Shown: positions 1 through 64,000, numbered from the stretch's first letter. The stretch: 64,000 nt of DNA from an uncultured Bacteroidota bacterium (GCA_903847205.1 CAINDA010000035.1:310001-374000); one strand, 5' to 3'. Numbers and translations: made by a program. The notes: generated by a model not told the origin, from the letters alone.

Positions 1-517
1 TTTCAATAGCAATTTCAAGCGGAGAAGCGGCTAAATTGCTGCTGTCGAGCGAAGCTAAAGATGGATTTTTTTTGATTGCTGATTCCACCATTGCAATATT
101 GCCTTCTTTGATGTATTCTAAAAATTTATTATCCGAAAGAAATGTAAATTCAACAGCTGGAGTTGACCCTGCAGCAGCATCAACTGTTTTTTTGAAAGTT
201 GATTTTTTATCTAAAGTTACAGCCTCAAGAGTGTTTTCGCCCGACATCAGCACAACAGGCATTGCTTTAAACGCTTTCACATCAATGGCCTTGACAGCAC
301 CGTTAATTTTAACTGTACAGTCGATATCAGCAACTATTGTTGCTTTTACCGGCACCTTCTTTTTATCAACTTTAGCCGCTGGTTTAGCTCCTGCCTTAGC
401 CGCAGGTGCTGCTGTTTTTGCTTTTTTTGCCCCCTGCCCTTCTGAAATTTGAATTATAACAAATAAACAGGCAATTGTTGTAAAGGCATACTTATAGAAT
501 GTACTTTTTTTTATCAT
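1..517 (-). CDS. Exported ankyrin-repeat-like protein, 3' end cut by window edge
   Basis: The minus-strand frame opens with ATG at 517 and stays open to base 1, so about 172 N-terminal residues are visible and the C-terminus is missing. Residues 1-27 form a signal peptide (lysines, hydrophobic stretch, then small residues). A low-complexity Ala/Lys/Pro linker follows (about 30-55), then a beta-rich stretch, and from about residue 140 a helix-loop pattern (EYIKEGNIAMVESAIKKNP, then SPLEIAIE) that looks like the start of ankyrin repeats. Ankyrin repeats bind proteins; no specific role can be given. It diverges from the permease gene at 741. Confidence 0.6.
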   Translation of the reverse strand, partial: MIKKSTFYKYAFTTIACLFVIIQISEGQGAKKAKTAAPAAKAGAKPAAKVDKKKVPVKATIVADIDCTVKINGAVKAIDVKAFKAMPVVLMSGENTLEAVTLDKKSTFKKTVDAAAGSTPAVEFTFLSDNKFLEYIKEGNIAMVESAIKKNPSLASLDSSNLAASPLEIAIE

Positions 518-649
518 GGCTTTTTTATCCTGGAATTTTTTGAGCAGTCAAAGATAGGCTATTAAGCGATTTAAGACCAGCTTTAAGCAAAAAAAATATA
601 CGGCTGGCGAACTCTCATCATTACCGGATGCTGGTTCCAATTTGTTTGT

Positions 650-657
650 TAATTTTG
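650..657 (+). promoter_or_regulatory. Candidate Bacteroidota minus-7 box upstream of the ABC permease
   Basis: TAATTTTG matches the TAnnTTTG minus-7 consensus of the Bacteroidota primary sigma factor and lies about 84 bases before the ATG at 741. No convincing minus-33 TTTG is seen at the right distance, so this is tentative. Confidence 0.3.
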
Positions 658-740
658 CGGACCGCATTGCGGATTATTAATTTCAGCAGATTATAGTACA
701 TTGCAGCATTGTTAAATTGCCGGATTTTTTAAATTATTAA

Positions 741-1982
741 ATGGCTTCATTTATAAAAGAAAATATAAAATTATCTCTCAGCTCCATCCGGGCGCAGTTA
801 TTACGAACCACCCTTACCGTTTTAATTATTTCTATCGGGATTATGGCCCTTGTGGGCATCCTCACGGCTATTGATGCTATCAAATCTTCTATCAACAGCA
901 ATTTCACAAGCATGGGCGCCAATACATTTACTATCCGCAACCGCGAAATGGACTTACGCATCGGTGAAAACGGCAGGAAGCCGAAACACTTTAAAAATAT
1001 AACCTACGAAGAAGCGGTGCGTTTTACAAAAGATTATTCGTTTCCTGCTGTGCCTTCGGTTTCTACAAGGGCATCGGGTGCAGGTACAATGAAGTATGCA
1101 TCAAAAAAAACCAACCCTAATATCCGCGTTTTCGGTTCTGATGAAAACTACCTTGCAACATCAGGCTATGAATTAGACCGGGGGCGTAATTTTTCGGCGC
1201 AGGAAGTGCTTTACGGCAATCATGTTGTACTTCTCGGGAAAGATGTGGTAGATGCTTTATTTACAAAAAAAGAAGACCCGATTGATAAAATAATAACCAT
1301 AGGAAGCGGGAAATATAAAGTTATCGGGACATTGAAATCAAAGGGCAACAGCTCGGGTTTCGGAGGAGATAAGGTGGGCATCCTTACATTAAATAATGTG
1401 CGCCAGTATTTTTCGGTGCCCAACATGACCTTCACGATAAGTGTGCTTACAGATAATGCACAGCTTATGGATGCTGCTATCAGCGAAGCAATGGGTACAT
1501 TCAGGGTTATCCGCCAGGTGCGCATTGGCGAAGAAAACAATTTCGAAATAACTAAAAGCGATAACCTTGCAAATATGCTGATTGGTTTAATAGGGAAAGC
1601 AACTACCGGCGCTACAATTATTGGAGTAATAACACTTTTGGGAGCTGCCATAGGTTTAATGAATATAATGCTTGTTTCGGTTACAGAGCGTACCCGCGAA
1701 ATAGGCATCCGAAAGGCAATTGGCGCAACAAAAAAAGCAATACGCGGTCAGTTTTTAGTGGAAGCTGTTGTAATCTGCCAGATAGGCGGCCTGCTCGGAA
1801 TTATACTGGGAATGGCTATCGGCAATCTCATCTCATTTCAGCTTGGCGTGGGCTTTATAGTACCCTGGGTATGGATTATCAGCGGTATTATTCTTTGTAT
1901 GTTTGTCGGGTTATCAGCAGGATTATACCCGGCTGTGAAGGCTTCTAAACTTGACCCTATTGATGCGCTAAGGTTTGAATAA
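741..1982 (+). CDS. ABC transporter permease, MacB/FtsX type
   Basis: This 413-residue membrane protein has the MacB architecture: a first transmembrane helix at about 20-45, a large periplasmic core domain (about 45-280), and a C-terminal FtsX domain with three helices (about 290-315, 340-365, 375-400). The FtsX signature TERTREIGIRKAIGATKKAI follows the second helix and is the usual contact with the ATPase. Relatives work as mechanotransmission exporters for lipoproteins, peptides or macrolides together with a LolD/MacB-like ATPase and an adaptor. Neither partner is next to it here, so the ATPase must be upstream of the window or elsewhere. The substrate cannot be predicted. Confidence 0.9.
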   Translation: MASFIKENIKLSLSSIRAQLLRTTLTVLIISIGIMALVGILTAIDAIKSSINSNFTSMGANTFTIRNREMDLRIGENGRKPKHFKNITYEEAVRFTKDYSFPAVPSVSTRASGAGTMKYASKKTNPNIRVFGSDENYLATSGYELDRGRNFSAQEVLYGNHVVLLGKDVVDALFTKKEDPIDKIITIGSGKYKVIGTLKSKGNSSGFGGDKVGILTLNNVRQYFSVPNMTFTISVLTDNAQLMDAAISEAMGTFRVIRQVRIGEENNFEITKSDNLANMLIGLIGKATTGATIIGVITLLGAAIGLMNIMLVSVTERTREIGIRKAIGATKKAIRGQFLVEAVVICQIGGLLGIILGMAIGNLISFQLGVGFIVPWVWIISGIILCMFVGLSAGLYPAVKASKLDPIDALRFE

Positions 1983-2002
1983 AACTGTTTACAATTGGTG
2001 TG

Positions 2003-2037
2003 AGATTGCTTCAGTCGTATCTCCTTCGCAATGACGT
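2003..2037. repeat. Dispersed repeat-like segment (GATTGCTTC...CGCAATGACG)
   Basis: The segment starting GAGATTGCTTCAGTCG and ending TTCGCAATGACG resembles an imperfect palindromic interspersed repeat that I recall from many Bacteroidota and other bacterial genomes. Only one copy is seen in this window, so the assignment rests on recollection, not on an internal match. Confidence 0.4.
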
Positions 2038-2096
2038 TCTTGATTTAATACTTTCTAACTTTAATTTGTTCTGATACTATTTTCTTAAAGATGCTT

Positions 2097-2621
2097 TCAC
2101 TGAGGTTTATATTCGGGCTTATAAATTAAAGTGAATTTATCATTTAAAATAATATGATAATCCGGGTCAAAATCGTTTTCGTTATTGATATCTGTGCCCC
2201 AGGTGAAATTATAGTTGTCAATAATTAATTCGGAAGTGTTCGTTCTCAATAAGTTTGAATTTATATTGCCGTAGATGCTGTTTTCTCTATCATCTTTTTT
2301 AATCCAATTCATTATGTACTTATCCTTATTATTTGTCGGTGTTAAAACAGCAGTAAACTCCAAAGAAAAATTTGCCAAAGTATATTTATCATGATTTTTG
2401 ACAATATAATATGTACTCTCAATTAATTTAGAACTATGCATTGGATTTGCCTTTTTTGAAGAATAGATTGTGAAACGCTCTTCCCTTTTGTAAAGACCTT
2501 CAATGGAATCTGCCTTATTATTTTTCCAATACTCCTTTAACTTTTCTTCAGTCCAATTTGAAGATTGTCCCAGCATTAAAATTCTGAAACTAATAAATAG
2601 CAAAGTTGTAAAGTATTTCAT
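2097..2621 (-). CDS. Exported protein of unknown function
   Basis: This 174-residue protein has a short N-terminal signal peptide (MKYFTTLLFISFRILMLGQS). The mature part is polar with alternating beta-type stretches, many Asn/Asp/Lys residues and an acidic-aromatic C-terminus (residues about 135-170). It has no Cys pair, no repeats and no catalytic motif that I recognise. It is probably periplasmic or surface-located. It stands alone, convergent with the permease gene; upstream of its start lie a terminator hairpin (2741-2773) and the 20-bp repeat array. Confidence 0.6.
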   Translation of the reverse strand: MKYFTTLLFISFRILMLGQSSNWTEEKLKEYWKNNKADSIEGLYKREERFTIYSSKKANPMHSSKLIESTYYIVKNHDKYTLANFSLEFTAVLTPTNNKDKYIMNWIKKDDRENSIYGNINSNLLRTNTSELIIDNYNFTWGTDINNENDFDPDYHIILNDKFTLIYKPEYKPQ

Positions 2622-2740
2622 TTTATAATCCGGTTGTACCAGTTACCAATAATTAAAATTCAGTTTATCAAAAAATACCGCTCTTTCAAAATAATATAAT
2701 GCATATTCATATCCCCACAAATATAATCTTATAAAAAAAC

Positions 2741-2773
2741 AAATGCTGATTCTTTAAATAAGAATCCGCATTT
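2741..2773 (-). terminator. Intrinsic terminator for a minus-strand transcript
   Basis: AAATGCTGATTCTT and AAGAATCCGCATTT pair as a 14-bp stem with one mismatch and a 5-nt loop. Read on the minus strand the stem is followed by a T-rich tract (TTTGTTTTTTT), the layout of a Rho-independent terminator. It lies just after the stop at 2801-2803 of the minus-strand coding remnant next to the repeat array. Confidence 0.7.
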
Positions 2774-2800
2774 ATAAATCTAATTTATACTATTTATAAT

Positions 2801-2920
2801 TTAAGGCCCCATAATATTAACAGAATCGTTGAGTGGAATTTGCCTGCTTTATTATATGCAATAGTTGTTATAGGTACAGCTAGAAAGTCGATAGGTTTAG
2901 TTTGAGAAGCTATAGTTGGT
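2801..2920 (-). pseudogene. C-terminal remnant of a minus-strand gene abutting the repeat array
   Basis: Reading the minus strand out of the repeat array gives protein-like sequence (LSFLPPTIASQTKPIDFLAV, then ITTIAYNKAG). After a shift of frame it continues as IPLNDSVNIMGP and a TAA at 2803-2801, followed 28 bases later by an intrinsic terminator in the same direction. This looks like the end of a former gene with a frameshift near 2840. The upstream body is now the 20-bp array. I do not recognise the family, and no start codon can be assigned. Confidence 0.35.
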
Positions 2921-3440
2921 GGCAGAAAAGCTGAGGTTTTGGCTGAAAAGCTGAGGTTTTGACCAAAAAGCTGAGCTTTTGATGAAAAAGCTGAGCTTTT
3001 GGCGAAAAAGCTGAGCTTTTAACCAAAAAGCTGAGGTTTTGGCGAAAAAGCTGAGCTTTTGGCTGAAAAGCTGAGCTTTTGATGAAAAAGCTGAGCTTTT
3101 GGCGAAAAAGCTGAGGTTTTGACCAAAAAGCTGAGCTTTTGACCAAAAAGCTGAGCTTTTGACCAAAAAGCTGAGGTTTTGGCGAAAAAGCTGAGGTTCT
3201 GGCTGAAAAGCTGAGCTTTTGATGAAAAAGCTGAGGTTTTGGCGAAAAAGCTGAGGTTCTGGCTGAAAAGCTGAGCTTTTGGCGAAAAAGCTGAGCTTTT
3301 GACCAAAAAGCTGAGCTTTTGATGAAAAAGCTGAGGTTCTGGCTGAAAAGCTGAGCTTTTGACCAAAAAGCTGAGCTTTTGATGAAAAAGCTGAGGTTTT
3401 GGCGAAAAAGCTGAGCTTTTGGCTGCAAAGCGGAAGATAA
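2921..3440. repeat. 25-unit, 20-bp tandem repeat array with dyad core
   Basis: Twenty-five consecutive units of exactly 20 bp (2921-3420) plus one degenerate unit (3421-3440), with no insertion or deletion. Each unit is a 4-5 base variable head (GGCG, GACC, GATG or GGCT, with rarer GGCA and AACC) followed by a constant core AAAAGCTGAGSTTTT. When S is C the core is a perfect dyad, AAAAGCT-G-AGCTTTT; I count 15 such units and 10 with G. Three of the G units end GTTCT and each is followed by a GGCT head. All minus-strand frames are open only because the unit contains no reverse-strand stop triplet; the plus strand has TGA in every unit. The array lies about 140 bp upstream of the MarR/RND operon. 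Confidence 0.97.
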
Positions 3441-3530
3441 AAATGCGTTCCCTATTTATTCTATAGCAATTTCAGAGAAACATACCCTTAGAAAACATAA
3501 CCAGATAGATTTTACGCATTTAATTGTTAA

Positions 3531-3561
3531 AATTAGTTATCAATGTTAACTGTTACTAATT
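3531..3561. promoter_or_regulatory. Candidate MarR autoregulatory operator
   Basis: Nested inverted repeats sit directly before the MarR gene: AATTAGT (3531-3537) pairs with ACTAATT (3555-3561), and AGTTA pairs with TAACT inside them with a 7-bp spacer. MarR proteins usually bind such AT-rich dyads over their own promoter. The site ends a few bases before the presumed minus-7 box, so binding would block transcription. This is inferred from position and symmetry only. Confidence 0.4.
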
Positions 3562-3566
3562 ATAAC

Positions 3567-3574
3567 TATATTTG
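3567..3574 (+). promoter_or_regulatory. Minus-7 box TATATTTG of the MarR gene
   Basis: TATATTTG fits TAnnTTTG and lies 5 bases before the ATG at 3580. If this is the true minus-7 box, transcription begins at or next to the start codon and the message would be leaderless. Confidence 0.5.
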
Positions 3575-3579
3575 TCCCC

Positions 3580-4062
3580 ATGCCTCTTGATAAAAACCAC
3601 CCTCTTTTTGAACATCTGCCTTTAGGAAGACTAATGGGCAAGATTACCAAAAAGTATTTCGGGGCGCTGAGCAAAAAACTGGATCATCTCGGTATCGACC
3701 GTCATTTCTCACCGCTTATTGTAATTGCTGAAACAAAAGAAAAATGCACACAGCAATATCTTTCTGATATGCTTAACATAGATAAAGTGTCAATGGTAAG
3801 GATATTGGATTATCTTGTTAAACACGGCCTGATTATAAGGGCTGTGAATCCTGCCGATAGAAGAGAACATATCCTTCAGCTTACGCCTAAAGCAAAAAAG
3901 ATAATGCCGAAAATTTTAAGCGGGATAAGCGATATGAATAAAACAGCATTGAAAGGTCTGGATAAAAATGAGCAGGCGCTGTTATATAAGTTTATAGAAA
4001 CGATAACAAAAAATGTTGAAAATTTACCCGGCAAAAAAGTAGATATTAAAATAAAACAGTAA
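3580..4062 (+). CDS. MarR family transcriptional regulator
   Basis: This 160-residue protein has the size and winged-helix layout of MarR regulators. A helix-turn-helix lies at about 62-85 (QQYLSDMLNIDKVSMVRILD), followed by the beta-wing with the typical basic segment (NPADRREHILQLTPKAKKIM). The N- and C-terminal helices would form the dimer interface. It is the first gene ahead of a complete RND efflux operon, 64 bases upstream of the adaptor. It most likely represses that operon and itself through the dyad at 3531-3561 and is released by phenolic or lipophilic ligands. The ligand and repression are inferred from the family and gene order. Confidence 0.88.
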   Translation: MPLDKNHPLFEHLPLGRLMGKITKKYFGALSKKLDHLGIDRHFSPLIVIAETKEKCTQQYLSDMLNIDKVSMVRILDYLVKHGLIIRAVNPADRREHILQLTPKAKKIMPKILSGISDMNKTALKGLDKNEQALLYKFIETITKNVENLPGKKVDIKIKQ

Positions 4063-4126
4063 TACTTAGTCCATATTTAAAAATCTTTTGAAGAGTTTAA
4101 CAATTTAAAACCGCTGTAAAAAAAAC

Positions 4127-5182
4127 ATGAAACGTTTAATTATAATAGTAATCATAATTATAGTGCTGGGTCTTATCAAATGGTTTTTTTTACAAAACAC
4201 AACCGGCGAAAAACCATCAGCCAAGCCAGCCGGAGTTAATGTTGTTGGTATTACAGCAAAAATTGCCAAAGAAAGCAAAATAGAAAACAAGCTCAACATT
4301 TCAGGAACAGTGCTTGCCAATGAAGAAGCACAGCTTGTTTTTGAAATTTCAGGGAAAATACTCAGCATGAATCTCAGAGAAGGAGCAAGAGTTGCAAAAG
4401 GAGATTTATTGGTAAAACTCAATGATGATGATCTGCAGGCTCAGTTAAAAAAATTGAAGCTGCAGGAAGTATTAGCAAAAGATAACGAACAGCGTCAGAA
4501 AAAACTTTTTGAAATTCACGGTGTGAGTGAGCAGGATTATGAAACTGTTTTGAATACTTTAAAATCTGCTCAGGCTGATATTGAATACACAAAAACATTG
4601 ATCGACAAAACTGAGCTGCATGCCCCTTTTAACGGAACTATCGGCTTGAGAAATGTAAGCGAAGGAAGCTTTGTTTCACCTGCCGTATCAATTGCAACTA
4701 TTGAACAAATTGATCCTGTAAAAATTGATTTTTCTGTTCCTGAAAAATATGCTGCTCTTGTGCAGCCTGGCACGCTGATAGATTTCACAACTGAAGAAAC
4801 GCGAAATGATATTTTTCAGGGAAGAGTAACTGCGGTTGATCCTAAAATAGATATAGCAACCCGCACCGTAAAAGCACGCGCATTGTGTCCCAACAATAAA
4901 GGCAAAATATTTCCCGGCTCCTTTGCAGCCATTCAGCTTGTTTTAAAAGAATCAGAAAACAGTTTCATGATCCCCAGCCAGGCATTAATTCCCATTCTGA
5001 ACGGATATAAATTATTCCTGATAAAAAATGGTAAAGCACAGGAAACAATTGTTACTACCGGATTACGAACTGAAAGCGACGTACAGGTATTAAAAGGCAT
5101 TCAGCAGGGAGATACTGTTGTAATCAACGGTGTTATGCAGTTAAAAACCGGAACGCCTTTAAAAATAAATGCCTTGCAGTAA
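4127..5182 (+). CDS. RND efflux periplasmic adaptor subunit (HlyD/MFP family)
   Basis: At 351 residues this has the size of an AcrA/MexA-type adaptor. An N-terminal membrane anchor (about 3-22) is followed by the first half of a lipoyl/barrel-sandwich domain (about 55-95), a short alpha-hairpin with Lys/Gln-rich helices (about 100-155), the second lipoyl half (HAPFNGTIGLRNVSEGSFVS, about 165-185), a beta-barrel domain and a membrane-proximal C-terminal domain ending GDTVVINGVMQLKTGTPLK. It has no lipobox Cys, so anchoring is by the helix. It would join the pump at 5285 to the channel at 8406. Confidence 0.92.
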   Translation: MKRLIIIVIIIIVLGLIKWFFLQNTTGEKPSAKPAGVNVVGITAKIAKESKIENKLNISGTVLANEEAQLVFEISGKILSMNLREGARVAKGDLLVKLNDDDLQAQLKKLKLQEVLAKDNEQRQKKLFEIHGVSEQDYETVLNTLKSAQADIEYTKTLIDKTELHAPFNGTIGLRNVSEGSFVSPAVSIATIEQIDPVKIDFSVPEKYAALVQPGTLIDFTTEETRNDIFQGRVTAVDPKIDIATRTVKARALCPNNKGKIFPGSFAAIQLVLKESENSFMIPSQALIPILNGYKLFLIKNGKAQETIVTTGLRTESDVQVLKGIQQGDTVVINGVMQLKTGTPLKINALQ

Positions 5183-5239
5183 AATTGTTTTTAGTACAAT
5201 TGATTCAAATAATATTGAATCCTAAAAATACTGATGAAC

Positions 5240-5284
5240 AATGACCAATCAACCAATGACTAATGACTAATGCCCAATGACTAA
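5240..5284 (+). repeat. Heptamer repeat (AATGACT) in the leader of the RND pump gene
   Basis: About six imperfect copies of AATGACT/AATGACC run in tandem up to the start codon of the pump gene. They create several tiny ATG-led frames. One of them (ATG CCC AAT GAC TAA, 5270-5284) ends directly against the ATG at 5285. Copy-number change would alter the leader. Confidence 0.7.
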
Positions 5285-8200
5285 ATGAGCACCTTCTCCC
5301 ACATATTTATTAAACGCCCGGTTCTTGCAATAGTTGTGAACCTTGTGATCGTGCTTTTTGGCGGCTTAGGATTTTCTTACCTCGGCGTGCGTGAGTATCC
5401 GGCCATTGATCCGCCTTTAATTACTGTTTCTACTAATTATACCGGCGCTAATGCGGATGTTATTGAATCGCAGATTACTGAACCGCTTGAAAAAACTATC
5501 AATGGAATTGCAGGGATACGCACCATATCTTCTACCAGCAACCAGGGTGTAAGTACTATCTCTGTAGAGTTTGATCTGGGTGCTGATATGGAAACTGCAG
5601 CAAATGATGTAAGAGATAAAGTAGCGCAGGCAGTAAAATTACTTCCATTGAATATTGATGCACTCCCTACCGTTACAAAATCTGATGCCAGCTCCGATGC
5701 AATTATTTCAATGACTCTGAGCAGCAAAGAGCGAAACATTCTTGAAATAAGTGATTATGCCGAAAATGTTTTGCAGCAGCGCCTCATTACAATTCCCGGA
5801 GTAAGCACCATACAGATTTGGGGACAAAAAAAGTATGCCATGCGCATTTGGATGGATCCTGCAAAACTTGCCGCCTACGGATTAACACCTATTGATGTGC
5901 AGGCTGCTATCACTAAAGAAAATGTTGACTTACCCGCAGGAAAACTTTCAGGAGCTAATACCGAACTTACCGTAAACACTTATGGAAGGCTCACAGATGA
6001 AAAAGGTTTTAATAATCTCATCATCCGCAGCGACAACAATACAACCATCCGTATAAAAGATATTGGCTATGCCATCCTTGGTCCAGAAAATGAAGAAACT
6101 GTTTTACGGGAATCTGGTCTGCCGATGGTTGGATTGGCGCTTGTGCCGCAGCCCGGGTCAAATTATCTCGATATCTCCAAAGAGTTTTACAAACGGATGG
6201 ATCAGATAAAAAAAGAAATTCCGAAAGACTACAAACTGAATATTGCATTAGACAGCACACGTTTTGTAAAAACATCAGTAGAGGAAGTAGGAGAAACAAT
6301 TCTGATTGCACTTGTATTAGTTATTCTCATTATCTATCTTTTTTTCCGCGACTGGCTCGTGGCTTTCCGCCCGCTTATCGATATTCCTATCTCACTCATA
6401 AGCGCATTTTTTATAATGTATATGTTTGGATTTTCGGTGAACATTCTTACACTGCTTGCCGTTGTGCTCGCAACAGGGCTTGTTGTTGATGACGGAATTG
6501 TTGTTACTGAAAATATTTTCAAAAAAGTGGAGCAGGGACTGTCACCTATGGATGCTGCATTCAAAGGTTCGAGCGAAATATTTTTTGCGATAGTATCTAC
6601 TTCTATCACCCTTGCAATTGTTTTCCTTCCGGTGATTTTTCTGCAGGGTTTTGTCGGCAGATTGTTTCGTGAATTCGGAGTTGTAATTGCAGGAACCGTG
6701 CTTGTTTCCGCCTTTGTATCGCTTACGCTCACTCCAATGCTTAACGCGAAAATGATCCGCAAAAATCAGAAGAAAAGCCGCTTTTATGATCTCACGGAAC
6801 CTTTCTTTGTTAATCTTGTAAGCAGTTACCGCAATACGCTTCAGGGATTCATGCGGAAAAGATGGATTGCAATCGCATTAATTTTTGCCTGCCTTGGAAT
6901 AATTTTTATAGTCGGAAATCTTATACCGTCTGAACTTGCCCCGCTTGACGACAGAAGCTGGCTGCGCTTCGCTGTTACAGCACCCGACGGTTCTTCGTTT
7001 GAATATACCGATAATTTTATGATGAAACTGACTGATTTCATTAATGATTCTGTTCCCGAAAAACAAGTATGCCTTACTGTAACATCGCCGAACTTTGGCG
7101 GGGCAGGAGCTGCAAATACAGGGATGGTGCGCCTTGCTCTCAAAGACCCTTCTCTTCGAAAACGTTCGCAGCAGAAACTTGCAAATTATATTAGCAAAAA
7201 TACTTCTGGCTTTTCCGGGGCCAAAACACTTATAATTCAGGAGCAGACAATTGCCGTAGGCGGAGGCGCAAAAGCAGGTCTGCCTGTTCAGTTTGTTATT
7301 CAAGCACCCAACTTTGAAAAACTAAAAGAAGTAGTTCCGAAATTTATGGATGAAGCAGTAAAAAATCCGGTTTTTCAAGGAGTAGATGTAAATCTCAAAT
7401 TTACCCGCCCAGAACTAAATATTTCCATTGACCGCGATAAAGCGAAATCATTGGGCATCACAGCGGCTGATATTGCACAGACACTTGCAATGGCTTTCAG
7501 CGGACAGCGTTTCGGATATTTTATTATGAACGGAAAACAATACCAGGTGATGGGTCAGGTAACACGCGAAAACCGCGACAAACCGCTTGACTTGAAATCA
7601 CTGTATTTAAAAAGTGCAAACGGACAATTAATTCAAATGGATAATATTGTAAAAGCAAAAGAAGAGAGCAGTCCGCCGCAGCTTTATCACTTCAATCGTT
7701 ATATGTCAGCAACTGTTTCGGCAGGCCTTGCTCCTGGCAAAACAATTAAAGACGGCATAGATGAGATGAAAAAAATCGGTGTTAAAGTTTTAGATACTTC
7801 TTTTGCAACATCTCTTTCAGGTGCTTCCCGCGATTTTGCCGAAAGTTCCTCCAACATTATGTTTGCTTTTGTTCTTGCGCTTGTGCTGATTTACTTAGTG
7901 CTCGCTGCGCAGTTCGAAAGTTTTGTTGACCCTTTAATTATTATGTTAACCGTACCGCTTGCAGTTGCAGGTGCATTACTTTCGCTTTGGTATTTTAATC
8001 AGACATTAAATATTTTCAGTGAAATAGGCATCATCATGCTCATCGGATTAGTTACAAAAAACGGAATTCTTATCGTTGAATTTGCCAATCAATTACAGGA
8101 GCAGGGAATGACGAAAATAGAAGCCATTCACGAAGCTGCAGCAAGCCGTCTGCGCCCTATTTTAATGACCAGCATTGCTACTGCTCTTGGTGCACTGCCT

Positions 8201-8404
8201 ATTGCACTTGCCATTGGAGCCGGTGCAAAAAGCCGGATGGGAATGGGAGTTGTGGTTGTCGGCGGAGTAATGCTATCTCTGATTCTTACGTTATTTGTAA
8301 TACCAGCTGTCTATTCTTATTTATCAAAAGAGCATGTGCATGATAAAGAAACTGAAAACAATAATGAACCCGAGCCGCTTTCAAAAGAAATAATCGAAAA
8401 CTAA
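5285..8404 (+). CDS. RND multidrug efflux pump (AcrB/HAE1 family)
   Basis: This 1039-residue protein matches AcrB-type proton antiporters in length and layout: a first helix (about 10-32), a large periplasmic loop, helices 2-6 (about 335-490), helix 7 (about 530-550), a second periplasmic loop and helices 8-12 (about 855-1010). The N-terminus (FIKRPVLAIVVNLVIVLFGG) is typical. In helix 4 the paired aspartates of the proton relay are present (GLVVDDGIVVTENI, D402-D403), which points to drug/hydrophobic-compound efflux and not metal efflux. It is cotranscribed with the adaptor (102 bases upstream) and the channel gene (2 bases downstream). The substrate range is unknown. Confidence 0.95.
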   Translation: MSTFSHIFIKRPVLAIVVNLVIVLFGGLGFSYLGVREYPAIDPPLITVSTNYTGANADVIESQITEPLEKTINGIAGIRTISSTSNQGVSTISVEFDLGADMETAANDVRDKVAQAVKLLPLNIDALPTVTKSDASSDAIISMTLSSKERNILEISDYAENVLQQRLITIPGVSTIQIWGQKKYAMRIWMDPAKLAAYGLTPIDVQAAITKENVDLPAGKLSGANTELTVNTYGRLTDEKGFNNLIIRSDNNTTIRIKDIGYAILGPENEETVLRESGLPMVGLALVPQPGSNYLDISKEFYKRMDQIKKEIPKDYKLNIALDSTRFVKTSVEEVGETILIALVLVILIIYLFFRDWLVAFRPLIDIPISLISAFFIMYMFGFSVNILTLLAVVLATGLVVDDGIVVTENIFKKVEQGLSPMDAAFKGSSEIFFAIVSTSITLAIVFLPVIFLQGFVGRLFREFGVVIAGTVLVSAFVSLTLTPMLNAKMIRKNQKKSRFYDLTEPFFVNLVSSYRNTLQGFMRKRWIAIALIFACLGIIFIVGNLIPSELAPLDDRSWLRFAVTAPDGSSFEYTDNFMMKLTDFINDSVPEKQVCLTVTSPNFGGAGAANTGMVRLALKDPSLRKRSQQKLANYISKNTSGFSGAKTLIIQEQTIAVGGGAKAGLPVQFVIQAPNFEKLKEVVPKFMDEAVKNPVFQGVDVNLKFTRPELNISIDRDKAKSLGITAADIAQTLAMAFSGQRFGYFIMNGKQYQVMGQVTRENRDKPLDLKSLYLKSANGQLIQMDNIVKAKEESSPPQLYHFNRYMSATVSAGLAPGKTIKDGIDEMKKIGVKVLDTSFATSLSGASRDFAESSSNIMFAFVLALVLIYLVLAAQFESFVDPLIIMLTVPLAVAGALLSLWYFNQTLNIFSEIGIIMLIGLVTKNGILIVEFANQLQEQGMTKIEAIHEAAASRLRPILMTSIATALGALPIALAIGAGAKSRMGMGVVVVGGVMLSLILTLFVIPAVYSYLSKEHVHDKETENNNEPEPLSKEIIEN

Positions 8405-8405
8405 T

Positions 8406-9770
8406 ATGCGTTATCTATTCTCTATATTAACTACAATCATTTTTATTTTCCCTGTTAAAAGTCAGGAGGTATTGAAATTAGAAGATGTTATCAAATTAGC
8501 ACTCGAAAATAATTTCGATATTCAAATAGCAAAGAATAACGAACAGATTGCAAAAAACAGCAACAACATTGGTTTAGTAGGCGGAGGACAATCAACTGGC
8601 GGTACTGTTAGCGGTGGTTCTACAGGTATGCTGCCGCAAATTTCTATATCTGCAGGCAGCCCTCAAAACCCTTTAGGCATCGGGCAGACAATAACTACAT
8701 TAAAATATTCAAACCCTGCATCAGATATTACAGGTCAAAAACTTACTTCCACCAGCTATGCACCATCTATTGTAGGTACATGGTATTTTTTTGACGGACT
8801 AAAAATGTTTGCTACAAAAAATAAATTAAACAGGGCCGAAGAATTGAGTAACCTGCTTTATCGTGAAACTGTTGAAAACACCTTGCTTACAGCACTTACC
8901 AGCTATTTTCAAATGATCAGTATTGAGCAGTTTATTAAATCATTAAAAATTTCCCTGCTTTTGAGCGATGAACAAAAAAAGCTGGCTGATCAAAAATTAC
9001 AATCTGGATCAGGCTCCAAAGTAGATGTTTTGCAGACGCAGATTGATTATAATAATATACGCGTTCAAATTGTACAGCAGCAAAATTTATTAAACGAACA
9101 ACGGATTAATTTGAACGGAATTTTAAAACGCCAGCCTGATAAGAACTTTAGCGTTCCTGATACCATCATTATTGAAACCAAACCTGAATATGCAAAGGCC
9201 TTATCTGCCGCTGCTGATAATAATAATACTATTTTAGCAAGTAAAAAAAGCATTCAAATAGATGAACTTGGCTTAAAAGAATTCAGAGCAAATCGTTTCC
9301 CTAAAATCGGCGTCACCGGAAATTATTCTTTTCAGCGTACCTCAAATGATATTGGCTTTCAGCGGCTCAATCAAAATTATGGTTATAACGCAGGCTTTAT
9401 TTTTTCTTGGACATTACTTAATAATCTGACTACAAATACAGCCATAAAAAATCAAACAGTGCAGTTAGAATCAGATAATATACGTTTAGAAGCAGCAACA
9501 ATGCTCGCCAATACAAATCTTTATAAATCCTTTTTAAGTTTCCAAAATAATTTGAGCATTATGGAAATTGAAAAACAGAGTGTGGCAATGGCAAACGAAA
9601 ACCTGCACATTGCATCTGAGCGATTTAAACAGGGAGCTTCAAATTATATTGAATACCGCACTGTTGAACAAAGTTATGAAGAGGCACAGTTTCGTTTGTC
9701 TCAGGCTGCTTATAATACCAAAGTAAGCGAGTTAAATTATTTGAAGGAGCAGGGCTTGTTAGTTCACTAA
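8406..9770 (+). CDS. TolC-family outer membrane efflux channel
   Basis: This 454-residue protein has a signal peptide (about 1-19, ending KSQ) and two TolC-type halves with long amphipathic helices: the first starts KLEDVIKLALENNFDIQIAK, and the C-terminal half carries ASERFKQGASNYIEYRTVEQ. A Gly/Ser-rich insertion (residues about 55-100, GLVGGGQSTGGTVSGGSTG) sits in the first beta/loop region and is longer than in E. coli TolC; similar inserts occur in Bacteroidota channels. Its start lies one base after the pump stop codon, so translation is probably coupled. It completes the tripartite pump. Confidence 0.92.
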   Translation: MRYLFSILTTIIFIFPVKSQEVLKLEDVIKLALENNFDIQIAKNNEQIAKNSNNIGLVGGGQSTGGTVSGGSTGMLPQISISAGSPQNPLGIGQTITTLKYSNPASDITGQKLTSTSYAPSIVGTWYFFDGLKMFATKNKLNRAEELSNLLYRETVENTLLTALTSYFQMISIEQFIKSLKISLLLSDEQKKLADQKLQSGSGSKVDVLQTQIDYNNIRVQIVQQQNLLNEQRINLNGILKRQPDKNFSVPDTIIIETKPEYAKALSAAADNNNTILASKKSIQIDELGLKEFRANRFPKIGVTGNYSFQRTSNDIGFQRLNQNYGYNAGFIFSWTLLNNLTTNTAIKNQTVQLESDNIRLEAATMLANTNLYKSFLSFQNNLSIMEIEKQSVAMANENLHIASERFKQGASNYIEYRTVEQSYEEAQFRLSQAAYNTKVSELNYLKEQGLLVH

Positions 9771-9993
9771 AAATTCTGCTTCAAAACATTTATTAGATAT
9801 AATTATTGCATTTCAATCTTCTCTTTTCACATCCCGAACGATTGCTCTTGAAGAGATGATATTTTAGTAATTAGAAAAAATTCACTTGTTTATCGCCCAC
9901 CCTAACGTTTAACACCTTAGTGTTTATATCTAAATTTTTTCTAAACTGGAACGCGCCAGATTATTTTTACTTTTGATAATATTTGAAAATAAA

Positions 9994-11772
9994 ATGAGCA
10001 GCTTCCCCAAACTATACGAATCATTCACTAACTGGCTGAGTAAAAAATTTACTCCAAGGCAGGTTCTTGTTTTTTCAAGTATATTCGTAGGAGTCACTGC
10101 AGGTCTCGCTGCTGTTGTCTTAAAAACCTTAGTCCATTATATTCATCTTGCCATAACAGAGGATCATCATATTAAATATCAATATATTCTTTACTTAGTT
10201 TTTCCATCCATCGGAATTTTGCTTGCAGCTTGGTTTGTACAAAAACATCTCAAAGGAAAGTTAGGAAGAGGAACTGCCAATATCCTTCACGCAATTGCCA
10301 AAAAATCAAGTTTTTTACCGAAGGATCAAATGTATTCACATATCGTTACAAGTGCGCTCACCGTCGGTTTTGGAGGTTCTGCCGGTTTGGAGTCACCTAT
10401 CGTAGTAACAGGTTCGGCGATAGGATCCAATTACGGAAAAACACACCACATCAATTACAAAGACCGCACTCTCCTGCTTGCCTGCGGTGCAGCAGCGGGA
10501 ATTGCGGCTGCATTTAATTCACCTATTGCCGGAGTATTATTTGCATTGGAAGTTTTGCTTGTTGATATTTCTATCTCAGCTTTTATACCGCTGATAATCG
10601 CTGCTGCAAGCGGGGCGCTTCTTTCCAAAATTATTCTGCAGGAAGATATTTTGTTTTCCTTCAAACTGAGGCAGCCATTCGATTATCACAATGTATTTTA
10701 CTACATTATTCTTGGTTTTCTGGCTGGTTTTGTTTCTCTTTATTACGCCCGCATATATCTGAAAATTGAATCGGCTCTTAAACCGAAAAAAATAAATCCT
10801 TATCGTAAAGCCCTGCTGGGAGGCATTGTACTTGCGGTACTGATTTTATTTTTTCCTTCACTTTTCGGAGAAGGCTACGACAGCATTAAATCACTTGCTG
10901 AATTGAATCCTGAAAAACTTTTTGAACACAGCATCCTTGCTTCTTTCGTGCCTTATAAATGGCTTGTTATTTTATTTATTGTACTTACAATGTTTTTCAA
11001 AACCGTTGCAGCCGCCTTCACCATTGGCAGCGGGGGGAATGGAGGGAATTTTGCTCCATCGCTTTTTGTCGGGGCCTATCTTGGTTTTGCATTTGCATCT
11101 ATTATTAATTTGCTTGGCATCTCAGAAGCGCCGGTAAGTAACTTTACAATAGTGGCAATGGCCGGAATTTTAAGCGGGGTATTTCATGCACCTTTAACTG
11201 CAATATTTTTAATCGCTGAAATTACAGGAGGCTATGAATTAATGATTCCGCTGATGATTGTTTCAGCCATCAGTTACACACTTGTAAAATATTTTGAGCC
11301 TTATTCAATGGATACAAAACGTCTTGCAAAAAAAGGAAAAGTTTTTACTTCCGATAAAGACAAAAATATACTTACTTCATTAAAGACTTCAAAAATTATT
11401 GAAACAGATTTTCAAATTATTTCGCCTGAGGCAACCCTGGGAGATTTAGTAAATCTAGTTGCCCGTTCTAAGCGAAATATTTTCCCGGTAGTGGCCGATG
11501 AAATGCTTGTAGGGATCATTTTACTTGATAATATCAGGGAAATTATGTTCAAACATGAAATGTATAATTCAGTTTATGTAAAAGAATTAATGCGGCCTCC
11601 GCCTGCATACATTTCAGCTGAAGAAGATATGAAATCAGTAATGAAAAAATTTGACGAAACCGGCGCGTGGAATCTCCCCGTATTGAAGGAAGGAAAATAT
11701 ATTGGCTTTATTTCTAAGTCCAGCATTTTTGTGCAATACCGAAGCAGATTGATTAAAACGGCCAGCGAGTAA
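9994..11772 (+). CDS. ClC-family chloride channel/transporter with CBS pair
   Basis: I choose the ATG at 9994 (592 residues); a TTG lies seven codons earlier. The first 430 residues carry the helices of the ClC fold. The gating-glutamate segment reads GGSAGLESPIVV (canonical GxxGxEGP with Ser for the last Gly). The second selectivity loop reads GSGGNGGNFAPSLFVGAYLG. The first loop reads GRGTANIL in place of GSGIP. Two CBS domains follow (about 465-590) and probably bind nucleotides to gate the pore. Family members are Cl- channels or Cl-/H+ exchangers. The gene stands alone between operons. Confidence 0.92.
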   Translation: MSSFPKLYESFTNWLSKKFTPRQVLVFSSIFVGVTAGLAAVVLKTLVHYIHLAITEDHHIKYQYILYLVFPSIGILLAAWFVQKHLKGKLGRGTANILHAIAKKSSFLPKDQMYSHIVTSALTVGFGGSAGLESPIVVTGSAIGSNYGKTHHINYKDRTLLLACGAAAGIAAAFNSPIAGVLFALEVLLVDISISAFIPLIIAAASGALLSKIILQEDILFSFKLRQPFDYHNVFYYIILGFLAGFVSLYYARIYLKIESALKPKKINPYRKALLGGIVLAVLILFFPSLFGEGYDSIKSLAELNPEKLFEHSILASFVPYKWLVILFIVLTMFFKTVAAAFTIGSGGNGGNFAPSLFVGAYLGFAFASIINLLGISEAPVSNFTIVAMAGILSGVFHAPLTAIFLIAEITGGYELMIPLMIVSAISYTLVKYFEPYSMDTKRLAKKGKVFTSDKDKNILTSLKTSKIIETDFQIISPEATLGDLVNLVARSKRNIFPVVADEMLVGIILLDNIREIMFKHEMYNSVYVKELMRPPPAYISAEEDMKSVMKKFDETGAWNLPVLKEGKYIGFISKSSIFVQYRSRLIKTASE

Positions 11773-11974
11773 TTGTATCGATTTCATCCTCCCCTTAAAT
11801 CAACTCCTTGATACTTTTATTTTTTACAATTCTATATCTTTTCAATAAATAATATTAAGTAAGACGTCCTGTTTTCAAGCGTTTTAAAATAAAAACAAAA
11901 AATAATTATTTCTTCTTATGGAATTTTAAATTTCACTGCATCTCATAGGCAGACACACATAAATAACTAAAGCC

Positions 11975-14900
11975 ATGAGAACTTCAAAAACAAAAAAATT
12001 ACTGCCCGCAGCAGCCATAAGTATTGCACTATTGGCATTGACAGCCTGGATTGCTCCAGGTAATTTTTACCAGCTGGCAATGGATAATGATTTTATCCAT
12101 TCAATCAAAAACAAATTATCAGCTTATAATGAGCAGATCCCTGAAGACAGGGTGTATGTTCAATTCGATAAGCCGTTTTATGAACCGGGAGAAACAATCT
12201 GGTTTGCCGCTTATGCGAGAGAAGGCATGTCGCTTAAACCTTCTCAAAAAAGCGACATTATTCACGTCGAATTTTTAAATCCAAAAGGCACAGTTGAAAA
12301 AAGTTTAAACCTTATTGCAAAAAACGGTGTTGCTGCCGGCGATTTTGCTTTGGAAACGGAGGCCCTTGGCGGAATGTATAAAGTAAGGGCATATACAAAC
12401 TGGATGAAAAACGAAAATGTAAACAATGCATTCGAAAAAGATATTCAGGTGCAGGATATAGTTCTTCCCAATTTAAAAATGAAATTAGATTTTGAGAAAA
12501 AAGCATTTGGTGCCGGCGATGAAGTAATTGCCAAATTAGAATTGAATACCAATGAAAACAAGCCTCTTAGCGGCTATAAAATAAAATTTACAGCCAGTCT
12601 CGATGGTCAGAAAATCACAGAAAGGGCTGAGATCACCGATGAAGAAGGAACAAAATTTATAAAGTTTAAACTCCCTGCAAAGCTTGCCAGCAATGATGGT
12701 CTGCTCAACGTAATGATAGATTACAATGGCAGCACAGAAAGTATTTCACGTTCCATTCCGATTATTTTAAATAAAATTAAGTTCCAACTTTTCCCCGAAG
12801 GAGGCGATTTAGTAAATGGTTTGGAAAGTAATGTAGCTTTCCGCGCCTTAAATGAATTTGATAAACCTGCCGATGTTGAAGGTATTGTTGTAAATGACAA
12901 AGGAACTGAAAGAGCTTCATTCAGCAGTTATCACATGGGTATGGGAGCATTTGCATTTACTCCTCAGGACGGCGAAAAATGCTTTGTAAAAATAACGAAA
13001 CCTGAAGGCATTAAAGAAACGTTCGAACTTCCTAAAGCATTGCCGCGCGGTTATGTAATGAATATTGATAATTCAAAAAGCGGAGACATCACTGCCAATA
13101 TTAATACTACTGAAACGGAAGAATTATCATTAGTTGCACAGGTTCGCGGGAAAATTTATTATTCATCTGCCGTAAATGCAAAAAAGGGACTAAACAAAAT
13201 TGCTTTCCCTACAAGCGGCTTTCCAATTGGAACAGCACAGCTCACTTTATTTGATTCGAAGGGTATTCCGCGTGCAGAACGCCTGACCTTTGTAAATAAA
13301 AATAAGCAGTTAAGTGTTTCGGTAGAAACAGATAAAGAAAAATATCTGCCGAGAGAAAAAGTAAAAATGACTTTAAGCGTAAAAGATGAGCGCGGAATGC
13401 CAATGCCGGCAAACCTTTCAATGGCAGTGGTAAACGATCAGCTGCTTTCATTTGCGGATGACAAATCAGGAAATATTTTATCACAGCTATTATTACAGCA
13501 GGATATAAAAGATAAAGTAGAGGAGCCTGCATTTTATTTTAATGCAAAGGAGCCAAAGGCTGATTTAGCATTAGATTATTTATTGATGACTTCAGGCTGG
13601 AGACGTTTTACATGGGAAAAAATAATGGACGACAATTCACAGCAGGCAGCTTACCAAGGCGAAAAAGCAATTATCGCAGGTACTGTGCTGGATGCTTCAA
13701 CAGGCAAGCCTTTGGTAAATGCCGGAATCAAAATTAATAATGGCGCAGCATATCAAACCGATGAAAACGGGAAATTTATTTTCAACAAATTGGATTTAAG
13801 CAGCCCCGTTAATCTTGCATTTTCACAGGCAAATTATACTGCAATGCAGCAGCCCGTTTATGATTACGGACAAAACCAAGTCTATTATTTATACCCCGTA
13901 AATTACAATAACTACAGGTATAATAATAACAGACCGATGGCTCAAAGAAATGTTGAAATGGATGAAATGGCTGCCCCCATGGCCGCAAATGAAGGTGCTG
14001 GAGCGGTAATGAAAATGGAGGAAGAAAGAGCAGAACCCATTGCCAGGCACATGATGCCGGCGCAGGCAAGGAAAGAAAACAATAAAAAAGGGAGGGCCGA
14101 AGGTTTCGCAGCAGTTAGAGAGAAAGCTGTTTTCGCACCGCCTGCACCACCTGCAACGCCAAAGGATGAAAAAGCAAAGGAGCAAATAATGAACAAAAAT
14201 ATAAATGCAGCAGCATCAAAAGTGGCTGATTTTAGAGCAGACCGATTTGGAATGGCAGGAAAAGATTTAGATGATAAGGCACAGCATGTAAACGCTAATC
14301 TTTATTACCGCTCTCGTCAGTTTGCTGCCCCGGTTTATGACAAACAGGAAGTTGTTGAAACAAGAACTGATTTTCGCAATACCATTTACTGGAATCCGAA
14401 TGTTGAAGTGGATAGAAGCGGATCAAAAACAATTGAGTTTTATGCATCTGATGATATTACCTCATTTCGTACAACGGTTGAAGGCATCGGCACAGACGGC
14501 TCAATCGGAAGAATAGAAAAAAACTTTTTTTCGCAATTACCTTTTGCAATGACAGCAAAAATTCCTGTTGAAGCAGCTACAGAAGATAAAGTTTCTATTC
14601 CGGTTACCTTAAAAAACAATACTGACAAGCCTTTAGGCGGCATGCTTACTGTTATTTCTCCTGATGGATTAAAATCACTTGTAGAAATACCGGGTGTGCA
14701 GACTATTATGCCCGGCAAAGCAAAAACAATTTATCTGGATTACCAGGTACTTGATAAAATCGGAACAGGTGAATTTACAATCAGCTTTAAATCCTGCGGT
14801 TTAGGTGATGCTTTCACACAGAAAATAAAAATTGCTCCAAAAGGATTCCCAGTCAACAGCTCGTTCTCAGGACAGGAGATTGAAAAAGAATTTTCTTTCG

Positions 14901-16435
14901 ATATGAGCAGTGTTGTAAATGGCTCTTTAAAAGCATCGTTCACAGCATTCCCAAATGTAGTGAGTGATTTAATGAAAGGTGTAGAAGGTATTTTACGCGA
15001 GCCTTACGGATGTTTTGAGCAGACCTCAATGAGCTCATATCCGAATGCAATGGTTTTGGATTATTTAAAATCAACTGACAGTAAAGATGATAAAACAGTT
15101 TCACGTGCAGAAGACTTATTAGACAAAGGCTACAAACGTTTAATTACTTTTGAAACCAAAGATAAAGGGTATGAATGGTTTGGTTCTAATCCCGGTCATG
15201 AAGCCTTAACAGCTTATGGATTGATGCAGTTCAATGATATGAAAAAAGCAGGCGAAAAAGTAGATCAAAAAATGGTTGACCGCACTGCTGGATGGCTGAT
15301 GACTAAGAAAGACGGACAGGGAGGATTCAAAAGAAATGCAGAAGCACTGGATAATTTCGGAAGAGCAAAAAAAGAAATTACTGATGCCTACATTGTGTAT
15401 GCCTTATCGGAAGCAGGTTTCACTGATATTAAAAAAGAATTTGAATCGGCTTATGATAACGCCATGAAGAGCAAAGATCCGTATATGCTTGGATTAGCAG
15501 CATGCGCAGCAAGTAATTTAAAAGAAACTAAAAAGGCTGCCGATTTAATGAACGTGCTGATGAACAAACAGGAAAAAAACGGAAGCTGGTTAGGAGCAGA
15601 ACATTCAATCACCTATTCTCAGGGGGCTTCGTTAACAATTGAAACTACTTCTCTTGCAGTAATGGCAATTTTAAAATCGCAGGATAATAATGCAAAAGCT
15701 TTAGCAAATGCAGTTCAGTTTATTGTCGGCTCACGCAGCGGATACGGTGAATTCGGCAACACACAGGGTACAATCCTGGCGCTGAAAGCCTTAACCGAAT
15801 ATGCAAAATTTAGCAAAAAAACCACTGAAGACGGCACAATTATAATTTTCGCAGACGGCAAAAAAGTTTCTGAAAAATCGTACAAAAGCGGAGAAAAAAA
15901 TGCAATTGTAATTGACAACATTGAACAGTTCATTACCGGTGAAGGAAAACATACGTTGAAAGTAAAATATGTCGGCGTAAAAACACCGCTGCCTTATTCA
16001 GTAGCTGTGAGCTGGAGTACTTCATTACCATCCAGTTCAAAGGAATGCGCTGTTGATTTGAAAACAAAGATGTCAGGCAAATCAGCCAGCGTCGGTGAAA
16101 CACTCCGCTTAACTGCAGTGATTACTAATAAAAAAGCAGAAGGTATCCCAAGCACTATGGCTATCATCGGAATTCCGGCAGGCTTTACTGTTCAGCCTTG
16201 GCAGTTGAAAGAATTGCAGGAGAAAAAAGTGTTCGATTATTATGAAATAAAAGGTAATAACATTGCAGTGTATTACCGCTGTATGGCTCCAAGCGCAGTG
16301 AAAGAAATCAATCTCGACTTAAAAGCAGAAATGCCAGGAGAGTTTGATGCACCAGCCTCTTCAGCTTATTTATATTATACCAACGAATTCAAAAGCTGGA
16401 GCGGAACAGATAAAATAACAATTAAAAAAATATAA
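11975..16435 (+). CDS. Alpha-2-macroglobulin-like protein with thioester motif
   Basis: This 1486-residue exported protein begins with a signal/anchor (about 8-28) and has no lipobox. Macroglobulin-type beta domains follow: residues 55-75 contain PEDRVYVQFDKPFYEPGETI, the classic MG1/MG2 opening. A carboxypeptidase-regulatory-like domain lies at about 560-610 (GTVLDASTGKPLVNAGIKI), then a low-complexity Ala/Pro/Glu/Met linker (about 650-760). The thioester motif GCFEQ is at about 1012-1016 (C1013, Q1016), followed by the alpha-alpha toroid and a receptor-binding-like C-terminus. Relatives trap proteases at the cell surface. No penicillin-binding-protein partner gene is adjacent. Confidence 0.9.
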   Translation: MRTSKTKKLLPAAAISIALLALTAWIAPGNFYQLAMDNDFIHSIKNKLSAYNEQIPEDRVYVQFDKPFYEPGETIWFAAYAREGMSLKPSQKSDIIHVEFLNPKGTVEKSLNLIAKNGVAAGDFALETEALGGMYKVRAYTNWMKNENVNNAFEKDIQVQDIVLPNLKMKLDFEKKAFGAGDEVIAKLELNTNENKPLSGYKIKFTASLDGQKITERAEITDEEGTKFIKFKLPAKLASNDGLLNVMIDYNGSTESISRSIPIILNKIKFQLFPEGGDLVNGLESNVAFRALNEFDKPADVEGIVVNDKGTERASFSSYHMGMGAFAFTPQDGEKCFVKITKPEGIKETFELPKALPRGYVMNIDNSKSGDITANINTTETEELSLVAQVRGKIYYSSAVNAKKGLNKIAFPTSGFPIGTAQLTLFDSKGIPRAERLTFVNKNKQLSVSVETDKEKYLPREKVKMTLSVKDERGMPMPANLSMAVVNDQLLSFADDKSGNILSQLLLQQDIKDKVEEPAFYFNAKEPKADLALDYLLMTSGWRRFTWEKIMDDNSQQAAYQGEKAIIAGTVLDASTGKPLVNAGIKINNGAAYQTDENGKFIFNKLDLSSPVNLAFSQANYTAMQQPVYDYGQNQVYYLYPVNYNNYRYNNNRPMAQRNVEMDEMAAPMAANEGAGAVMKMEEERAEPIARHMMPAQARKENNKKGRAEGFAAVREKAVFAPPAPPATPKDEKAKEQIMNKNINAAASKVADFRADRFGMAGKDLDDKAQHVNANLYYRSRQFAAPVYDKQEVVETRTDFRNTIYWNPNVEVDRSGSKTIEFYASDDITSFRTTVEGIGTDGSIGRIEKNFFSQLPFAMTAKIPVEAATEDKVSIPVTLKNNTDKPLGGMLTVISPDGLKSLVEIPGVQTIMPGKAKTIYLDYQVLDKIGTGEFTISFKSCGLGDAFTQKIKIAPKGFPVNSSFSGQEIEKEFSFDMSSVVNGSLKASFTAFPNVVSDLMKGVEGILREPYGCFEQTSMSSYPNAMVLDYLKSTDSKDDKTVSRAEDLLDKGYKRLITFETKDKGYEWFGSNPGHEALTAYGLMQFNDMKKAGEKVDQKMVDRTAGWLMTKKDGQGGFKRNAEALDNFGRAKKEITDAYIVYALSEAGFTDIKKEFESAYDNAMKSKDPYMLGLAACAASNLKETKKAADLMNVLMNKQEKNGSWLGAEHSITYSQGASLTIETTSLAVMAILKSQDNNAKALANAVQFIVGSRSGYGEFGNTQGTILALKALTEYAKFSKKTTEDGTIIIFADGKKVSEKSYKSGEKNAIVIDNIEQFITGEGKHTLKVKYVGVKTPLPYSVAVSWSTSLPSSSKECAVDLKTKMSGKSASVGETLRLTAVITNKKAEGIPSTMAIIGIPAGFTVQPWQLKELQEKKVFDYYEIKGNNIAVYYRCMAPSAVKEINLDLKAEMPGEFDAPASSAYLYYTNEFKSWSGTDKITIKKI

Positions 16436-16451
16436 GCTCATCAATTGCAAT

Positions 16452-16480
16452 ACCTGTCAGGTTTTAAAAACCTGACAGGT
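16452..16480. repeat. Perfect palindrome ACCTGTCAGGTTTT/AAAACCTGACAGGT
   Basis: The 29-bp palindrome lies 16 bases after the alpha-2-macroglobulin stop codon. It can fold as a strong hairpin but lacks a clear T-tract. Degenerate relatives lie at 17389-17410 and 46916-46940, so it is a small REP-like interspersed element that may also act as a transcription end. Confidence 0.75.
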
Positions 16481-16529
16481 TTAACTAAAGAAAATTTGCA
16501 AATCATTTTCCATTAAAAAATAAAAAAAA

Positions 16530-17219
16530 ATGTTTTTGAAAAATAAAAAAAACAAAGGAATCCTTTCAGCACCCCGAATAAGGGAGTTGGGAGGGTTTCT
16601 TTTTTTATTTTTATTTCTGATTCAATTTTCTGCAGCGTATGCAGATAGTGGCGATACAACTAAACAGTATGCTTTAAACGATCCAAGAAACCCCAATTGT
16701 CCATGTCATAAATATCAAAAAAAAGCGGAAGACGAATACAAAAAATTACAGAGCTTGAACAATGGGGAATCAAAAGAAAGAAGCAACTCAGAAAGCCGCC
16801 TGAAAAATAAAACTGCAGCTGTGGATAAAGCCCCGCCAAGGCATTTCGCTTCGGTTTTAAAATTTGCCGCTGTGTATGCTGATTCAGGTGATACAAGTAA
16901 ACAATATGCTTTAAATGACCCAAGAAATCCCAATTGCCCATGTCATAAAAATCAAAAAAAGGCGGAAGACGAATACAAAAAACTGCAGCATCAGAACCAT
17001 GAAAAATTAACTGAAAGTACCAGCTCAGAAAGCAGTCCTAAAAACATAACTGCTTCTGCTGATAAACCTGTAACAAGGCACATCAATAATATTTTAAAAA
17101 AATCAAAAAGAAAAAATATACTCAATTTCAGAAATAATTTCAAACGTTTATTTCATCGGAAAAATTCAAAACAAAAAAAATTCAAAATCAATTACGACAA
17201 TTGTTTTCGATGGAAATAA
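16530..17219 (+). CDS. Exported protein made of two 79-residue repeats with Cys-Pro-Cys-His motif
   Basis: This 229-residue protein has a signal peptide (about 1-38). Two tandem copies of a 79-residue module follow (16626-16862 and 16863-17099). Each begins F-S/A-A-A/V-YADSGDT and carries the invariant block QYALNDPRNPNCPCHK and the helix QKKAEDEYKKLQ. The conserved CPCH could bind metal or form disulfides. The tail (about 190-229) is strongly basic. The first module starts inside the presumed signal-peptide end, as does the second relative to its upstream sequence, so the duplication copied the pre-protein boundary. I recall the DPRNPNCPCHK block from other Bacteroidota hypothetical proteins, but no function. 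Confidence 0.65.
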   Translation: MFLKNKKNKGILSAPRIRELGGFLFLFLFLIQFSAAYADSGDTTKQYALNDPRNPNCPCHKYQKKAEDEYKKLQSLNNGESKERSNSESRLKNKTAAVDKAPPRHFASVLKFAAVYADSGDTSKQYALNDPRNPNCPCHKNQKKAEDEYKKLQHQNHEKLTESTSSESSPKNITASADKPVTRHINNILKKSKRKNILNFRNNFKRLFHRKNSKQKKFKINYDNCFRWK

Positions 17220-17388
17220 AAATTGCCAATTCAAACATGGTGCATCAATTTACCTCCTCACTATTTCTCTCTTACTCTGTCGAAACGGTTTATACGCAGT
17301 CATTTTAAATCATTAGCGATAAGCTTCTAAGCGGATTTATCCAAAAGCTCCCCTGCCGAATAACCCATTTATTCTTTGTCATAGCGAG

Positions 17389-17410
17389 ACCTGCTAGGTT
17401 TTTAAAACAG
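17389..17410. repeat. Degenerate copy of the ACCTGNNAGGTTTTTAAAAC element
   Basis: ACCTGCTAGGTTTTTAAAAC matches the left arm and centre of the palindrome at 16452; the right arm has decayed to AGT. It lies in the 296-base gap before the ABC-F gene, where otherwise only a promoter is visible. Confidence 0.55.
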
Positions 17411-17482
17411 TACACGTCTATACATCGATTTTTTTTCGCAGCCCCATCAGCAGGTATCAAGTATTAGAGCCCGAAATTTGAT

Positions 17483-17490
17483 TACCTTTG
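17483..17490 (+). promoter_or_regulatory. Minus-7 box TACCTTTG of the ABC-F gene
   Basis: TACCTTTG fits TAnnTTTG and lies 25 bases before the ATG at 17516, giving an expected leader of roughly 20 bases. Confidence 0.5.
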
Positions 17491-17515
17491 CAAACTTAAT
17501 TTTTTAAAAAACAAG

Positions 17516-19441
17516 ATGATTTCAGTTAATTCCGTAACAGTATCTTTCGGAGGATACGATTTATTTGACAATGTAAATTTTTTAGTTAACCCCAAAGACC
17601 GTATAGGCCTTGCGGGAAAGAATGGTGCGGGAAAATCCACCATGCTTAAACTATTGGCAGGACTTCAAAATCCCACTAAGGGAGAAATTTCCAAACCGAA
17701 TGATTTTAAGATCGGCTACCTGCCTCAGGATATGATTCATCAGCATGGGCGCACCGTGTATGAGGAAGCAGCAACTGCTTTTGAAGAAATACAGCGCCTG
17801 GAAGAACGCCTGGAAATTATCAATCATCAATTGGAAGTACGAACCGATTACGAAACGGATGCATACATGGATTTGATTCATGATCTTACTGATATTAATA
17901 CCCGCCTTGACTATATAGGCGCAGGAAACAGGGAAGAAGAAATTGAAAAAGTTTTAAAAGGTCTTGGTTTTGAACGTACTGATTTTAACCGCCAGACCTC
18001 TGAATTCAGCGGAGGATGGCGAATGCGTATTGAGCTTGGCAAAATTCTGCTGCAAAAACCCGACATTCTTTTATTAGATGAGCCCACCAATCACCTTGAT
18101 ATTGAATCAATACAATGGCTTGAAGAAACAATTGATTCTTATGCAGGTTCAGTAATGCTTATCAGCCACGATAAGCAGTTTCTTGATACTGTAACTTCAA
18201 GAACAATTGAAATATCAAATCAAAAAATTTACGATTATAAAACAAATTATTCACGCTACTTAGTGCTCCGCAAAGAACGCAAAGAACAGCAGGAATCTGT
18301 TGCAAAAAATCAGCAGAAAGTAATTGACCAGACAGAAGCCCTCATTAATAAATACCGCGCTAAAGCAAGTAAAGCTGCCTTTGCCCAGTCTCTTATTAAA
18401 AAGCTTGACAGGATGGAGATTGTTGAGATTGATGATGATGACTCAGCAACAATAAATTTCCGTTTTCCGCCTCCGGCACTCTGCGGTAAAATTGTGTTAA
18501 CAGTTGAACACGCTAGTAAACACTATGCAGACAAACTTATTTTTAAAGATGCAAATTTCATTTTAACTAAAGGTGAAAAAATTGCTTTAGTCGGTCGTAA
18601 CGGTGAAGGTAAAAGTACCATCCTGAAGATGATTGCCAAGTTTACTGATTATGAAGGAACAATTCAAATCGGTCATAATGTTAAGATGGGATATTTTGCA
18701 CAGGATCAGGCGGAGAAACTGGATCAGAACAAAACTGTTTTTGAAACCATTGATGAGCTTGCTGTAGGCGATGTCCGCAAAAATGTAAGATCACTCTTAG
18801 GCTCGTTTTTATTCGGCGGGGAAGATATTGATAAAAAAGTAAGAGTGCTGAGCGGCGGTGAACGCGGACGTTTGGCATTGTGTAAGCTCTTGCTTGAACC
18901 TTACAATTTATTGATACTCGATGAGCCGACCAATCACTTGGACATACGCAGTAAAGAAGTATTGAAACGAGCACTGTTAGGCTATCAGGGAACAGCCATT
19001 ATTGTTTCTCACGACAGGGATTTTTTAACAGGCTTAACGGAAAAAATGTATGAATTCCGTAATGGTGAGGTAAAAGAACATTTATGCGGTATAACAGAGT
19101 TTATGCAAAAACTAAAGATGAACCGCTTAAATGAAATGAATACCAAAAGTATATTTGCCAAAGCTGCCGCAGCTGCTGCAGTTGCTGCAAAACCTAAGCC
19201 TGTTCAGGTAAACGATGAGCGCGAAAAAGAACTGAAGCTGATTAAATCTCAAATTTCAAAATCCGAAAAAGAAATTGAAAGGTTAGAGACTGAAATAAAA
19301 ATTGTTGACGAAAAACTTTCCAACCCAGACCAATATCTGGCAGTGGTAAACGATAAAGAAACATTTGCTAAATATGAGCAGATGAAAAAACAGCTTGATG
19401 CCGAAATGATTAATTGGGAGGCGCTGCAGGGCAAGCTGTAA
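17516..19441 (+). CDS. ABC-F family ATPase (Uup/EttA-like)
   Basis: Two ATP-binding cassettes without membrane segments in 641 residues define an ABC-F protein. Cassette 1 has Walker A GLAGKNGAGKST (about 32-43), signature SGGWRMR and Walker B LLLDEPTNHLD. Cassette 2 has GRNGEGKST, signature LSGGERGR and LLILDEPTNHLD. The inter-cassette linker (about 240-300) is a charged helical hairpin, as in factors that enter the ribosomal E site. A C-terminal coiled coil (about 565-641; KSEKEIERLETEIKIVDEKL) resembles the Uup C-terminal domain, which binds branched DNA or RNA. Roles in translation or ribosome rescue are therefore likely. Confidence 0.92.
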   Translation: MISVNSVTVSFGGYDLFDNVNFLVNPKDRIGLAGKNGAGKSTMLKLLAGLQNPTKGEISKPNDFKIGYLPQDMIHQHGRTVYEEAATAFEEIQRLEERLEIINHQLEVRTDYETDAYMDLIHDLTDINTRLDYIGAGNREEEIEKVLKGLGFERTDFNRQTSEFSGGWRMRIELGKILLQKPDILLLDEPTNHLDIESIQWLEETIDSYAGSVMLISHDKQFLDTVTSRTIEISNQKIYDYKTNYSRYLVLRKERKEQQESVAKNQQKVIDQTEALINKYRAKASKAAFAQSLIKKLDRMEIVEIDDDDSATINFRFPPPALCGKIVLTVEHASKHYADKLIFKDANFILTKGEKIALVGRNGEGKSTILKMIAKFTDYEGTIQIGHNVKMGYFAQDQAEKLDQNKTVFETIDELAVGDVRKNVRSLLGSFLFGGEDIDKKVRVLSGGERGRLALCKLLLEPYNLLILDEPTNHLDIRSKEVLKRALLGYQGTAIIVSHDRDFLTGLTEKMYEFRNGEVKEHLCGITEFMQKLKMNRLNEMNTKSIFAKAAAAAAVAAKPKPVQVNDEREKELKLIKSQISKSEKEIERLETEIKIVDEKLSNPDQYLAVVNDKETFAKYEQMKKQLDAEMINWEALQGKL

Positions 19442-19445
19442 AAAA

Positions 19446-20306
19446 TTATTGCGTCTTAGTCATCAATTCAGGTGTGCAGATAATATAATCCGCTAACCCT
19501 GATGAGGCTTTGGCAAGAGTATCAATAGCCTCCTGCTCGGTTGAACTGATTGTGAATACTTTTAAATTCGGCTCATCCTGCTTTAAATACCATTCAATTC
19601 CTTGATGATAATTGCTGTGATAAGATCCGTTGTAATGGATAAATGTTTTTCCTTTTGTCCAGTTTTTCAAAATAAAATAAGCCATTGTAGCATCCTTTAC
19701 TGCCTGTGATTTTGGCAGGTTCACACCTCCGTGCCCTCCGGCTGATTCAAAAATTTCTTTATAACATTTTAAATCGCAGTCATATTTCATCGGAAGCGGG
19801 CATATCCATTTTTTTGCTTCAAAATCAATGCTGTCAAGCTGTTCAAGTCCTTTGTTATAAACAAGGTTAGCATACCTTCTCGGAATATTTGCAGCCACAA
19901 AATAAAGGTGATTGGTTTTAGCAAAATCAAGCAGCGGCTTATAATCTGTTTTAAAATTAGACCAAAGTTTCACTTCATCTTTTAATGTTTTATCTGACAT
20001 TTTTCCCCGCATATATTCATTGAGTGCAATCTGATCATCCGCTTCAAACATTTCTGCGCCAAGTATCAGATTATTTTTAGCAGTTTCATATAAATCTTTT
20101 GTGAGTTCTAACTGCAGCCAATGGCAAATCGGATTATCATGCGATTCTCCAAAAAGAATGATATCAGCCTCTTTGGCATCTTTCAGCAATTTATCGTAAC
20201 TGCTTTGTATCCCTTTTGAATCATAAATCTGGTATGCAGGTTTATCTCCATTAAAAGAAGAAAGAATAATAACTGACAGCAGCACAAAAAGAATTTTTAT
20301 TTTCAT
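19446..20306 (-). CDS. ChaN-like heme-binding/uptake-associated protein
   Basis: I place the start at the ATG at 20306 (286 residues) because the signal peptide (MKIKILFVLLSVIILSS) begins there; an upstream ATG at 20357 would add 17 hydrophilic residues. The ChaN/EreA-like fold is indicated by IILFGESHDNPICHWLQLEL (about 48-67) and the later YFVAANIPRRY and FIHYNGSYHSNYHQGIEWYL segments with conserved His residues. ChaN proteins bind heme pairs at the outer membrane during iron acquisition. No lipobox Cys is seen, so it is probably soluble in the periplasm. It is convergent with the ABC-F gene, 4 bases apart. Confidence 0.75.
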   Translation of the reverse strand: MKIKILFVLLSVIILSSFNGDKPAYQIYDSKGIQSSYDKLLKDAKEADIILFGESHDNPICHWLQLELTKDLYETAKNNLILGAEMFEADDQIALNEYMRGKMSDKTLKDEVKLWSNFKTDYKPLLDFAKTNHLYFVAANIPRRYANLVYNKGLEQLDSIDFEAKKWICPLPMKYDCDLKCYKEIFESAGGHGGVNLPKSQAVKDATMAYFILKNWTKGKTFIHYNGSYHSNYHQGIEWYLKQDEPNLKVFTISSTEQEAIDTLAKASSGLADYIICTPELMTKTQ

Positions 20307-20450
20307 TTGATCAATATTTTTATATCTTATAAGGACTCTTGCCAGGAGCGTTTTCAATTTTCAAAAGTACTAAAATCAGGCTGAATAATCCCTTTTTTGA
20401 ACACTCGTATTTTATTTAAAAAATCTTGCTTTTAATTCCCGCTCCTTTTT

Positions 20451-20458
20451 TATATTTG
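20451..20458 (+). promoter_or_regulatory. Minus-7 box TATATTTG of ssb
   Basis: TATATTTG fits the consensus and lies 30 bases before the ssb ATG. A TTG lies upstream with a slightly long spacing (22 bases). It would drive ssb and probably gldE-gldD. Confidence 0.5.
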
Positions 20459-20488
20459 CTATTATTAACATAAATAAACCTCTATTTT

Positions 20489-20890
20489 ATGGCAGGATTA
20501 AACAAAGTAATTTTAGTTGGAAACCTTGGTAAAGACCCTGAAGTACGCCACCTTGAAGGCGGTACTGCGGTTGCAAATTTTTCATTGGCAACTTCCGAAT
20601 CATATAAAGATAAATCCGGACAGCGCATTGAGCAGACTGAATGGCACAATATAGTTGTATGGCGCGGTTTAGCCGAAATTGCTGAGAAATATTTAAAAAA
20701 AGGGATGACTATTTATATTGAAGGCAAATTACGCACCCGCTCCTGGGATGATAAAGAAGGCCATAAACGATACATTACAGAAATTGTGGGCGACACTTTT
20801 ACAATTCTAAGTAAAAAAGAAAATACTGCTCCCGGCATTGAAGAGCAGGGCGGCATGGGTGCCAAAACAGGAGATGATCTGCCTTTTTAA
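20489..20890 (+). CDS. ssb: Single-stranded DNA-binding protein
   Basis: This 133-residue protein has the OB fold of bacterial SSB (about 1-105), starting [20 protein letters not shown] and with the [21 protein letters not shown] segment. A short Gly-rich linker leads to the acidic tip DDLPF, which docks partner proteins in replication and repair. It forms tetramers that coat single-stranded DNA. It is directly upstream of gldE and gldD, an order I recall from other gliding Bacteroidota. Confidence 0.95.
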
Positions 20891-20962
20891 AATCTTAACC
20901 CTCCCATTGACAGTAAATGCACTATCTTTACAATTAAAGCATTTTAATTTAAACTACTAATT

Positions 20963-22327
20963 TTGGACCTTTTAAGCAGCATTCATTATTGTTTTGCAGC
21001 ACCGCTCATCAGTATCGTTTTTAGATCTTTTTCTGTCAGCATTTTATTGGCATTAATATCAATGTTTGTTTTATTGACCATTGCGGCATTGGTATCTGCT
21101 GCCGAATCAGCTTTTTTCTCGCTTACCCCGAACGAAATGGAAGAGCTGAAAACATCAGGAACAAAAACCGACAGCAAAATTCTTGCAATGATAGATGCTC
21201 CCAAACGCTTGCTGGCATCTATTCTCATCAGTGTTAACTTTCTAAGTATAGCAATTGTAATTATTAATTCGACTTTTATTTTCGGTGAGGACGGTCTATT
21301 TGATTTTTCGCAAGAGCCTGCCCTTGGTTTTGTAATCCAAGTGGTTTTAGTTACTTTTTTAATTTTATTAGTCGGTGAAGTAACTCCCAAAATTTATGCA
21401 ACACAGAATTCCTTAAAAGTAACCAGGAGGCTTGTTTATTTTGTAAAATTCCTGCAGGGTCTCTTCTCCCCCATCAGTACATTTTTAATTTTTTCAACTT
21501 CCCTCCTCGACAAACTTATAAAACCGAGGTCGCATAATATTTCTGTTGATGAACTTTCGCAAGCGCTTGATCTCACTAAAGACGAAGACCTGCCTACAGA
21601 AGAGCATAAAATACTACAGGGCATTGTAAAATTCGGCAGCACCGATGTAAAGCAGATAATGAAATCCCGAATGGATGTTACTGCCTTCGAGTATAAGACC
21701 GGTTATAAAAAACTGCTTGAAGATATTACCAACAGCGGTTTTTCTCGCCTTCCTATCTATAAAGAAACATTAGATAATATAGCCGGCGTGCTTTATGCCA
21801 AAGATTTATTACAGTACCTGGATAAAGAGGACGATTTTAATTGGCAGGCATTTATCCGTCCGCCTTTTTTTGTTCCGGAGAATAAAAAAATAGATGATTT
21901 GCTGCGGGAGTTTCAGCTCAAAAAAATTCATCTTGCAGTTGTAGTTGATGAATACGGAGGTACTTCAGGCATTGTTACTTTTGAAGATGTGATTGAAGAA
22001 ATTGTAGGCGAAATAAATGATGAGTTTGATGATGAAGATTTAACCTATTCTAAATTAGACAATAATAATTATGTATTTGAAGGTAAAGCGCATTTAAATG
22101 ATGTTTATAGAATAATTGATATTGACCGCGAAGTTTTTGAAGATGCGAAAGGCGAAGCAGATACATTAGCCGGTTTGATTCTTGAAATTGAAGGCAGAAT
22201 CCCGACAAAAAATGAAAAAATAAAATTTAAAAATTTACTTTTCACTATTGAATCCGCTGATAACCGCAAAATTAAAAGAGTAAAAATAACTATTGACAAA
22301 ACCCCGGAATTCGCAACTGAAGCCTGA
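20963..22327 (+). CDS. gldE: Gliding motility-associated CNNM/CorC-type protein GldE
   Basis: This 454-residue protein starts at TTG (20963); no ATG lies ahead of the first helix. A DUF21/CNNM membrane domain (about 25-190; LVSAAESAFFSLTPNEMEEL) is followed by a CBS pair (about 205-330) and a CorC/HlyC C-terminal domain (about 345-440). It belongs to the hemolysin-like family proposed to move or sense divalent cations. In Flavobacterium the homologue GldE supports assembly of the gliding/T9SS machinery, partly in place of GldD. It is followed 34 bases later by gldD, which supports the GldE assignment over a generic CorC. Confidence 0.85.
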   Translation: MDLLSSIHYCFAAPLISIVFRSFSVSILLALISMFVLLTIAALVSAAESAFFSLTPNEMEELKTSGTKTDSKILAMIDAPKRLLASILISVNFLSIAIVIINSTFIFGEDGLFDFSQEPALGFVIQVVLVTFLILLVGEVTPKIYATQNSLKVTRRLVYFVKFLQGLFSPISTFLIFSTSLLDKLIKPRSHNISVDELSQALDLTKDEDLPTEEHKILQGIVKFGSTDVKQIMKSRMDVTAFEYKTGYKKLLEDITNSGFSRLPIYKETLDNIAGVLYAKDLLQYLDKEDDFNWQAFIRPPFFVPENKKIDDLLREFQLKKIHLAVVVDEYGGTSGIVTFEDVIEEIVGEINDEFDDEDLTYSKLDNNNYVFEGKAHLNDVYRIIDIDREVFEDAKGEADTLAGLILEIEGRIPTKNEKIKFKNLLFTIESADNRKIKRVKITIDKTPEFATEA

Positions 22328-22361
22328 ACTATATAATTTCATAAAACAAAAATAAATTATT

Positions 22362-23033
22362 GTGACCGCTATCCAGACCTCATTAAATAAAAAAAACATC
22401 CCTGTCAATTTTTTTTCAAGGCTTTTTATTTTACTATTCTTCATTTCATTAATCTCCTGCGGCAATGATGACGGCATTGCAATAGCTCCCAAGCCCAGAG
22501 CTTATTTCAGACTTACCTTTCCTCAAAAAAAATATGTGCAGTACGACTCACTATGCCCCTTTTCTTTTGAAATGCCGGTATATTCAAAAATGGATAATGA
22601 TAAAAATTATGGTGCGGAGCCCTGCTGGCTCAATTTGAACTTCCCTTCATTCAACGGCACACTTCATTTAAGTTATAAAGCCGTAAGCAATAATTTAAAA
22701 GACTATTTGGAGGATACCTATACGCTTGCTTCAAAGCACCAGATCAAAGCTTCCGGGATTGAAGAACAGCAGGTATCCAGAAGTGCGGATAAAGTGTACG
22801 GGCTGGTTTATGAAATAAAAGGCAATGCTGCTTCATCCTTCCAATTTTTCTTGACTGACAGCACAAATCATTTTATACGGGGCGCATTGTATTTTAATGC
22901 TGTCCCCAATACCGATTCTATCTCGCCTGTAGTGCAATTTATAAAAAAAGACATTTACCATATGATTGCAACATTCAAATGGAAAAACGACGCTGCATCA
23001 CGCAGTTTTGCTAAGACTGTGCATAAAAAATAA
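22362..23033 (+). CDS. gldD: Gliding motility lipoprotein GldD
   Basis: This 223-residue protein starts at GTG (22362), with no ATG available ahead of the signal peptide. A hydrophobic stretch ends in the lipobox LISC (C about 33), so it is a membrane lipoprotein. The mature N-terminus PKPRAYFRLTFPQKKY is the hallmark GldD segment, followed by a Cys-containing domain (EPCWLNLNFPSFNGTLHLSY). GldD is required for gliding and for stability of the T9SS core. It is cotranscribed with gldE, and its last 36 bases overlap the convergent heme A synthase gene. Confidence 0.88.
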   Translation: MTAIQTSLNKKNIPVNFFSRLFILLFFISLISCGNDDGIAIAPKPRAYFRLTFPQKKYVQYDSLCPFSFEMPVYSKMDNDKNYGAEPCWLNLNFPSFNGTLHLSYKAVSNNLKDYLEDTYTLASKHQIKASGIEEQQVSRSADKVYGLVYEIKGNAASSFQFFLTDSTNHFIRGALYFNAVPNTDSISPVVQFIKKDIYHMIATFKWKNDAASRSFAKTVHKK

Positions 23034-24026
23034 AGCAGAGGCAAATAAAACAAATGCCCCCGTTTGATGCAGAACACCCATTGTTATGGGCACTGCATAC
23101 AGCAGTGTAATAATTCCAAGAAGAAATTGCACACAAACCACTCCCAGCATTACATTCGATGCAACACGCTGTAAACGGCTGAGCTGCATTCTGCGCGATG
23201 TTTCCCAGAGAAAGACAACCATTATTACAACAGCGTATGCGATGTAACGGTGCATAAACTGCACTCCTGAAGGGTTTTCTAAAAAATTTTTCCAGAAAGG
23301 CTCAAACGAAACAATTGTATCAGGAAAAAAAGCCGGCCCCATTTTGGGGAAAGAATTGTAAAACAAACCAGCCTTGAGGCCTGCTGTAAGAGCGCCGTAG
23401 ATAATCTGCAGAACAATAACACTGAATGTTATTTTCCCAAGAAGTTTAACTTTTTTACTTACGTCATCTTGAGCAGAAGTCTTTGGATACAGCAGATCCA
23501 TGGCATACCAAAATGTAAATCCAAAAACTGTAAATGCACTTATAAGATGCGCAGCAAGTCTGTAATGGCTGACATGCGGTTCTTTTTGCAGCCCGCTCTT
23601 CACCATAAACCAGCCGAGCACACCCTGCAATGCCCCAAGCAAAAGCAATACAAACATTTTTTTTAAGAACGGCCGATCAAACTTTTTCTTTATCAGGAAA
23701 TAAAAAAATGGAATAAGAAACACCACGCCTATAGTACGGCCCAGCATGCGGTGAATAAATTCCCACCAATAAATAGATTTGAACTCCTGTAAAGAAAACT
23801 GGTTATTAATAATTTTATATTCCGGAGAAGCCTGATATTTCTCAAACGGCACCTGCCAGTCGGCATCACTCATTGGCGGCATAGAACCCACAATCATATT
23901 CCATTCTACCATCGACAAGCCGGAATGCGTCAGCCGGGTGATACCGCCGATTACCACCATAGCGTAAATTAAAAAGCATCCTGCAAGGAGCCATAATATA
24001 ATTGATTTACCAGGATTATTTTTCAT
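22998..24026 (-). CDS. ctaA: Heme A synthase (COX15/CtaA family)
   Basis: This 342-residue polytopic protein has eight predicted helices arranged as two four-helix halves. Heme-ligand and family segments are present: GGITRLTHSGLSMVEWNMIVG near the N-terminus, WWEFIHRMLGRTIG (about 90), HYRLAAHLISAFTVFG, and VQFMHRYIAYAVV and GVLHQTGAFVLFA in the second half. The enzyme oxidises heme O to heme A for aa3-type cytochrome oxidase, so the organism very probably respires oxygen. It overlaps the 3' end of gldD by 36 bases in convergent orientation. Confidence 0.93.
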   Translation of the reverse strand: MKNNPGKSIILWLLAGCFLIYAMVVIGGITRLTHSGLSMVEWNMIVGSMPPMSDADWQVPFEKYQASPEYKIINNQFSLQEFKSIYWWEFIHRMLGRTIGVVFLIPFFYFLIKKKFDRPFLKKMFVLLLLGALQGVLGWFMVKSGLQKEPHVSHYRLAAHLISAFTVFGFTFWYAMDLLYPKTSAQDDVSKKVKLLGKITFSVIVLQIIYGALTAGLKAGLFYNSFPKMGPAFFPDTIVSFEPFWKNFLENPSGVQFMHRYIAYAVVIMVVFLWETSRRMQLSRLQRVASNVMLGVVCVQFLLGIITLLYAVPITMGVLHQTGAFVLFASALFFMHSLSKTA

Positions 24027-24343
24027 AAAAATATTAAATCGTAAAATGCAGCTATTTAACTTTTATCTTTGCCTGCAAATTTACCGAAGAAACTAAGAAG
24101 ATAATTACAAATTACAAATTATAATTTAAATATAATCCTAATAGAATAAGAGTATGCTTTTTATAGGACGCTGTGATTCCGATTGGCTTTTCGCCAAGAG
24201 GAATCTTGTTTATATGAAGCACTATCATTAAGAATTACAAGATCCCTCACGAAAAGTTCGGGATGACACAAAGAGAAGTTCTTACTATGGAAAAGATTTT
24301 CATCACGATATTAATTAATTAAAAATTTCCAAATACTAAAAAA
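24027..24343. other. 317-base intergenic region between ctaA and hemB
   Basis: It contains a TAnnTTTG match (TATCTTTG, 24064-24071, plus strand), which could be a distant hemB promoter, an AT-rich direct-repeat stretch (ATTACAAATTACAAATTATA), and the 90-base dispersed repeat at 24179-24268. No coding frame is convincing. Confidence 0.6.
24179..24268. repeat. 90-base dispersed repeat, copy 1
   Basis: It starts CCGATTGGCTTTTCGCC and ends TCGGGATGACA. The same ends and the same total length recur at 50061-50150 with a diverged centre. The right end (GATCCCTC...GGGATGACA) is an imperfect inverted repeat able to form a hairpin. Confidence 0.8.
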
Positions 24344-25312
24344 ATGCTGCAGCGTCCCAGAAGATTAAGAAAAAATTCCATTATCCGCGAAATGGTTGCG
24401 GAAACAAGGCTTTCGAAAGATATGTTTATCTATCCTTATTTTGTAGTAGAAGGAAAAAACATTGTTCATCCGATTGCCGCAATGCCCGGCATCAATCATT
24501 ACTCCGTTGATGAATTAGTAAAAGACGTGGAGAAAGGCCTGAAAACAGGTATCAGCAAAATATTATTATTCGGTGTTGGCGAACAGAAAACATCTGATGC
24601 GAGTTCATCCTTCAGCGATAATTCAATTGTAGTGAAGGCTGTTAAAGCATTGAAAGATAAATTCGGCGAAAGCCTTTATGTGATAACGGATGTATGCGTC
24701 TGCGCATATACAACACACGGCCATTGCGGCATCCTGCATGATGATTATGTTCATAACGATTCATCTGTTGAAGTGCTTGCAAAAATGGCTTTGGCCCATG
24801 CGCAAGCAGGAGCAGATATGGTTGCTCCAAGTGATATGATGGACGGACGGATTATTGCAATGCGTGAATTGCTGGATAAAAATGGTTTTGAGAATACAGC
24901 CATCATGTCGTACTCAATAAAATATGCTTCGGCATATTACGGTCCTTTCAGGGAAGCTGCTGATTCTGCGCCTCAGAAAGGCGACCGCAAATCCTATCAG
25001 ATGGATTTTAGAAACGGCAATGAATCGCTCACAGAAGGTCTCCTTGATGAATCAGAAGGCGCTGATATATTAATGGTGAAGCCTGCCTTAGCATATATGG
25101 ATGTAATTTTTAATTTACGTCAGAATACCCTGCTCCCAATTGCCTGCTATAATGTTTCTGGCGAGTATTCAATGGTAAAAGCGGCTGCTTTAAACGGCTG
25201 GATTGATGAACAAAAAATTGTAATGGAAAACATGTATGCCTTTGCACGTGCGGGTGCAAGCATTATTATTACCTATCATACAAAAGATATTTTTGAAAAG
25301 GGCTGGCTGTAA
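24344..25312 (+). CDS. hemB: Porphobilinogen synthase (delta-aminolevulinate dehydratase)
   Basis: This 322-residue enzyme condenses two 5-aminolevulinate molecules to porphobilinogen in heme synthesis. The Zn-binding cluster DVCVCAYTTHGHCG is intact. The two Schiff-base lysines are in SYSIKYASAYYGPF and MVKPALAYMDVI. The N-terminus (MLQRPRRLRKNSIIREMVAE) is typical. Length and motifs leave no alternative. It sits one gene from heme A synthase but is transcribed away from it behind a repeat-containing leader. Confidence 0.96.
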   Translation: MLQRPRRLRKNSIIREMVAETRLSKDMFIYPYFVVEGKNIVHPIAAMPGINHYSVDELVKDVEKGLKTGISKILLFGVGEQKTSDASSSFSDNSIVVKAVKALKDKFGESLYVITDVCVCAYTTHGHCGILHDDYVHNDSSVEVLAKMALAHAQAGADMVAPSDMMDGRIIAMRELLDKNGFENTAIMSYSIKYASAYYGPFREAADSAPQKGDRKSYQMDFRNGNESLTEGLLDESEGADILMVKPALAYMDVIFNLRQNTLLPIACYNVSGEYSMVKAAALNGWIDEQKIVMENMYAFARAGASIIITYHTKDIFEKGWL

Positions 25313-25316
25313 GATT

Positions 25317-25383
25317 AATTTGAAAATTTGTTAATGTGCTTATTTGAAAATGTTCAATACTGCAATTACCAAATTTTCAAATT
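25317..25383. terminator. AT-rich inverted repeat between convergent hemB and gatC
   Basis: AATTTGAAAATTTG (25317-25330) is the exact reverse complement of CAAATTTTCAAATT (25370-25383), separated by 39 bases that also contain related TTTGAAAAT copies. Its position between convergent stops suggests a two-way transcription end, though the long loop makes this weak. Confidence 0.4.
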
Positions 25384-25401
25384 ACCAAATTCCCAAATTA
25401 A

Positions 25402-25692
25402 TTATTTCTCAATCACTCTCGGTACTTTAAAATAATCCGAATCATGCTTAGGCGCATTTTTTAATGCTTCGGCCTGCGTTATCTCCTGCTTTACTTCATC
25501 GTCGCGCAAAACATTTAATTCATCACTCATATAAATCAAAGGCTCAACATTAGAAGTATCAATTTCGTTCAGCTTGTCAATAAACGAAAGCATATTGTTC
25601 ATATCCTTTATGATCTGCTCTTTTGCTTCATTTTCAAATTCCAGACGTGCTAAATGAGCTATTTTATCAACTGTTTCAGTATCTATTTTCAT
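25402..25692 (-). CDS. gatC: Asp-tRNA(Asn)/Glu-tRNA(Gln) amidotransferase subunit C
   Basis: This 96-residue protein has the typical GatC sequence: a first helix VDKIAHLARLEFENEAKEQI, the middle MLSFIDKLNEIDTSNVEPL, and the C-terminal DYFKVPRVIEK tail. GatC wraps around GatA and GatB and stabilises the transamidase that converts Glu-tRNA(Gln), and often Asp-tRNA(Asn), to the amidated form. gatA and gatB are not adjacent, which is common in Bacteroidota. It is followed by a 62-base gap from plsC on the same strand, so the two may be cotranscribed. Confidence 0.93.
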   Translation of the reverse strand: MKIDTETVDKIAHLARLEFENEAKEQIIKDMNNMLSFIDKLNEIDTSNVEPLIYMSDELNVLRDDEVKQEITQAEALKNAPKHDSDYFKVPRVIEK

Positions 25693-25754
25693 AGTATAAT
25701 TTTTCTCTGAGAATTTCTAAAATTAATTTCGTTTTTATTTTTTTAAGAAAATAA

Positions 25755-26507
25755 TTATTTTTTGCTGTTATTATTGCTCAATTCATTTAAAATAATTTCA
25801 CGCACTTTTGTACGTAAAGGTACTAAATCATTTTCAGTCATTCCCTTGGTTGATATGGGTTCATGCACTACCACTCCGCATATTCCGGGGCTCCCCATTA
25901 CTTTAAAAAAACCTCCGTTCTGCAAGCGTTTCCAATTGTTTAAATAAGTAATCGGAACAATAGGAATCTGCTTTTCAATGGCAAGTCTGAAAGCACCGTT
26001 TTTAAAATTCAATAATTTGCCCGAACTTGAAATACCGCCTTCCGGAAAAAGAAAAACGCTGTTCCCTTTTTCAATCTCCTCCCCGGCGCGCAGAAATGCC
26101 CTGTGAGAGCCTGAATTGCTTTTTCGGTCAACTAAAATATTCATCTCTTTAAAAAATATACGGAACAGCGGTGCTTTATCTATTTCCTGTTTACCCATTG
26201 AAACAAAATAGTGAGGCACTACTAAATAATTCAATACAATATCTAAGTAAGATGCGTGATTGGCGCAATACACAGCAGGATGCGGCAACTCAGAGGAAGG
26301 TATTGTATTCCGTATTTTTATAAATATTCCGGGAATAAATATAATCCATCTCGCCCATAATCTCTTTAGCGCAAAGGCCTTTGGGAACCATTCCTTTTTT
26401 GAAAGTAAAATGTAAAATGCCGGGTAAAGAATAATCAAACCCAATGAAAAATTGAGAATGAAAAATATTTTCCAAAGTGTACGCGGTATGACAAACAGGT
26501 AGTTCAT
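25755..26507 (-). CDS. plsC: 1-acyl-sn-glycerol-3-phosphate acyltransferase
   Basis: I choose the ATG at 26507 (250 residues). A TTG-led frame six codons longer would start inside the minus-7 box at 26515-26522. An N-terminal hydrophobic anchor (about 10-40) precedes the acyltransferase blocks: NHASYLD (the HxxxxD catalytic pair, about 90) and FPEGGISSSGKLLNFKNGAF (block III, about 160). The enzyme adds the second acyl chain to lysophosphatidate in phospholipid synthesis. Block III has EGG where EGTR is common, a variation also seen in glycerol-lipid relatives, so the acceptor is not certain. Confidence 0.85.
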   Translation of the reverse strand: MNYLFVIPRTLWKIFFILNFSLGLIILYPAFYILLSKKEWFPKAFALKRLWARWIIFIPGIFIKIRNTIPSSELPHPAVYCANHASYLDIVLNYLVVPHYFVSMGKQEIDKAPLFRIFFKEMNILVDRKSNSGSHRAFLRAGEEIEKGNSVFLFPEGGISSSGKLLNFKNGAFRLAIEKQIPIVPITYLNNWKRLQNGGFFKVMGSPGICGVVVHEPISTKGMTENDLVPLRTKVREIILNELSNNNSKK

Positions 26508-26514
26508 AGAATAA

Positions 26515-26522
26515 CAAAAATA
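26515..26522 (-). promoter_or_regulatory. Minus-7 box TATTTTTG of plsC
   Basis: TATTTTTG on the minus strand fits TAnnTTTG and lies 7 bases before the ATG at 26507. It decides the start codon and implies a very short or absent leader. Confidence 0.5.
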
Positions 26523-26836
26523 CAAATTTTAGAATTATTTCGATTACCCTGTAAATAATCAGGTTAAATGTATGTTATCAAATGGATGAACTAATAAGCG
26601 ATGCTAATCTTTGAACGGCAGTTTTGGTATCAAACTCAGCACAACTTTCAAAACAAAAGACAAAGCTGTGTGTTTTCTTTTTTCTTAAAAAAAAAGAAAC
26701 AAAAATTCAAGAACAAATGATTGCTCCGCACCAGCGACACGGCATCGCGTTTGTTCAAGCCTCACGCGCGTTTCATAAATGACTTTTTGCCCAAAATTAA
26801 TATTTCCGAGAATATTATAAACTTGATGAATCAAAT
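26523..26836. other. Intergenic stretch with degenerate interspersed-element-like sequence
   Basis: The A/T hairpin around 26676-26705 (TTTCTTTTTTCTTAAAAAAA) followed by GC-rich sequence CCAGCGACACGGCATCGCG resembles a degenerate interspersed element that I recall from intergenic regions of Bacteroidota. A 65-codon plus-strand frame here has no start context or recognisable protein. I call no gene. Confidence 0.3.
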
Positions 26837-26872
26837 AAAAAAGCGGTATAGAAATATTTATACCGCTTTTTT
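26837..26872. terminator. Bidirectional intrinsic terminator
   Basis: AAAAAAGCGGTATA and TATACCGCTTTTTT form a perfect 14-bp stem with an 8-nt loop and flanking A/T tracts on both strands. On the minus strand it closes the PfkB-family kinase gene, whose stop is at 26930. Confidence 0.85.
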
Positions 26873-26929
26873 ATATAAGCCTGCTGAAATAATTTTTTCT
26901 TCCGCAAGAGCGGACTAGCACTGCAAAAA

Positions 26930-27856
26930 TTATGAAATTAATGCAATATCAAATTGTACAAGGTCAATAAATTCCTGAATACGGTCGTCAAGCTGTTTTG
27001 GAGTTAATGCAACCAATTTTTCTGTGCCGAATTTTTCAACGCAGAATGAGGCCATTGCAGAACCAAAGATCACAGCGCGTTTCATGTTCTCAAATGAAAT
27101 ATCTTTTGTTTCAGTTAAATAGCCGATGAATCCGCCTGCAAAGCTGTCTCCAGCTCCTGTTGGGTCAAATACTTCTTCTAAAGGAAGTGCTGGAGCAAAA
27201 AACACTTGATCCTTATTAAACAATAAAGCACCATGCTCTCCTTTTTTAATAATTAAATATTTAGGCCCCATCGCTAATATTTTCTGTGCAGCTTTAACAA
27301 GCGAGTACTCACCTGAGAGCTGGCGGGCTTCGCCGTCATTAACAGTTAAAACATCAACCATAGAAATTGTTTTTTTCAAATCTTCCAAAGCAATATCCAT
27401 CCAAAAGTTCATTGTATCAAGCACAATCAGCTTCGGGCGGGTTTTCATTTGTTCTATAACCTGTCGCTGCACTTTAGGTACAAGGTTGCCTAACATTAAA
27501 AACTCGCAGTCCTGATAAGCTTCCGGCACAACCGGATTAAAATTTTCCAATACATTTAACTCAGTAGTAATTGTATCACGGGTATTCATATCAGTATGGT
27601 ACTTGCCCGACCAGAAAAAGGTTTTCTGTCCTTTTAATATCTGTAAGCCGTCTGTATTGATATAATGACGTTGCAGCATTTTAATGTTTTCCTGCGGAAA
27701 ATCTTCGCCGACCACGGAAACCAAATTGATGTTTTTTGAAAAATAAGACGCCGCAAGCGAGATATAAGTAGCGGCACCGCCCAGTATTTTATCGGTTTTT
27801 CCGAAAGGAGTTTCAATGGCATCAAAGGCCACTGTACCTATTACTAATAGACTCAT
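26930..27856 (-). CDS. PfkB-family sugar/nucleoside kinase
   Basis: This 308-residue protein has the ribokinase fold. The N-terminal Gly motif reads FGKTDKILGGAATYISLAAS (about 18-37) and the C-terminal signature is DPTGAGDSFAGGFIGYL (about 235-251), whose Asp is the catalytic base and whose GAGD forms the anion hole. The family phosphorylates ribose, fructose, adenosine and related compounds. The sequence does not reveal which. A single-gene unit with its own promoter (27881-27888) and terminator. Confidence 0.88.
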   Translation of the reverse strand: MSLLVIGTVAFDAIETPFGKTDKILGGAATYISLAASYFSKNINLVSVVGEDFPQENIKMLQRHYINTDGLQILKGQKTFFWSGKYHTDMNTRDTITTELNVLENFNPVVPEAYQDCEFLMLGNLVPKVQRQVIEQMKTRPKLIVLDTMNFWMDIALEDLKKTISMVDVLTVNDGEARQLSGEYSLVKAAQKILAMGPKYLIIKKGEHGALLFNKDQVFFAPALPLEEVFDPTGAGDSFAGGFIGYLTETKDISFENMKRAVIFGSAMASFCVEKFGTEKLVALTPKQLDDRIQEFIDLVQFDIALIS

Positions 27857-27880
27857 ATAATATATTTAAAATTATTTGCA

Positions 27881-27888
27881 CAAATATA
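27881..27888 (-). promoter_or_regulatory. Minus-7 box TATATTTG of the PfkB-family kinase
   Basis: TATATTTG on the minus strand lies 24 bases before the ATG at 27856 and fits the consensus exactly. Confidence 0.5.
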
Positions 27889-27941
27889 TTGCATATTTGC
27901 TAAGAACACACTAATATTGCACTCCTTTTTATGGGGAAAAT

Positions 27942-28018
27942 TCCTTCTTAGCTCAGTTGGTTAGAGCATCTGACTGTTAATCAGAGGGTCGCTGGTTCAA
28001 GTCCAGCAGAAGGAGCCA
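27942..28018 (+). tRNA. tRNA-Asn (anticodon GTT)
   Basis: The full cloverleaf is visible: acceptor TCCTTCT pairs with AGAAGGA (28008-28014), D arm GCTC/GAGC, anticodon stem TCTGA/TCAGA with loop CTGTTAA (anticodon GTT at 27976-27978), variable loop, and T arm GCTGG/CCAGC with TTCAAGT. CCA is encoded at 28016-28018. A GTT anticodon reads AAC/AAU, asparagine. Confidence 0.97.
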
Positions 28019-28026
28019 GTAAAAGC

Positions 28027-28061
28027 AAGGGTTTCAGACATAGCGTTTGAAACCCTTTTTT
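28027..28061 (+). terminator. Intrinsic terminator after tRNA-Asn
   Basis: AAGGGTTTCA (28027-28036) pairs with TGAAACCCTT (28048-28057), followed by TTTT. It starts 8 bases after the tRNA 3' end. Confidence 0.88.
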
Positions 28062-28110
28062 AATTTGCATACTATTTGCACAATAAAAATAAGATTGATT
28101 ACCAATCTTT

Positions 28111-29865
28111 CTATTCCTTCAAAAATTTCTTTGTGATTGCCACTTCGCCATCCTGAACTTTCAGAATATACAAGCCCTTCGCTAAATCAGCAATTGAAAT
28201 AACTTGCTGTGATATTAAATTTAATTTTGTCTGTATTAATTTTTCGCCGATTACATTATAAATCTCAACAACTGCATTTTTTGAAGCGGAAGTGTAATCA
28301 ATATATATGTTATCCTTTGCAGGATTTGGATGAATAAATAAATCAGAATTTGTTTTTTGTGGAACTGCTGAAACGCCTGTAGTATTGGTGCTGCATGAGC
28401 ATCCAGTAATACCGATATTAAATTTATGCCGTACACTGTCAATACGATTTTTCATAACTGCAACACTTGCTAAGTTTCCGCCAGATGCTGCACGTCCGTA
28501 AACATAAGCAAAATCAAAGCTTTGCACTGAATTTGGCCTAAGGGTAAATGGACCTGAAGCGCCAATCCCTCTTATATCACCGGGAGTAATGGCTGCTGAA
28601 GCCTCATCCCAAGATGCCTGCGGGTTCATGTTTGTTCCGTAACCTAACGGATCGGAAGCGCCGGGAAACATATAATTACAGTGAACAGAACCCATTGTTC
28701 CAGATCCGCCATAGGTAACGGGACTTCCATTCTTCCACGTTTCAGAAACATATTGATAATAATTATCGGCTGTCTGAGGATTTCCATTTAAAGAAGCCGC
28801 ATTATTGTAAAAAAGAAATTTACTCATACCTAAACGTTCGTTGTCAATAATACCATCTCCGTAATTGGTTCCATTAGGTGTTGAACTCAAAAGATCATCA
28901 ATGCCGTTTGCATCAGCCAATGGACCGCGTAAAAATACGACAGCCTGCGCGGGAGGATTTGCACCGTAAGCTTCAGTCTGCCCACTGCCATCAACTGCAG
29001 TTCCATTATAACCGTAATAAGCCGCACGGGACACATCACAGCCAACGTAATCATCGTTGTAATAACCAATATCAAAATCTGTCCAATTGCCGATAAAAAC
29101 CGAATCTAAGCGGGATGCTGTTTTATTAATAATTTTATAACTTGTGAAAACGGTATTATACAAAGCGCTGTCGTTAGGGCGGCTGTAGGCATAAACCATA
29201 CCTTGAATTTCCAATCCCAGGTGAGCTCCATTTGTTTCGGTATGCAATCCTCTTGCATCGTTATAAACAAAAAATATTGCCTGATCGCCTTTTATTAAAG
29301 GGACGTCGCCTGCTGCCGGGTCATAAACGCCGTCACTATTAGCATCTACAAAGGGAGCTAAAGGCTGACCATTCATATTAAAGGCTGGCCAGTTTAGGAT
29401 TGCCTCCATTGACACAGTATCCTCTGTACTACCCGAAAGTAATGGGTTTGAACCAATAGGAGCGGCTGCAGAAATCCAATTCGAATAAGTATCAATAGCA
29501 CATTTATTTATTTTCCATACTCTGTTCCATGCTGCATCATAAGCAGTGCCATAGGTTCCGGCTGTATCAATAGGGCCGGCGAAAAAATCGGTGCCTGTCT
29601 GCCGGTATGTCTGCCCTGCAATATGAAGCTGTCCGCCGGCATCATAGCCGCCAAACCATAAATTACTTCCATAAATAGTTCCTTTACCGCTTCCTTTGGG
29701 CACTTCGAACTGCGTGCCGGTAAAAGTAAAATCCGAAAATAAATCTCCCGCCGCATTTACCCGGGCTTTAATATTGTTGATGTTTAGATAATCGCCCGCT
29801 ATGGCTTGTGCATTTGCTGCAAACATGTTCGCAATACAAATAATACTAAGTAAGAGTTTTTTCAT
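28111..29865 (-). CDS. Secreted protein with T9SS type A sorting domain
   Basis: This 584-residue protein has a signal peptide (about 1-20). Its large body is rich in Gly, Asn, Tyr and aromatic residues and has no recognisable catalytic domain; it contains DANSDGVYDPAAGD and other Asp-rich loops that could bind calcium. The last 75 residues form the T9SS C-terminal domain: FIHPNPAKDNIYIDY, VEIYNVIGEKLIQTK, and a final KGLYILKVQDG followed by KKFLKE. The protein should cross the outer membrane by T9SS and be released or anchored on the cell surface. Its role is unknown. Confidence 0.85.
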   Translation of the reverse strand: MKKLLLSIICIANMFAANAQAIAGDYLNINNIKARVNAAGDLFSDFTFTGTQFEVPKGSGKGTIYGSNLWFGGYDAGGQLHIAGQTYRQTGTDFFAGPIDTAGTYGTAYDAAWNRVWKINKCAIDTYSNWISAAAPIGSNPLLSGSTEDTVSMEAILNWPAFNMNGQPLAPFVDANSDGVYDPAAGDVPLIKGDQAIFFVYNDARGLHTETNGAHLGLEIQGMVYAYSRPNDSALYNTVFTSYKIINKTASRLDSVFIGNWTDFDIGYYNDDYVGCDVSRAAYYGYNGTAVDGSGQTEAYGANPPAQAVVFLRGPLADANGIDDLLSSTPNGTNYGDGIIDNERLGMSKFLFYNNAASLNGNPQTADNYYQYVSETWKNGSPVTYGGSGTMGSVHCNYMFPGASDPLGYGTNMNPQASWDEASAAITPGDIRGIGASGPFTLRPNSVQSFDFAYVYGRAASGGNLASVAVMKNRIDSVRHKFNIGITGCSCSTNTTGVSAVPQKTNSDLFIHPNPAKDNIYIDYTSASKNAVVEIYNVIGEKLIQTKLNLISQQVISIADLAKGLYILKVQDGEVAITKKFLKE

Positions 29866-30281
29866 GGCCTCAAGTTTTAAATTTTATGCTAAGTACGTTC
29901 TATATTGCTCCTGATTTTTATCAAAACTATTAAGCGGTGTAAATGTTTTTTTAAACGGTATGTTTTAGGGGATTGCGGGTGATGATATAAATTTCTTTTG
30001 CTTGAAATGTTCCAATAGGGTGAGAATTACTTTAGTGGAAATGTCAGCGGAACAGCAGGCATACCTGTGAATAATGCAGCTTATTACAGAAATTCTGTAA
30101 CACTTTTGATTTCTTAGCTGCTTGCCTTCGCTGTGTTGTGAAAATTCATTCTTATAATATGACGTCTTAACGTATCATAGTATTTAAAGAATTGGAAGGG
30201 ACTTTGAACGGATAAAAAATTCTAACTCTTGAAAATTTGAATCTGGATTTTCTTTAATTTTTTTTGAATTGTATAACATAA
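29866..30281. other. 416-base intergenic region with a possible coding remnant
   Basis: Bases 30019-30117 (plus strand) read as about 33 protein-like codons (GENYFSGNVSGTAGIP, then NNAAYYRNSVTLLIS) to a TAG, with a stop immediately upstream and no start codon. This looks like the 3' end of a lost gene. The rest shows no promoter match that I trust. Confidence 0.35.
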
Positions 30282-31214
30282 ATGAAAATAATTAAAAGAC
30301 TTCTTCTTGGGTTTTTCTTACTTATTATAGTAATCATTTTAGGTTTCTTTTCGGTAAGTTATTATAACTATTCAACTGATAAGAATCCCTATAAAAACTT
30401 CATAATCCCGCGAATAAATATATTAGATATTGAAATAGCGAATTTGGCTGACAATAGAATTGACCTATTGCTAAAAATGGGTATTGACAGCCATTTACCT
30501 ATTGTTATTAAGGTTGATAGTATTCAATATGAAATAAAAATAAGCAATAAAGAAGTAGTAAAAAGCAGTTCAAAAAAATCAATTACAATTCATCCCGGGA
30601 ACGACAATCTGCTCTCATTACCATTAACTATTTTTGATGAATCTCTCACTGATATTCTGAAAAAGTCTGAAAAGCAGGGAGCCGACAGTGTTTGGTATGA
30701 GTTTAAAGCATCATTTTTTGTCAGCTCTCATTTTTTTAGAAAAAGCATGGATTTCGATGAAAAAAAATGGCTCCCATTAATTTATATACCAAAAGTTACT
30801 GTAGATAAAATCGAAATTGATTCGCTTCGTTTTTCTGGTGTTACATTACTGGTTCATTCTACTCTAATTAATAAAAATGTATTTCCTCTGGATGCAATTG
30901 ACATGCACGACCGTTTTGAAATTGGCGGAAACCCATGGGTTGATGCAAGAGTGCCGGGTCTGATGAAAATTCCGCCGCATAGTAAAACAGAAAGTGTGAT
31001 TCCGTTCAGGATTTCTTTCAAGGAAATGGCGCATACCTTACCTGAACTAATAAAAAAGGGCAAAAATCTTGATTACAAACTGGAAGTAAATTTTAAAATA
31101 AACTCAAAAGACAATACCACTAATCACAGTAAAGTAAAGCTGGGGAGTAAAGGAAGTATAAAGGAGTTAATTAGATATTATAAAACACTGAAAGGCAGCA
31201 GTAAAAAAAAGTAA
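30282..31214 (+). CDS. Membrane-anchored LEA type 2-like protein
   Basis: This 310-residue protein has an N-terminal membrane anchor (about 5-28) and a periplasmic part with two similar beta-rich modules (about 40-150 and 175-290). The modules resemble the late embryogenesis abundant type 2 (WHy) fold: INILDIEIANLADNRIDLLL and VDSIQYEIKISNKEVVKS in the first, VDKIEIDSLRFSGVTLLVHS in the second. LEA_2 domains bind lipids or stabilise envelopes under stress in other organisms. The family call is by pattern and is moderate. It appears to be transcribed alone. Confidence 0.55.
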   Translation: MKIIKRLLLGFFLLIIVIILGFFSVSYYNYSTDKNPYKNFIIPRINILDIEIANLADNRIDLLLKMGIDSHLPIVIKVDSIQYEIKISNKEVVKSSSKKSITIHPGNDNLLSLPLTIFDESLTDILKKSEKQGADSVWYEFKASFFVSSHFFRKSMDFDEKKWLPLIYIPKVTVDKIEIDSLRFSGVTLLVHSTLINKNVFPLDAIDMHDRFEIGGNPWVDARVPGLMKIPPHSKTESVIPFRISFKEMAHTLPELIKKGKNLDYKLEVNFKINSKDNTTNHSKVKLGSKGSIKELIRYYKTLKGSSKKK

Positions 31215-31347
31215 TATAAAATGAAGGTAATAGGAACTTAGGCTGCAGGTTCAAGTACAGTAAAAGGAGCGGTTAGGATAAGGGTTGCAAGTCAGTTTGA
31301 TTTGTTACCCTTTTTTACTTTACAAACTTTATAAATTCAAACCCTTC

Positions 31348-32166
31348 TTACCCAATCAGCACAACCTGCCTTTCGCTCCAGCTTCCTGCCAGTTCGGGAT
31401 GTTTGCTGTTATACCAGCGGCTCCATACATACAAATAGCAGCCGGTATTAGCAGCGCCCAAATGAAAGAGGTGAGATGCTCCGCTGTGATATTCCTGTTT
31501 GGTGCTGTCGTCGGGATGCTGAGGGGGCGCTGCAGGAACGGGAACCAGAACAGGGTTAGCCGGATTTGTGATGCGGGCAGCATCATTCAATTTCAGAGCG
31601 GCAGTAATGGCAGCGGCCTGGTCTTCGGGTTTTTTATCTAAAATAAGGTAGGCATACTGTACACCATCGGCGCCGGCAGTAACAGAAGCCCGTTTGGCAT
31701 CATGTGCATTGCGCGAAGCAGCTTTCATATCTCCGCCTTTGGCGCTGTTAAAGGTTGTAAAACACTGGTCAGCAATAGGAGTGTGAACCTTCGAAGGTTT
31801 TTTGCGGTTCTTTTTAAGTATTAAATTAAAAGTTTTTTCTTCGCGTGTGCCAGCGTTGGGGCTGGCTGCAATAACATCTAAAAGCGGGTTTGCAAAGGTT
31901 TTAAAATCGGCAATAAAATTTTTTACATTCTTTTTTACCACACTGGTACTTGCAGCAGGGCTGTTGTATAAAGCAAACAATCCTGTATTGGGTGTTGCCC
32001 AAAACTGGCGTTTATTATGCCAGTCGCTGGCATTAACACTGGTTAATCCCAATAATTGCCAATAGGGCAGATTACTCACTGGTTCTGTTTCCTGCAGATG
32101 GTCATCGCAAGAGGTAATATAGGGATCAAATACTTTGGGACTGCCGGGAATTCTTCCTGTTGACAT
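31348..32166 (-). CDS. Conserved-looking protein of unknown function
   Basis: This 272-residue protein has no signal peptide or membrane segment, so it appears cytoplasmic. The N-terminal half (about 1-110) is helical with Trp-rich stretches (YWQLLGLTSVNASDWHNKRQ, FIADFKTFANPLLDVIAASP). The C-terminal half is rich in Ala, Pro and Asp and ends in a beta-type segment (YLYVWSRWYNSKHPELAGSW). I recall similar Bacteroidota proteins with the same WQLLGLT and KHPELAG landmarks but no function. It diverges from the HTH gene across the 21-bp array (32283-32492). Confidence 0.65.
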   Translation of the reverse strand: MSTGRIPGSPKVFDPYITSCDDHLQETEPVSNLPYWQLLGLTSVNASDWHNKRQFWATPNTGLFALYNSPAASTSVVKKNVKNFIADFKTFANPLLDVIAASPNAGTREEKTFNLILKKNRKKPSKVHTPIADQCFTTFNSAKGGDMKAASRNAHDAKRASVTAGADGVQYAYLILDKKPEDQAAAITAALKLNDAARITNPANPVLVPVPAAPPQHPDDSTKQEYHSGASHLFHLGAANTGCYLYVWSRWYNSKHPELAGSWSERQVVLIG

Positions 32167-32282
32167 GGTGTAAAAGTTTAAGGTTTAATTTATTTTATTA
32201 GCTGTAGATTTTTATTTTTTAAAGATTTCTTTAGGGCCTATTTCTTAAAAAAAACATACTGTTAATTCGAAGTTTCGTTTTG

Positions 32283-32492
32283 TTTCTTTGAAGAGCTATT
32301 TTATTGCTTAAAAGAATTGTTCTGTTTCATTAAAGAGTTATTTTAATGCTTAAAAGAATTATACTGTTTCTTTAAAGGATTCTTTTATTTCTTTAAAGAG
32401 TTATTCTATTTCTTTAAAAGATTCTTCTGTTTCTTTAAAGAGCTATTCTGTTTCTTCAAAGAATTCTTCTGTTGCTTTAAAGAGTTATTTTC
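32283..32492. repeat. 10-unit, 21-bp tandem repeat array
   Basis: Ten consecutive 21-base units without indels, consensus TTTCTTTAAAGAGTTATTCTG. Units vary at a few positions (TTTC or TTGC/ATGC head, TTAAAGAG or TTAAAAGA centre, TATTCTG or TTCTTCTG end), and several contain the short dyad TCTTTAAAGA. It is more degenerate than the arrays at 2921 and 61888. It lies between divergent genes, 117 bases upstream of the minus-strand gene and 129 bases upstream of the HTH gene. Confidence 0.93.
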
Positions 32493-32620
32493 CTGCGCCC
32501 TTCCGTTTTTTCGTTTTATAAACAGAGCACGAATGTAATTTTCTGTTCTGTACGGAATTCCCTAAAAATGATTCTGAAACATAAAAAAGAAGAAAGAAAT
32601 TAGAATTTTACGGCTAAAAA

Positions 32621-32911
32621 ATGGAAGAAATAAAATTAGAGCATTATGAGCTTTACATATTGCTGCTTTGGGGCAATGGGCTCTGCCAGGAGCAGATAGC
32701 GAAGAAAATATTCCGCAGTCCTAAATTTGTGGAAAATGTTTTTAACAGCATAAAACGGAAATTAGATACTAAAAACAGCCAGCATTCATTGATGGAAGCA
32801 TGGAAGCGCGGCATCATCACCCATCAGAACTGCGCAGCGCCAACCGATGAACACCTAAAACATTGTATGATGCTTCCGGAAGAAAAACCTGAAACGGGAA
32901 GAAATAAATAG
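32621..32911 (+). CDS. Small LuxR/sigma-4-type helix-turn-helix protein
   Basis: This 96-residue protein consists mainly of a four-helix DNA-binding domain of the GerE/LuxR type: an opening helix YELYILLLWGNGLCQEQIAK, the recognition helix RSPKFVENVFNSIKRKLDTK and a closing helix LMEAWKRGII. It lacks receiver or ligand domains, so it is a stand-alone regulator or the partner of another protein. It is followed 110 bases later by a large TPR protein on the same strand. The 21-bp array sits just upstream and could hold its regulatory sites, which is inference from position. Confidence 0.7.
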   Translation: MEEIKLEHYELYILLLWGNGLCQEQIAKKIFRSPKFVENVFNSIKRKLDTKNSQHSLMEAWKRGIITHQNCAAPTDEHLKHCMMLPEEKPETGRNK

Positions 32912-33021
32912 AATGTTTTAAGCAGGTTAAGAGATAATAAATTTGTTCAATTTTCGTTATTCAATAATTCTTGATTAATTTTCTGGCACATTTTTTATTA
33001 TAATAAAAAAAACAAAGCATT

Positions 33022-35139
33022 ATGATACAGAAAATCCCTTCGGACATTGAACTTTTCAATGACTATATCAGCAAAACTGACGACTGCCAATATACCTCAA
33101 TGGAAGAAACGGTTTATCCTCTGAATGCAGAAGGCAGGCCTGATTATTCAAGTGCCGATAAAAAAATTGTAACCCAGCCCGCCTGGAAACAATGGAAATT
33201 GCCGGAAGAACAAAGCCGCCAATGGTCATTATTCCGTAAACGAAACGATGAATTATACAGCACATACTGCAGCGCTGCGGGCGAAGAAAAAAAACGCCTG
33301 GAGGAATTGCTGACTAAAAACATTGCCGACTGCATTGCTTATGCTATAGAGCATCGCATACAGGATTTTCTGGCAGCCAGCGGCTATATAACCCTTATCC
33401 AGCTCGAAATATTCAATCTCAAACAGGATATTCTGGAATTCAAAACCCCTTTACGCACCATCACTCTGAAATACGAAAAGCAAATTCCTTTAAGTGATTT
33501 TGAAAAAGAGTTCTTAGATAAATATGTTTTAATGCATAATGAGGTTCCTTTGCGTACGCTGGATCTCTGCCATAAAATAAAAGAACAGCGTGATTTAATT
33601 CCGGGACTTTGGGCAAAAATCCCTATTACCAAAGAAAAAGCCGATAAAGCAACCAACTCTATCTATCTGCCTCCTCCCGAAATGAAAGGAGATTGGAGTG
33701 CAGGGGTGCAGTTTACCATGCCCACACTGGAAGAGTCGCAGCAGCATGTAAATGATTTTAATCAATACATGGGTGAGTTCAGCGAAGAGGTAAATAAACT
33801 GTGTGATAATTCCAATATGCTTTACGCACAAGTGTATGAAGAAGAAGAATATATTGATACTGAAGATGGTGAAGAAGAAGAACAGCCCCAGACTTTATTT
33901 GCTGAAGTAGAAGAAATGGTGGATTTAATGCTTCAGGATTGGGATAAATACTCAATGGATGCCTCTGTTCTTTATCAGGATTTTGATAATTTTAAGGGAG
34001 CATGGAATCCCGAAAATAAAAAAATACTGGCAGCATGGGATGACTTTTGCAAAGAAGATAATGTGTTTATGGATGTTTACAATGAGTTTGTGGGTTTACT
34101 TAACGAAAAATTTAATCCGGCTGAACAAAATACTGAAGCAGCACCCGGCATCTCCCCTATTTCCGATGAAACCGATGATCTCCGCACAGAAACCATCAAG
34201 CGCTATGAGTCAGGCACAAGCCCTTATTTTGATATAGACGACTGGCACATCATCCTTGATAATTTCGAACAAAAATATGATGTGAAAAATAAAGCAATTG
34301 CCTTAGAAAAAGCATTTGCCCAGCATCCGCAGAATTCTACGCTTCTGCTGCGCAAAGCTCAGGAAGAAGCTGGTAAGCATGAATATCAAAAAGCCCTTGC
34401 ATTTGTGAAACAGGCAGAAGCACAGGGGCCCCTGCTTCATCCCAATTTCTATAATATTAAAGCCAGTATCTATTGCCAGATGCATGCCCCTGAGCAGGCT
34501 GTTCCTTTATACAACAAACTCATAAACTCAAAAGGCGAAGGGCTGGAATGGTATCAAAAAAATGCACGTTTACGCCTGATAGATATTTATAACGAGCAGA
34601 AAAAATATCCCGAATGTATCAGGCTCAGCAAAGAACTTCTCGAAAAAAATCCTGATGAGGAAGATATTACAGCTAAGCTATGCTTTTTCTACCGTAGCAG
34701 CGGCATGTTAAAAGAAGCCGAAGAAACAGCAAAACTATTTTTGCAAAAATTCCCCAAAAGCAGTGTATGTATGGAGCAGCTCGGACATCTTTATATTGAA
34801 ACCGGAGAATATGAAAAAGCTGCAGAGCAGTTCGAAAATTCTTATGCTGTAAACAAAAATGAAAACTACGGGAATTTATGTCATAAAGGTAAAGCACTCC
34901 AACATCTGAAGCGTTTCAAAGAAGCAGCAGTTTGTTTTGAAACCTGCATATTTTACTACCATCTCGATAAAAATTATCACCTCGGGGCTGCGCAGTGTTA
35001 TACAGAACTGAAAATGCCTTATGCGGCCATTTATCATTACCGCAAAGTGCTTGCCCTCGATCCCGAATGTACTGAAGCACTGCAGCAATTGCAGGCATTA
35101 AATACACCTGCTTCAGGGCAGTCTAATATCCGCAATTGA
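33022..35139 (+). CDS. Large cytoplasmic TPR protein
   Basis: This 705-residue protein has no signal peptide or membrane helix. Residues 1-340 are helical and highly charged, with an acidic run at about 272-290 (EEEEYIDTEDGEEEEQPQTL) and no known domain. Residues about 400-700 hold tetratricopeptide repeats (for example KAIALEKAFAQHPQNSTLLL, QLGHLYIETGEYEKAAEQF, AAIYHYRKVLALDPECTEAL). TPRs mediate protein-protein contact. The acidic N-terminal half suggests binding of a basic partner. It lies behind the small HTH gene and may be cotranscribed with it. Confidence 0.8.
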   Translation: MIQKIPSDIELFNDYISKTDDCQYTSMEETVYPLNAEGRPDYSSADKKIVTQPAWKQWKLPEEQSRQWSLFRKRNDELYSTYCSAAGEEKKRLEELLTKNIADCIAYAIEHRIQDFLAASGYITLIQLEIFNLKQDILEFKTPLRTITLKYEKQIPLSDFEKEFLDKYVLMHNEVPLRTLDLCHKIKEQRDLIPGLWAKIPITKEKADKATNSIYLPPPEMKGDWSAGVQFTMPTLEESQQHVNDFNQYMGEFSEEVNKLCDNSNMLYAQVYEEEEYIDTEDGEEEEQPQTLFAEVEEMVDLMLQDWDKYSMDASVLYQDFDNFKGAWNPENKKILAAWDDFCKEDNVFMDVYNEFVGLLNEKFNPAEQNTEAAPGISPISDETDDLRTETIKRYESGTSPYFDIDDWHIILDNFEQKYDVKNKAIALEKAFAQHPQNSTLLLRKAQEEAGKHEYQKALAFVKQAEAQGPLLHPNFYNIKASIYCQMHAPEQAVPLYNKLINSKGEGLEWYQKNARLRLIDIYNEQKKYPECIRLSKELLEKNPDEEDITAKLCFFYRSSGMLKEAEETAKLFLQKFPKSSVCMEQLGHLYIETGEYEKAAEQFENSYAVNKNENYGNLCHKGKALQHLKRFKEAAVCFETCIFYYHLDKNYHLGAAQCYTELKMPYAAIYHYRKVLALDPECTEALQQLQALNTPASGQSNIRN

Positions 35140-35146
35140 AAACAAA

Positions 35147-35181
35147 AAAAGCTTGATTCAATTTTTTTGAATCAAGCTTTT
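35147..35181. terminator. Bidirectional terminator between the TPR gene and icd
   Basis: AAAAGCTTGATTCAA (35147-35161) pairs perfectly with TTGAATCAAGCTTTT (35167-35181) around a 5-nt T loop. A/T tracts on both sides let it end both convergent genes. Confidence 0.88.
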
Positions 35182-35203
35182 GCAATACAATCGAATAATA
35201 AAA

Positions 35204-36448
35204 TTAAGCTATTACAGCCTTAGCAAGTTTTGCCTGAAGATTTGTATCTAAAGCTGATAAAAAATCTTCAGTGTTTAAATAATGTTCCCCAAGAGTTACT
35301 TTATTTCCATGAACGCAAACCGCTAAATCCTTAGTCATTTTGCCCGATTCAACAGTTTCAACACAAACCTGCTCTAATGCGTGGCAGAAATTAATTAATT
35401 GCTGGTTGTTATCTAATTTGCCTCGGAATTCTAATCCGCGTGTCCATGCAAAAATAGAAGCAATCGGATTTGTTGAAGTAGGCTTGCCTGCTTGATGATC
35501 GCGGTAGTGACGGGTAACGGTACCATGGGCTGCCTCAGCTTCCATTGTTTTTCCGTCAGGTGTAACTAATACAGATGTCATTAAGCCTAAAGAACCAAAA
35601 CCTTGAGCAACAGTATCTGACTGCACATCGCCGTCATAGTTTTTACAAGCCCAAACAAAATTTCCATTCCATTTTAATGCAGATGCAACCATATCATCAA
35701 TCAAACGATGTTCGTAGGTAATACCTGCTGCAACGTATTTTGCTTTATAGTCTGCCTGATAAATTTCTTCGAAAATATCTTTAAAACGTCCGTCGTATTT
35801 TTTTAAGATCGTATTTTTTGTAGATAAATATAAAGGCCATTTTTTTGTTAAAGCAGTATTAAAACATGCATGAGCAAAGCCTTTTATAGATTCGTCTGTG
35901 TTGTACATTGCCATTGCAACACCATCGCCTTTAAAATTAAATACTTCGTAAGACTGCGGTGCACTGCCGTCTTCAGGAGTAAAGCTGATTGTTAATTTAC
36001 CTTTTCCTTTTGTCACAAAATCTGTTGCTTTGTATTGATCGCCGAATGCGTGACGGCCAATGCAGATTGGCGCTGTCCAGTTTGGAACAAGGCGGGGTAC
36101 GTTTTTACATACAATCGGTTCGCGGAACACAGTACCGTCCAAAATATTACGGATAGTGCCGTTCGGCGATTTCCACATTTGTTTTAATTTAAACTCTTTA
36201 ACGCGTTCTTCATCAGGAGTAATAGTAGCGCATTTAATTCCAACATTATATTTTTTAATTGCTTCTGCCGAATCAATAGTTACCTGATCATTTGTAGCAT
36301 CGCGGTTTTCTACGCCCAAATCATAATATTTGATATCCAAATCGAGATAAGGAAGAATCAATTTGTCTTTAATAAATTTCCAGATGATACGGGTCATTTC
36401 ATCGCCGTCTAATTCAACCACAGGGTTGGCTACTTTAATTTTGCTCAT
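35204..36448 (-). CDS. icd: NADP-dependent isocitrate dehydrogenase
   Basis: This 414-residue enzyme belongs to the homodimeric type also found in eukaryotes (IDH1-like), not the E. coli Icd type: the start [19 protein letters not shown], the substrate segment [20 protein letters not shown], and the metal/NADP regions ([40 protein letters not shown]) are all diagnostic. It decarboxylates isocitrate to 2-oxoglutarate in the TCA cycle, making NADPH. A single-gene unit with a minus-7 box at 36508-36515 and a shared terminator. Confidence 0.96.
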
Positions 36449-36507
36449 AGTTTTAATTTTTAAATTGGTGTTCAGAATTCAATTTTGTTATTTTTTTATG
36501 CGGAATG

Positions 36508-36515
36508 CAAATATA
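36508..36515 (-). promoter_or_regulatory. Minus-7 box TATATTTG of icd
   Basis: TATATTTG on the minus strand lies 59 bases before the icd ATG at 36448 and matches the consensus exactly. Confidence 0.5.
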
Positions 36516-36588
36516 AGAATTTGCGGGAAAGGAAAGGAGCCAAAACTGTAAGTAATGGCTCCTTGTTTATAAATTTTTATTTCTTAGA

Positions 36589-39516
36589 CTAATATCCAAA
36601 AATATCTGTAAGGGAAAGGAAAGTTATTTTACCGTATTTTTCAAGAGTTTTCAAATCAAGTTTTTCTTTTTTGCCGATAACCAGTACCGTGTATTGTTTG
36701 TTTTTTAAATGCTCCTGCTCAAATGCCTTTATTTGAGGCAGTGTTAAATTAGGCACATTTTTAAAAATGTCTTTTCTGATGTCATAATCAAGCCCTAGTT
36801 TTTTAGCATTTTCGTAATTAAACAAAATACTTGCTTTGGTAATGCGTTCGGAACGTATACCCTGCAAAACAGCCTCTTTTGAAGCCTTGAAATTATTTTC
36901 TGCTTCAGGCATTTTGTTAATCAGCTCCATCATTCCGGCCATTGCTTCAGGTAATTTATCGGCTTGTGTTCCTATGTAAGAGATTACGTGGTTGTACTCT
37001 TCCTTTTTGGAAGGATTACTATAACTGGCATAAACCGAGTATGCCAATGCCTTTGATTCACGCATCTCCTGAAAAACAACTGATGACATACCTGCACCGA
37101 AATATTCATTAAAAACGCGGGAAAGTGAAGCATTGTCTTTATTATATAATCCATCTTTCGAAAGTGAAATAACTTCAGCCTGCTTCATATCATAATCTAC
37201 TATGTACACATTATTATTTGCGGCAACCTCTTCGAATTTTACAGGTGCCGGAATTGGCGTTAATACTGCAGGAACTGAATGCAGCTTATTAAGCATTGAT
37301 GCTAGATCGTCAGATGTATTGTTTCCATAATATAAAATGCGGTGCTGAAAAGAAGTAATTCCGTTTATAATAGCAATCAGCTCTTTTGAATTTAAATTTT
37401 TTAATTCATCACTAGATAAAATATTTGTGTAAGGCGACTGCTTACCATATCTTCCATAAGAAAACAATGCGCCGTGTAAAATTTCACCTTTATTTAATTT
37501 TGCATCATCGCGTTTTTTCAGCACATCAGAAACAAGATTTTTTAAGGCTTCTTCATTCGGCTGTGCATTCGCCAAAAGATTTTCAAATAATTTTACCCCC
37601 TTTTCAATATTCTCAGTTAATCCGCTAAGGCTCACCCATACTTGATCCTCGCCGGCATAAACATCAAATGAACAGCCGAGTTTATAAAATTCCTGCTGTA
37701 AAGCTGCAGCTGTTAAATCTTTAGTTCCAAGATATTTTAAATAGTTTACAGCCATTTCCAATTTCTTGTTATTCCTATTTCCCATATCCAAAACATAATA
37801 CATGTCAAATGTTTTGTTTTCTGTATTGGAGGTGAATAATACTGGGATATTATTTTTCAAATTAAATTTTTTAATATCCTTGTCATAATCCAAAAACACT
37901 GGTTCAATATCTTTTACAGGAGTATTAATAACACTTTTCAAAAACTCGCTCTGATCGTTACGATTCACTTCTACTGGAGTGATAGCAGGCTTTACAACCT
38001 TCTGCACATTTTTATCTTCACCCGTGCGTTTATAAACAACAACGTAATTATTGGTATAGTTTGCTTTTGCAAAATCCATTAATTGCTGCTTTGTAATTTT
38101 TGATAAACGGTCTATTGTATTTACATTATCAGCCCAGCTGGTGTTTGTAATAAATGCATCAGCAAGTTCTGATGCACGCTGGCTGTTGTATTCATGCATT
38201 TTAGTCTGCTCCAGTTTCATATCAGTAATAACTGCACTTATCAGCCAGTCAGGGAACTCACCTTTTTTCAAATTTTCAATCTGCAGCAACAGCAAGTCTT
38301 TTACCTGCTCTAACGTCTGCCCTTCTTTGGCCTGCCCGTATAATATCTGTGAAGAGTAATCTTTATGTTCTTGATCATATGCTCCAGCTTCTAAAACCTT
38401 TTGTTCCTGATTAAGGTTCAAATCTATCAACCCGGCTTTTCCGTTTGTCAATATCCTATTGATTAACATCAGCATATCAGCATCTTTAGTGCCTGTTCCG
38501 GGAAAACGGAAACCAATCAGCACATTTTCAGCATCAGGTCCCACTACTTCCTTGATAATAGGTGCAGTAATCGGTTTTTCAATATATGGCTGATAAACCG
38601 GCACAGGCTTATTTTTCCAAGAACTGAACTTTTCATCAATTATTTTTATTGCTGCATCCGGATCAAAATCACCCGACATACAAATTGCCATATTGTTTGG
38701 TACATAATATGTGTTGTAATATTTTTTTATTTCTGTGAGAGAAGGATTTTTTAGATGCTCGATAGTACCGAGTGTTGACTGCGACCCATAAGTATTATTT
38801 GGGAAAAGCCCTAAATTCATAGCTTCATTGGATTTCCTTCTGTCATTATCCAGGCCGCGGTTTTTTTCTTCATAAACCGCTTCCAGCTCTGTATGGAACA
38901 GACGCATAACAGGATTGCGGAAACGCTCTGATTCAATTGTAGTCCATTTATCAAATTGATTGGTTGGAATATCATTTACATAAACTGTCTGTTCCACCGA
39001 AGTAAAGGCATTTGTTCCTTTGGCGCCAAGGTTCGACAGCATTTTATCGTATTCATTTGCAATAGCAAATTTGGATGCGTATCCAGAAATGCTGTCGATC
39101 TGATGATATATCGACTTACGTTTCGCTTCATCAGTTGTTTTACGATATGTTTCATACAATGCTTCAATTTTATCCAATTCAATTTTTTCTTTCGCATAAT
39201 CTTTAGAGCCGTATTTATCAGTTCCTTTAAAAAGCATGTGCTCTAAATAATGCGCCAACCCAGTCGCATCCTTCGGATCATTTTTACTTCCGGCACGCGT
39301 GACAATATATGTTTGAATGCGGGGCGCATTTTTATAAACTGTCATATAAACTGTTAAGCCGTTGTCGAGTTTATAAATACGGGCATTCAAAGGGTCGTTG
39401 GGAACACTTTCGTACTTGTAAACCTTTGCAGCCTGCTGTGCATTGATACTCGAAAAGCCCATGAAAATTATAACAGAGACCGTAGTAAAAATTTTTGCAA
39501 TAAATAATTTTGTCAT
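36589..39516 (-). CDS. M16 family zinc metallopeptidase, exported
   Basis: This 975-residue protein has a signal peptide (about 1-26, ending INAQ) and two M16 halves. The first is catalytic: the inverted zinc motif HYLEH (H89, E92, H93) lies in ATGLAHYLEHMLFKG, and the distal ligand Glu is in HTELEAVYEEKNRG. The second half (about 530-960) lacks HxxEH and would form the non-catalytic half of the clamshell. Such pitrilysin-type enzymes degrade oligopeptides in the periplasm. It is flanked by genes on the same strand but separated by over 100 bases on each side. Confidence 0.92.
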   Translation of the reverse strand: MTKLFIAKIFTTVSVIIFMGFSSINAQQAAKVYKYESVPNDPLNARIYKLDNGLTVYMTVYKNAPRIQTYIVTRAGSKNDPKDATGLAHYLEHMLFKGTDKYGSKDYAKEKIELDKIEALYETYRKTTDEAKRKSIYHQIDSISGYASKFAIANEYDKMLSNLGAKGTNAFTSVEQTVYVNDIPTNQFDKWTTIESERFRNPVMRLFHTELEAVYEEKNRGLDNDRRKSNEAMNLGLFPNNTYGSQSTLGTIEHLKNPSLTEIKKYYNTYYVPNNMAICMSGDFDPDAAIKIIDEKFSSWKNKPVPVYQPYIEKPITAPIIKEVVGPDAENVLIGFRFPGTGTKDADMLMLINRILTNGKAGLIDLNLNQEQKVLEAGAYDQEHKDYSSQILYGQAKEGQTLEQVKDLLLLQIENLKKGEFPDWLISAVITDMKLEQTKMHEYNSQRASELADAFITNTSWADNVNTIDRLSKITKQQLMDFAKANYTNNYVVVYKRTGEDKNVQKVVKPAITPVEVNRNDQSEFLKSVINTPVKDIEPVFLDYDKDIKKFNLKNNIPVLFTSNTENKTFDMYYVLDMGNRNNKKLEMAVNYLKYLGTKDLTAAALQQEFYKLGCSFDVYAGEDQVWVSLSGLTENIEKGVKLFENLLANAQPNEEALKNLVSDVLKKRDDAKLNKGEILHGALFSYGRYGKQSPYTNILSSDELKNLNSKELIAIINGITSFQHRILYYGNNTSDDLASMLNKLHSVPAVLTPIPAPVKFEEVAANNNVYIVDYDMKQAEVISLSKDGLYNKDNASLSRVFNEYFGAGMSSVVFQEMRESKALAYSVYASYSNPSKKEEYNHVISYIGTQADKLPEAMAGMMELINKMPEAENNFKASKEAVLQGIRSERITKASILFNYENAKKLGLDYDIRKDIFKNVPNLTLPQIKAFEQEHLKNKQYTVLVIGKKEKLDLKTLEKYGKITFLSLTDIFGY

Positions 39517-39681
39517 TTTTTTAGAGATTTGTTTTTGTAAAAATAGTATTAATTATGAATTGTAATAAAAAAGGTTTTATAGGCAGTTCAAATTTTATTA
39601 AGACTTGTAAAAAGCCCAAAAATCCTGATGGAGCTGGGTAATAAATTGATAAGAACGAATATGTTTTTTATGATGAACTCA

Positions 39682-41679
39682 TCAATGCTGTTTGCTTTTC
39701 AACTCATTCAGGTAATTTATATCCACCTTATAATTCAGCTTTTCCGCTTTTAAGGCGTCATCCAGAGCATCTTTATATTTCGCCATTGTTTTATTAACAA
39801 CAGAGCGGTTAAAGTAAGCAGCACTGTTATTCGGATTTAATTGTATTGCAGTACTATTATCCGACAGAGCTGCAGCATTATTTCCTGTTTTAAAATTGGC
39901 GAATCCCCGGTAGAAAAAATAATTAGAGTTAGTTCCGTCCTGTTGTATTAATTCATTTAATTCAGGAATTGCTTTGTCGTAATTGCCGTTATCAACATAA
40001 ACATAAGCCCTGTTTTCTTTCGCAGCAGTTAAATCTGGCTTTAGCTCAAGGGCGGCAGTGTAATCGGGAGCGGCTTTATCATACTGTTTCATCATACTGT
40101 ATGTAACAGCTCTGTTAAAAAAAGTCTGGGCATCTGTTTTATCCAATTCAAGAGCCCTAGAATAATCGCTTAAAGCCAGATCAAATTTGCCTTTCAGGCC
40201 ATAAATATTTGCACGGTTAATAAATACTTTTGCGTTATTCGGGTTCATTTTTACAGAGATATTAAAATCTGCAAGTGCCCTGTCATATTCATTTTCTTCA
40301 ATGTTCTTCTCCCCTTTATCGTATGCCGCTTTGTTTACAAGATAGCTTCCCCTGTTTCTGTAAGGCTCACTGCTAGGGTATTTACTAATTGCATCCGTCC
40401 ATAAAGTATCGCTGTTTTTCCAGACTTTAATTCTTTCATTGGTAAGCCATAATGATAACAATACGCATATTACTAATCCTGCAGCTGCTATTTTTTTATA
40501 GAGATTGAATTGCTTTTCTGTCTGCTCCTGCAGCCTCACAAAACTCATTGCAAAGGGAAAAAGCAAACCTATAAACGGCAGATAAGAGTACCTGTCGGCC
40601 TTTATTACCAGTCCCACTGAAATAAACTGCAAAACCAAAACGATTGTGACGAAGAAAAATAAAAATCCAAAAATCCAATCTTTATTTTTCCTGATACTCA
40701 TAAAAGCCAGCGCAAATAAACCTAATACAATAAAAGGACAAACGTAAAATATAACAGGCAGGTGATCATTTATAAGATTTGGATAAGGATAAAAGCAAGA
40801 AAGGGAAGCAGGAACAAATAAATCGAAAATATAATTCACCATTCCGTAAGAGGCAAATTCAAAGCGCTGCAGCAATGTGAATGTTTCAAGCTTAGCTATT
40901 GCACCCGACTGCACATGCGAAGCCAATAAACCAAACACTATTGAAATTACAAAGAAAGGAAGTTTTTCAAGCAGAGAATATTTATCAAATTTACGCCCCT
41001 TGTAATAATCAATTAATAATAAAACCATGGGAAATACCACAGCCATTGCTTTTGACAATACCGAAAGCAGAAACAGCAGCAAGACAAAAACATACAGAAA
41101 GACTTTATTTTTTCCGGAGATGCTTATATACTTATAATAAGCTATCAATCCTGCCATGAAAAAAAAGACATAGAGTACATCTTTCCGTTCCGAAATCCAG
41201 GCAACTGATTCCACATGCATCGGGTGGATACCGAAGAACAACGCGGTAATTGTGGCTGCATGAACTTTTTTACCGCTCAATAAAAATATAAACCAAAATA
41301 CCAATGCAGTATTTAATAAGTGAAACAGCAGATTGGTAATATGGTATGTTTTAGGATTATATCCTGAGATCTTATAATCGAGCGCTAGTGAGAGAATAGC
41401 AAGAGGGTGATAATTATTGGAAACAGAATTAGCGGTATTAAAAATCTGCTTTACATGATCACCGGAAAGCTTTGTGATTAAACTATTTTCGGCAACATAA
41501 ACATTATCATCCCAATTGGTAAATCCGTTTTTAATTGATGGAAAAAAGGCAATATAAGTCAGGACTAAAACGCCTGCAAGCCAGAGCAAAGGGCTTCTGA
41601 CCGAAGACTGCCTGCTTATGAACGCAGTTTGTTTTGTGTTTTGATTTTGTTTTATTTTCCCTTGTTTTGCACTGCCCAT
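39682..41679 (-). CDS. TMTC-like membrane protein with C-terminal TPRs
   Basis: This 665-residue protein has about ten membrane helices in residues 30-420. Its luminal loops resemble the TMTC/DUF1736 O-mannosyltransferase-like family of the GT-C superfamily: FTNWDDNVYVAENSLITKLS near the N-terminus (with the DD dyad), NNYHPLAILSLALDYKISG, and GIHPMHVESVAWISERKDVL. Residues about 440-655 carry six TPRs. TMTC enzymes transfer mannose from a lipid carrier to proteins; bacterial members have unknown acceptors. The DD and HP residues argue for a functional glycosyltransferase, but activity is inferred. Confidence 0.78.
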   Translation of the reverse strand: MGSAKQGKIKQNQNTKQTAFISRQSSVRSPLLWLAGVLVLTYIAFFPSIKNGFTNWDDNVYVAENSLITKLSGDHVKQIFNTANSVSNNYHPLAILSLALDYKISGYNPKTYHITNLLFHLLNTALVFWFIFLLSGKKVHAATITALFFGIHPMHVESVAWISERKDVLYVFFFMAGLIAYYKYISISGKNKVFLYVFVLLLFLLSVLSKAMAVVFPMVLLLIDYYKGRKFDKYSLLEKLPFFVISIVFGLLASHVQSGAIAKLETFTLLQRFEFASYGMVNYIFDLFVPASLSCFYPYPNLINDHLPVIFYVCPFIVLGLFALAFMSIRKNKDWIFGFLFFFVTIVLVLQFISVGLVIKADRYSYLPFIGLLFPFAMSFVRLQEQTEKQFNLYKKIAAAGLVICVLLSLWLTNERIKVWKNSDTLWTDAISKYPSSEPYRNRGSYLVNKAAYDKGEKNIEENEYDRALADFNISVKMNPNNAKVFINRANIYGLKGKFDLALSDYSRALELDKTDAQTFFNRAVTYSMMKQYDKAAPDYTAALELKPDLTAAKENRAYVYVDNGNYDKAIPELNELIQQDGTNSNYFFYRGFANFKTGNNAAALSDNSTAIQLNPNNSAAYFNRSVVNKTMAKYKDALDDALKAEKLNYKVDINYLNELKSKQH

Positions 41680-41719
41680 GGCTATTTACTTTGAACGGTG
41701 ATAATTCAGCAATGAAATT

Positions 41720-42940
41720 TTATCCTAAATTAAAATGTTTTGCAGCAATTTCCTGTATTGCAGTTCCGATAGCAAGAGAAGCCGTAGCCGCCGGCGACGG
41801 CGCATTCAACACATGAATTGTATTGCCGTTTATTTCAATTTTAAAATCATCAATCATTTCGCCTTCAGGTCCCAATGCCATTGCACGCACTCCTGAACTC
41901 CCTGGTGTTAAATCATCCATCTCCAATGAGGGAATAAGTTTGCGCAGTCGTTTTAAGAAAAATGCTTTTGAAAAGGCACCGCGGTATTCATCAACCCCGA
42001 ATTTCATATTCTTCGCAAAAAATTTCCAGGTGCCTCCGAAAGATAAAGCTTCAGCAGTATCACGTATTGAAAAATCGGTTTTACCGTATCCTTCTCTCTT
42101 AAAAACAAAAACGGCATTAGGCCCGCATTCAGCGCCGCCGCGTATCATGCGTGTAAAATGCACACCTAAAAAAGGATACTTCGGATTTGGAACAGGGTAA
42201 ATTAAATTACGGACTTTCCCTGCTCCCTTTTCAGTGAGGTTATAATAGTCGCCCCGGAAACCAACAATAGCAGTATCTATTTTTGCTCCTTCTTTTTTCG
42301 CAATCCTATCGCTTTGAAGTCCTGCACATGTTATAATGTAAGAACCTCTGAATTTTCCTTTCGGCGTAATTACATCAGTATAATCAGCATGTTTTTCAAA
42401 CGCAGTTACTTCATGCTCAGTAAGCACTTTGCTTCCTGTAAATTTTGAACGAATCAATTCAGCATACTTGCGTGTAACCTCAGTATAGTCAATGATTCCA
42501 GTACAAGGCACCCACAAACCTTCAATACCGGTGCAATAAGGTTCAATCTCTTTAATTTGCTCTGCGCTAATTTTTTCAATCCCTTCAACACCGTTTGCCA
42601 GGCCGTTATTAAACACTTTATTCATGTGGGCCAATTCCGACTGATCCGTAGCAGTAACAATTTTTCCGCAGATATCATGTGCTATTTTATATTCTTTAGC
42701 GAAAGCAACGAGCTCTCTTCTCCCGTCAACACAGTTTTTTGCTTTATAAGAACCTGGTTTATAATATAAGCCGGAATGTATTACACCTGAATTGTGGCCC
42801 GTTTGGTGAGCCGCTACCTCTTTTTCTTTTTCAAGAACAAGTACTTTTTTTCCAGGGTATTTCAAATTGATTTTGTATGCAGCAGCTAAACCTACTATTC
42901 CGCCCCCAATGATGATGATATCAAATTGATTATTTTCCAT
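41720..42940 (-). CDS. lhgO: L-2-hydroxyglutarate oxidase
   Basis: I choose the ATG at 42940 (406 residues). An upstream ATG at 42967 overlaps the minus-7 box and would add nine non-conserved residues. The N-terminus DIIIIGGGIVGLAAAYKI is the FAD dinucleotide fold, followed by AHQTGHNSGVIHSGLYYKPG, the hallmark of LhgO/L2HGDH proteins. The C-terminal segment ends NAPSPAATASLAIG. The enzyme oxidises L-2-hydroxyglutarate to 2-oxoglutarate and feeds electrons to quinones; it repairs a side product of malate dehydrogenase. Confidence 0.92.
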   Translation of the reverse strand: MENNQFDIIIIGGGIVGLAAAYKINLKYPGKKVLVLEKEKEVAAHQTGHNSGVIHSGLYYKPGSYKAKNCVDGRRELVAFAKEYKIAHDICGKIVTATDQSELAHMNKVFNNGLANGVEGIEKISAEQIKEIEPYCTGIEGLWVPCTGIIDYTEVTRKYAELIRSKFTGSKVLTEHEVTAFEKHADYTDVITPKGKFRGSYIITCAGLQSDRIAKKEGAKIDTAIVGFRGDYYNLTEKGAGKVRNLIYPVPNPKYPFLGVHFTRMIRGGAECGPNAVFVFKREGYGKTDFSIRDTAEALSFGGTWKFFAKNMKFGVDEYRGAFSKAFFLKRLRKLIPSLEMDDLTPGSSGVRAMALGPEGEMIDDFKIEINGNTIHVLNAPSPAATASLAIGTAIQEIAAKHFNLG

Positions 42941-42956
42941 TTGATGAAATTTTCGG

Positions 42957-42964
42957 CAAAAATA
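42957..42964 (-). promoter_or_regulatory. Minus-7 box TATTTTTG of lhgO
   Basis: TATTTTTG on the minus strand lies 16 bases before the ATG at 42940. It supports that start and excludes the upstream ATG at 42967. Confidence 0.5.
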
Positions 42965-43115
42965 CATATTAATGTTCTAATATATTAAATGTTTTTATCC
43001 TTCTCCATACAGCTGCTAATAGGTTTATTGCCCATTTTTCCATAACTGTAGCCGATAAATCAGAGGCCCCAAAACCACAACAGAATTTCGTCATACTTCG
43101 TTTAAATAAAAATAT

Positions 43116-43123
43116 TAAATTTG
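43116..43123 (+). promoter_or_regulatory. Minus-7 box TAAATTTG of pdhB
   Basis: TAAATTTG fits TAnnTTTG and lies 21 bases before the ATG at 43145. Confidence 0.5.
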
Positions 43124-43144
43124 TTACCAATCAAAAACTGACAA

Positions 43145-44128
43145 ATGAGAACAATTGAATTTCGTGAAGCACTGCGTGAAGCTATGAATGAAGAGATGCG
43201 CAGGGATGAAAAAATATTTTTGATGGGTGAGGAAGTTGCAGAATATAACGGAGCATACAAAGTAAGTAAAGGCATGCTAGCCGAATTCGGCGCGAAACGT
43301 ATTATCGATACACCTATTGCTGAACTTGGTTTTACAGGTATTGCGATCGGTGCGGCAATGAACGGCTTACGGCCAATCGTAGAGTTTATGACTTTCAACT
43401 TTTCACTGGTAGCAATAGATCAGATAATAAATTCTGCTGCAAAAATGATGAGTATGAGCGGCGGACAGTTTCCGATACCTATTGTATTCCGAGGAGCCAC
43501 GGGCTCAGCAGGTATGCTCAGCTCCCAGCATTCGCAGTCATTTGACAGCTGGTATGCGAACTGTCCGGGATTGAAAGTAATTGTCCCGTCAAATCCTTAC
43601 GATGCGAAAGGCCTTTTAAAATCAGCTATCCGCGATAATGATCCTGTAATTTTTATGGAAAGCGAACAGATGTACGGCGAAAAAGGCGAGGTGCCTGAAG
43701 GCGAATACCTGATTCCCATCGGCGTTGCAGATATAAAACGCGAAGGTAAAGATGTTACCATTGTTTCATTCGGCAAAATTATTAAGCAGGCATTGGGCGC
43801 AGCTGCTGCATTAGAAAAAGAAGGTATCAGCGTTGAAGTGATTGATCTGCGCACTATCCGCCCTATCGACTACGCCGCTATTATTACTTCCGTAAAAAAA
43901 ACAAATCGTTTGGTAATTGTAGAAGAGGCTTGGCCATTGGGTGCAATAGCCACTGAGATTGCGTTCAAAGTTCAGAAAGAAGCATTTGATTATTTAGATG
44001 CACCAATATTGCGGGTAACCGCTGCTGATGTTCCGCTGCCTTATGCGCCTACTTTAATTGAAGCTTCATTACCCAGTGTTGCCCGTGTTATAAAGGCAGT
44101 GAAGGAAGTGATGTATGTCGCAAAATAA
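43145..44128 (+). CDS. pdhB: Pyruvate dehydrogenase E1 component, beta subunit
   Basis: This 327-residue protein is the beta subunit of an alpha2beta2 2-oxoacid dehydrogenase E1. Landmarks are MGEEVAEYNGAYKVSKGMLA, IDTPIAELGFTGIAIGAAMN (TPP-activating Glu), GSAGMLSSQHSQSFDSWYAN and VEVIDLRTIRPIDY. The phrase EYNGAYKVSKGM favours pyruvate over branched-chain substrates. It converts pyruvate to acetyl-CoA with E2 and E3. The alpha subunit is not adjacent; the E3 gene lpdA follows 151 bases downstream. Confidence 0.93.
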   Translation: MRTIEFREALREAMNEEMRRDEKIFLMGEEVAEYNGAYKVSKGMLAEFGAKRIIDTPIAELGFTGIAIGAAMNGLRPIVEFMTFNFSLVAIDQIINSAAKMMSMSGGQFPIPIVFRGATGSAGMLSSQHSQSFDSWYANCPGLKVIVPSNPYDAKGLLKSAIRDNDPVIFMESEQMYGEKGEVPEGEYLIPIGVADIKREGKDVTIVSFGKIIKQALGAAAALEKEGISVEVIDLRTIRPIDYAAIITSVKKTNRLVIVEEAWPLGAIATEIAFKVQKEAFDYLDAPILRVTAADVPLPYAPTLIEASLPSVARVIKAVKEVMYVAK

Positions 44129-44279
44129 TTTTCAGCTGTGCGGAATAATTTAATTCTGATTAGCTTCTATTTATTTTTTAAAAATTTAAATCCTTGTTGA
44201 AAGCTGTATCAAAACTTCTTGATCCTTTCGTGCAAATTTTAATTAATCTAATCTCTCAAATAAGTCACATATTTAAATT

Positions 44280-45683
44280 ATGGAAAAATTTGATGTTTCA
44301 ATTATTGGTTCTGGTCCCGGCGGTTATGTTGCAGCTATCCGCTGTGCGCAGCTTGGAATGAAAACAGCTCTTATTGAGCGTTACAGTGCCTTAGGCGGCA
44401 CCTGTTTAAATGTAGGATGTATTCCTTCAAAAGCTTTATTAGATTCTTCAGAACATTATTATAACGCCGCACATACATTTACTGAACACGGCATTGAGAT
44501 AAAAGATCTGAAAGTGAATTTAACTCAGATGGTCAACCGCAAAAGGGCTGTGGTAAAGCAGACTTCGGAGGGTATAAATTTTTTGATGAAAAAAAATAAA
44601 ATCACAGTTTTCAACGGGCATGGATCATTTGTAAGTAAAAACACACTTGAAATTACTGGCGCTGACGGTAAAAAAACTCAGATTGAAGCTGCAAAAATTA
44701 TTATTGCTACCGGTTCAAAACCTATGTCACTTCCCGGGATAGAGATTGACAAAAAACGTATTATCACATCAACCGAAGCTTTGGAGTTAACTGAAATTCC
44801 TAAGCACATGATTATTATCGGAGGCGGCGTAATCGGCCTTGAACTTGGTTCTGTTTACGCTCGGCTTGGCGCGAAAATTTCAGTGCTTGAATTTACCGGC
44901 GGAATCATCAGCACTATGGACAGCTCACTTGGCAAGGAATTGATGAAGTGTTTAAAAAAATTAGGATTCGAATTTTACCTGAATCATAAAGTAACAGGAG
45001 CTGTTTCAAAGGGTAAAGAAGTAACAGTTACTGCCGACAATGCAAAAGGAGAAAAGATTGAACTGAAAGGTGATTATTGTTTGGTTTCGGTCGGCCGCAA
45101 GCCCTATACAGATAATTTAGGTTTGGATAAAGCCGGAGTGAAAGTAGACAGCAGGGGTAAAATTGAAACCAATAATCAGCTGCAAACCAATGTTGAAGGT
45201 ATTTATGCAATAGGCGATGTAATTAAAGGAGCAATGCTTGCGCATAAAGCAGAGGATGAGGGGACTTTTACCGCTGAAATTATTGCAGGACAAAAACCGC
45301 ATATCGATTATAATTTAATCCCTGGTGTTGTTTATACATGGCCTGAAGTGGCTTCTGTGGGCTTAACAGAAGAACAGTTAATAGAACAGGGCAGGAAATA
45401 CAAAACTGGCAGCTTCCCATTTAAAGCAAGTGGAAGAGCGCGTGCATCAATGGATACAGACGGTTTTATAAAAGTGCTTGCAGATGAAATAACAGATGAA
45501 ATTTTAGGTGTACACATGATCGGCCCCAGAGCAGCTGATATGATTGCTGAAGCGGTAACTGCAATGGAATTTCGCGCAAGCGCAGAAGATATTTCACGTA
45601 TGAGCCACGCTCACCCAACTTATACTGAAGTGTTTAAAGAAGCATGTTTGGATGCAACAGCTAAACGACCTCTGCACATTTAA
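44280..45683 (+). CDS. lpdA: Dihydrolipoyl dehydrogenase (E3)
   Basis: This 467-residue flavoprotein begins with an FAD fold (VSIIGSGPGGYVAA) and the redox disulfide GGTCLNVGCIPSK (C42, C47). A second nucleotide fold (MIIIGGGVIGLELGSVYARL) binds NAD. The C-terminal dimer domain carries the His-Glu pair in HAHPTYTEVFKEA. It re-oxidises dihydrolipoamide on the E2 subunits of the pyruvate and 2-oxoglutarate dehydrogenase complexes and probably on the glycine cleavage H protein. Its place behind pdhB supports the pyruvate dehydrogenase role. Confidence 0.96.
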   Translation: MEKFDVSIIGSGPGGYVAAIRCAQLGMKTALIERYSALGGTCLNVGCIPSKALLDSSEHYYNAAHTFTEHGIEIKDLKVNLTQMVNRKRAVVKQTSEGINFLMKKNKITVFNGHGSFVSKNTLEITGADGKKTQIEAAKIIIATGSKPMSLPGIEIDKKRIITSTEALELTEIPKHMIIIGGGVIGLELGSVYARLGAKISVLEFTGGIISTMDSSLGKELMKCLKKLGFEFYLNHKVTGAVSKGKEVTVTADNAKGEKIELKGDYCLVSVGRKPYTDNLGLDKAGVKVDSRGKIETNNQLQTNVEGIYAIGDVIKGAMLAHKAEDEGTFTAEIIAGQKPHIDYNLIPGVVYTWPEVASVGLTEEQLIEQGRKYKTGSFPFKASGRARASMDTDGFIKVLADEITDEILGVHMIGPRAADMIAEAVTAMEFRASAEDISRMSHAHPTYTEVFKEACLDATAKRPLHI

Positions 45684-45808
45684 AAATTAATTTATTCAAA
45701 ACATAGTCTGTTCTCCTGTAAGAGCCAGTTAAGCTGACAAAACAAACATCAAATAATTTATATCATTGCCTGCTTCACAAATAAAAATCAGAAAATGCTT
45801 AATTAAAA

Positions 45809-46873
45809 ATGACACGCAGTACTTTCTTAATAATGCGTACGGCTTTTCTCCTGCTATTTTTTCTGATGACGAATTGTCTGTCTGCACAGCGCGATACAAA
45901 CTATTGTACGGAATATAAAGAAAAGCTGATTATTTCCCTGCACAATTCATTTACCAGGCAGTATGATATAACCTTTAATCAGGGCATAATGAAAGACTCT
46001 TCAAAGAAATCCCCATTCCATTATTATGCCGATGCAGAAGTTGTTTCAGGAATTGAATTGGATTATGATATATTCAGCTTTTCATTCAATTACAAGGCTG
46101 TTCCGCCGAAAGACGAAAATAAAAAAGGGAAAACAACTTATACCGATCTCGGATTTAATATCGGCGGAAATAAATGGAAGCTGGAAACAAGTTACAAAAT
46201 GTATAAAGGCTTTTACGATGTGAATACTACAAATTATACAAGGCCGTATTACGATTCCACTCCTTATTATCAGAACCCGCACATGACAACGAGCTGTGCA
46301 AAAGCGAAATTTATTTATATAACCAGACCAGAAAAATTTGCTTTAGATGCTGCGTATGCCTGCGGCGCACGTCAGTTAAAAACTGCAGCATCATGGATCT
46401 TTGTCGGCAACCTTTATTACGACAGGCTGAGCACTGATACCTCTTTTGTTCCTTCGCCATTAAGAAAATATTATTACGATTATTCCGATTTCAACGGCTT
46501 AAATGCTATCGGGCTTTCTGTCGGGTTTGGTTTTTCTGCAAACTTAGTAACGAGACATCATTTTTTTGCAAATATTACTATGGCTGTAGAACCGGAATCA
46601 CAATGGAGAGAATACCATTTTGCATCAGGCTTATCAGTGAAAAGAAATTATTTATCAACATCAGGGGATACCAGAATTTCTTTCGGCTACAACGCCAAAA
46701 AGTTTTTTTTGTTTGTGTCTCTTCTTGCTGATTATTCCAACTACAACAGCGGACAGGTTTTAATCACAAATAAATTTTATTCCGGCACAACCACAATCGG
46801 CTATCGTTTCAATGTTAAAAAACCAGAATTTTACAAGAGATTTGAGCAGACAAAAATTTACAGCTTTCTGTAA
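45809..46873 (+). CDS. Exported beta-barrel-like protein, possibly DUF4421
   Basis: This 354-residue protein has a signal peptide; either the ATG at 45809 or the one at 45833, which gives a cleaner signal (MRTAFLLLFFLMTNCLSAQ), may be used. The mature part consists of alternating beta-strands with aromatic residues at strand ends and ends in KRFEQTKIYSFL, as expected of an outer membrane barrel. The segment LGFNIGGNKWKLETSYKMYK plus GFYDVNTTNY resembles DUF4421 proteins of Bacteroidota. The family assignment is from memory of the pattern. Function unknown. Confidence 0.55.
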   Translation: MTRSTFLIMRTAFLLLFFLMTNCLSAQRDTNYCTEYKEKLIISLHNSFTRQYDITFNQGIMKDSSKKSPFHYYADAEVVSGIELDYDIFSFSFNYKAVPPKDENKKGKTTYTDLGFNIGGNKWKLETSYKMYKGFYDVNTTNYTRPYYDSTPYYQNPHMTTSCAKAKFIYITRPEKFALDAAYACGARQLKTAASWIFVGNLYYDRLSTDTSFVPSPLRKYYYDYSDFNGLNAIGLSVGFGFSANLVTRHHFFANITMAVEPESQWREYHFASGLSVKRNYLSTSGDTRISFGYNAKKFFLFVSLLADYSNYNSGQVLITNKFYSGTTTIGYRFNVKKPEFYKRFEQTKIYSFL

Positions 46874-46915
46874 TGGTGAAATAAATTAATAAATACGGAA
46901 AAACGATGCTGGGAG

Positions 46916-46940
46916 ACCTGGCAGCTTTTAAAAACCTGCC
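46916..46940. repeat. Degenerate copy of the ACCTGNNAGGTTTTAAAAACCTG element
   Basis: ACCTGGCAGCTTTTAAAAAC followed by CTGCC matches the palindrome at 16452 with several changes. It lies between the barrel-like gene and hemH. Confidence 0.55.
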
Positions 46941-47017
46941 CGAACTACATTGGCCGGCATAGAGAAAAAAAAATTGCGATCAAATAACACTTTGTCCAAA
47001 ATTAAAAAAACAAAAAT

Positions 47018-48088
47018 ATGAAAACAGGCGTACTGCTTATAAATCTTGGAACTCCCGACAGCCCAAAAACCTCGGATGTAAGAAAATATTTAACACAATT
47101 TTTGAATGATCCACGCGTGATTGACATAAATCCTGTGGGGCGCTTTTTACTTGTGAATGGCATCATAGTCCCTTTCCGCTCATCCAAATCAGCAAAACTA
47201 TATAAGCATATCTGGACAGCAGAAGGCTCTCCCCTTTTAACCAACAGCATAAAAGTAAAAACACTGCTTCAAAAAGAATTAGGTGATTCCTTTGTTGTTG
47301 AGTTAGGGATGCGCTATCAAAGTCCGAGCATAGAATCAGCTTTGAATACCTTGTGTGCGGCACAGGTCAAAAAAATTATTATGATACCTTTATACCCGCA
47401 GTATGCTTCCTCCAGCACAGGATCATCAGTTGAAGAAGCTTTGCGCATCCTTGGCAAATGGGAGGTAACACCTTCCATCGAAATCATTTCTAAATTTTAC
47501 GATAACCCTGACTTTATTGATGCCTGCGTTGAGGCAGCAAAAAAATACAATCTTGCTGATTATGATTATTTCATTTTCAGTTACCACGGTCTGCCCGAAA
47601 GACACATTATGAAAGGCTCTGCACATTACGGCGCCGGAACATGTAACCTGGGCAGCTGCTGCGATTCAATAACAAAAAATAATCAATACTGTTACCGCGC
47701 CAATTGTTTTGAAACAACAAGGCAGCTTGTAAAAGGGTTAAATCTTCCGGAAGGGAAATATGAATCGACCTTTCAATCGCGTTTGAATGATGGTTGGATA
47801 AAGCCATACAGCGATAAGGTAATTGCTCAAAAAGCAAAAGAAGGCAAAAAAAGAATGCTGGTATTTTCTCCAGCATTTACAGCCGACTGCTTAGAAACTA
47901 TTTACGAAATAGGAACAGAATACAACGAAATTTTCCAAAAGCATGGCGGCGAAAAAATAACGCTTGCAACAAGTTTAAATGATCATCCAAAATGGATTAA
48001 CGCATTAAAGAACATGGTGCTTAGTTCTTCCCAAACTGCGCAAAAAAGAGGAGAAACAGCATCGGGTGTGTCGGATATATATATTTAA
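47018..48088 (+). CDS. hemH: Ferrochelatase
   Basis: This 356-residue protein inserts Fe2+ into protoporphyrin IX, the last step of heme b synthesis. The start TGVLLINLGTPDSPKTSDVR and the porphyrin-binding PLYPQYASSSTGSS segment are typical. The catalytic His is in FSYHGLPERHIMK (about 188-200), and the conserved C-terminal EIGTEYNEIF follows. A Cys-rich stretch after the catalytic loop (C-x4-CC, then CYRANC) is longer than in E. coli and typical of Bacteroidota ferrochelatases; it may bind metal. The gene stands alone, about 22 kb from hemB. Confidence 0.95.
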   Translation: MKTGVLLINLGTPDSPKTSDVRKYLTQFLNDPRVIDINPVGRFLLVNGIIVPFRSSKSAKLYKHIWTAEGSPLLTNSIKVKTLLQKELGDSFVVELGMRYQSPSIESALNTLCAAQVKKIIMIPLYPQYASSSTGSSVEEALRILGKWEVTPSIEIISKFYDNPDFIDACVEAAKKYNLADYDYFIFSYHGLPERHIMKGSAHYGAGTCNLGSCCDSITKNNQYCYRANCFETTRQLVKGLNLPEGKYESTFQSRLNDGWIKPYSDKVIAQKAKEGKKRMLVFSPAFTADCLETIYEIGTEYNEIFQKHGGEKITLATSLNDHPKWINALKNMVLSSSQTAQKRGETASGVSDIYI

Positions 48089-48158
48089 TCAACGTGATTT
48101 CCGCCCGCCTTTTATCGGCTTCCGTATCTCGAAAAATCAGGAAGGGCAGAATAGAGTA

Positions 48159-48716
48159 TTACAGCTGTTTTAGAATCTCATCACTCATGGGCTTTACTGA
48201 TGAAGAATAAAATTTAACAAGCTCCCCTCTTTCATTAATTAAATATTTACAGAAGTTCCAGCTGGGCGCTTCATCATTCCAGCCGTTTTGGTCCTTATGT
48301 GAAAGCCATTGGTAAAGCGGATTTTGATTACTGCCTTTCACATCTGATTTTTCAAACAACTGAAAAGACACGCCGAAATTACGCTGGCAGAATGTTGCAA
48401 TTTCTTCATTGCTTCCCGGCTCCTGTCCGCCGAAATTATTCGAAGGAAAACCAAGAAGCACAACTTTATCGTTATTCTTTTCGTGAAGCTCTTCTAATTC
48501 AGTAAACTGCAGTGTATAACCGCATTCTGATGCAGTATTAATAATCAGCACTTTTTTTCCCTTATAGATAGAAAAAGAAATATCTTTTCCTTCAATTGAT
48601 TTCATCGTGAAATCATAAAATGATTTTGCTGTCGTGTTAGTTTTTGAATTTTCGGGTTTGGATGTTATGTGTTTCTTCGAAAAAAGAGACAATAAAAAGT
48701 AAATTATTTTTTTCAT
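48159..48716 (-). CDS. Glutathione peroxidase family thiol peroxidase
   Basis: This 185-residue protein carries the glutathione peroxidase catalytic tetrad: Cys65 in NTASECGYT (Cys instead of selenocysteine), Gln in GFPSNNFGGQEPGS, Trp and Asn in SWNFCKYLI. Non-seleno bacterial members usually draw electrons from thioredoxin using a second Cys; the Cys in CQRNFGV (about 103) is a candidate. The first 20 residues (MKKIIYFLLSLFSKKHITSK) form a membrane anchor or signal, so it probably acts in the periplasm. It reduces hydroperoxides. Convergent with hemH. Confidence 0.9.
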   Translation of the reverse strand: MKKIIYFLLSLFSKKHITSKPENSKTNTTAKSFYDFTMKSIEGKDISFSIYKGKKVLIINTASECGYTLQFTELEELHEKNNDKVVLLGFPSNNFGGQEPGSNEEIATFCQRNFGVSFQLFEKSDVKGSNQNPLYQWLSHKDQNGWNDEAPSWNFCKYLINERGELVKFYSSSVKPMSDEILKQL

Positions 48717-49033
48717 TTTAAAACATTTAATGGTTTAAATTTGTTCGAAACAGCCTTAATAAAATTTATTATTATCCCCTAAAAGCAAAGGCTATTTTTA
48801 GGCCATAATTAAACATACGTAATTTAAAAAACTTTGGTTTTCATCAAACCAATTAAAAGGTTTAATGCTTCTTTAATTTAGAAAGAGTTTAAAGATGCAA
48901 TTTATTTCTATATAATCATTCAACGTCTGATTTTATTCTGCTGTCAAAGCGGCTGTTCCACAGTCTGCTCCAGAATTTATTTAAATTTGTAATTATCAAT
49001 TTGAATCTGCGTCATCAATTCCTGAAAATCAAA
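48717..49033. other. 317-base intergenic region with a promoter
   Basis: It separates divergent genes. TAAATTTG at 48982-48989 fits the minus-7 consensus for the plus-strand gene at 49034. The rest is AT-rich with no coding frame or clear hairpin. Confidence 0.55.
48982..48989 (+). promoter_or_regulatory. Minus-7 box TAAATTTG before the gene at 49034
   Basis: TAAATTTG fits TAnnTTTG and lies 44 bases before the chosen ATG at 49034. Confidence 0.45.
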
Positions 49034-50032
49034 ATGTATCCTTTCAGACTACCTTTTAAAAAAATATTTTTCATTCATGCAGCACTTATTTGTTTCAAAA
49101 TATCAATTACAGCGCAAAATATTGAAGTGATAGGAAGATGCGGAGGCAGCTATTCTAAAAGGCTTCCGGCTTTCACTGATAAAGACAAAGACGGCCTTTC
49201 AGATGATCTTGAGCTGGCATTACTAAACAAATTTGTTCCAATTTTTATTCAGTTCAAAAATGAAGATTGTCCAGGCCCAGCAATGGGCGCATCAAACCTG
49301 GCCGACAGCAATTTAGCTGTGTGCAGAATATTTCCTCTCTTTCAGCAATATACCGCAGACAATAATGTTTCAGAGATTAAAGATTTCCCTGAGCCACTTG
49401 TAAATAAAAGATCCCTGCACAGTGGATTAGTATGGTATGATAATCAAATTATAATTTATGGAGCTGTTCTTTACGGCCGAGACTGCGGTTTACATGGGCA
49501 CTTCGGAGATGTAGAAGGTTTTGCGATATCGTTAAAATATACAGGTATCGATAATAGTTTATCATGGAGATCTGATACCAATCTAACTAATTGGGAGGGT
49601 TTAAGAATACAGACAATTTCTCATGCAGGCACCTTTTGCCAGACAATAGAAACATTTCCTTACCGCAGTTCAAAATTTCCCAAAGGAAAAGATACTGTAT
49701 TTGTTTCGCCTGACAAACATGGAAATTATCTTACGATACAGGGCTGTAACAGCACTTTCATCTGCAACCCGCGCTGCAATGGCTCTCTGGAAACAAAAAA
49801 AATAAAAATTGTGAATGTCGGAGAAGCATCTGCTCCTTTTGTTACTGATCTTGGTTTATTTTACAAAGGTTATAAAGGCGAAAGTCCCTGGAGCAGCAGT
49901 AATTTCCTTAATGGCGGAGCTGGTTCAATAAGGGCAAAAATACTTCGCGAATGGAGAAGTGATTTCGTAATTGGGGAACCCATAAAATCTGAAATGGATA
50001 TTAATAAGATATATAAGAGCTGTAATAATTGA
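49034..50032 (+). CDS. Secreted protein with Ca-binding-like loop and VPS62-like segment
   Basis: I choose the ATG at 49034 (332 residues), which gives a proper signal peptide; a TTG lies 11 codons upstream. After the signal (about 1-28) comes a thrombospondin-type-3/EF-like loop DKDKDGLSDDLELAL (about 48-62). Near residue 155 the segment GRDCGLHGHFGDVEGFAISL resembles the HxGDxE motif of VPS62-like proteins. Several Cys residues are spaced for disulfides (GCNSTFICNPRC). I can support secretion and the domain hints but not a function. Confidence 0.55.
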   Translation: MYPFRLPFKKIFFIHAALICFKISITAQNIEVIGRCGGSYSKRLPAFTDKDKDGLSDDLELALLNKFVPIFIQFKNEDCPGPAMGASNLADSNLAVCRIFPLFQQYTADNNVSEIKDFPEPLVNKRSLHSGLVWYDNQIIIYGAVLYGRDCGLHGHFGDVEGFAISLKYTGIDNSLSWRSDTNLTNWEGLRIQTISHAGTFCQTIETFPYRSSKFPKGKDTVFVSPDKHGNYLTIQGCNSTFICNPRCNGSLETKKIKIVNVGEASAPFVTDLGLFYKGYKGESPWSSSNFLNGGAGSIRAKILREWRSDFVIGEPIKSEMDINKIYKSCNN

Positions 50033-50060
50033 ATTGCATATCTAATGCCGGCATGCCCTC

Positions 50061-50150
50061 CCGATTGGCTTTTCGCCGCGAGAGACCTTCTAAATCATAA
50101 ACACAATCATTATTAAAAAGAGGATCCCTCGCTAAAGGCTCGGGATGACA
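50061..50150. repeat. 90-base dispersed repeat, copy 2
   Basis: It has the same ends (CCGATTGGCTTTTCGCC and TCGGGATGACA) and the same 90-base length as 24179-24268, with a diverged centre. It lies between the convergent genes at 49034 and 50180. Confidence 0.8.
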
Positions 50151-50179
50151 TAAGTATAGGACTTTTTTCCAATTAAAAA

Positions 50180-52612
50180 TCACCCCACAATCCTCAGCTT
50201 GGCAAATTTTATTAATAATTGCTTCTGCCCTATTCCTTCAAAAAATATAGTCGCTTTGTTATTTGGAAAATCGCCGTCCATGGTTAACACTTTGCCGCTT
50301 CCAAAACGGTCATGCTCAACCTGCATGCCAGCCTGCAGCGTGCGTAAACTTTCGGTATCAAAATCAGAAGTGTTTTTTGAAGCAGCATTTACCTTAACTA
50401 ATTTTTTTCCGATTACCGGCCTTTGTACAAAAGTCTCTTTCGGCCTGCTGGTGTTTAGTTTCGGCTTGCTTCCAAATTCTTCATTACCGAACAAACGATT
50501 ATTATTTTCAGCAGGCATGTCTAAATATTTCGCATCCACTTCCTCAATAAAACGGCTGGGCTCACAATAAATCAAATTTCCCCAACGGTAGCGGGTTGTA
50601 GAATATGAAAGGGTTACGCGTTTCTCAGCACGGGTAACAGCAACATAAAACAATCTCCGCTCTTCCTCTAAATCCGCACGTTCCGTAAGCGACATCTGCG
50701 AAGGAAATAAATTTTCTTCCAGCCCTACAATATAAACATAAGGGAATTCTAATCCTTTTGCAGCATGTATGGTCATTAGAGACACCTTGTTGCGGTCTTC
50801 TTCTGTTTCATTTTTTTTATCTGCATCTGTCATCAATGCGATGTCACGCATAAACAAATCAAGTGTAGGTTCTTCAGTAATTGCAAGTGCAGGAGCAGCC
50901 TCCTCTTCATTTGCAAATAACAATCCTTCCGGTGTAATAGATGTCTGCTGGCTCACTTCGGGCGACAGCGGTTCTTCAATAGCAACGCCGTCGCTGCTTA
51001 GCACAAACTCTTCCGGTTCATTACGCTCAGTAAATTCTTTTAAACCGTTCAAAAGTTCCTGAATGTTCTCATAACGGCTGACGCCTTCAGGTGTTTTGTC
51101 GGAATACAAATCTCTCAAGATGCCCGAATGAACAGCTATATACTGCCCTAAATCGTAAGCATTGTGAGTTTTCAGCATCGCCGAAAAACTTTTTATCATC
51201 ATTGTAAATTCTTCCACTTTAGTTTTGGCACCGCCATTTAAGCCGATATCAAACTCATTGATATTTTCAATAACCTTCCAAAGGCTGATGTCATGATCGT
51301 TTGAAGCCACAATAATTCGATCAATTGTAGTATCGCCGATGCCGCGGGCAGGATAATTAATAATTCGTTTCAATGCCTCTTCATCATGACTGTTAATGGC
51401 TAAGCGGTAATAAGCCAATATGTCCCTGATTTCTTTGCGTTGATAAAAAGATAGTCCTCCGTAAATACGGTAAGCGATATTCTGCCGGCGGAGTGCTTCC
51501 TCCATGGCTCTCGACTGAGCGTTAGTTCGGTAAAGAATAGCAAAGTCGCGATTGTGCGCCTGTTCATTCATCTTGGTTTCAAAAATAGAGCTTGCAACAA
51601 AACTACCTTCGGAATTATCCGATTCTGTTTTCATTACTTTGATAAGCTCTCCTTCAATGTTTTCAGTGAAAACATTTTTTTTCAGCTGTTCTTTATTTTT
51701 GGAAATAACAGTATTGGCAGCACCTACAATGTTTTTGGTGGAGCGATAATTCTGCTCCAGTTTAAAAATATTCAGCTCTGGGTAATCTTTTTCGTAATTG
51801 AAAATGTTTTGAATATTGGCTCCTCTGAAAGCATAAATACTCTGCGCATCATCGCCAACCACGCAGATGTTGCGGTATGCCGCGGCAAGCTGCTTAACAA
51901 TTACATACTGTGAAAAATTAGTATCCTGGTACTCATCCACCATCAGGTATTTAAACTTATGCTGGTATTTATGAAGTACAGCAGGGAAATCGCGGAGAAG
52001 CACATTGGTTTTAAATAATAAATCATCAAAATCCATTGCACCAGATTTAAAACAGCGTTCAGAATAAATCTTATAGATAAGCGCCATTTTAGGCTTTGCA
52101 GACTGGCGGTCTTCTTCTTCTATCTGCTTATTAACGCCATAAGCCTGAGCGCCTATTAAATTATTTTTAGCTGCAGAAATGCGCGACAGCACCATGCCCG
52201 GCTTGTATATCTTATCATCAAGCCCCTGCTCTTTTAAAATTGCTTTAATTAAACTTTTGGAATTATCGGTATCGTAAATGGTGAAGTTCTGAGGATAGCC
52301 CAGCTTATCAGCCTCAGTGCGCAGAATGCGGGAAAACACAGAGTGAAAAGTTCCCATCCATATATTTTTTGATTCGCTTACGCCGACAACTTTGGCAATA
52401 CGTTCTTTCATTTCGCGCGCCGCCTTATTAGTAAAGGTGAGCGATAGTATATTAAAAGGGTCAACTCCTTTTTTAATGAGGTGTGCAATGCGATAAGTAA
52501 GTACTCTCGTTTTCCCGGATCCGGCGCCGGCAATAATCATTACAGGTCCTTCGGTACATTCAACTGCTTTACGCTGTACGGGATTTAATTCGTCTAAATA
52601 ATTCTTTGACAT
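50180..52612 (-). CDS. UvrD/PcrA-type DNA helicase
   Basis: This 810-residue superfamily 1A helicase has Walker A IAGAGSGKTRVLTYRIA (about 26-42), motif II MVDEYQDTN, motif IV-like QNYRSTKNI, and motifs V/VI (MTIHAAKGLEFPYVYIVGLE, EERRLFYVAVTRA). An insert with an acidic run and EEEAAPALAITEEPTL (about 545-600) is longer than in E. coli UvrD. The C-terminus has the Tudor-like PcrA tail (GMQVEHDRFGSGKVLTMDGD), which binds RNA polymerase. It unwinds DNA in excision and mismatch repair. Promoter at 52645-52652. Confidence 0.94.
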   Translation of the reverse strand: MSKNYLDELNPVQRKAVECTEGPVMIIAGAGSGKTRVLTYRIAHLIKKGVDPFNILSLTFTNKAAREMKERIAKVVGVSESKNIWMGTFHSVFSRILRTEADKLGYPQNFTIYDTDNSKSLIKAILKEQGLDDKIYKPGMVLSRISAAKNNLIGAQAYGVNKQIEEEDRQSAKPKMALIYKIYSERCFKSGAMDFDDLLFKTNVLLRDFPAVLHKYQHKFKYLMVDEYQDTNFSQYVIVKQLAAAYRNICVVGDDAQSIYAFRGANIQNIFNYEKDYPELNIFKLEQNYRSTKNIVGAANTVISKNKEQLKKNVFTENIEGELIKVMKTESDNSEGSFVASSIFETKMNEQAHNRDFAILYRTNAQSRAMEEALRRQNIAYRIYGGLSFYQRKEIRDILAYYRLAINSHDEEALKRIINYPARGIGDTTIDRIIVASNDHDISLWKVIENINEFDIGLNGGAKTKVEEFTMMIKSFSAMLKTHNAYDLGQYIAVHSGILRDLYSDKTPEGVSRYENIQELLNGLKEFTERNEPEEFVLSSDGVAIEEPLSPEVSQQTSITPEGLLFANEEEAAPALAITEEPTLDLFMRDIALMTDADKKNETEEDRNKVSLMTIHAAKGLEFPYVYIVGLEENLFPSQMSLTERADLEEERRLFYVAVTRAEKRVTLSYSTTRYRWGNLIYCEPSRFIEEVDAKYLDMPAENNNRLFGNEEFGSKPKLNTSRPKETFVQRPVIGKKLVKVNAASKNTSDFDTESLRTLQAGMQVEHDRFGSGKVLTMDGDFPNNKATIFFEGIGQKQLLIKFAKLRIVG

Positions 52613-52946
52613 GCTTTTATTGATGCGGTTTTATAGGTAGAATACAAATTTACTTTTTTTTAACGCTGGTTTTAGAATTGTTGAAATTTAAGAAAATAAA
52701 ATTGTTCTGTGCATATTCCATAAGCTAATGAAGCTATAAATGGTTTGTTAATATGTTATTAAATATTGTGTCAGTATTTGGGCTTATTTTTAATATTTTC
52801 GCTTATACCAAGTTTTTATTTATCTAGCTTACTTATTTAATGCTTTAAATAAACGTGCATAAACAAAATTGTTAATTGTCGAATTTCGATTAACTGGAAT
52901 AACAATTGAAGTATATGACGCCTGACAGAAACTAAATGGAATCAAA
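52613..52946. other. 334-base intergenic region between divergent genes
   Basis: It holds the minus-strand helicase promoter near 52645. The remainder is AT-rich with only a weak dyad (GTTAAT...ATTAAC near 52870-52895). I see no gene or RNA in it. Confidence 0.6.
52645..52652 (-). promoter_or_regulatory. Minus-7 box TAAATTTG of the helicase gene
   Basis: TAAATTTG on the minus strand lies 32 bases before the ATG at 52612 and fits the consensus. Confidence 0.5.
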
Positions 52947-53555
52947 ATGAAAAAAATTTCTTTAATTTTAATACTTCTCCAATTTTCTTTGATTTGTTTT
53001 TCACAGACTGAAACTAAACATCACTATACAGATCAGGAAGTAAACAAACTTGCAACTTATATTGTGGAATTAGAAAAAAAAATCCCGGTATCCTATTTCG
53101 ATGACTACAACCTGAATGATAAAAAACAAATTACTGTCCTCTTTAATGATACTTCACACAATTATTTTGATGAGGATATAATTAAAATTTATAAATATAT
53201 TAAGGACTTAGAAAAAAAGAATTTGTCAGCAATGTCTGAGCTCGAAAAAAGAAATGATTCCATACTGCTGGCGATTCTGCTGGTAAAGGGGACTGTTGTT
53301 TTTGAGGACACAGTATCGCGGCCCAATTATTCTGCAGTAAGTATTACTGTTACTGATAAACAAAGCAGCGACATTATCGGTGTTTATACGCCGAATTCAA
53401 AAAGCGGGAGATATCTCTTTATCCTCAGTCCAGGTAAAAAATACTTAGTAACCGCTGAAATGGCAGGATATCATAAATATTCGGAAGACTTTTCTCCCAA
53501 GAGCAGCACAGAATCGTATGAAATGGTTCAGGAAATTAAATTAAAAAAAGAATAG
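52947..53555 (+). CDS. Exported protein with C-terminal carboxypeptidase-regulatory-like domain
   Basis: This 202-residue protein has a signal peptide (about 1-20, ending CFSQ). A helical, Lys/Asp-rich N-terminal half is followed by a beta-sandwich (about 110-195) with GTVVFEDTVSRPNYSAVSIT, SGRYLFILSPGKKYLVTAEM and a closing AGYHKYSEDF. This is the pattern of the small domain placed before OmpA domains in Bacteroidota PD40/OmpA proteins, here without the OmpA part. It overlaps functionally with the lipoprotein gene that starts 4 bases after its stop; the two are surely cotranscribed. Confidence 0.6.
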   Translation: MKKISLILILLQFSLICFSQTETKHHYTDQEVNKLATYIVELEKKIPVSYFDDYNLNDKKQITVLFNDTSHNYFDEDIIKIYKYIKDLEKKNLSAMSELEKRNDSILLAILLVKGTVVFEDTVSRPNYSAVSITVTDKQSSDIIGVYTPNSKSGRYLFILSPGKKYLVTAEMAGYHKYSEDFSPKSSTESYEMVQEIKLKKE

Positions 53556-53559
53556 ATCG

Positions 53560-54180
53560 ATGATGCTGCGAATTTTTTTTTATTTGCTTTTATTTTCAAT
53601 TTTTTCGGCCGGCTGTAAGAATACAGTTATTGATAACGATTTCGAAATACTTAAAAGTAATTTATTCAAAAAAGCAGCCGACGCTTCTGAACTGCCTATT
53701 TATGCAGACCCTCCAACATCGGACTATGAAGACTTTAAGAAAGGAAAATTTCAATTTCAGATTGACAGTATTGAAATAAGAAAAATAAATAAATACAGAA
53801 AAGAACTGGAGTCCTCAATTATACAGCGCATAGACAGCGGCTATGCCTGGGTTTACTTAGCCGCTTATCTCAGATATGAATCTGCGATTCCTAAAATTAA
53901 AGAACTGCTGCTGAAATGTGATAAGTTTTATGGATGGGAAGGACCCGATTATTCTAAAACTGATTCATATCTTGAAGACGGCCAATACTGCGACCAAATG
54001 GCTTATATCACAGCAATTGAATATATCAGTAAAAAAAATATTTCAAAAGCAGTTAAATTAACAACTGCTGAATATAACTATTTGAAAAGCAGAGCCGATA
54101 AGTGCTCTGAAAATAATAAAGACAGCCTAAATATATTCTGCCCTCAGCGCTGGCTGCTGGGCAAGCTGGGAAAAAAATGA
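53560..54180 (+). CDS. Lipoprotein of unknown function
   Basis: This 206-residue protein has a signal peptide ending in the lipobox SAGC (C about 19). The mature part is helical with many Lys, Asp and Tyr residues and includes GYAWVYLAAYLRYESAIPKI, suggesting a HEAT-like or solenoid helix pair. Three further Cys residues near the C-terminus (KCSENNKDSLNIFCPQRW) could form disulfides. It is in a two-gene operon with the exported protein at 52947. No family recognised. Confidence 0.6.
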   Translation: MMLRIFFYLLLFSIFSAGCKNTVIDNDFEILKSNLFKKAADASELPIYADPPTSDYEDFKKGKFQFQIDSIEIRKINKYRKELESSIIQRIDSGYAWVYLAAYLRYESAIPKIKELLLKCDKFYGWEGPDYSKTDSYLEDGQYCDQMAYITAIEYISKKNISKAVKLTTAEYNYLKSRADKCSENNKDSLNIFCPQRWLLGKLGKK

Positions 54181-54327
54181 CCTATATCAAACATAAGGAT
54201 GACGGATGATTTGGAAATTTTGGATTTATACTTTACCTTAGTTCATGTAAATTGAAAAATTTATATTCTTAAAAAAATATTATTAAAAAAGTGCAGCGTC
54301 AGCACTATAATCACTGACAGCAGCAAA

Positions 54328-55656
54328 ATGAAACTAAAAATACTATCAGGATTTGCAGCATGTGTCTTCACTTCAATCAGTCTTCAAGCGCAGACAGTAT
54401 CCACCTTTGCCGGTTCTGGGGAGGCAGGATTTCAAAACGGTAATCTTTCAACAGCACAATTTTCCGGCCTTGAGCAGATGGCTTATGATAAAAATGGAAA
54501 TTTATTAGTCTGCGATGCGCTTAATAACCGCATCCGAAAGATAGACCCTGCGGGCAATGTAACAACTTTTGCAGGGAGCGGTACTGCCGGTTTAGTGAAC
54601 GGCAATAAGGCCCTTGCTCAGTTCAATAACCCTTTGGGAATTGCTATTGATGACAATAATAACGTGTACATAGGCGATAACATGAATTTTGTTATCCGTA
54701 AAATTGATAATTCAGGTAACGTTACAACATACGCCGGAAGCGGTAAACAGGGCTATACCGACAGCGGCGGCACAGCAGCTGCATTCGGTTACATTGACTA
54801 CATGTGTTTTGATAATGCGATGAATTTATACCTTGCAGATCCTGATAACAGCGTTATCCGTAAAATTGATCCGCAGCAGCAAGTAAGCACTTTCGCAGGA
54901 AACGGAAAACCTGGAATGATAGACGGCATAGGGCAGTCAGCGCAATTATCATTTCCGATTGCAATTACGTATGACAAAATAAATGATGTGTTTTTTATAA
55001 GCGATCAGGGAAATTCTGCGGTGAGAAAAGCACTTCCCGATGGAACCATAAGCACTTATGCCGGCATGGGAAGAGCTGGATACTGGAACGGTCCTGCTGT
55101 TGCAGCTCGTTTTGATTATCCGAAAGGCCTTACAACAGACGCTTTAGGAAATGTATATGTAGCAGGGAGATTTGATTACACCATCCGAAAAATTGATACA
55201 CAAGGCGATGTATCAACAGTTGCAGGTGTTCCTTTTACTCCAGGAAACAAAGATGGAATAGGCGGGAACGCTGTATTCGGAAAGCCAATTGACGTGATAT
55301 TGAGCCCCGATGGAAATCTAATGGTATCCGACTGGGGAAACAAAGTACTGCGCAAGGTGGAGATCACCGCACCTATTGCTGCTTCAATAAAAAACAGAAA
55401 CCTCAATACTAACGGAATTGAAATAAGTCCTAACCCTTTCAGCACCTCAACTTTAATTAAAGTGTCTGAAAATAAAGGAACAGAGCCTATCATTTTTTCA
55501 ATGTTTGATATCAGCGGAAAAGAAGTAAAAGCAAAAAACACTGTTACAGGTAATCAAATACTTGTTGAAAAAGGAAATTTAAGCAGCGGTATTTATTTTT
55601 ACAGCCTCTTGCAAGGCTTTGCTGTGATTGGTAATGGCAAGCTTGTTATAGAGTAA
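54328..55656 (+). CDS. Secreted NHL-repeat beta-propeller with T9SS sorting domain
   Basis: This 442-residue protein has a signal peptide (about 1-21). Six or seven NHL-type repeats follow (about 25-350), each with a STFAGSG-like strand, a GxAxFNxPxG turn (FNNPLGIAIDDNNNVYIGD) and VIRKID. They would close a six-bladed beta-propeller. The last 75 residues form a T9SS type A domain (ISPNPFSTSTLIKVSE, FSMFDISGKEVKAK, SSGIYFYSLLQG). It is exported to the surface. The ligand is unknown; propellers of this kind bind proteins or sugars. It ends with its own terminator. Confidence 0.88.
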   Translation: MKLKILSGFAACVFTSISLQAQTVSTFAGSGEAGFQNGNLSTAQFSGLEQMAYDKNGNLLVCDALNNRIRKIDPAGNVTTFAGSGTAGLVNGNKALAQFNNPLGIAIDDNNNVYIGDNMNFVIRKIDNSGNVTTYAGSGKQGYTDSGGTAAAFGYIDYMCFDNAMNLYLADPDNSVIRKIDPQQQVSTFAGNGKPGMIDGIGQSAQLSFPIAITYDKINDVFFISDQGNSAVRKALPDGTISTYAGMGRAGYWNGPAVAARFDYPKGLTTDALGNVYVAGRFDYTIRKIDTQGDVSTVAGVPFTPGNKDGIGGNAVFGKPIDVILSPDGNLMVSDWGNKVLRKVEITAPIAASIKNRNLNTNGIEISPNPFSTSTLIKVSENKGTEPIIFSMFDISGKEVKAKNTVTGNQILVEKGNLSSGIYFYSLLQGFAVIGNGKLVIE

Positions 55657-55680
55657 GAAAACAAATTTTCTAAAGACTGA

Positions 55681-55719
55681 AAAAAACCGTCAAGGCTTAA
55701 AGCTCTGGCGGTTTTTTTA
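55681..55719 (+). terminator. Intrinsic terminator after the NHL gene
   Basis: AAAAAACCGTCA pairs with TGGCGGTTTTTT (one G-U type mismatch), loop AGGCTTAAAGCTC, ending in a T7 tract. It lies 24 bases after the stop codon. The A-rich side could also serve the convergent gene at 55745. Confidence 0.85.
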
Positions 55720-55744
55720 TTTACTTTTTAAATCCTCAAAAACT

Positions 55745-56527
55745 TTACTCCTCTCCAATCTGTTCATTTCTTTTTTTTGTTTCCTTCTGATTTATTACAT
55801 GGTCGGCATATAATTTATTTTCAGAGATCAGGTAATAGTTTGGATTGTATCCTTTAGGTTCAATCCGCCTGCCGTTGTATTTTCCGGAGCTTGCCCAGGT
55901 AACATCAATATACTCCCACTGTCCGTTTATAGAAACTTTATTCCAGGCATGGTTCAGCGGAATTTTGTTTTTGTTTTTATATTTTTTAATCTTATCGGTA
56001 TCATTAACTGCGAGGCCTTTTACTATTTCACATTGGATACCGCTGTAATTGCAAAGTTCATAAAATAATGCCGAATAGCCGTCGCAGATACCCATTCTGC
56101 TGCGAAGCACCTTAGATGCATAATTAAAATAGACATCAGCCCATTTGCCGGCTGGAGAATAGCTGCTGCCTGATTCGATACTGCTGTTCGGATTGTTTTT
56201 TTCTTTTTCGTTATAAACAATATTCTGTGTCATCCATATAAATATGGCTCTCACTTTTTCTCCGTCGGTATAAAACGGGCGGGTAATATCTTTAGAAAGT
56301 TCAGGAATGTTTTTATATTTTTTTTTCAAACCCGAAACATAATTATCAACTGCTGAAAAACCATTACCTTCAGCAGTATCAGATAAATGCCAGGGAACTT
56401 TTTCGCCGGCTATTTCTTTTGCCGGGCTGCTTGAATCAGCACTGATAAAAATTTGGCTGTCGATATTCTGCGCATTGATGACAGCTGTTATGCACATTAC
56501 AATGATTGTGGAAAGGAGCGTTTTCAT
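55745..56527 (-). CDS. Exported transglutaminase-like protein
   Basis: This 260-residue protein has a signal peptide (about 1-19, ending INAQ). The transglutaminase-core catalytic triad is present: C148 in MGICDGYSALF, H193 in LNHAWNKVSI and D208 in WEYIDVTW. Bacterial members of this family are cysteine proteases or cross-linking enzymes of the periplasm, often acting on peptides or cell-wall material. The pattern VRAIFIWMTQNIVYNE (about 92-107) is typical of the domain start. It is divergent from nothing nearby and stands alone; the substrate is unknown. Confidence 0.87.
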   Translation of the reverse strand: MKTLLSTIIVMCITAVINAQNIDSQIFISADSSSPAKEIAGEKVPWHLSDTAEGNGFSAVDNYVSGLKKKYKNIPELSKDITRPFYTDGEKVRAIFIWMTQNIVYNEKEKNNPNSSIESGSSYSPAGKWADVYFNYASKVLRSRMGICDGYSALFYELCNYSGIQCEIVKGLAVNDTDKIKKYKNKNKIPLNHAWNKVSINGQWEYIDVTWASSGKYNGRRIEPKGYNPNYYLISENKLYADHVINQKETKKRNEQIGEE

Positions 56528-56745
56528 GGCGGTTTGTGTGTTGGTTGAATTAAAAACGCTGGAACATCATCAAATATTGCAGCAAGGATATTTTTGAAGT
56601 AAGAAAGTGCTGAGAAGATTTAAATTAAATCGGCCAAATAAAGCCGCTAAAAAAATCAGAATAGCAGTCAGGATGTCATTTCATCTGGGTCAAACACCTT
56701 TATTGACGCCACTTTTAAAGGTAATTAAAAACTATGAGGTGCTAA

Positions 56746-57372
56746 TTATTCCTTATATACAATTGAAACTGCATAACCCTCAGGCGATGAAGAATCAATG
56801 AAAATATATTTTTGATTATTTATTTTTATCGACTCTCCGCTTACATCTAAATTCCGGAAAGGGATCATAACACCGAGGCCGGAAGCTTTAACGAGGGCCT
56901 CCTTTCTTGTCCAAAGCTGATAAAATTTCAACAAAGCGTTGAAATTATTTTCTATTCTCGCCAATTCGTTTGGAGTAAAATATTCAGAATAATCTTCGAG
57001 ATTAATTTCTTTTATGATTTCTGCGTCAAGACCTATCTGCTTTTTTACTGAGCCTGCACAGAATACCATATTGCCGGTATGTGACGTACTAAAATCAAAT
57101 TCTGTTTCGAAATAAGGCCTGTTATTATCAGTAAATTTAAGCTGTTCGAGAGAAATTATGTTAGAACAATTGAAGTCCTTTAATAATTGCTGCAACTGCA
57201 GTTTTGCTTCTACTCTTAATTGGCGGTCGAGCCAGCCGTCATAGGCAGTTATTCTTTTCTGAATAAAATCCGGGAGGGAATTCAATTGATCAAAAAAAGT
57301 TTTTTCACCCCATTGATGAATAATCTCTGAGCTGTAAACTTTAATAGCATTTGTGTCAACTATTTTTTTCAT
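56746..57372 (-). CDS. 4'-phosphopantetheinyl transferase (Sfp/AcpS superfamily)
   Basis: This 208-residue, two-domain Sfp-type protein has the conserved motifs FSTSHTGNMV (about 94-103), QIGLDAEII (Mg-binding D116 and E118) and FYQLWTRKEALVKASGLG (about 150-167, second acidic ligand and Lys). It transfers 4'-phosphopantetheine from CoA to a carrier-domain serine. Its start lies 298 bases from, and divergent to, the NRPS-like gene with a carrier domain. It is thus the likely activator of that protein, although it may also serve fatty-acid acyl carrier protein. Confidence 0.9.
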   Translation of the reverse strand: MKKIVDTNAIKVYSSEIIHQWGEKTFFDQLNSLPDFIQKRITAYDGWLDRQLRVEAKLQLQQLLKDFNCSNIISLEQLKFTDNNRPYFETEFDFSTSHTGNMVFCAGSVKKQIGLDAEIIKEINLEDYSEYFTPNELARIENNFNALLKFYQLWTRKEALVKASGLGVMIPFRNLDVSGESIKINNQKYIFIDSSSPEGYAVSIVYKE

Positions 57373-57670
57373 AAAGGATAAAACCCGAATTAAAATCCCA
57401 AGAGAGCTTTGAGTGCAGGCAGTTTTTTGAGTGTAATGATAAACTCAAAAAGAATGAAAGCCCTTGCGGAGTGAAACTTAAAAAAAATAATGGATGAAAC
57501 CAAAAATTATGAAGGCAAAAAAATGAATAATGGAACGAATTTTAAAATAATAATTTCACCAATTAAATGCTTTGTTGTATTTTTCAACTCAATAATTTAT
57601 AAAATGATTTATTAAAGACAGCAAATGTCTTCTGATATTAAAACAAAAATTAAAAAAGCTTAAAAAAAGT

Positions 57671-60600
57671 ATGTTACAGAAAAGCATTTTAAAGGGTCTG
57701 GAGAAAACTGATTTATTGAAAGACGAAACGCTTGCGGACATTTTTTACGCTTCAGCACAAAAGTTTCCGGATAAAACTGCACTCATATTCTGCGAACAAC
57801 AGCTTACCTATCGTGAATTAGATAATTGGAGCAATGCTTTGGCAAATCAGCTTCGCAGCCTGGGTATCGGGCAGGGAAAATCTGTAGGAGTTTGGTATCC
57901 CAGGAGTTTAGAACTGCATGCTGCAATTTTAGGCATTGTTAAAGCCGGGGCTGCTTATATACCTATTGACAGTGAAATGCCTGAAGAAAGAGTGAAAACA
58001 ATTCTTGAAGAAGCCGGAGCTTCAGCCTGCTTTTCAAAGAATAAGCTGCATTCAGAATGCCATGTTTTGGATGTAACAGCTTTCGATAAAAAAGAAACAG
58101 TACGCCCTGACTTTAAAGGTTCACCTAACGACCGCGCTTATGTATTATATACTTCCGGCAGTACCGGAAAGCCTAAAGGAATACCCATCAGCCAAAAACA
58201 GATTTGTCATTTGGTACGTTCCGAACAGTGTATTATAGGTATAAAGGAAACTGATAAAGTGTATCAGGGTTTTTCAGTTTCATTTGATATGTGGTGCGAA
58301 GAAACCTGGATCAGCTACCTGGCAGGTGCAACGCTGTTTGTGGCTGATAACGCCACTGCCAAGGCAATTGATGAACTATCGGATGTACTTCGTAAAAATA
58401 ATATAACAGTGCTTCATGCAGTGCCCAGCCTGCTTGCGGTGATGGAAGAAGATATTCCATCGCTGCGTTTGATAAATGCCGGCGGAGAAGCCTGCACACC
58501 TCAGGTTCTGGCAAAATGGGCGCTTGACGGCCGAACGTTTTATAACAGCTACGGCCCGACAGAAACAACTGTTACATCATCCATGATCTCTTTAAAAAAG
58601 GGAGATAAAATTACTATCGGAACACCGCTGCCCAATTATAATTATGCAATTGTTGATGCTGATTTACATATACAGCCTTGCGGAGAGCCGGGTGAATTGA
58701 TAATTACCGGCCCCGGTGTTGGGGCTGGATACATCAATCTTCCGGAATTGACTGCTTCTAAATTTGTAAGCAAACCCGCTGCGCTGGATGAACTTCCAGG
58801 GGATATGCTTTACCGCACCGGCGATACTGCAATTATTCAAACGGATGGAACTGTTGATTTTCAGGGCCGTTTCGATGATCAGATTAAGTTAAGAGGATTC
58901 AGGATTGAACTGGGAGAAATTGAAAACAAGCTTGCAGAACAGAAGAACGTTTTAGCTGCTGCAACTGTTGTTAAAAAAGATGCCGATGACCAGGAGCAGT
59001 TAGTAGGCTATGTTTTGATAAAAGATAAAAAAGATTTTGATGAGCATGAGCTGAGAGCTGAATTAACAAAGGTGCTTGCGCCTTATATGGTTCCCGGTAT
59101 TATTATCAGGCTTGATGAAATGCCGCGGCTGCCAAGCGGTAAAATTAACCGAAAGGCTTTACCGCTGCCTGCTTCGTTTGAAAAAAAGAACAACGAAATA
59201 CCGCATCAAAAAATTAATCAGGATGCTTCGGTCGGAGAAAAAATTGTAAAGATACTGGAGCAGATCTTCCCCAATAAAAAGGTGGATCTTACTATGGATT
59301 TTTTTACTGACCTCGGCGGACATTCGCTTTTAGCAGCCGGATTTGTTTCCCGACTCAGAAAAGAAGGAGGAGTAAAAAACGCTTCGCTTAAAGATATTTA
59401 CCTGCACCGCCCTTTGAGTGAACTTGCTCCTGTGTGGGAAGCTGGCGAAAAAGTAAAAAAATCAGAATCACTGCCATTTAATCGTATTCCGTTATACCGT
59501 TATTTCTTCTGCTGGACAGGCCAGAGCATAGCCCTGCTCCTGATTTTAGGATTATTTGCAGCACAGGTATTTTTTCCATACCTGGGATATTATTATGTGC
59601 AGGGCCAGACAGGCAGCCATGCTTATGCGATTATAGCCTCTATTTGTTTATTCTGTTTTGTCCCGCCGTTCTTAACGTTACTGAGTATAGTATCAAAATG
59701 GCTGATAATCGGTAAAATGAAAGAAGGAGATTATCCCTTATGGGGAACTTATTATTTCAGATGGTGGTTTGTGAATGCGATGCAGCGCCTTATACCTGTT
59801 TCATTTTTAAACGGCACACCGCTTTATAATTTTTATCTGCGGATGAATGGCGTAAAAGTGGCTAAAGACGCACAGCTCAGCGCTTTTACAATAGGCGCCG
59901 AAGATCTGGTAACTATAGGAAGCGATGTAAGCATCAGCTCAAAAGTGGTGCTGAATAATGCTTTTGTTGAAAAAGGAATGCTGAAGCTGCGTAAAATCAC
60001 TATCGGCAATCATGCCTATATCGGCGGAAGTGCTGTGCTTGCAGGCGGTTCTGTTATTGAAGACTGGGGCGAATTAAAAGATTTAAGTTATCTGCAGGCA
60101 GGCAAAACCATTAAAACACGCGAGGTTTGGCAAGGCAGCCCTGCTAAATGCATTGAAGTTAAAACCGAAGCCGAACTTCCTCAGCCGCTTGAAGTAAGTG
60201 ATGCTGTGCGCTTCAGATATAAAACAGCCTACAGCATACTGCTTCTATTATTTCCTTTTGCAATATTAATACCGCTGCTGCCTGTTATTTATGCACTCAG
60301 CGAATTGGATAATGCCGCTGATGATTATGATTTCAGATACCTGATGTTTACCCCGATTTTAGCACTTGCCTATACTTTATTGTTTGCCCTGCAGACAGTT
60401 ATTATAACCAACTGGCTTCAAAAGGGCATTAAACCCGGTACTTACCCGGTGCATAGTACATTTTATGTGCGCAAATGGCTGGCCGACCAGTTTATGGAAT
60501 TATCATTAATGGTAATGCATCCCGTTTATGCAACAGTATATATAGCAGGCTATTTCAGGGCACTGGGCGCAAAAGTGGGCAAGGAAACCGAAATATCGAC

Positions 60601-61609
60601 AGCCAACAATGTAACTCATCCCCTGCTCGAAATAGGCGAAGGCGCTTTTGTTGCCGATGCTGTTACGCTGGGCGAAGCTGATGTTAGGGCGCAGCGCCTG
60701 ATACTGGATGTTACCAAAATCGGAAATAAAAGTTTTATCGGCAACAGCGCATTAATTCCCCAAGGCTACAATCTGCCTTCTGATATGCTTATAGGAGTAC
60801 TTTCTACTCCGCCATCGCCAGAGCAGTTAGAAAAAAATCAGGCGCATGATTGGTTTGGTTCACCGGCTATTGCCATGCCCAAGAGGCAGGAGAGCGAGAG
60901 CTTTGATGCTTCACTTACTTTTAAACCCTCCAAAAAAATATATTTTGCACGTGCCGTGGTTGAATTAATCAGGATACTAATCCCTGAAACGGTAATGCTT
61001 TGCACCAGTTTATTATTTATTGTTTTTGTACATGATATATTAGTGGGCGAACCCTGGTGGCAATTTGCACTTCTTTTCCCCCTGTATTATCTTTTCTTTA
61101 TGGGCATCCCCTGCTTCCTGGTAGTTGTACTGCTGAAATGGGTGCTGATAGGGGTTTACAAGCCGATGCAAAAGCCCATGTGGTCGCTGCATGTATGGCT
61201 GAGTGAAGCCATTACTGCTATATATGAAGCATTGGCGGTTCCGTTTTTGCTTGAATATCTTAAAGGCACACCCTGGCTGCCGGTAATACTGCGTCTGCTG
61301 GGTGTTAAAACAGGCAAACGGGTTTGGTTATATACTACTGATATTACAGAATATGATATGGTAAGTATAGGCGACGATGCCGAAATAAACGAAGACGCCG
61401 GCCCTCAGACCCACTTATTTGAAGACAGGGTGATGAAAGTGGGCACTGTAAAAATTGGCGCACGCAGCGTAGTGGGCTCCCATTCTATTATTTTATATGA
61501 TTCTGAAATAGGAGATGATGTTTCGCTCGAAGCACTGTCGTTAATAATGAAGGGTGAAAAACTTCAGGCTGGAACTAACTATGGAGGAAGCCCGGTTAGA
61601 AATACTTAG
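57671..61609 (+). CDS. NRPS-like adenylation-carrier protein with membrane/left-handed beta-helix terminal domain
   Basis: This 1312-residue protein has a full adenylation domain (about 20-500): core motifs YTSGSTGKPKG (about 158), NSYGPTET (about 292), YRTGD (about 380), GRFDDQIKLRGFRIELGE and PSGKINRKALP with the A10 lysine. A carrier domain with DLGGHSLLA follows (about 547-555). There is no condensation or thioesterase domain. From about 610 to 1312 it has membrane helices in pairs alternating with three hexapeptide-repeat, left-handed beta-helix segments (IGNHAYIGGSAVLAGGSVIE, IGNKSFIGNSALIPQGY, IGARSVVGSHSIILYDSEIG). This is the Pls-type terminal region of epsilon-poly-lysine-like synthetases, which chains an amino acid without condensation domains. 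Substrate and product are inferred only. A Sfp-type transferase gene is its divergent neighbour. Confidence 0.88.
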   Translation: MLQKSILKGLEKTDLLKDETLADIFYASAQKFPDKTALIFCEQQLTYRELDNWSNALANQLRSLGIGQGKSVGVWYPRSLELHAAILGIVKAGAAYIPIDSEMPEERVKTILEEAGASACFSKNKLHSECHVLDVTAFDKKETVRPDFKGSPNDRAYVLYTSGSTGKPKGIPISQKQICHLVRSEQCIIGIKETDKVYQGFSVSFDMWCEETWISYLAGATLFVADNATAKAIDELSDVLRKNNITVLHAVPSLLAVMEEDIPSLRLINAGGEACTPQVLAKWALDGRTFYNSYGPTETTVTSSMISLKKGDKITIGTPLPNYNYAIVDADLHIQPCGEPGELIITGPGVGAGYINLPELTASKFVSKPAALDELPGDMLYRTGDTAIIQTDGTVDFQGRFDDQIKLRGFRIELGEIENKLAEQKNVLAAATVVKKDADDQEQLVGYVLIKDKKDFDEHELRAELTKVLAPYMVPGIIIRLDEMPRLPSGKINRKALPLPASFEKKNNEIPHQKINQDASVGEKIVKILEQIFPNKKVDLTMDFFTDLGGHSLLAAGFVSRLRKEGGVKNASLKDIYLHRPLSELAPVWEAGEKVKKSESLPFNRIPLYRYFFCWTGQSIALLLILGLFAAQVFFPYLGYYYVQGQTGSHAYAIIASICLFCFVPPFLTLLSIVSKWLIIGKMKEGDYPLWGTYYFRWWFVNAMQRLIPVSFLNGTPLYNFYLRMNGVKVAKDAQLSAFTIGAEDLVTIGSDVSISSKVVLNNAFVEKGMLKLRKITIGNHAYIGGSAVLAGGSVIEDWGELKDLSYLQAGKTIKTREVWQGSPAKCIEVKTEAELPQPLEVSDAVRFRYKTAYSILLLLFPFAILIPLLPVIYALSELDNAADDYDFRYLMFTPILALAYTLLFALQTVIITNWLQKGIKPGTYPVHSTFYVRKWLADQFMELSLMVMHPVYATVYIAGYFRALGAKVGKETEISTANNVTHPLLEIGEGAFVADAVTLGEADVRAQRLILDVTKIGNKSFIGNSALIPQGYNLPSDMLIGVLSTPPSPEQLEKNQAHDWFGSPAIAMPKRQESESFDASLTFKPSKKIYFARAVVELIRILIPETVMLCTSLLFIVFVHDILVGEPWWQFALLFPLYYLFFMGIPCFLVVVLLKWVLIGVYKPMQKPMWSLHVWLSEAITAIYEALAVPFLLEYLKGTPWLPVILRLLGVKTGKRVWLYTTDITEYDMVSIGDDAEINEDAGPQTHLFEDRVMKVGTVKIGARSVVGSHSIILYDSEIGDDVSLEALSLIMKGEKLQAGTNYGGSPVRNT

Positions 61610-61705
61610 CAGATTAATTTGATGAGTCGGCAATTTGATGATTTGACAGCTATACTAATGCAAAAAGGATTAATTGCCGCGTTTTTTTGACTCCGAAGGA
61701 GACCC

Positions 61706-61736
61706 ATGTTTATAGAAACCATTGTGCTATAAACAT
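61706..61736. repeat. 10-bp inverted repeat (ATGTTTATAG/CTATAAACAT)
   Basis: ATGTTTATAG (61706-61715) is the exact reverse complement of CTATAAACAT (61727-61736), loop 11 nt, preceded by GACTCCGAAGGAGACCC, itself a short dyad. This resembles a small dispersed hairpin element; only one copy is in the window. It follows the NRPS-like gene by 96 bases and may end its transcript. Confidence 0.6.
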
Positions 61737-61887
61737 CCCACCCTAAGGGCGAACCATCCACATTTTGAAATTTAACCTGTTTGTAGTATAATAAATAAAA
61801 CAGCCCCCCTCTAAGAAACCTCCATCTCTTAATAAGAAACCACGATAAACTTTTTTAACCCTCACACAGTTTATTGAACATACCCAA

Positions 61888-62307
61888 CCTTGATGTTCTA
61901 TGAGTAAACCTTGATCTTCTATTAGCAAACCTTGATCTTCTCAGAGTAAACCTCGATGTTCTATGAGTAAACCTCAATGTTCTCTAATTAAACCTTGATC
62001 TTCTCTGAGTAAACCTCGATGTTCTATGAGTAAACCTTGATGTTCTACGAGTAAACCTCGATGTTCTCTGAGTAAATCTCGATGTTCTCTGAGTAAACCT
62101 CGATGTTCTCTGAGTAAACCTTGATCTTCTATGAGTAAACCTCGATGTTCTATGAGTAAACCTTGATCTTCTATGAGTAAACCTTGATCTATTATGAGTA
62201 AACCTTGATGTTCTCTGAGTAAACCTCGATGTTCTATGAGTAAACCTTGATGTTCTATGAGTAAACCTCGATGGTCTATGAGTAAACCTTGATGTTCTAT
62301 TAAATTT
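61888..62307. repeat. 20-unit, 21-bp tandem repeat array
   Basis: Twenty consecutive 21-base units without indels (the last one decayed), consensus CCTTGATGTTCTATGAGTAAA. Variation is nearly confined to three positions, each with two states: T or C at position 4, G or C at position 8, A or C at position 13, in many combinations. Read on the minus strand the unit is the heptapeptide (I/R)E(H/D)(Q/R)GLL, and all three variable sites change the residue. A TGA interrupts that frame in the unit at 61972-61992, and there is no start codon, so I do not call a gene. It lies between the NRPS-like gene and the terminator of the S74 gene. Confidence 0.95.
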
Positions 62308-62333
62308 CTCTTATTTATCTCCTCCCCTTCAAT

Positions 62334-62361
62334 AAAAAAAGGGGGATAATTCCCCCTTTTT
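62334..62361 (-). terminator. Intrinsic terminator of the S74 surface-fibre gene
   Basis: AAAAAAAGGGGGA and TCCCCCTTTTT form a strong stem with loop TAAT. On the minus strand it is followed by TTTTTTTATTG. It lies 45 bases after the stop codon at 62406-62408. Confidence 0.88.
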
Positions 62362-62405
62362 AAAATAAACTACAATATTCATTTAGTTTATATTTTCCCA
62401 GCTGA

Positions 62406-64000
<1,595 letters not shown>

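Follow-up and report, generated by a model that had tools for sequence, protein, structure and literature searches.

A probable delta-poly-L-ornithine synthetase of the Pls/PosA family in an uncultured Bacteroidota bacterium

A gene of an uncultured Bacteroidota bacterium was found to encode a protein that, judged from its sequence, is a member of the Pls/PosA family and is probably a cationic homo-polyamino-acid synthetase, with delta-poly-L-ornithine as its most likely product. The gene lies in a stretch of 64,000 nucleotides (GCA_903847205.1, CAINDA010000035.1:310001-374000), referred to here as the window. Isopeptide polycations are antimicrobial and are in industrial use. Most of the producers characterised so far are, to our knowledge, actinomycetes, alongside a fungus and a single Acinetobacter enzyme. 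With PosA, in 2023, an enzyme that makes such a polymer became known from a Gram-negative bacterium (PMC10522769). The family is already known, and it is widespread yet uncharacterised in Bacteroidota; a literature search found no biochemical report or paper on Bacteroidota members.

Domain organisation and nearest characterised enzymes

The synthetase gene and its domains were located at the following positions of the window.

57671..61609, + strand: Pls/PosA-family synthetase gene; 1312 aa, ATG start; adenylation (A) domain, carrier (T) domain, then a membrane pair and beta-helix three times over
57728..59170, + strand: adenylation domain, residues ~20-500; Pfam PF00501/PF13193; PDB match to PosA 8G95
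59213..59440, + strand: carrier domain; PF00550; phosphopantetheine Ser552 in LGGHSLL
59471..61606, + strand: putative terminal polymerisation domain, residues 601-1312; TIGR02353; AlphaFold2 model
59471..60175, + strand: repeat 1, transmembrane (TM) pair and left-handed beta-helix
60176..60895, + strand: repeat 2, TM pair and left-handed beta-helix
60896..61606, + strand: repeat 3, TM pair and left-handed beta-helix, with the QTHxxxDRxM motif

Pfam matches were obtained to AMP-binding (residues 26-354), AMP-binding_C (416-491), PP-binding (526-569) and Hexapep, and the NCBIfam model TIGR02353, 'Pls/PosA family', matched residues 618-1309 with 672.3 bits (cut-off 423.1). Six hydrophobic segments were present in three pairs (620-638/653-671, 855-873/894-912 and 1102-1120/1142-1160). 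Together with the AlphaFold2 model, these results bore out the Pls-type plan of adenylation, carrier and membrane/beta-helix segments proposed in the initial annotation, which had also seen no condensation or thioesterase domain; by Pfam, neither family was matched in the protein. No condensation domain was found in the whole source genome, so the synthetase cannot borrow one. The carrier serine, Ser552, was kept in all 91 full-length sequences compared.

The best named match was Acinetobacter baumannii PosA, a delta-poly-L-ornithine synthetase (PDB 8G95-8G98; PMC10522769), with 40% identity over 99% coverage and 46% identity between the A domains. The two proteins have in common the domain order, the D-M-E-H code residues and six TM helices in three pairs. 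Each also has a hydroxyl residue at both positions near the delta-amine, but with Ser and Thr swapped (S/T here, T/S in PosA); code position 301 is Ala in the synthetase and Leu in PosA, and a phosphopantetheinyl transferase (PPTase) gene adjoins the synthetase gene but is not beside posA. PosA gave the best single-domain match to the A domain in the PDB, with 365 bits (A core), against ~265 for each LgrA domain and 264 for Pls (7WEW). Streptomyces Pls, the epsilon-poly-L-lysine synthetase from which the 7WEW A domain comes, agrees with the synthetase in architecture, family model and QTH motif, but differs in its code, D-A-E-S, shows ~30% identity in the one Streptomyces Pls compared and forms a distant branch in both trees described below. 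The PldA-type gamma-poly-L-diaminobutyrate synthetase (pldA-dat-ask operon) is likewise of the same architecture; its code is D-F-E-C and its monomer-supply genes are adjacent, whereas the synthetase is without adjacent monomer-supply genes.

Adenylation pocket and predicted substrate

The pocket code was read from a motif-anchored alignment, with the positions mapped off known motifs at what we take to be the GrsA spacing, as D206 M207 E210 H249 I268 A270 S293 V301 T302 K491. These are the letters that the initial annotation had read by eye, D-M-E-H-I-A-S-V-T-K. Positions 5 and 6 are placed one residue later in the PosA paper (PMC10522769), a minor shift since that study found those residues not touching the substrate. 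The residues of greatest interest are encoded as follows.

58286..58300, + strand: D206, M207 and E210, the predicted alpha-amine Asp, chain-length Met and side-chain-amine Glu (functions by PosA homology)
58547..58576, + strand: S293 and T302, pocket hydroxyls matching PosA T304 and S313 (alignment; PMC10522769)

In PosA, Met218 sets the limit on chain length, and the delta-amine is held by Glu221 with support from Thr304 and Ser313, which contact it; D217, M218 and E221 are the counterparts of D206, M207 and E210 (PMC10522769). The counterpart of this Met is Ala in lysine enzymes and Phe in Dap/Dab enzymes (PMC10522769); code position 2 of the synthetase is M207, as in PosA, and neither Ala nor Phe is present. 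Over 34 pocket residues, 24 were identical to PosA and 15-17 to the lysine, Dab and D-L-E-D types.

The full code of the synthetase, DMEHIASVTK, was closest in its first letters to those of A. baumannii PosA (DMEHILTVSK) and a Sphingomonas enzyme (DMEHIMTVTK). The other codes were DLED... in Azospirillum/Rhizobium enzymes, DAESLVTVVK in Streptomyces Pls and Mycobacterium, DFECLLAVTK in the Streptomyces Dab type and DFEYLVTVTK in Rhodococcus and S. cattleyicolor. One Bacteroidota genome (G449, locus L047) had the lysine-type code DAESLFTVIK. The D-L-E-D code was seen in alphaproteobacterial enzymes (L030, L032 and L040); that its substrate is not assigned was pointed out before (PMC10522769). 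The DFEC enzyme (L034) was followed by dat and ask genes (diaminobutyrate transaminase, aspartate kinase), a layout which is that of the published gamma-poly-L-Dab operon (PMC8117764) and provides an internal check, by context, on the reading of the code. The DAES Streptomyces enzyme was annotated as Pls, with a metallopeptidase gene next after it.

Positions 1 (Asp) and 3 (Glu) of the pocket did not vary among the 91 full-length sequences. DMEH occurred in 79 of them and another code in 12, of which only L055 (DMES) fell in the Bacteroidota clade of the synthetase. A chance origin of the code was excluded, because DMEHIASVTK, or a code with one or two conservative changes, was found in nearly all Bacteroidota relatives.

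Read from its code, the substrate is very probably cationic and is likely to be ornithine, with L-ornithine as the best prediction, although A domains of similar code can differ in substrate. The initial annotation therefore stood in part: a cationic diamino-acid code was upheld, and its comparison with lysine codes gave way to ornithine, which is favoured by the Met at position 2, a PosA feature, and by the 24 shared pocket residues. With Met at position 2 and His at position 4, lysine was set aside as the leading candidate.

Terminal domain

Profile comparison showed the membrane/beta-helix units to be genuine internal repeats (R1-R2, E 7e-32; R1-R3, 3e-36; R2-R3, 1e-19), and the control comparison of the units with the A domain gave a probability of <1%. 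In the AlphaFold2 model, built on 27 Bacteroidota sequences (pLDDT 88, pTM 0.88), two paired helices, some shorter ones and a helical region rich in beta-strand recurred three times; PosA is described with a similar threefold layout (PMC10522769). In the PDB, the terminal-domain profiles matched hexapeptide acyltransferases and gamma carbonic anhydrases, and a solved structure of the terminal domain itself did not turn up in the sequence-profile search. The top matches in structure comparison were galactoside/maltose O-acetyltransferases (Z 8.4, rmsd 3.0, 147 residues). The best of these fell on unit 1, so it is the fold, and not the function, that is shown. That the three units resemble acetyltransferases had been pointed out earlier (PMC8117764). 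The hexapeptide acyltransferases LacA and Maa have the beta-helix fold in common with the units of the synthetase, in which, by difference, three units are fused and accompanied by TM pairs; its acyl donor is presumed to be the aminoacyl thioester of the carrier, whereas LacA/Maa use acetyl-CoA.

61406..61414, + strand: Q1246-T1247-H1248, candidate catalytic motif; invariant in 91/91, with the His aligned to LacA H115 in four of five sequence sets

Within unit 3, Q1246, T1247, H1248, D1252, R1253 and M1255 were invariant across the 91 sequences, which include Orn-, Lys- and Dab-type codes, and so were E1227, E1179 and R1094. Units 1 and 2 had no His at the place matching H1248. When unit-3 profiles were aligned to Escherichia coli LacA, the His fell on H115, the catalytic base of that enzyme, in four of five sequence sets (full set, Proteobacteria, Dab-type and lysine-type); in the fifth, the Bacteroidota subset, it was aligned to H119 and not H115. 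Since the invariant Gln-Thr-His aligns in most sets with the LacA-type catalytic His, the third beta-helix may be the polymerising site. By analogy we infer that the attacking amine could lose its proton to H1248, and that the carrier's aminoacyl-pantetheine would stand where LacA has acetyl-CoA. A prior mutational study was reportedly carried out by Kito in 2013.

Phylogeny and distribution

A scan of named genomes revealed at least 569 stretches that encode a relative. The best 80 of the 569 were all from Bacteroidota (Chitinophaga, Mucilaginibacter, Pedobacter, Flavipsychrobacter, Taibaiella and many MAGs), with terminal domains 59-70% identical to that of the synthetase. The expectation that a cationic homopolymer would be unusual in Bacteroidota consequently failed at the gene level, and an exotic or single occurrence was rejected on the same grounds. 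Occurrence was nevertheless patchy: among 395 Bacteroidota genomes sampled, six were counted above the TIGR02353 cut-off, and within the genus of the window 2 of 36 genomes were, the source genome included, one of the two being a partial contig.

Quick trees with some long branches were built for the terminal and A domains, with the Pseudomonadota and Actinomycetota references taken from the plasmid collection only. In both, the Bacteroidota clade fell together with PosA, Sphingomonas and the proteobacterial enzymes of D-L-E-D code, while the lysine types of Streptomyces and Mycobacterium, like the Dab types, lay elsewhere; the DME label was not strictly a single clade. The terminal-domain phylogeny that the initial annotation had put forward as a check thus agreed with its proposal: both domains branched inside the polymer-making family, which gives no sign of grouping with non-polymer carnitine/tyramine-type proteins.

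The neighbouring phosphopantetheinyl transferase

56746..57372, - strand: NRPS-type 4'-phosphopantetheinyl transferase, divergent neighbour; PF01648
57373..57670, no strand: intergenic region of 298 bp shared by the divergent PPTase and synthetase genes

The neighbouring PPTase had its closest matches among NRPS-type enzymes, for example AusB (weak match, below cut-offs), and is presumed to be the activator of Ser552. In the source genome (completeness 100), two PPTases were found, a 128-residue AcpS-sized one and the neighbour of the synthetase, which is the only one of NRPS type. Two carriers were also found, a 92-residue ACP-sized frame and the synthetase, the only non-fatty-acid carrier. 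The NRPS-type PPTase is therefore without another evident client. Across the family, a PPTase gene was detected beside 24 loci (17 divergent, 5 downstream on the same strand, 2 convergent), three layouts which argue for selection for the pairing and not for inherited synteny. The linkage is not universal, as 57 loci flanked on either side by 1.5 kb or more lacked a PPTase by the home-made profile used, which may miss some diverged PPTases. No monomer-supply gene was recognised among the recurrent neighbours of Bacteroidota members.

Proposed mechanism and alternatives

Based on these data, the following route is proposed. The linkage suggests that the neighbouring PPTase would arm Ser552 of the carrier. 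The A domain would then activate a diamino acid, probably L-ornithine by homology to the PosA crystal structures. In the pocket, D206 would hold the alpha-amine and E210 the amine of the side chain, S293 and T302 would lend support, and M207 would limit the length. Once loaded onto the carrier, the amino acid would be passed to the membrane-bound terminal domain, where the side-chain amine would repeatedly be coupled to the next unit's carboxyl. Of the three hexapeptide-acyltransferase-like units, only the third has a catalytic-type His, H1248, to which this role is assigned provisionally. A short basic polymer would presumably be freed at or across the inner membrane. Polymer formation by full-length family enzymes has been shown for Pls and PosA.

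A synthetase of the same kind could use another monomer, namely L-lysine (giving epsilon-poly-lysine), Dab, D-ornithine or arginine. The Glu at code position 3 and the later V and K are common to all cationic members, and D-Orn is nearly as good a substrate of PosA as L-Orn, with Lys a weak one (PMC10522769). In the lysine type, however, positions 2 and 4 are Ala and Ser, and in the Dab/Dap type position 2 is Phe, where the synthetase has Met and His, and its pocket identity with Lys or Dab types (15-17/34) is well below that with PosA; another monomer is accordingly considered unlikely. It is more improbable still that a basic amino acid is activated and that a single residue or short oligomer is then attached to an acceptor in the membrane or envelope. 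The terminal domain does lie in the membrane with a hexapeptide O/N-acyltransferase fold, and many such acyltransferases acylate sugars, but the characterised Pls, PosA, Dab and Dap types yield free isopeptide polymers (PMC10522769, PMC8117764) and the catalytic-type motif is identical across Orn-, Lys- and Dab-type sequences.

The patchy occurrence in the genus (2/36 genomes) would also fit a degenerate or silent copy with no function. Against this, 1312 codons are open, the family-invariant residues are kept, the PPTase neighbour is intact and the code is conserved among relatives, so that there is very little chance of such a copy. A functional, probably delta-poly-L-ornithine-forming synthetase remains the preferred reading.

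Implications

The near-uniform ornithine code in the Bacteroidota clade offers many new enzymes to examine, and on its strength Chitinophaga, Mucilaginibacter and similar soil genera are predicted to be capable of poly-ornithine synthesis. Because one His, invariant throughout the family, falls in most sets on the catalytic His of LacA, a single point mutant could show which part of the terminal domain forms the amide bond. More tentatively, and with somewhat less than even confidence, delta-poly-ornithine may have a large and so far overlooked source in Bacteroidota, where the synthetase often has a dedicated PPTase and, for instance in Chitinophaga, a GNAT encoded in the same operon that perhaps acetylates the polymer; across the family, the third beta-helix would form the amide bonds, with the QTH His as general base and aminoacyl-pantetheine replacing acetyl-CoA in a LacA-type site.

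Other features of the locus and of related loci

In the window, a secreted-looking transglutaminase-core protein (55745..56527, - strand) adjoins the PPTase gene. Just 3' of the synthetase gene, an intergenic 21-bp tandem array was observed at 61886..62300 (~20 copies, unit AACCTTGATGTTCTATGAGTA, 87% matches), followed by a collagen-like GSTGSTGA-rich repeat protein (62406..63998, - strand) that runs past the window end and has an endosialidase-type chaperone (Peptidase_S74) at its C-terminus.

At related loci (L060, L064, L065, L066, L072, L074, L077, L082, L083, L088, L093, L098 and L046), the synthetase gene was followed immediately, on its own strand, by a GNAT acetyltransferase gene, often after 4 bp, and in Sphingomonas (L031) the order was synthetase-PPTase-GNAT. 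The GNAT gene, which is absent in the window, could possibly serve self-protection or tailoring through polymer acetylation. At 17 loci, mostly Mucilaginibacter (L063, L068, L070, L075, L079, L097 and L105 among them), a transglutaminase-like gene was present downstream on the opposite strand. A second recurrent neighbour at these loci had, by eye, the look of a proteasome-type peptidase.
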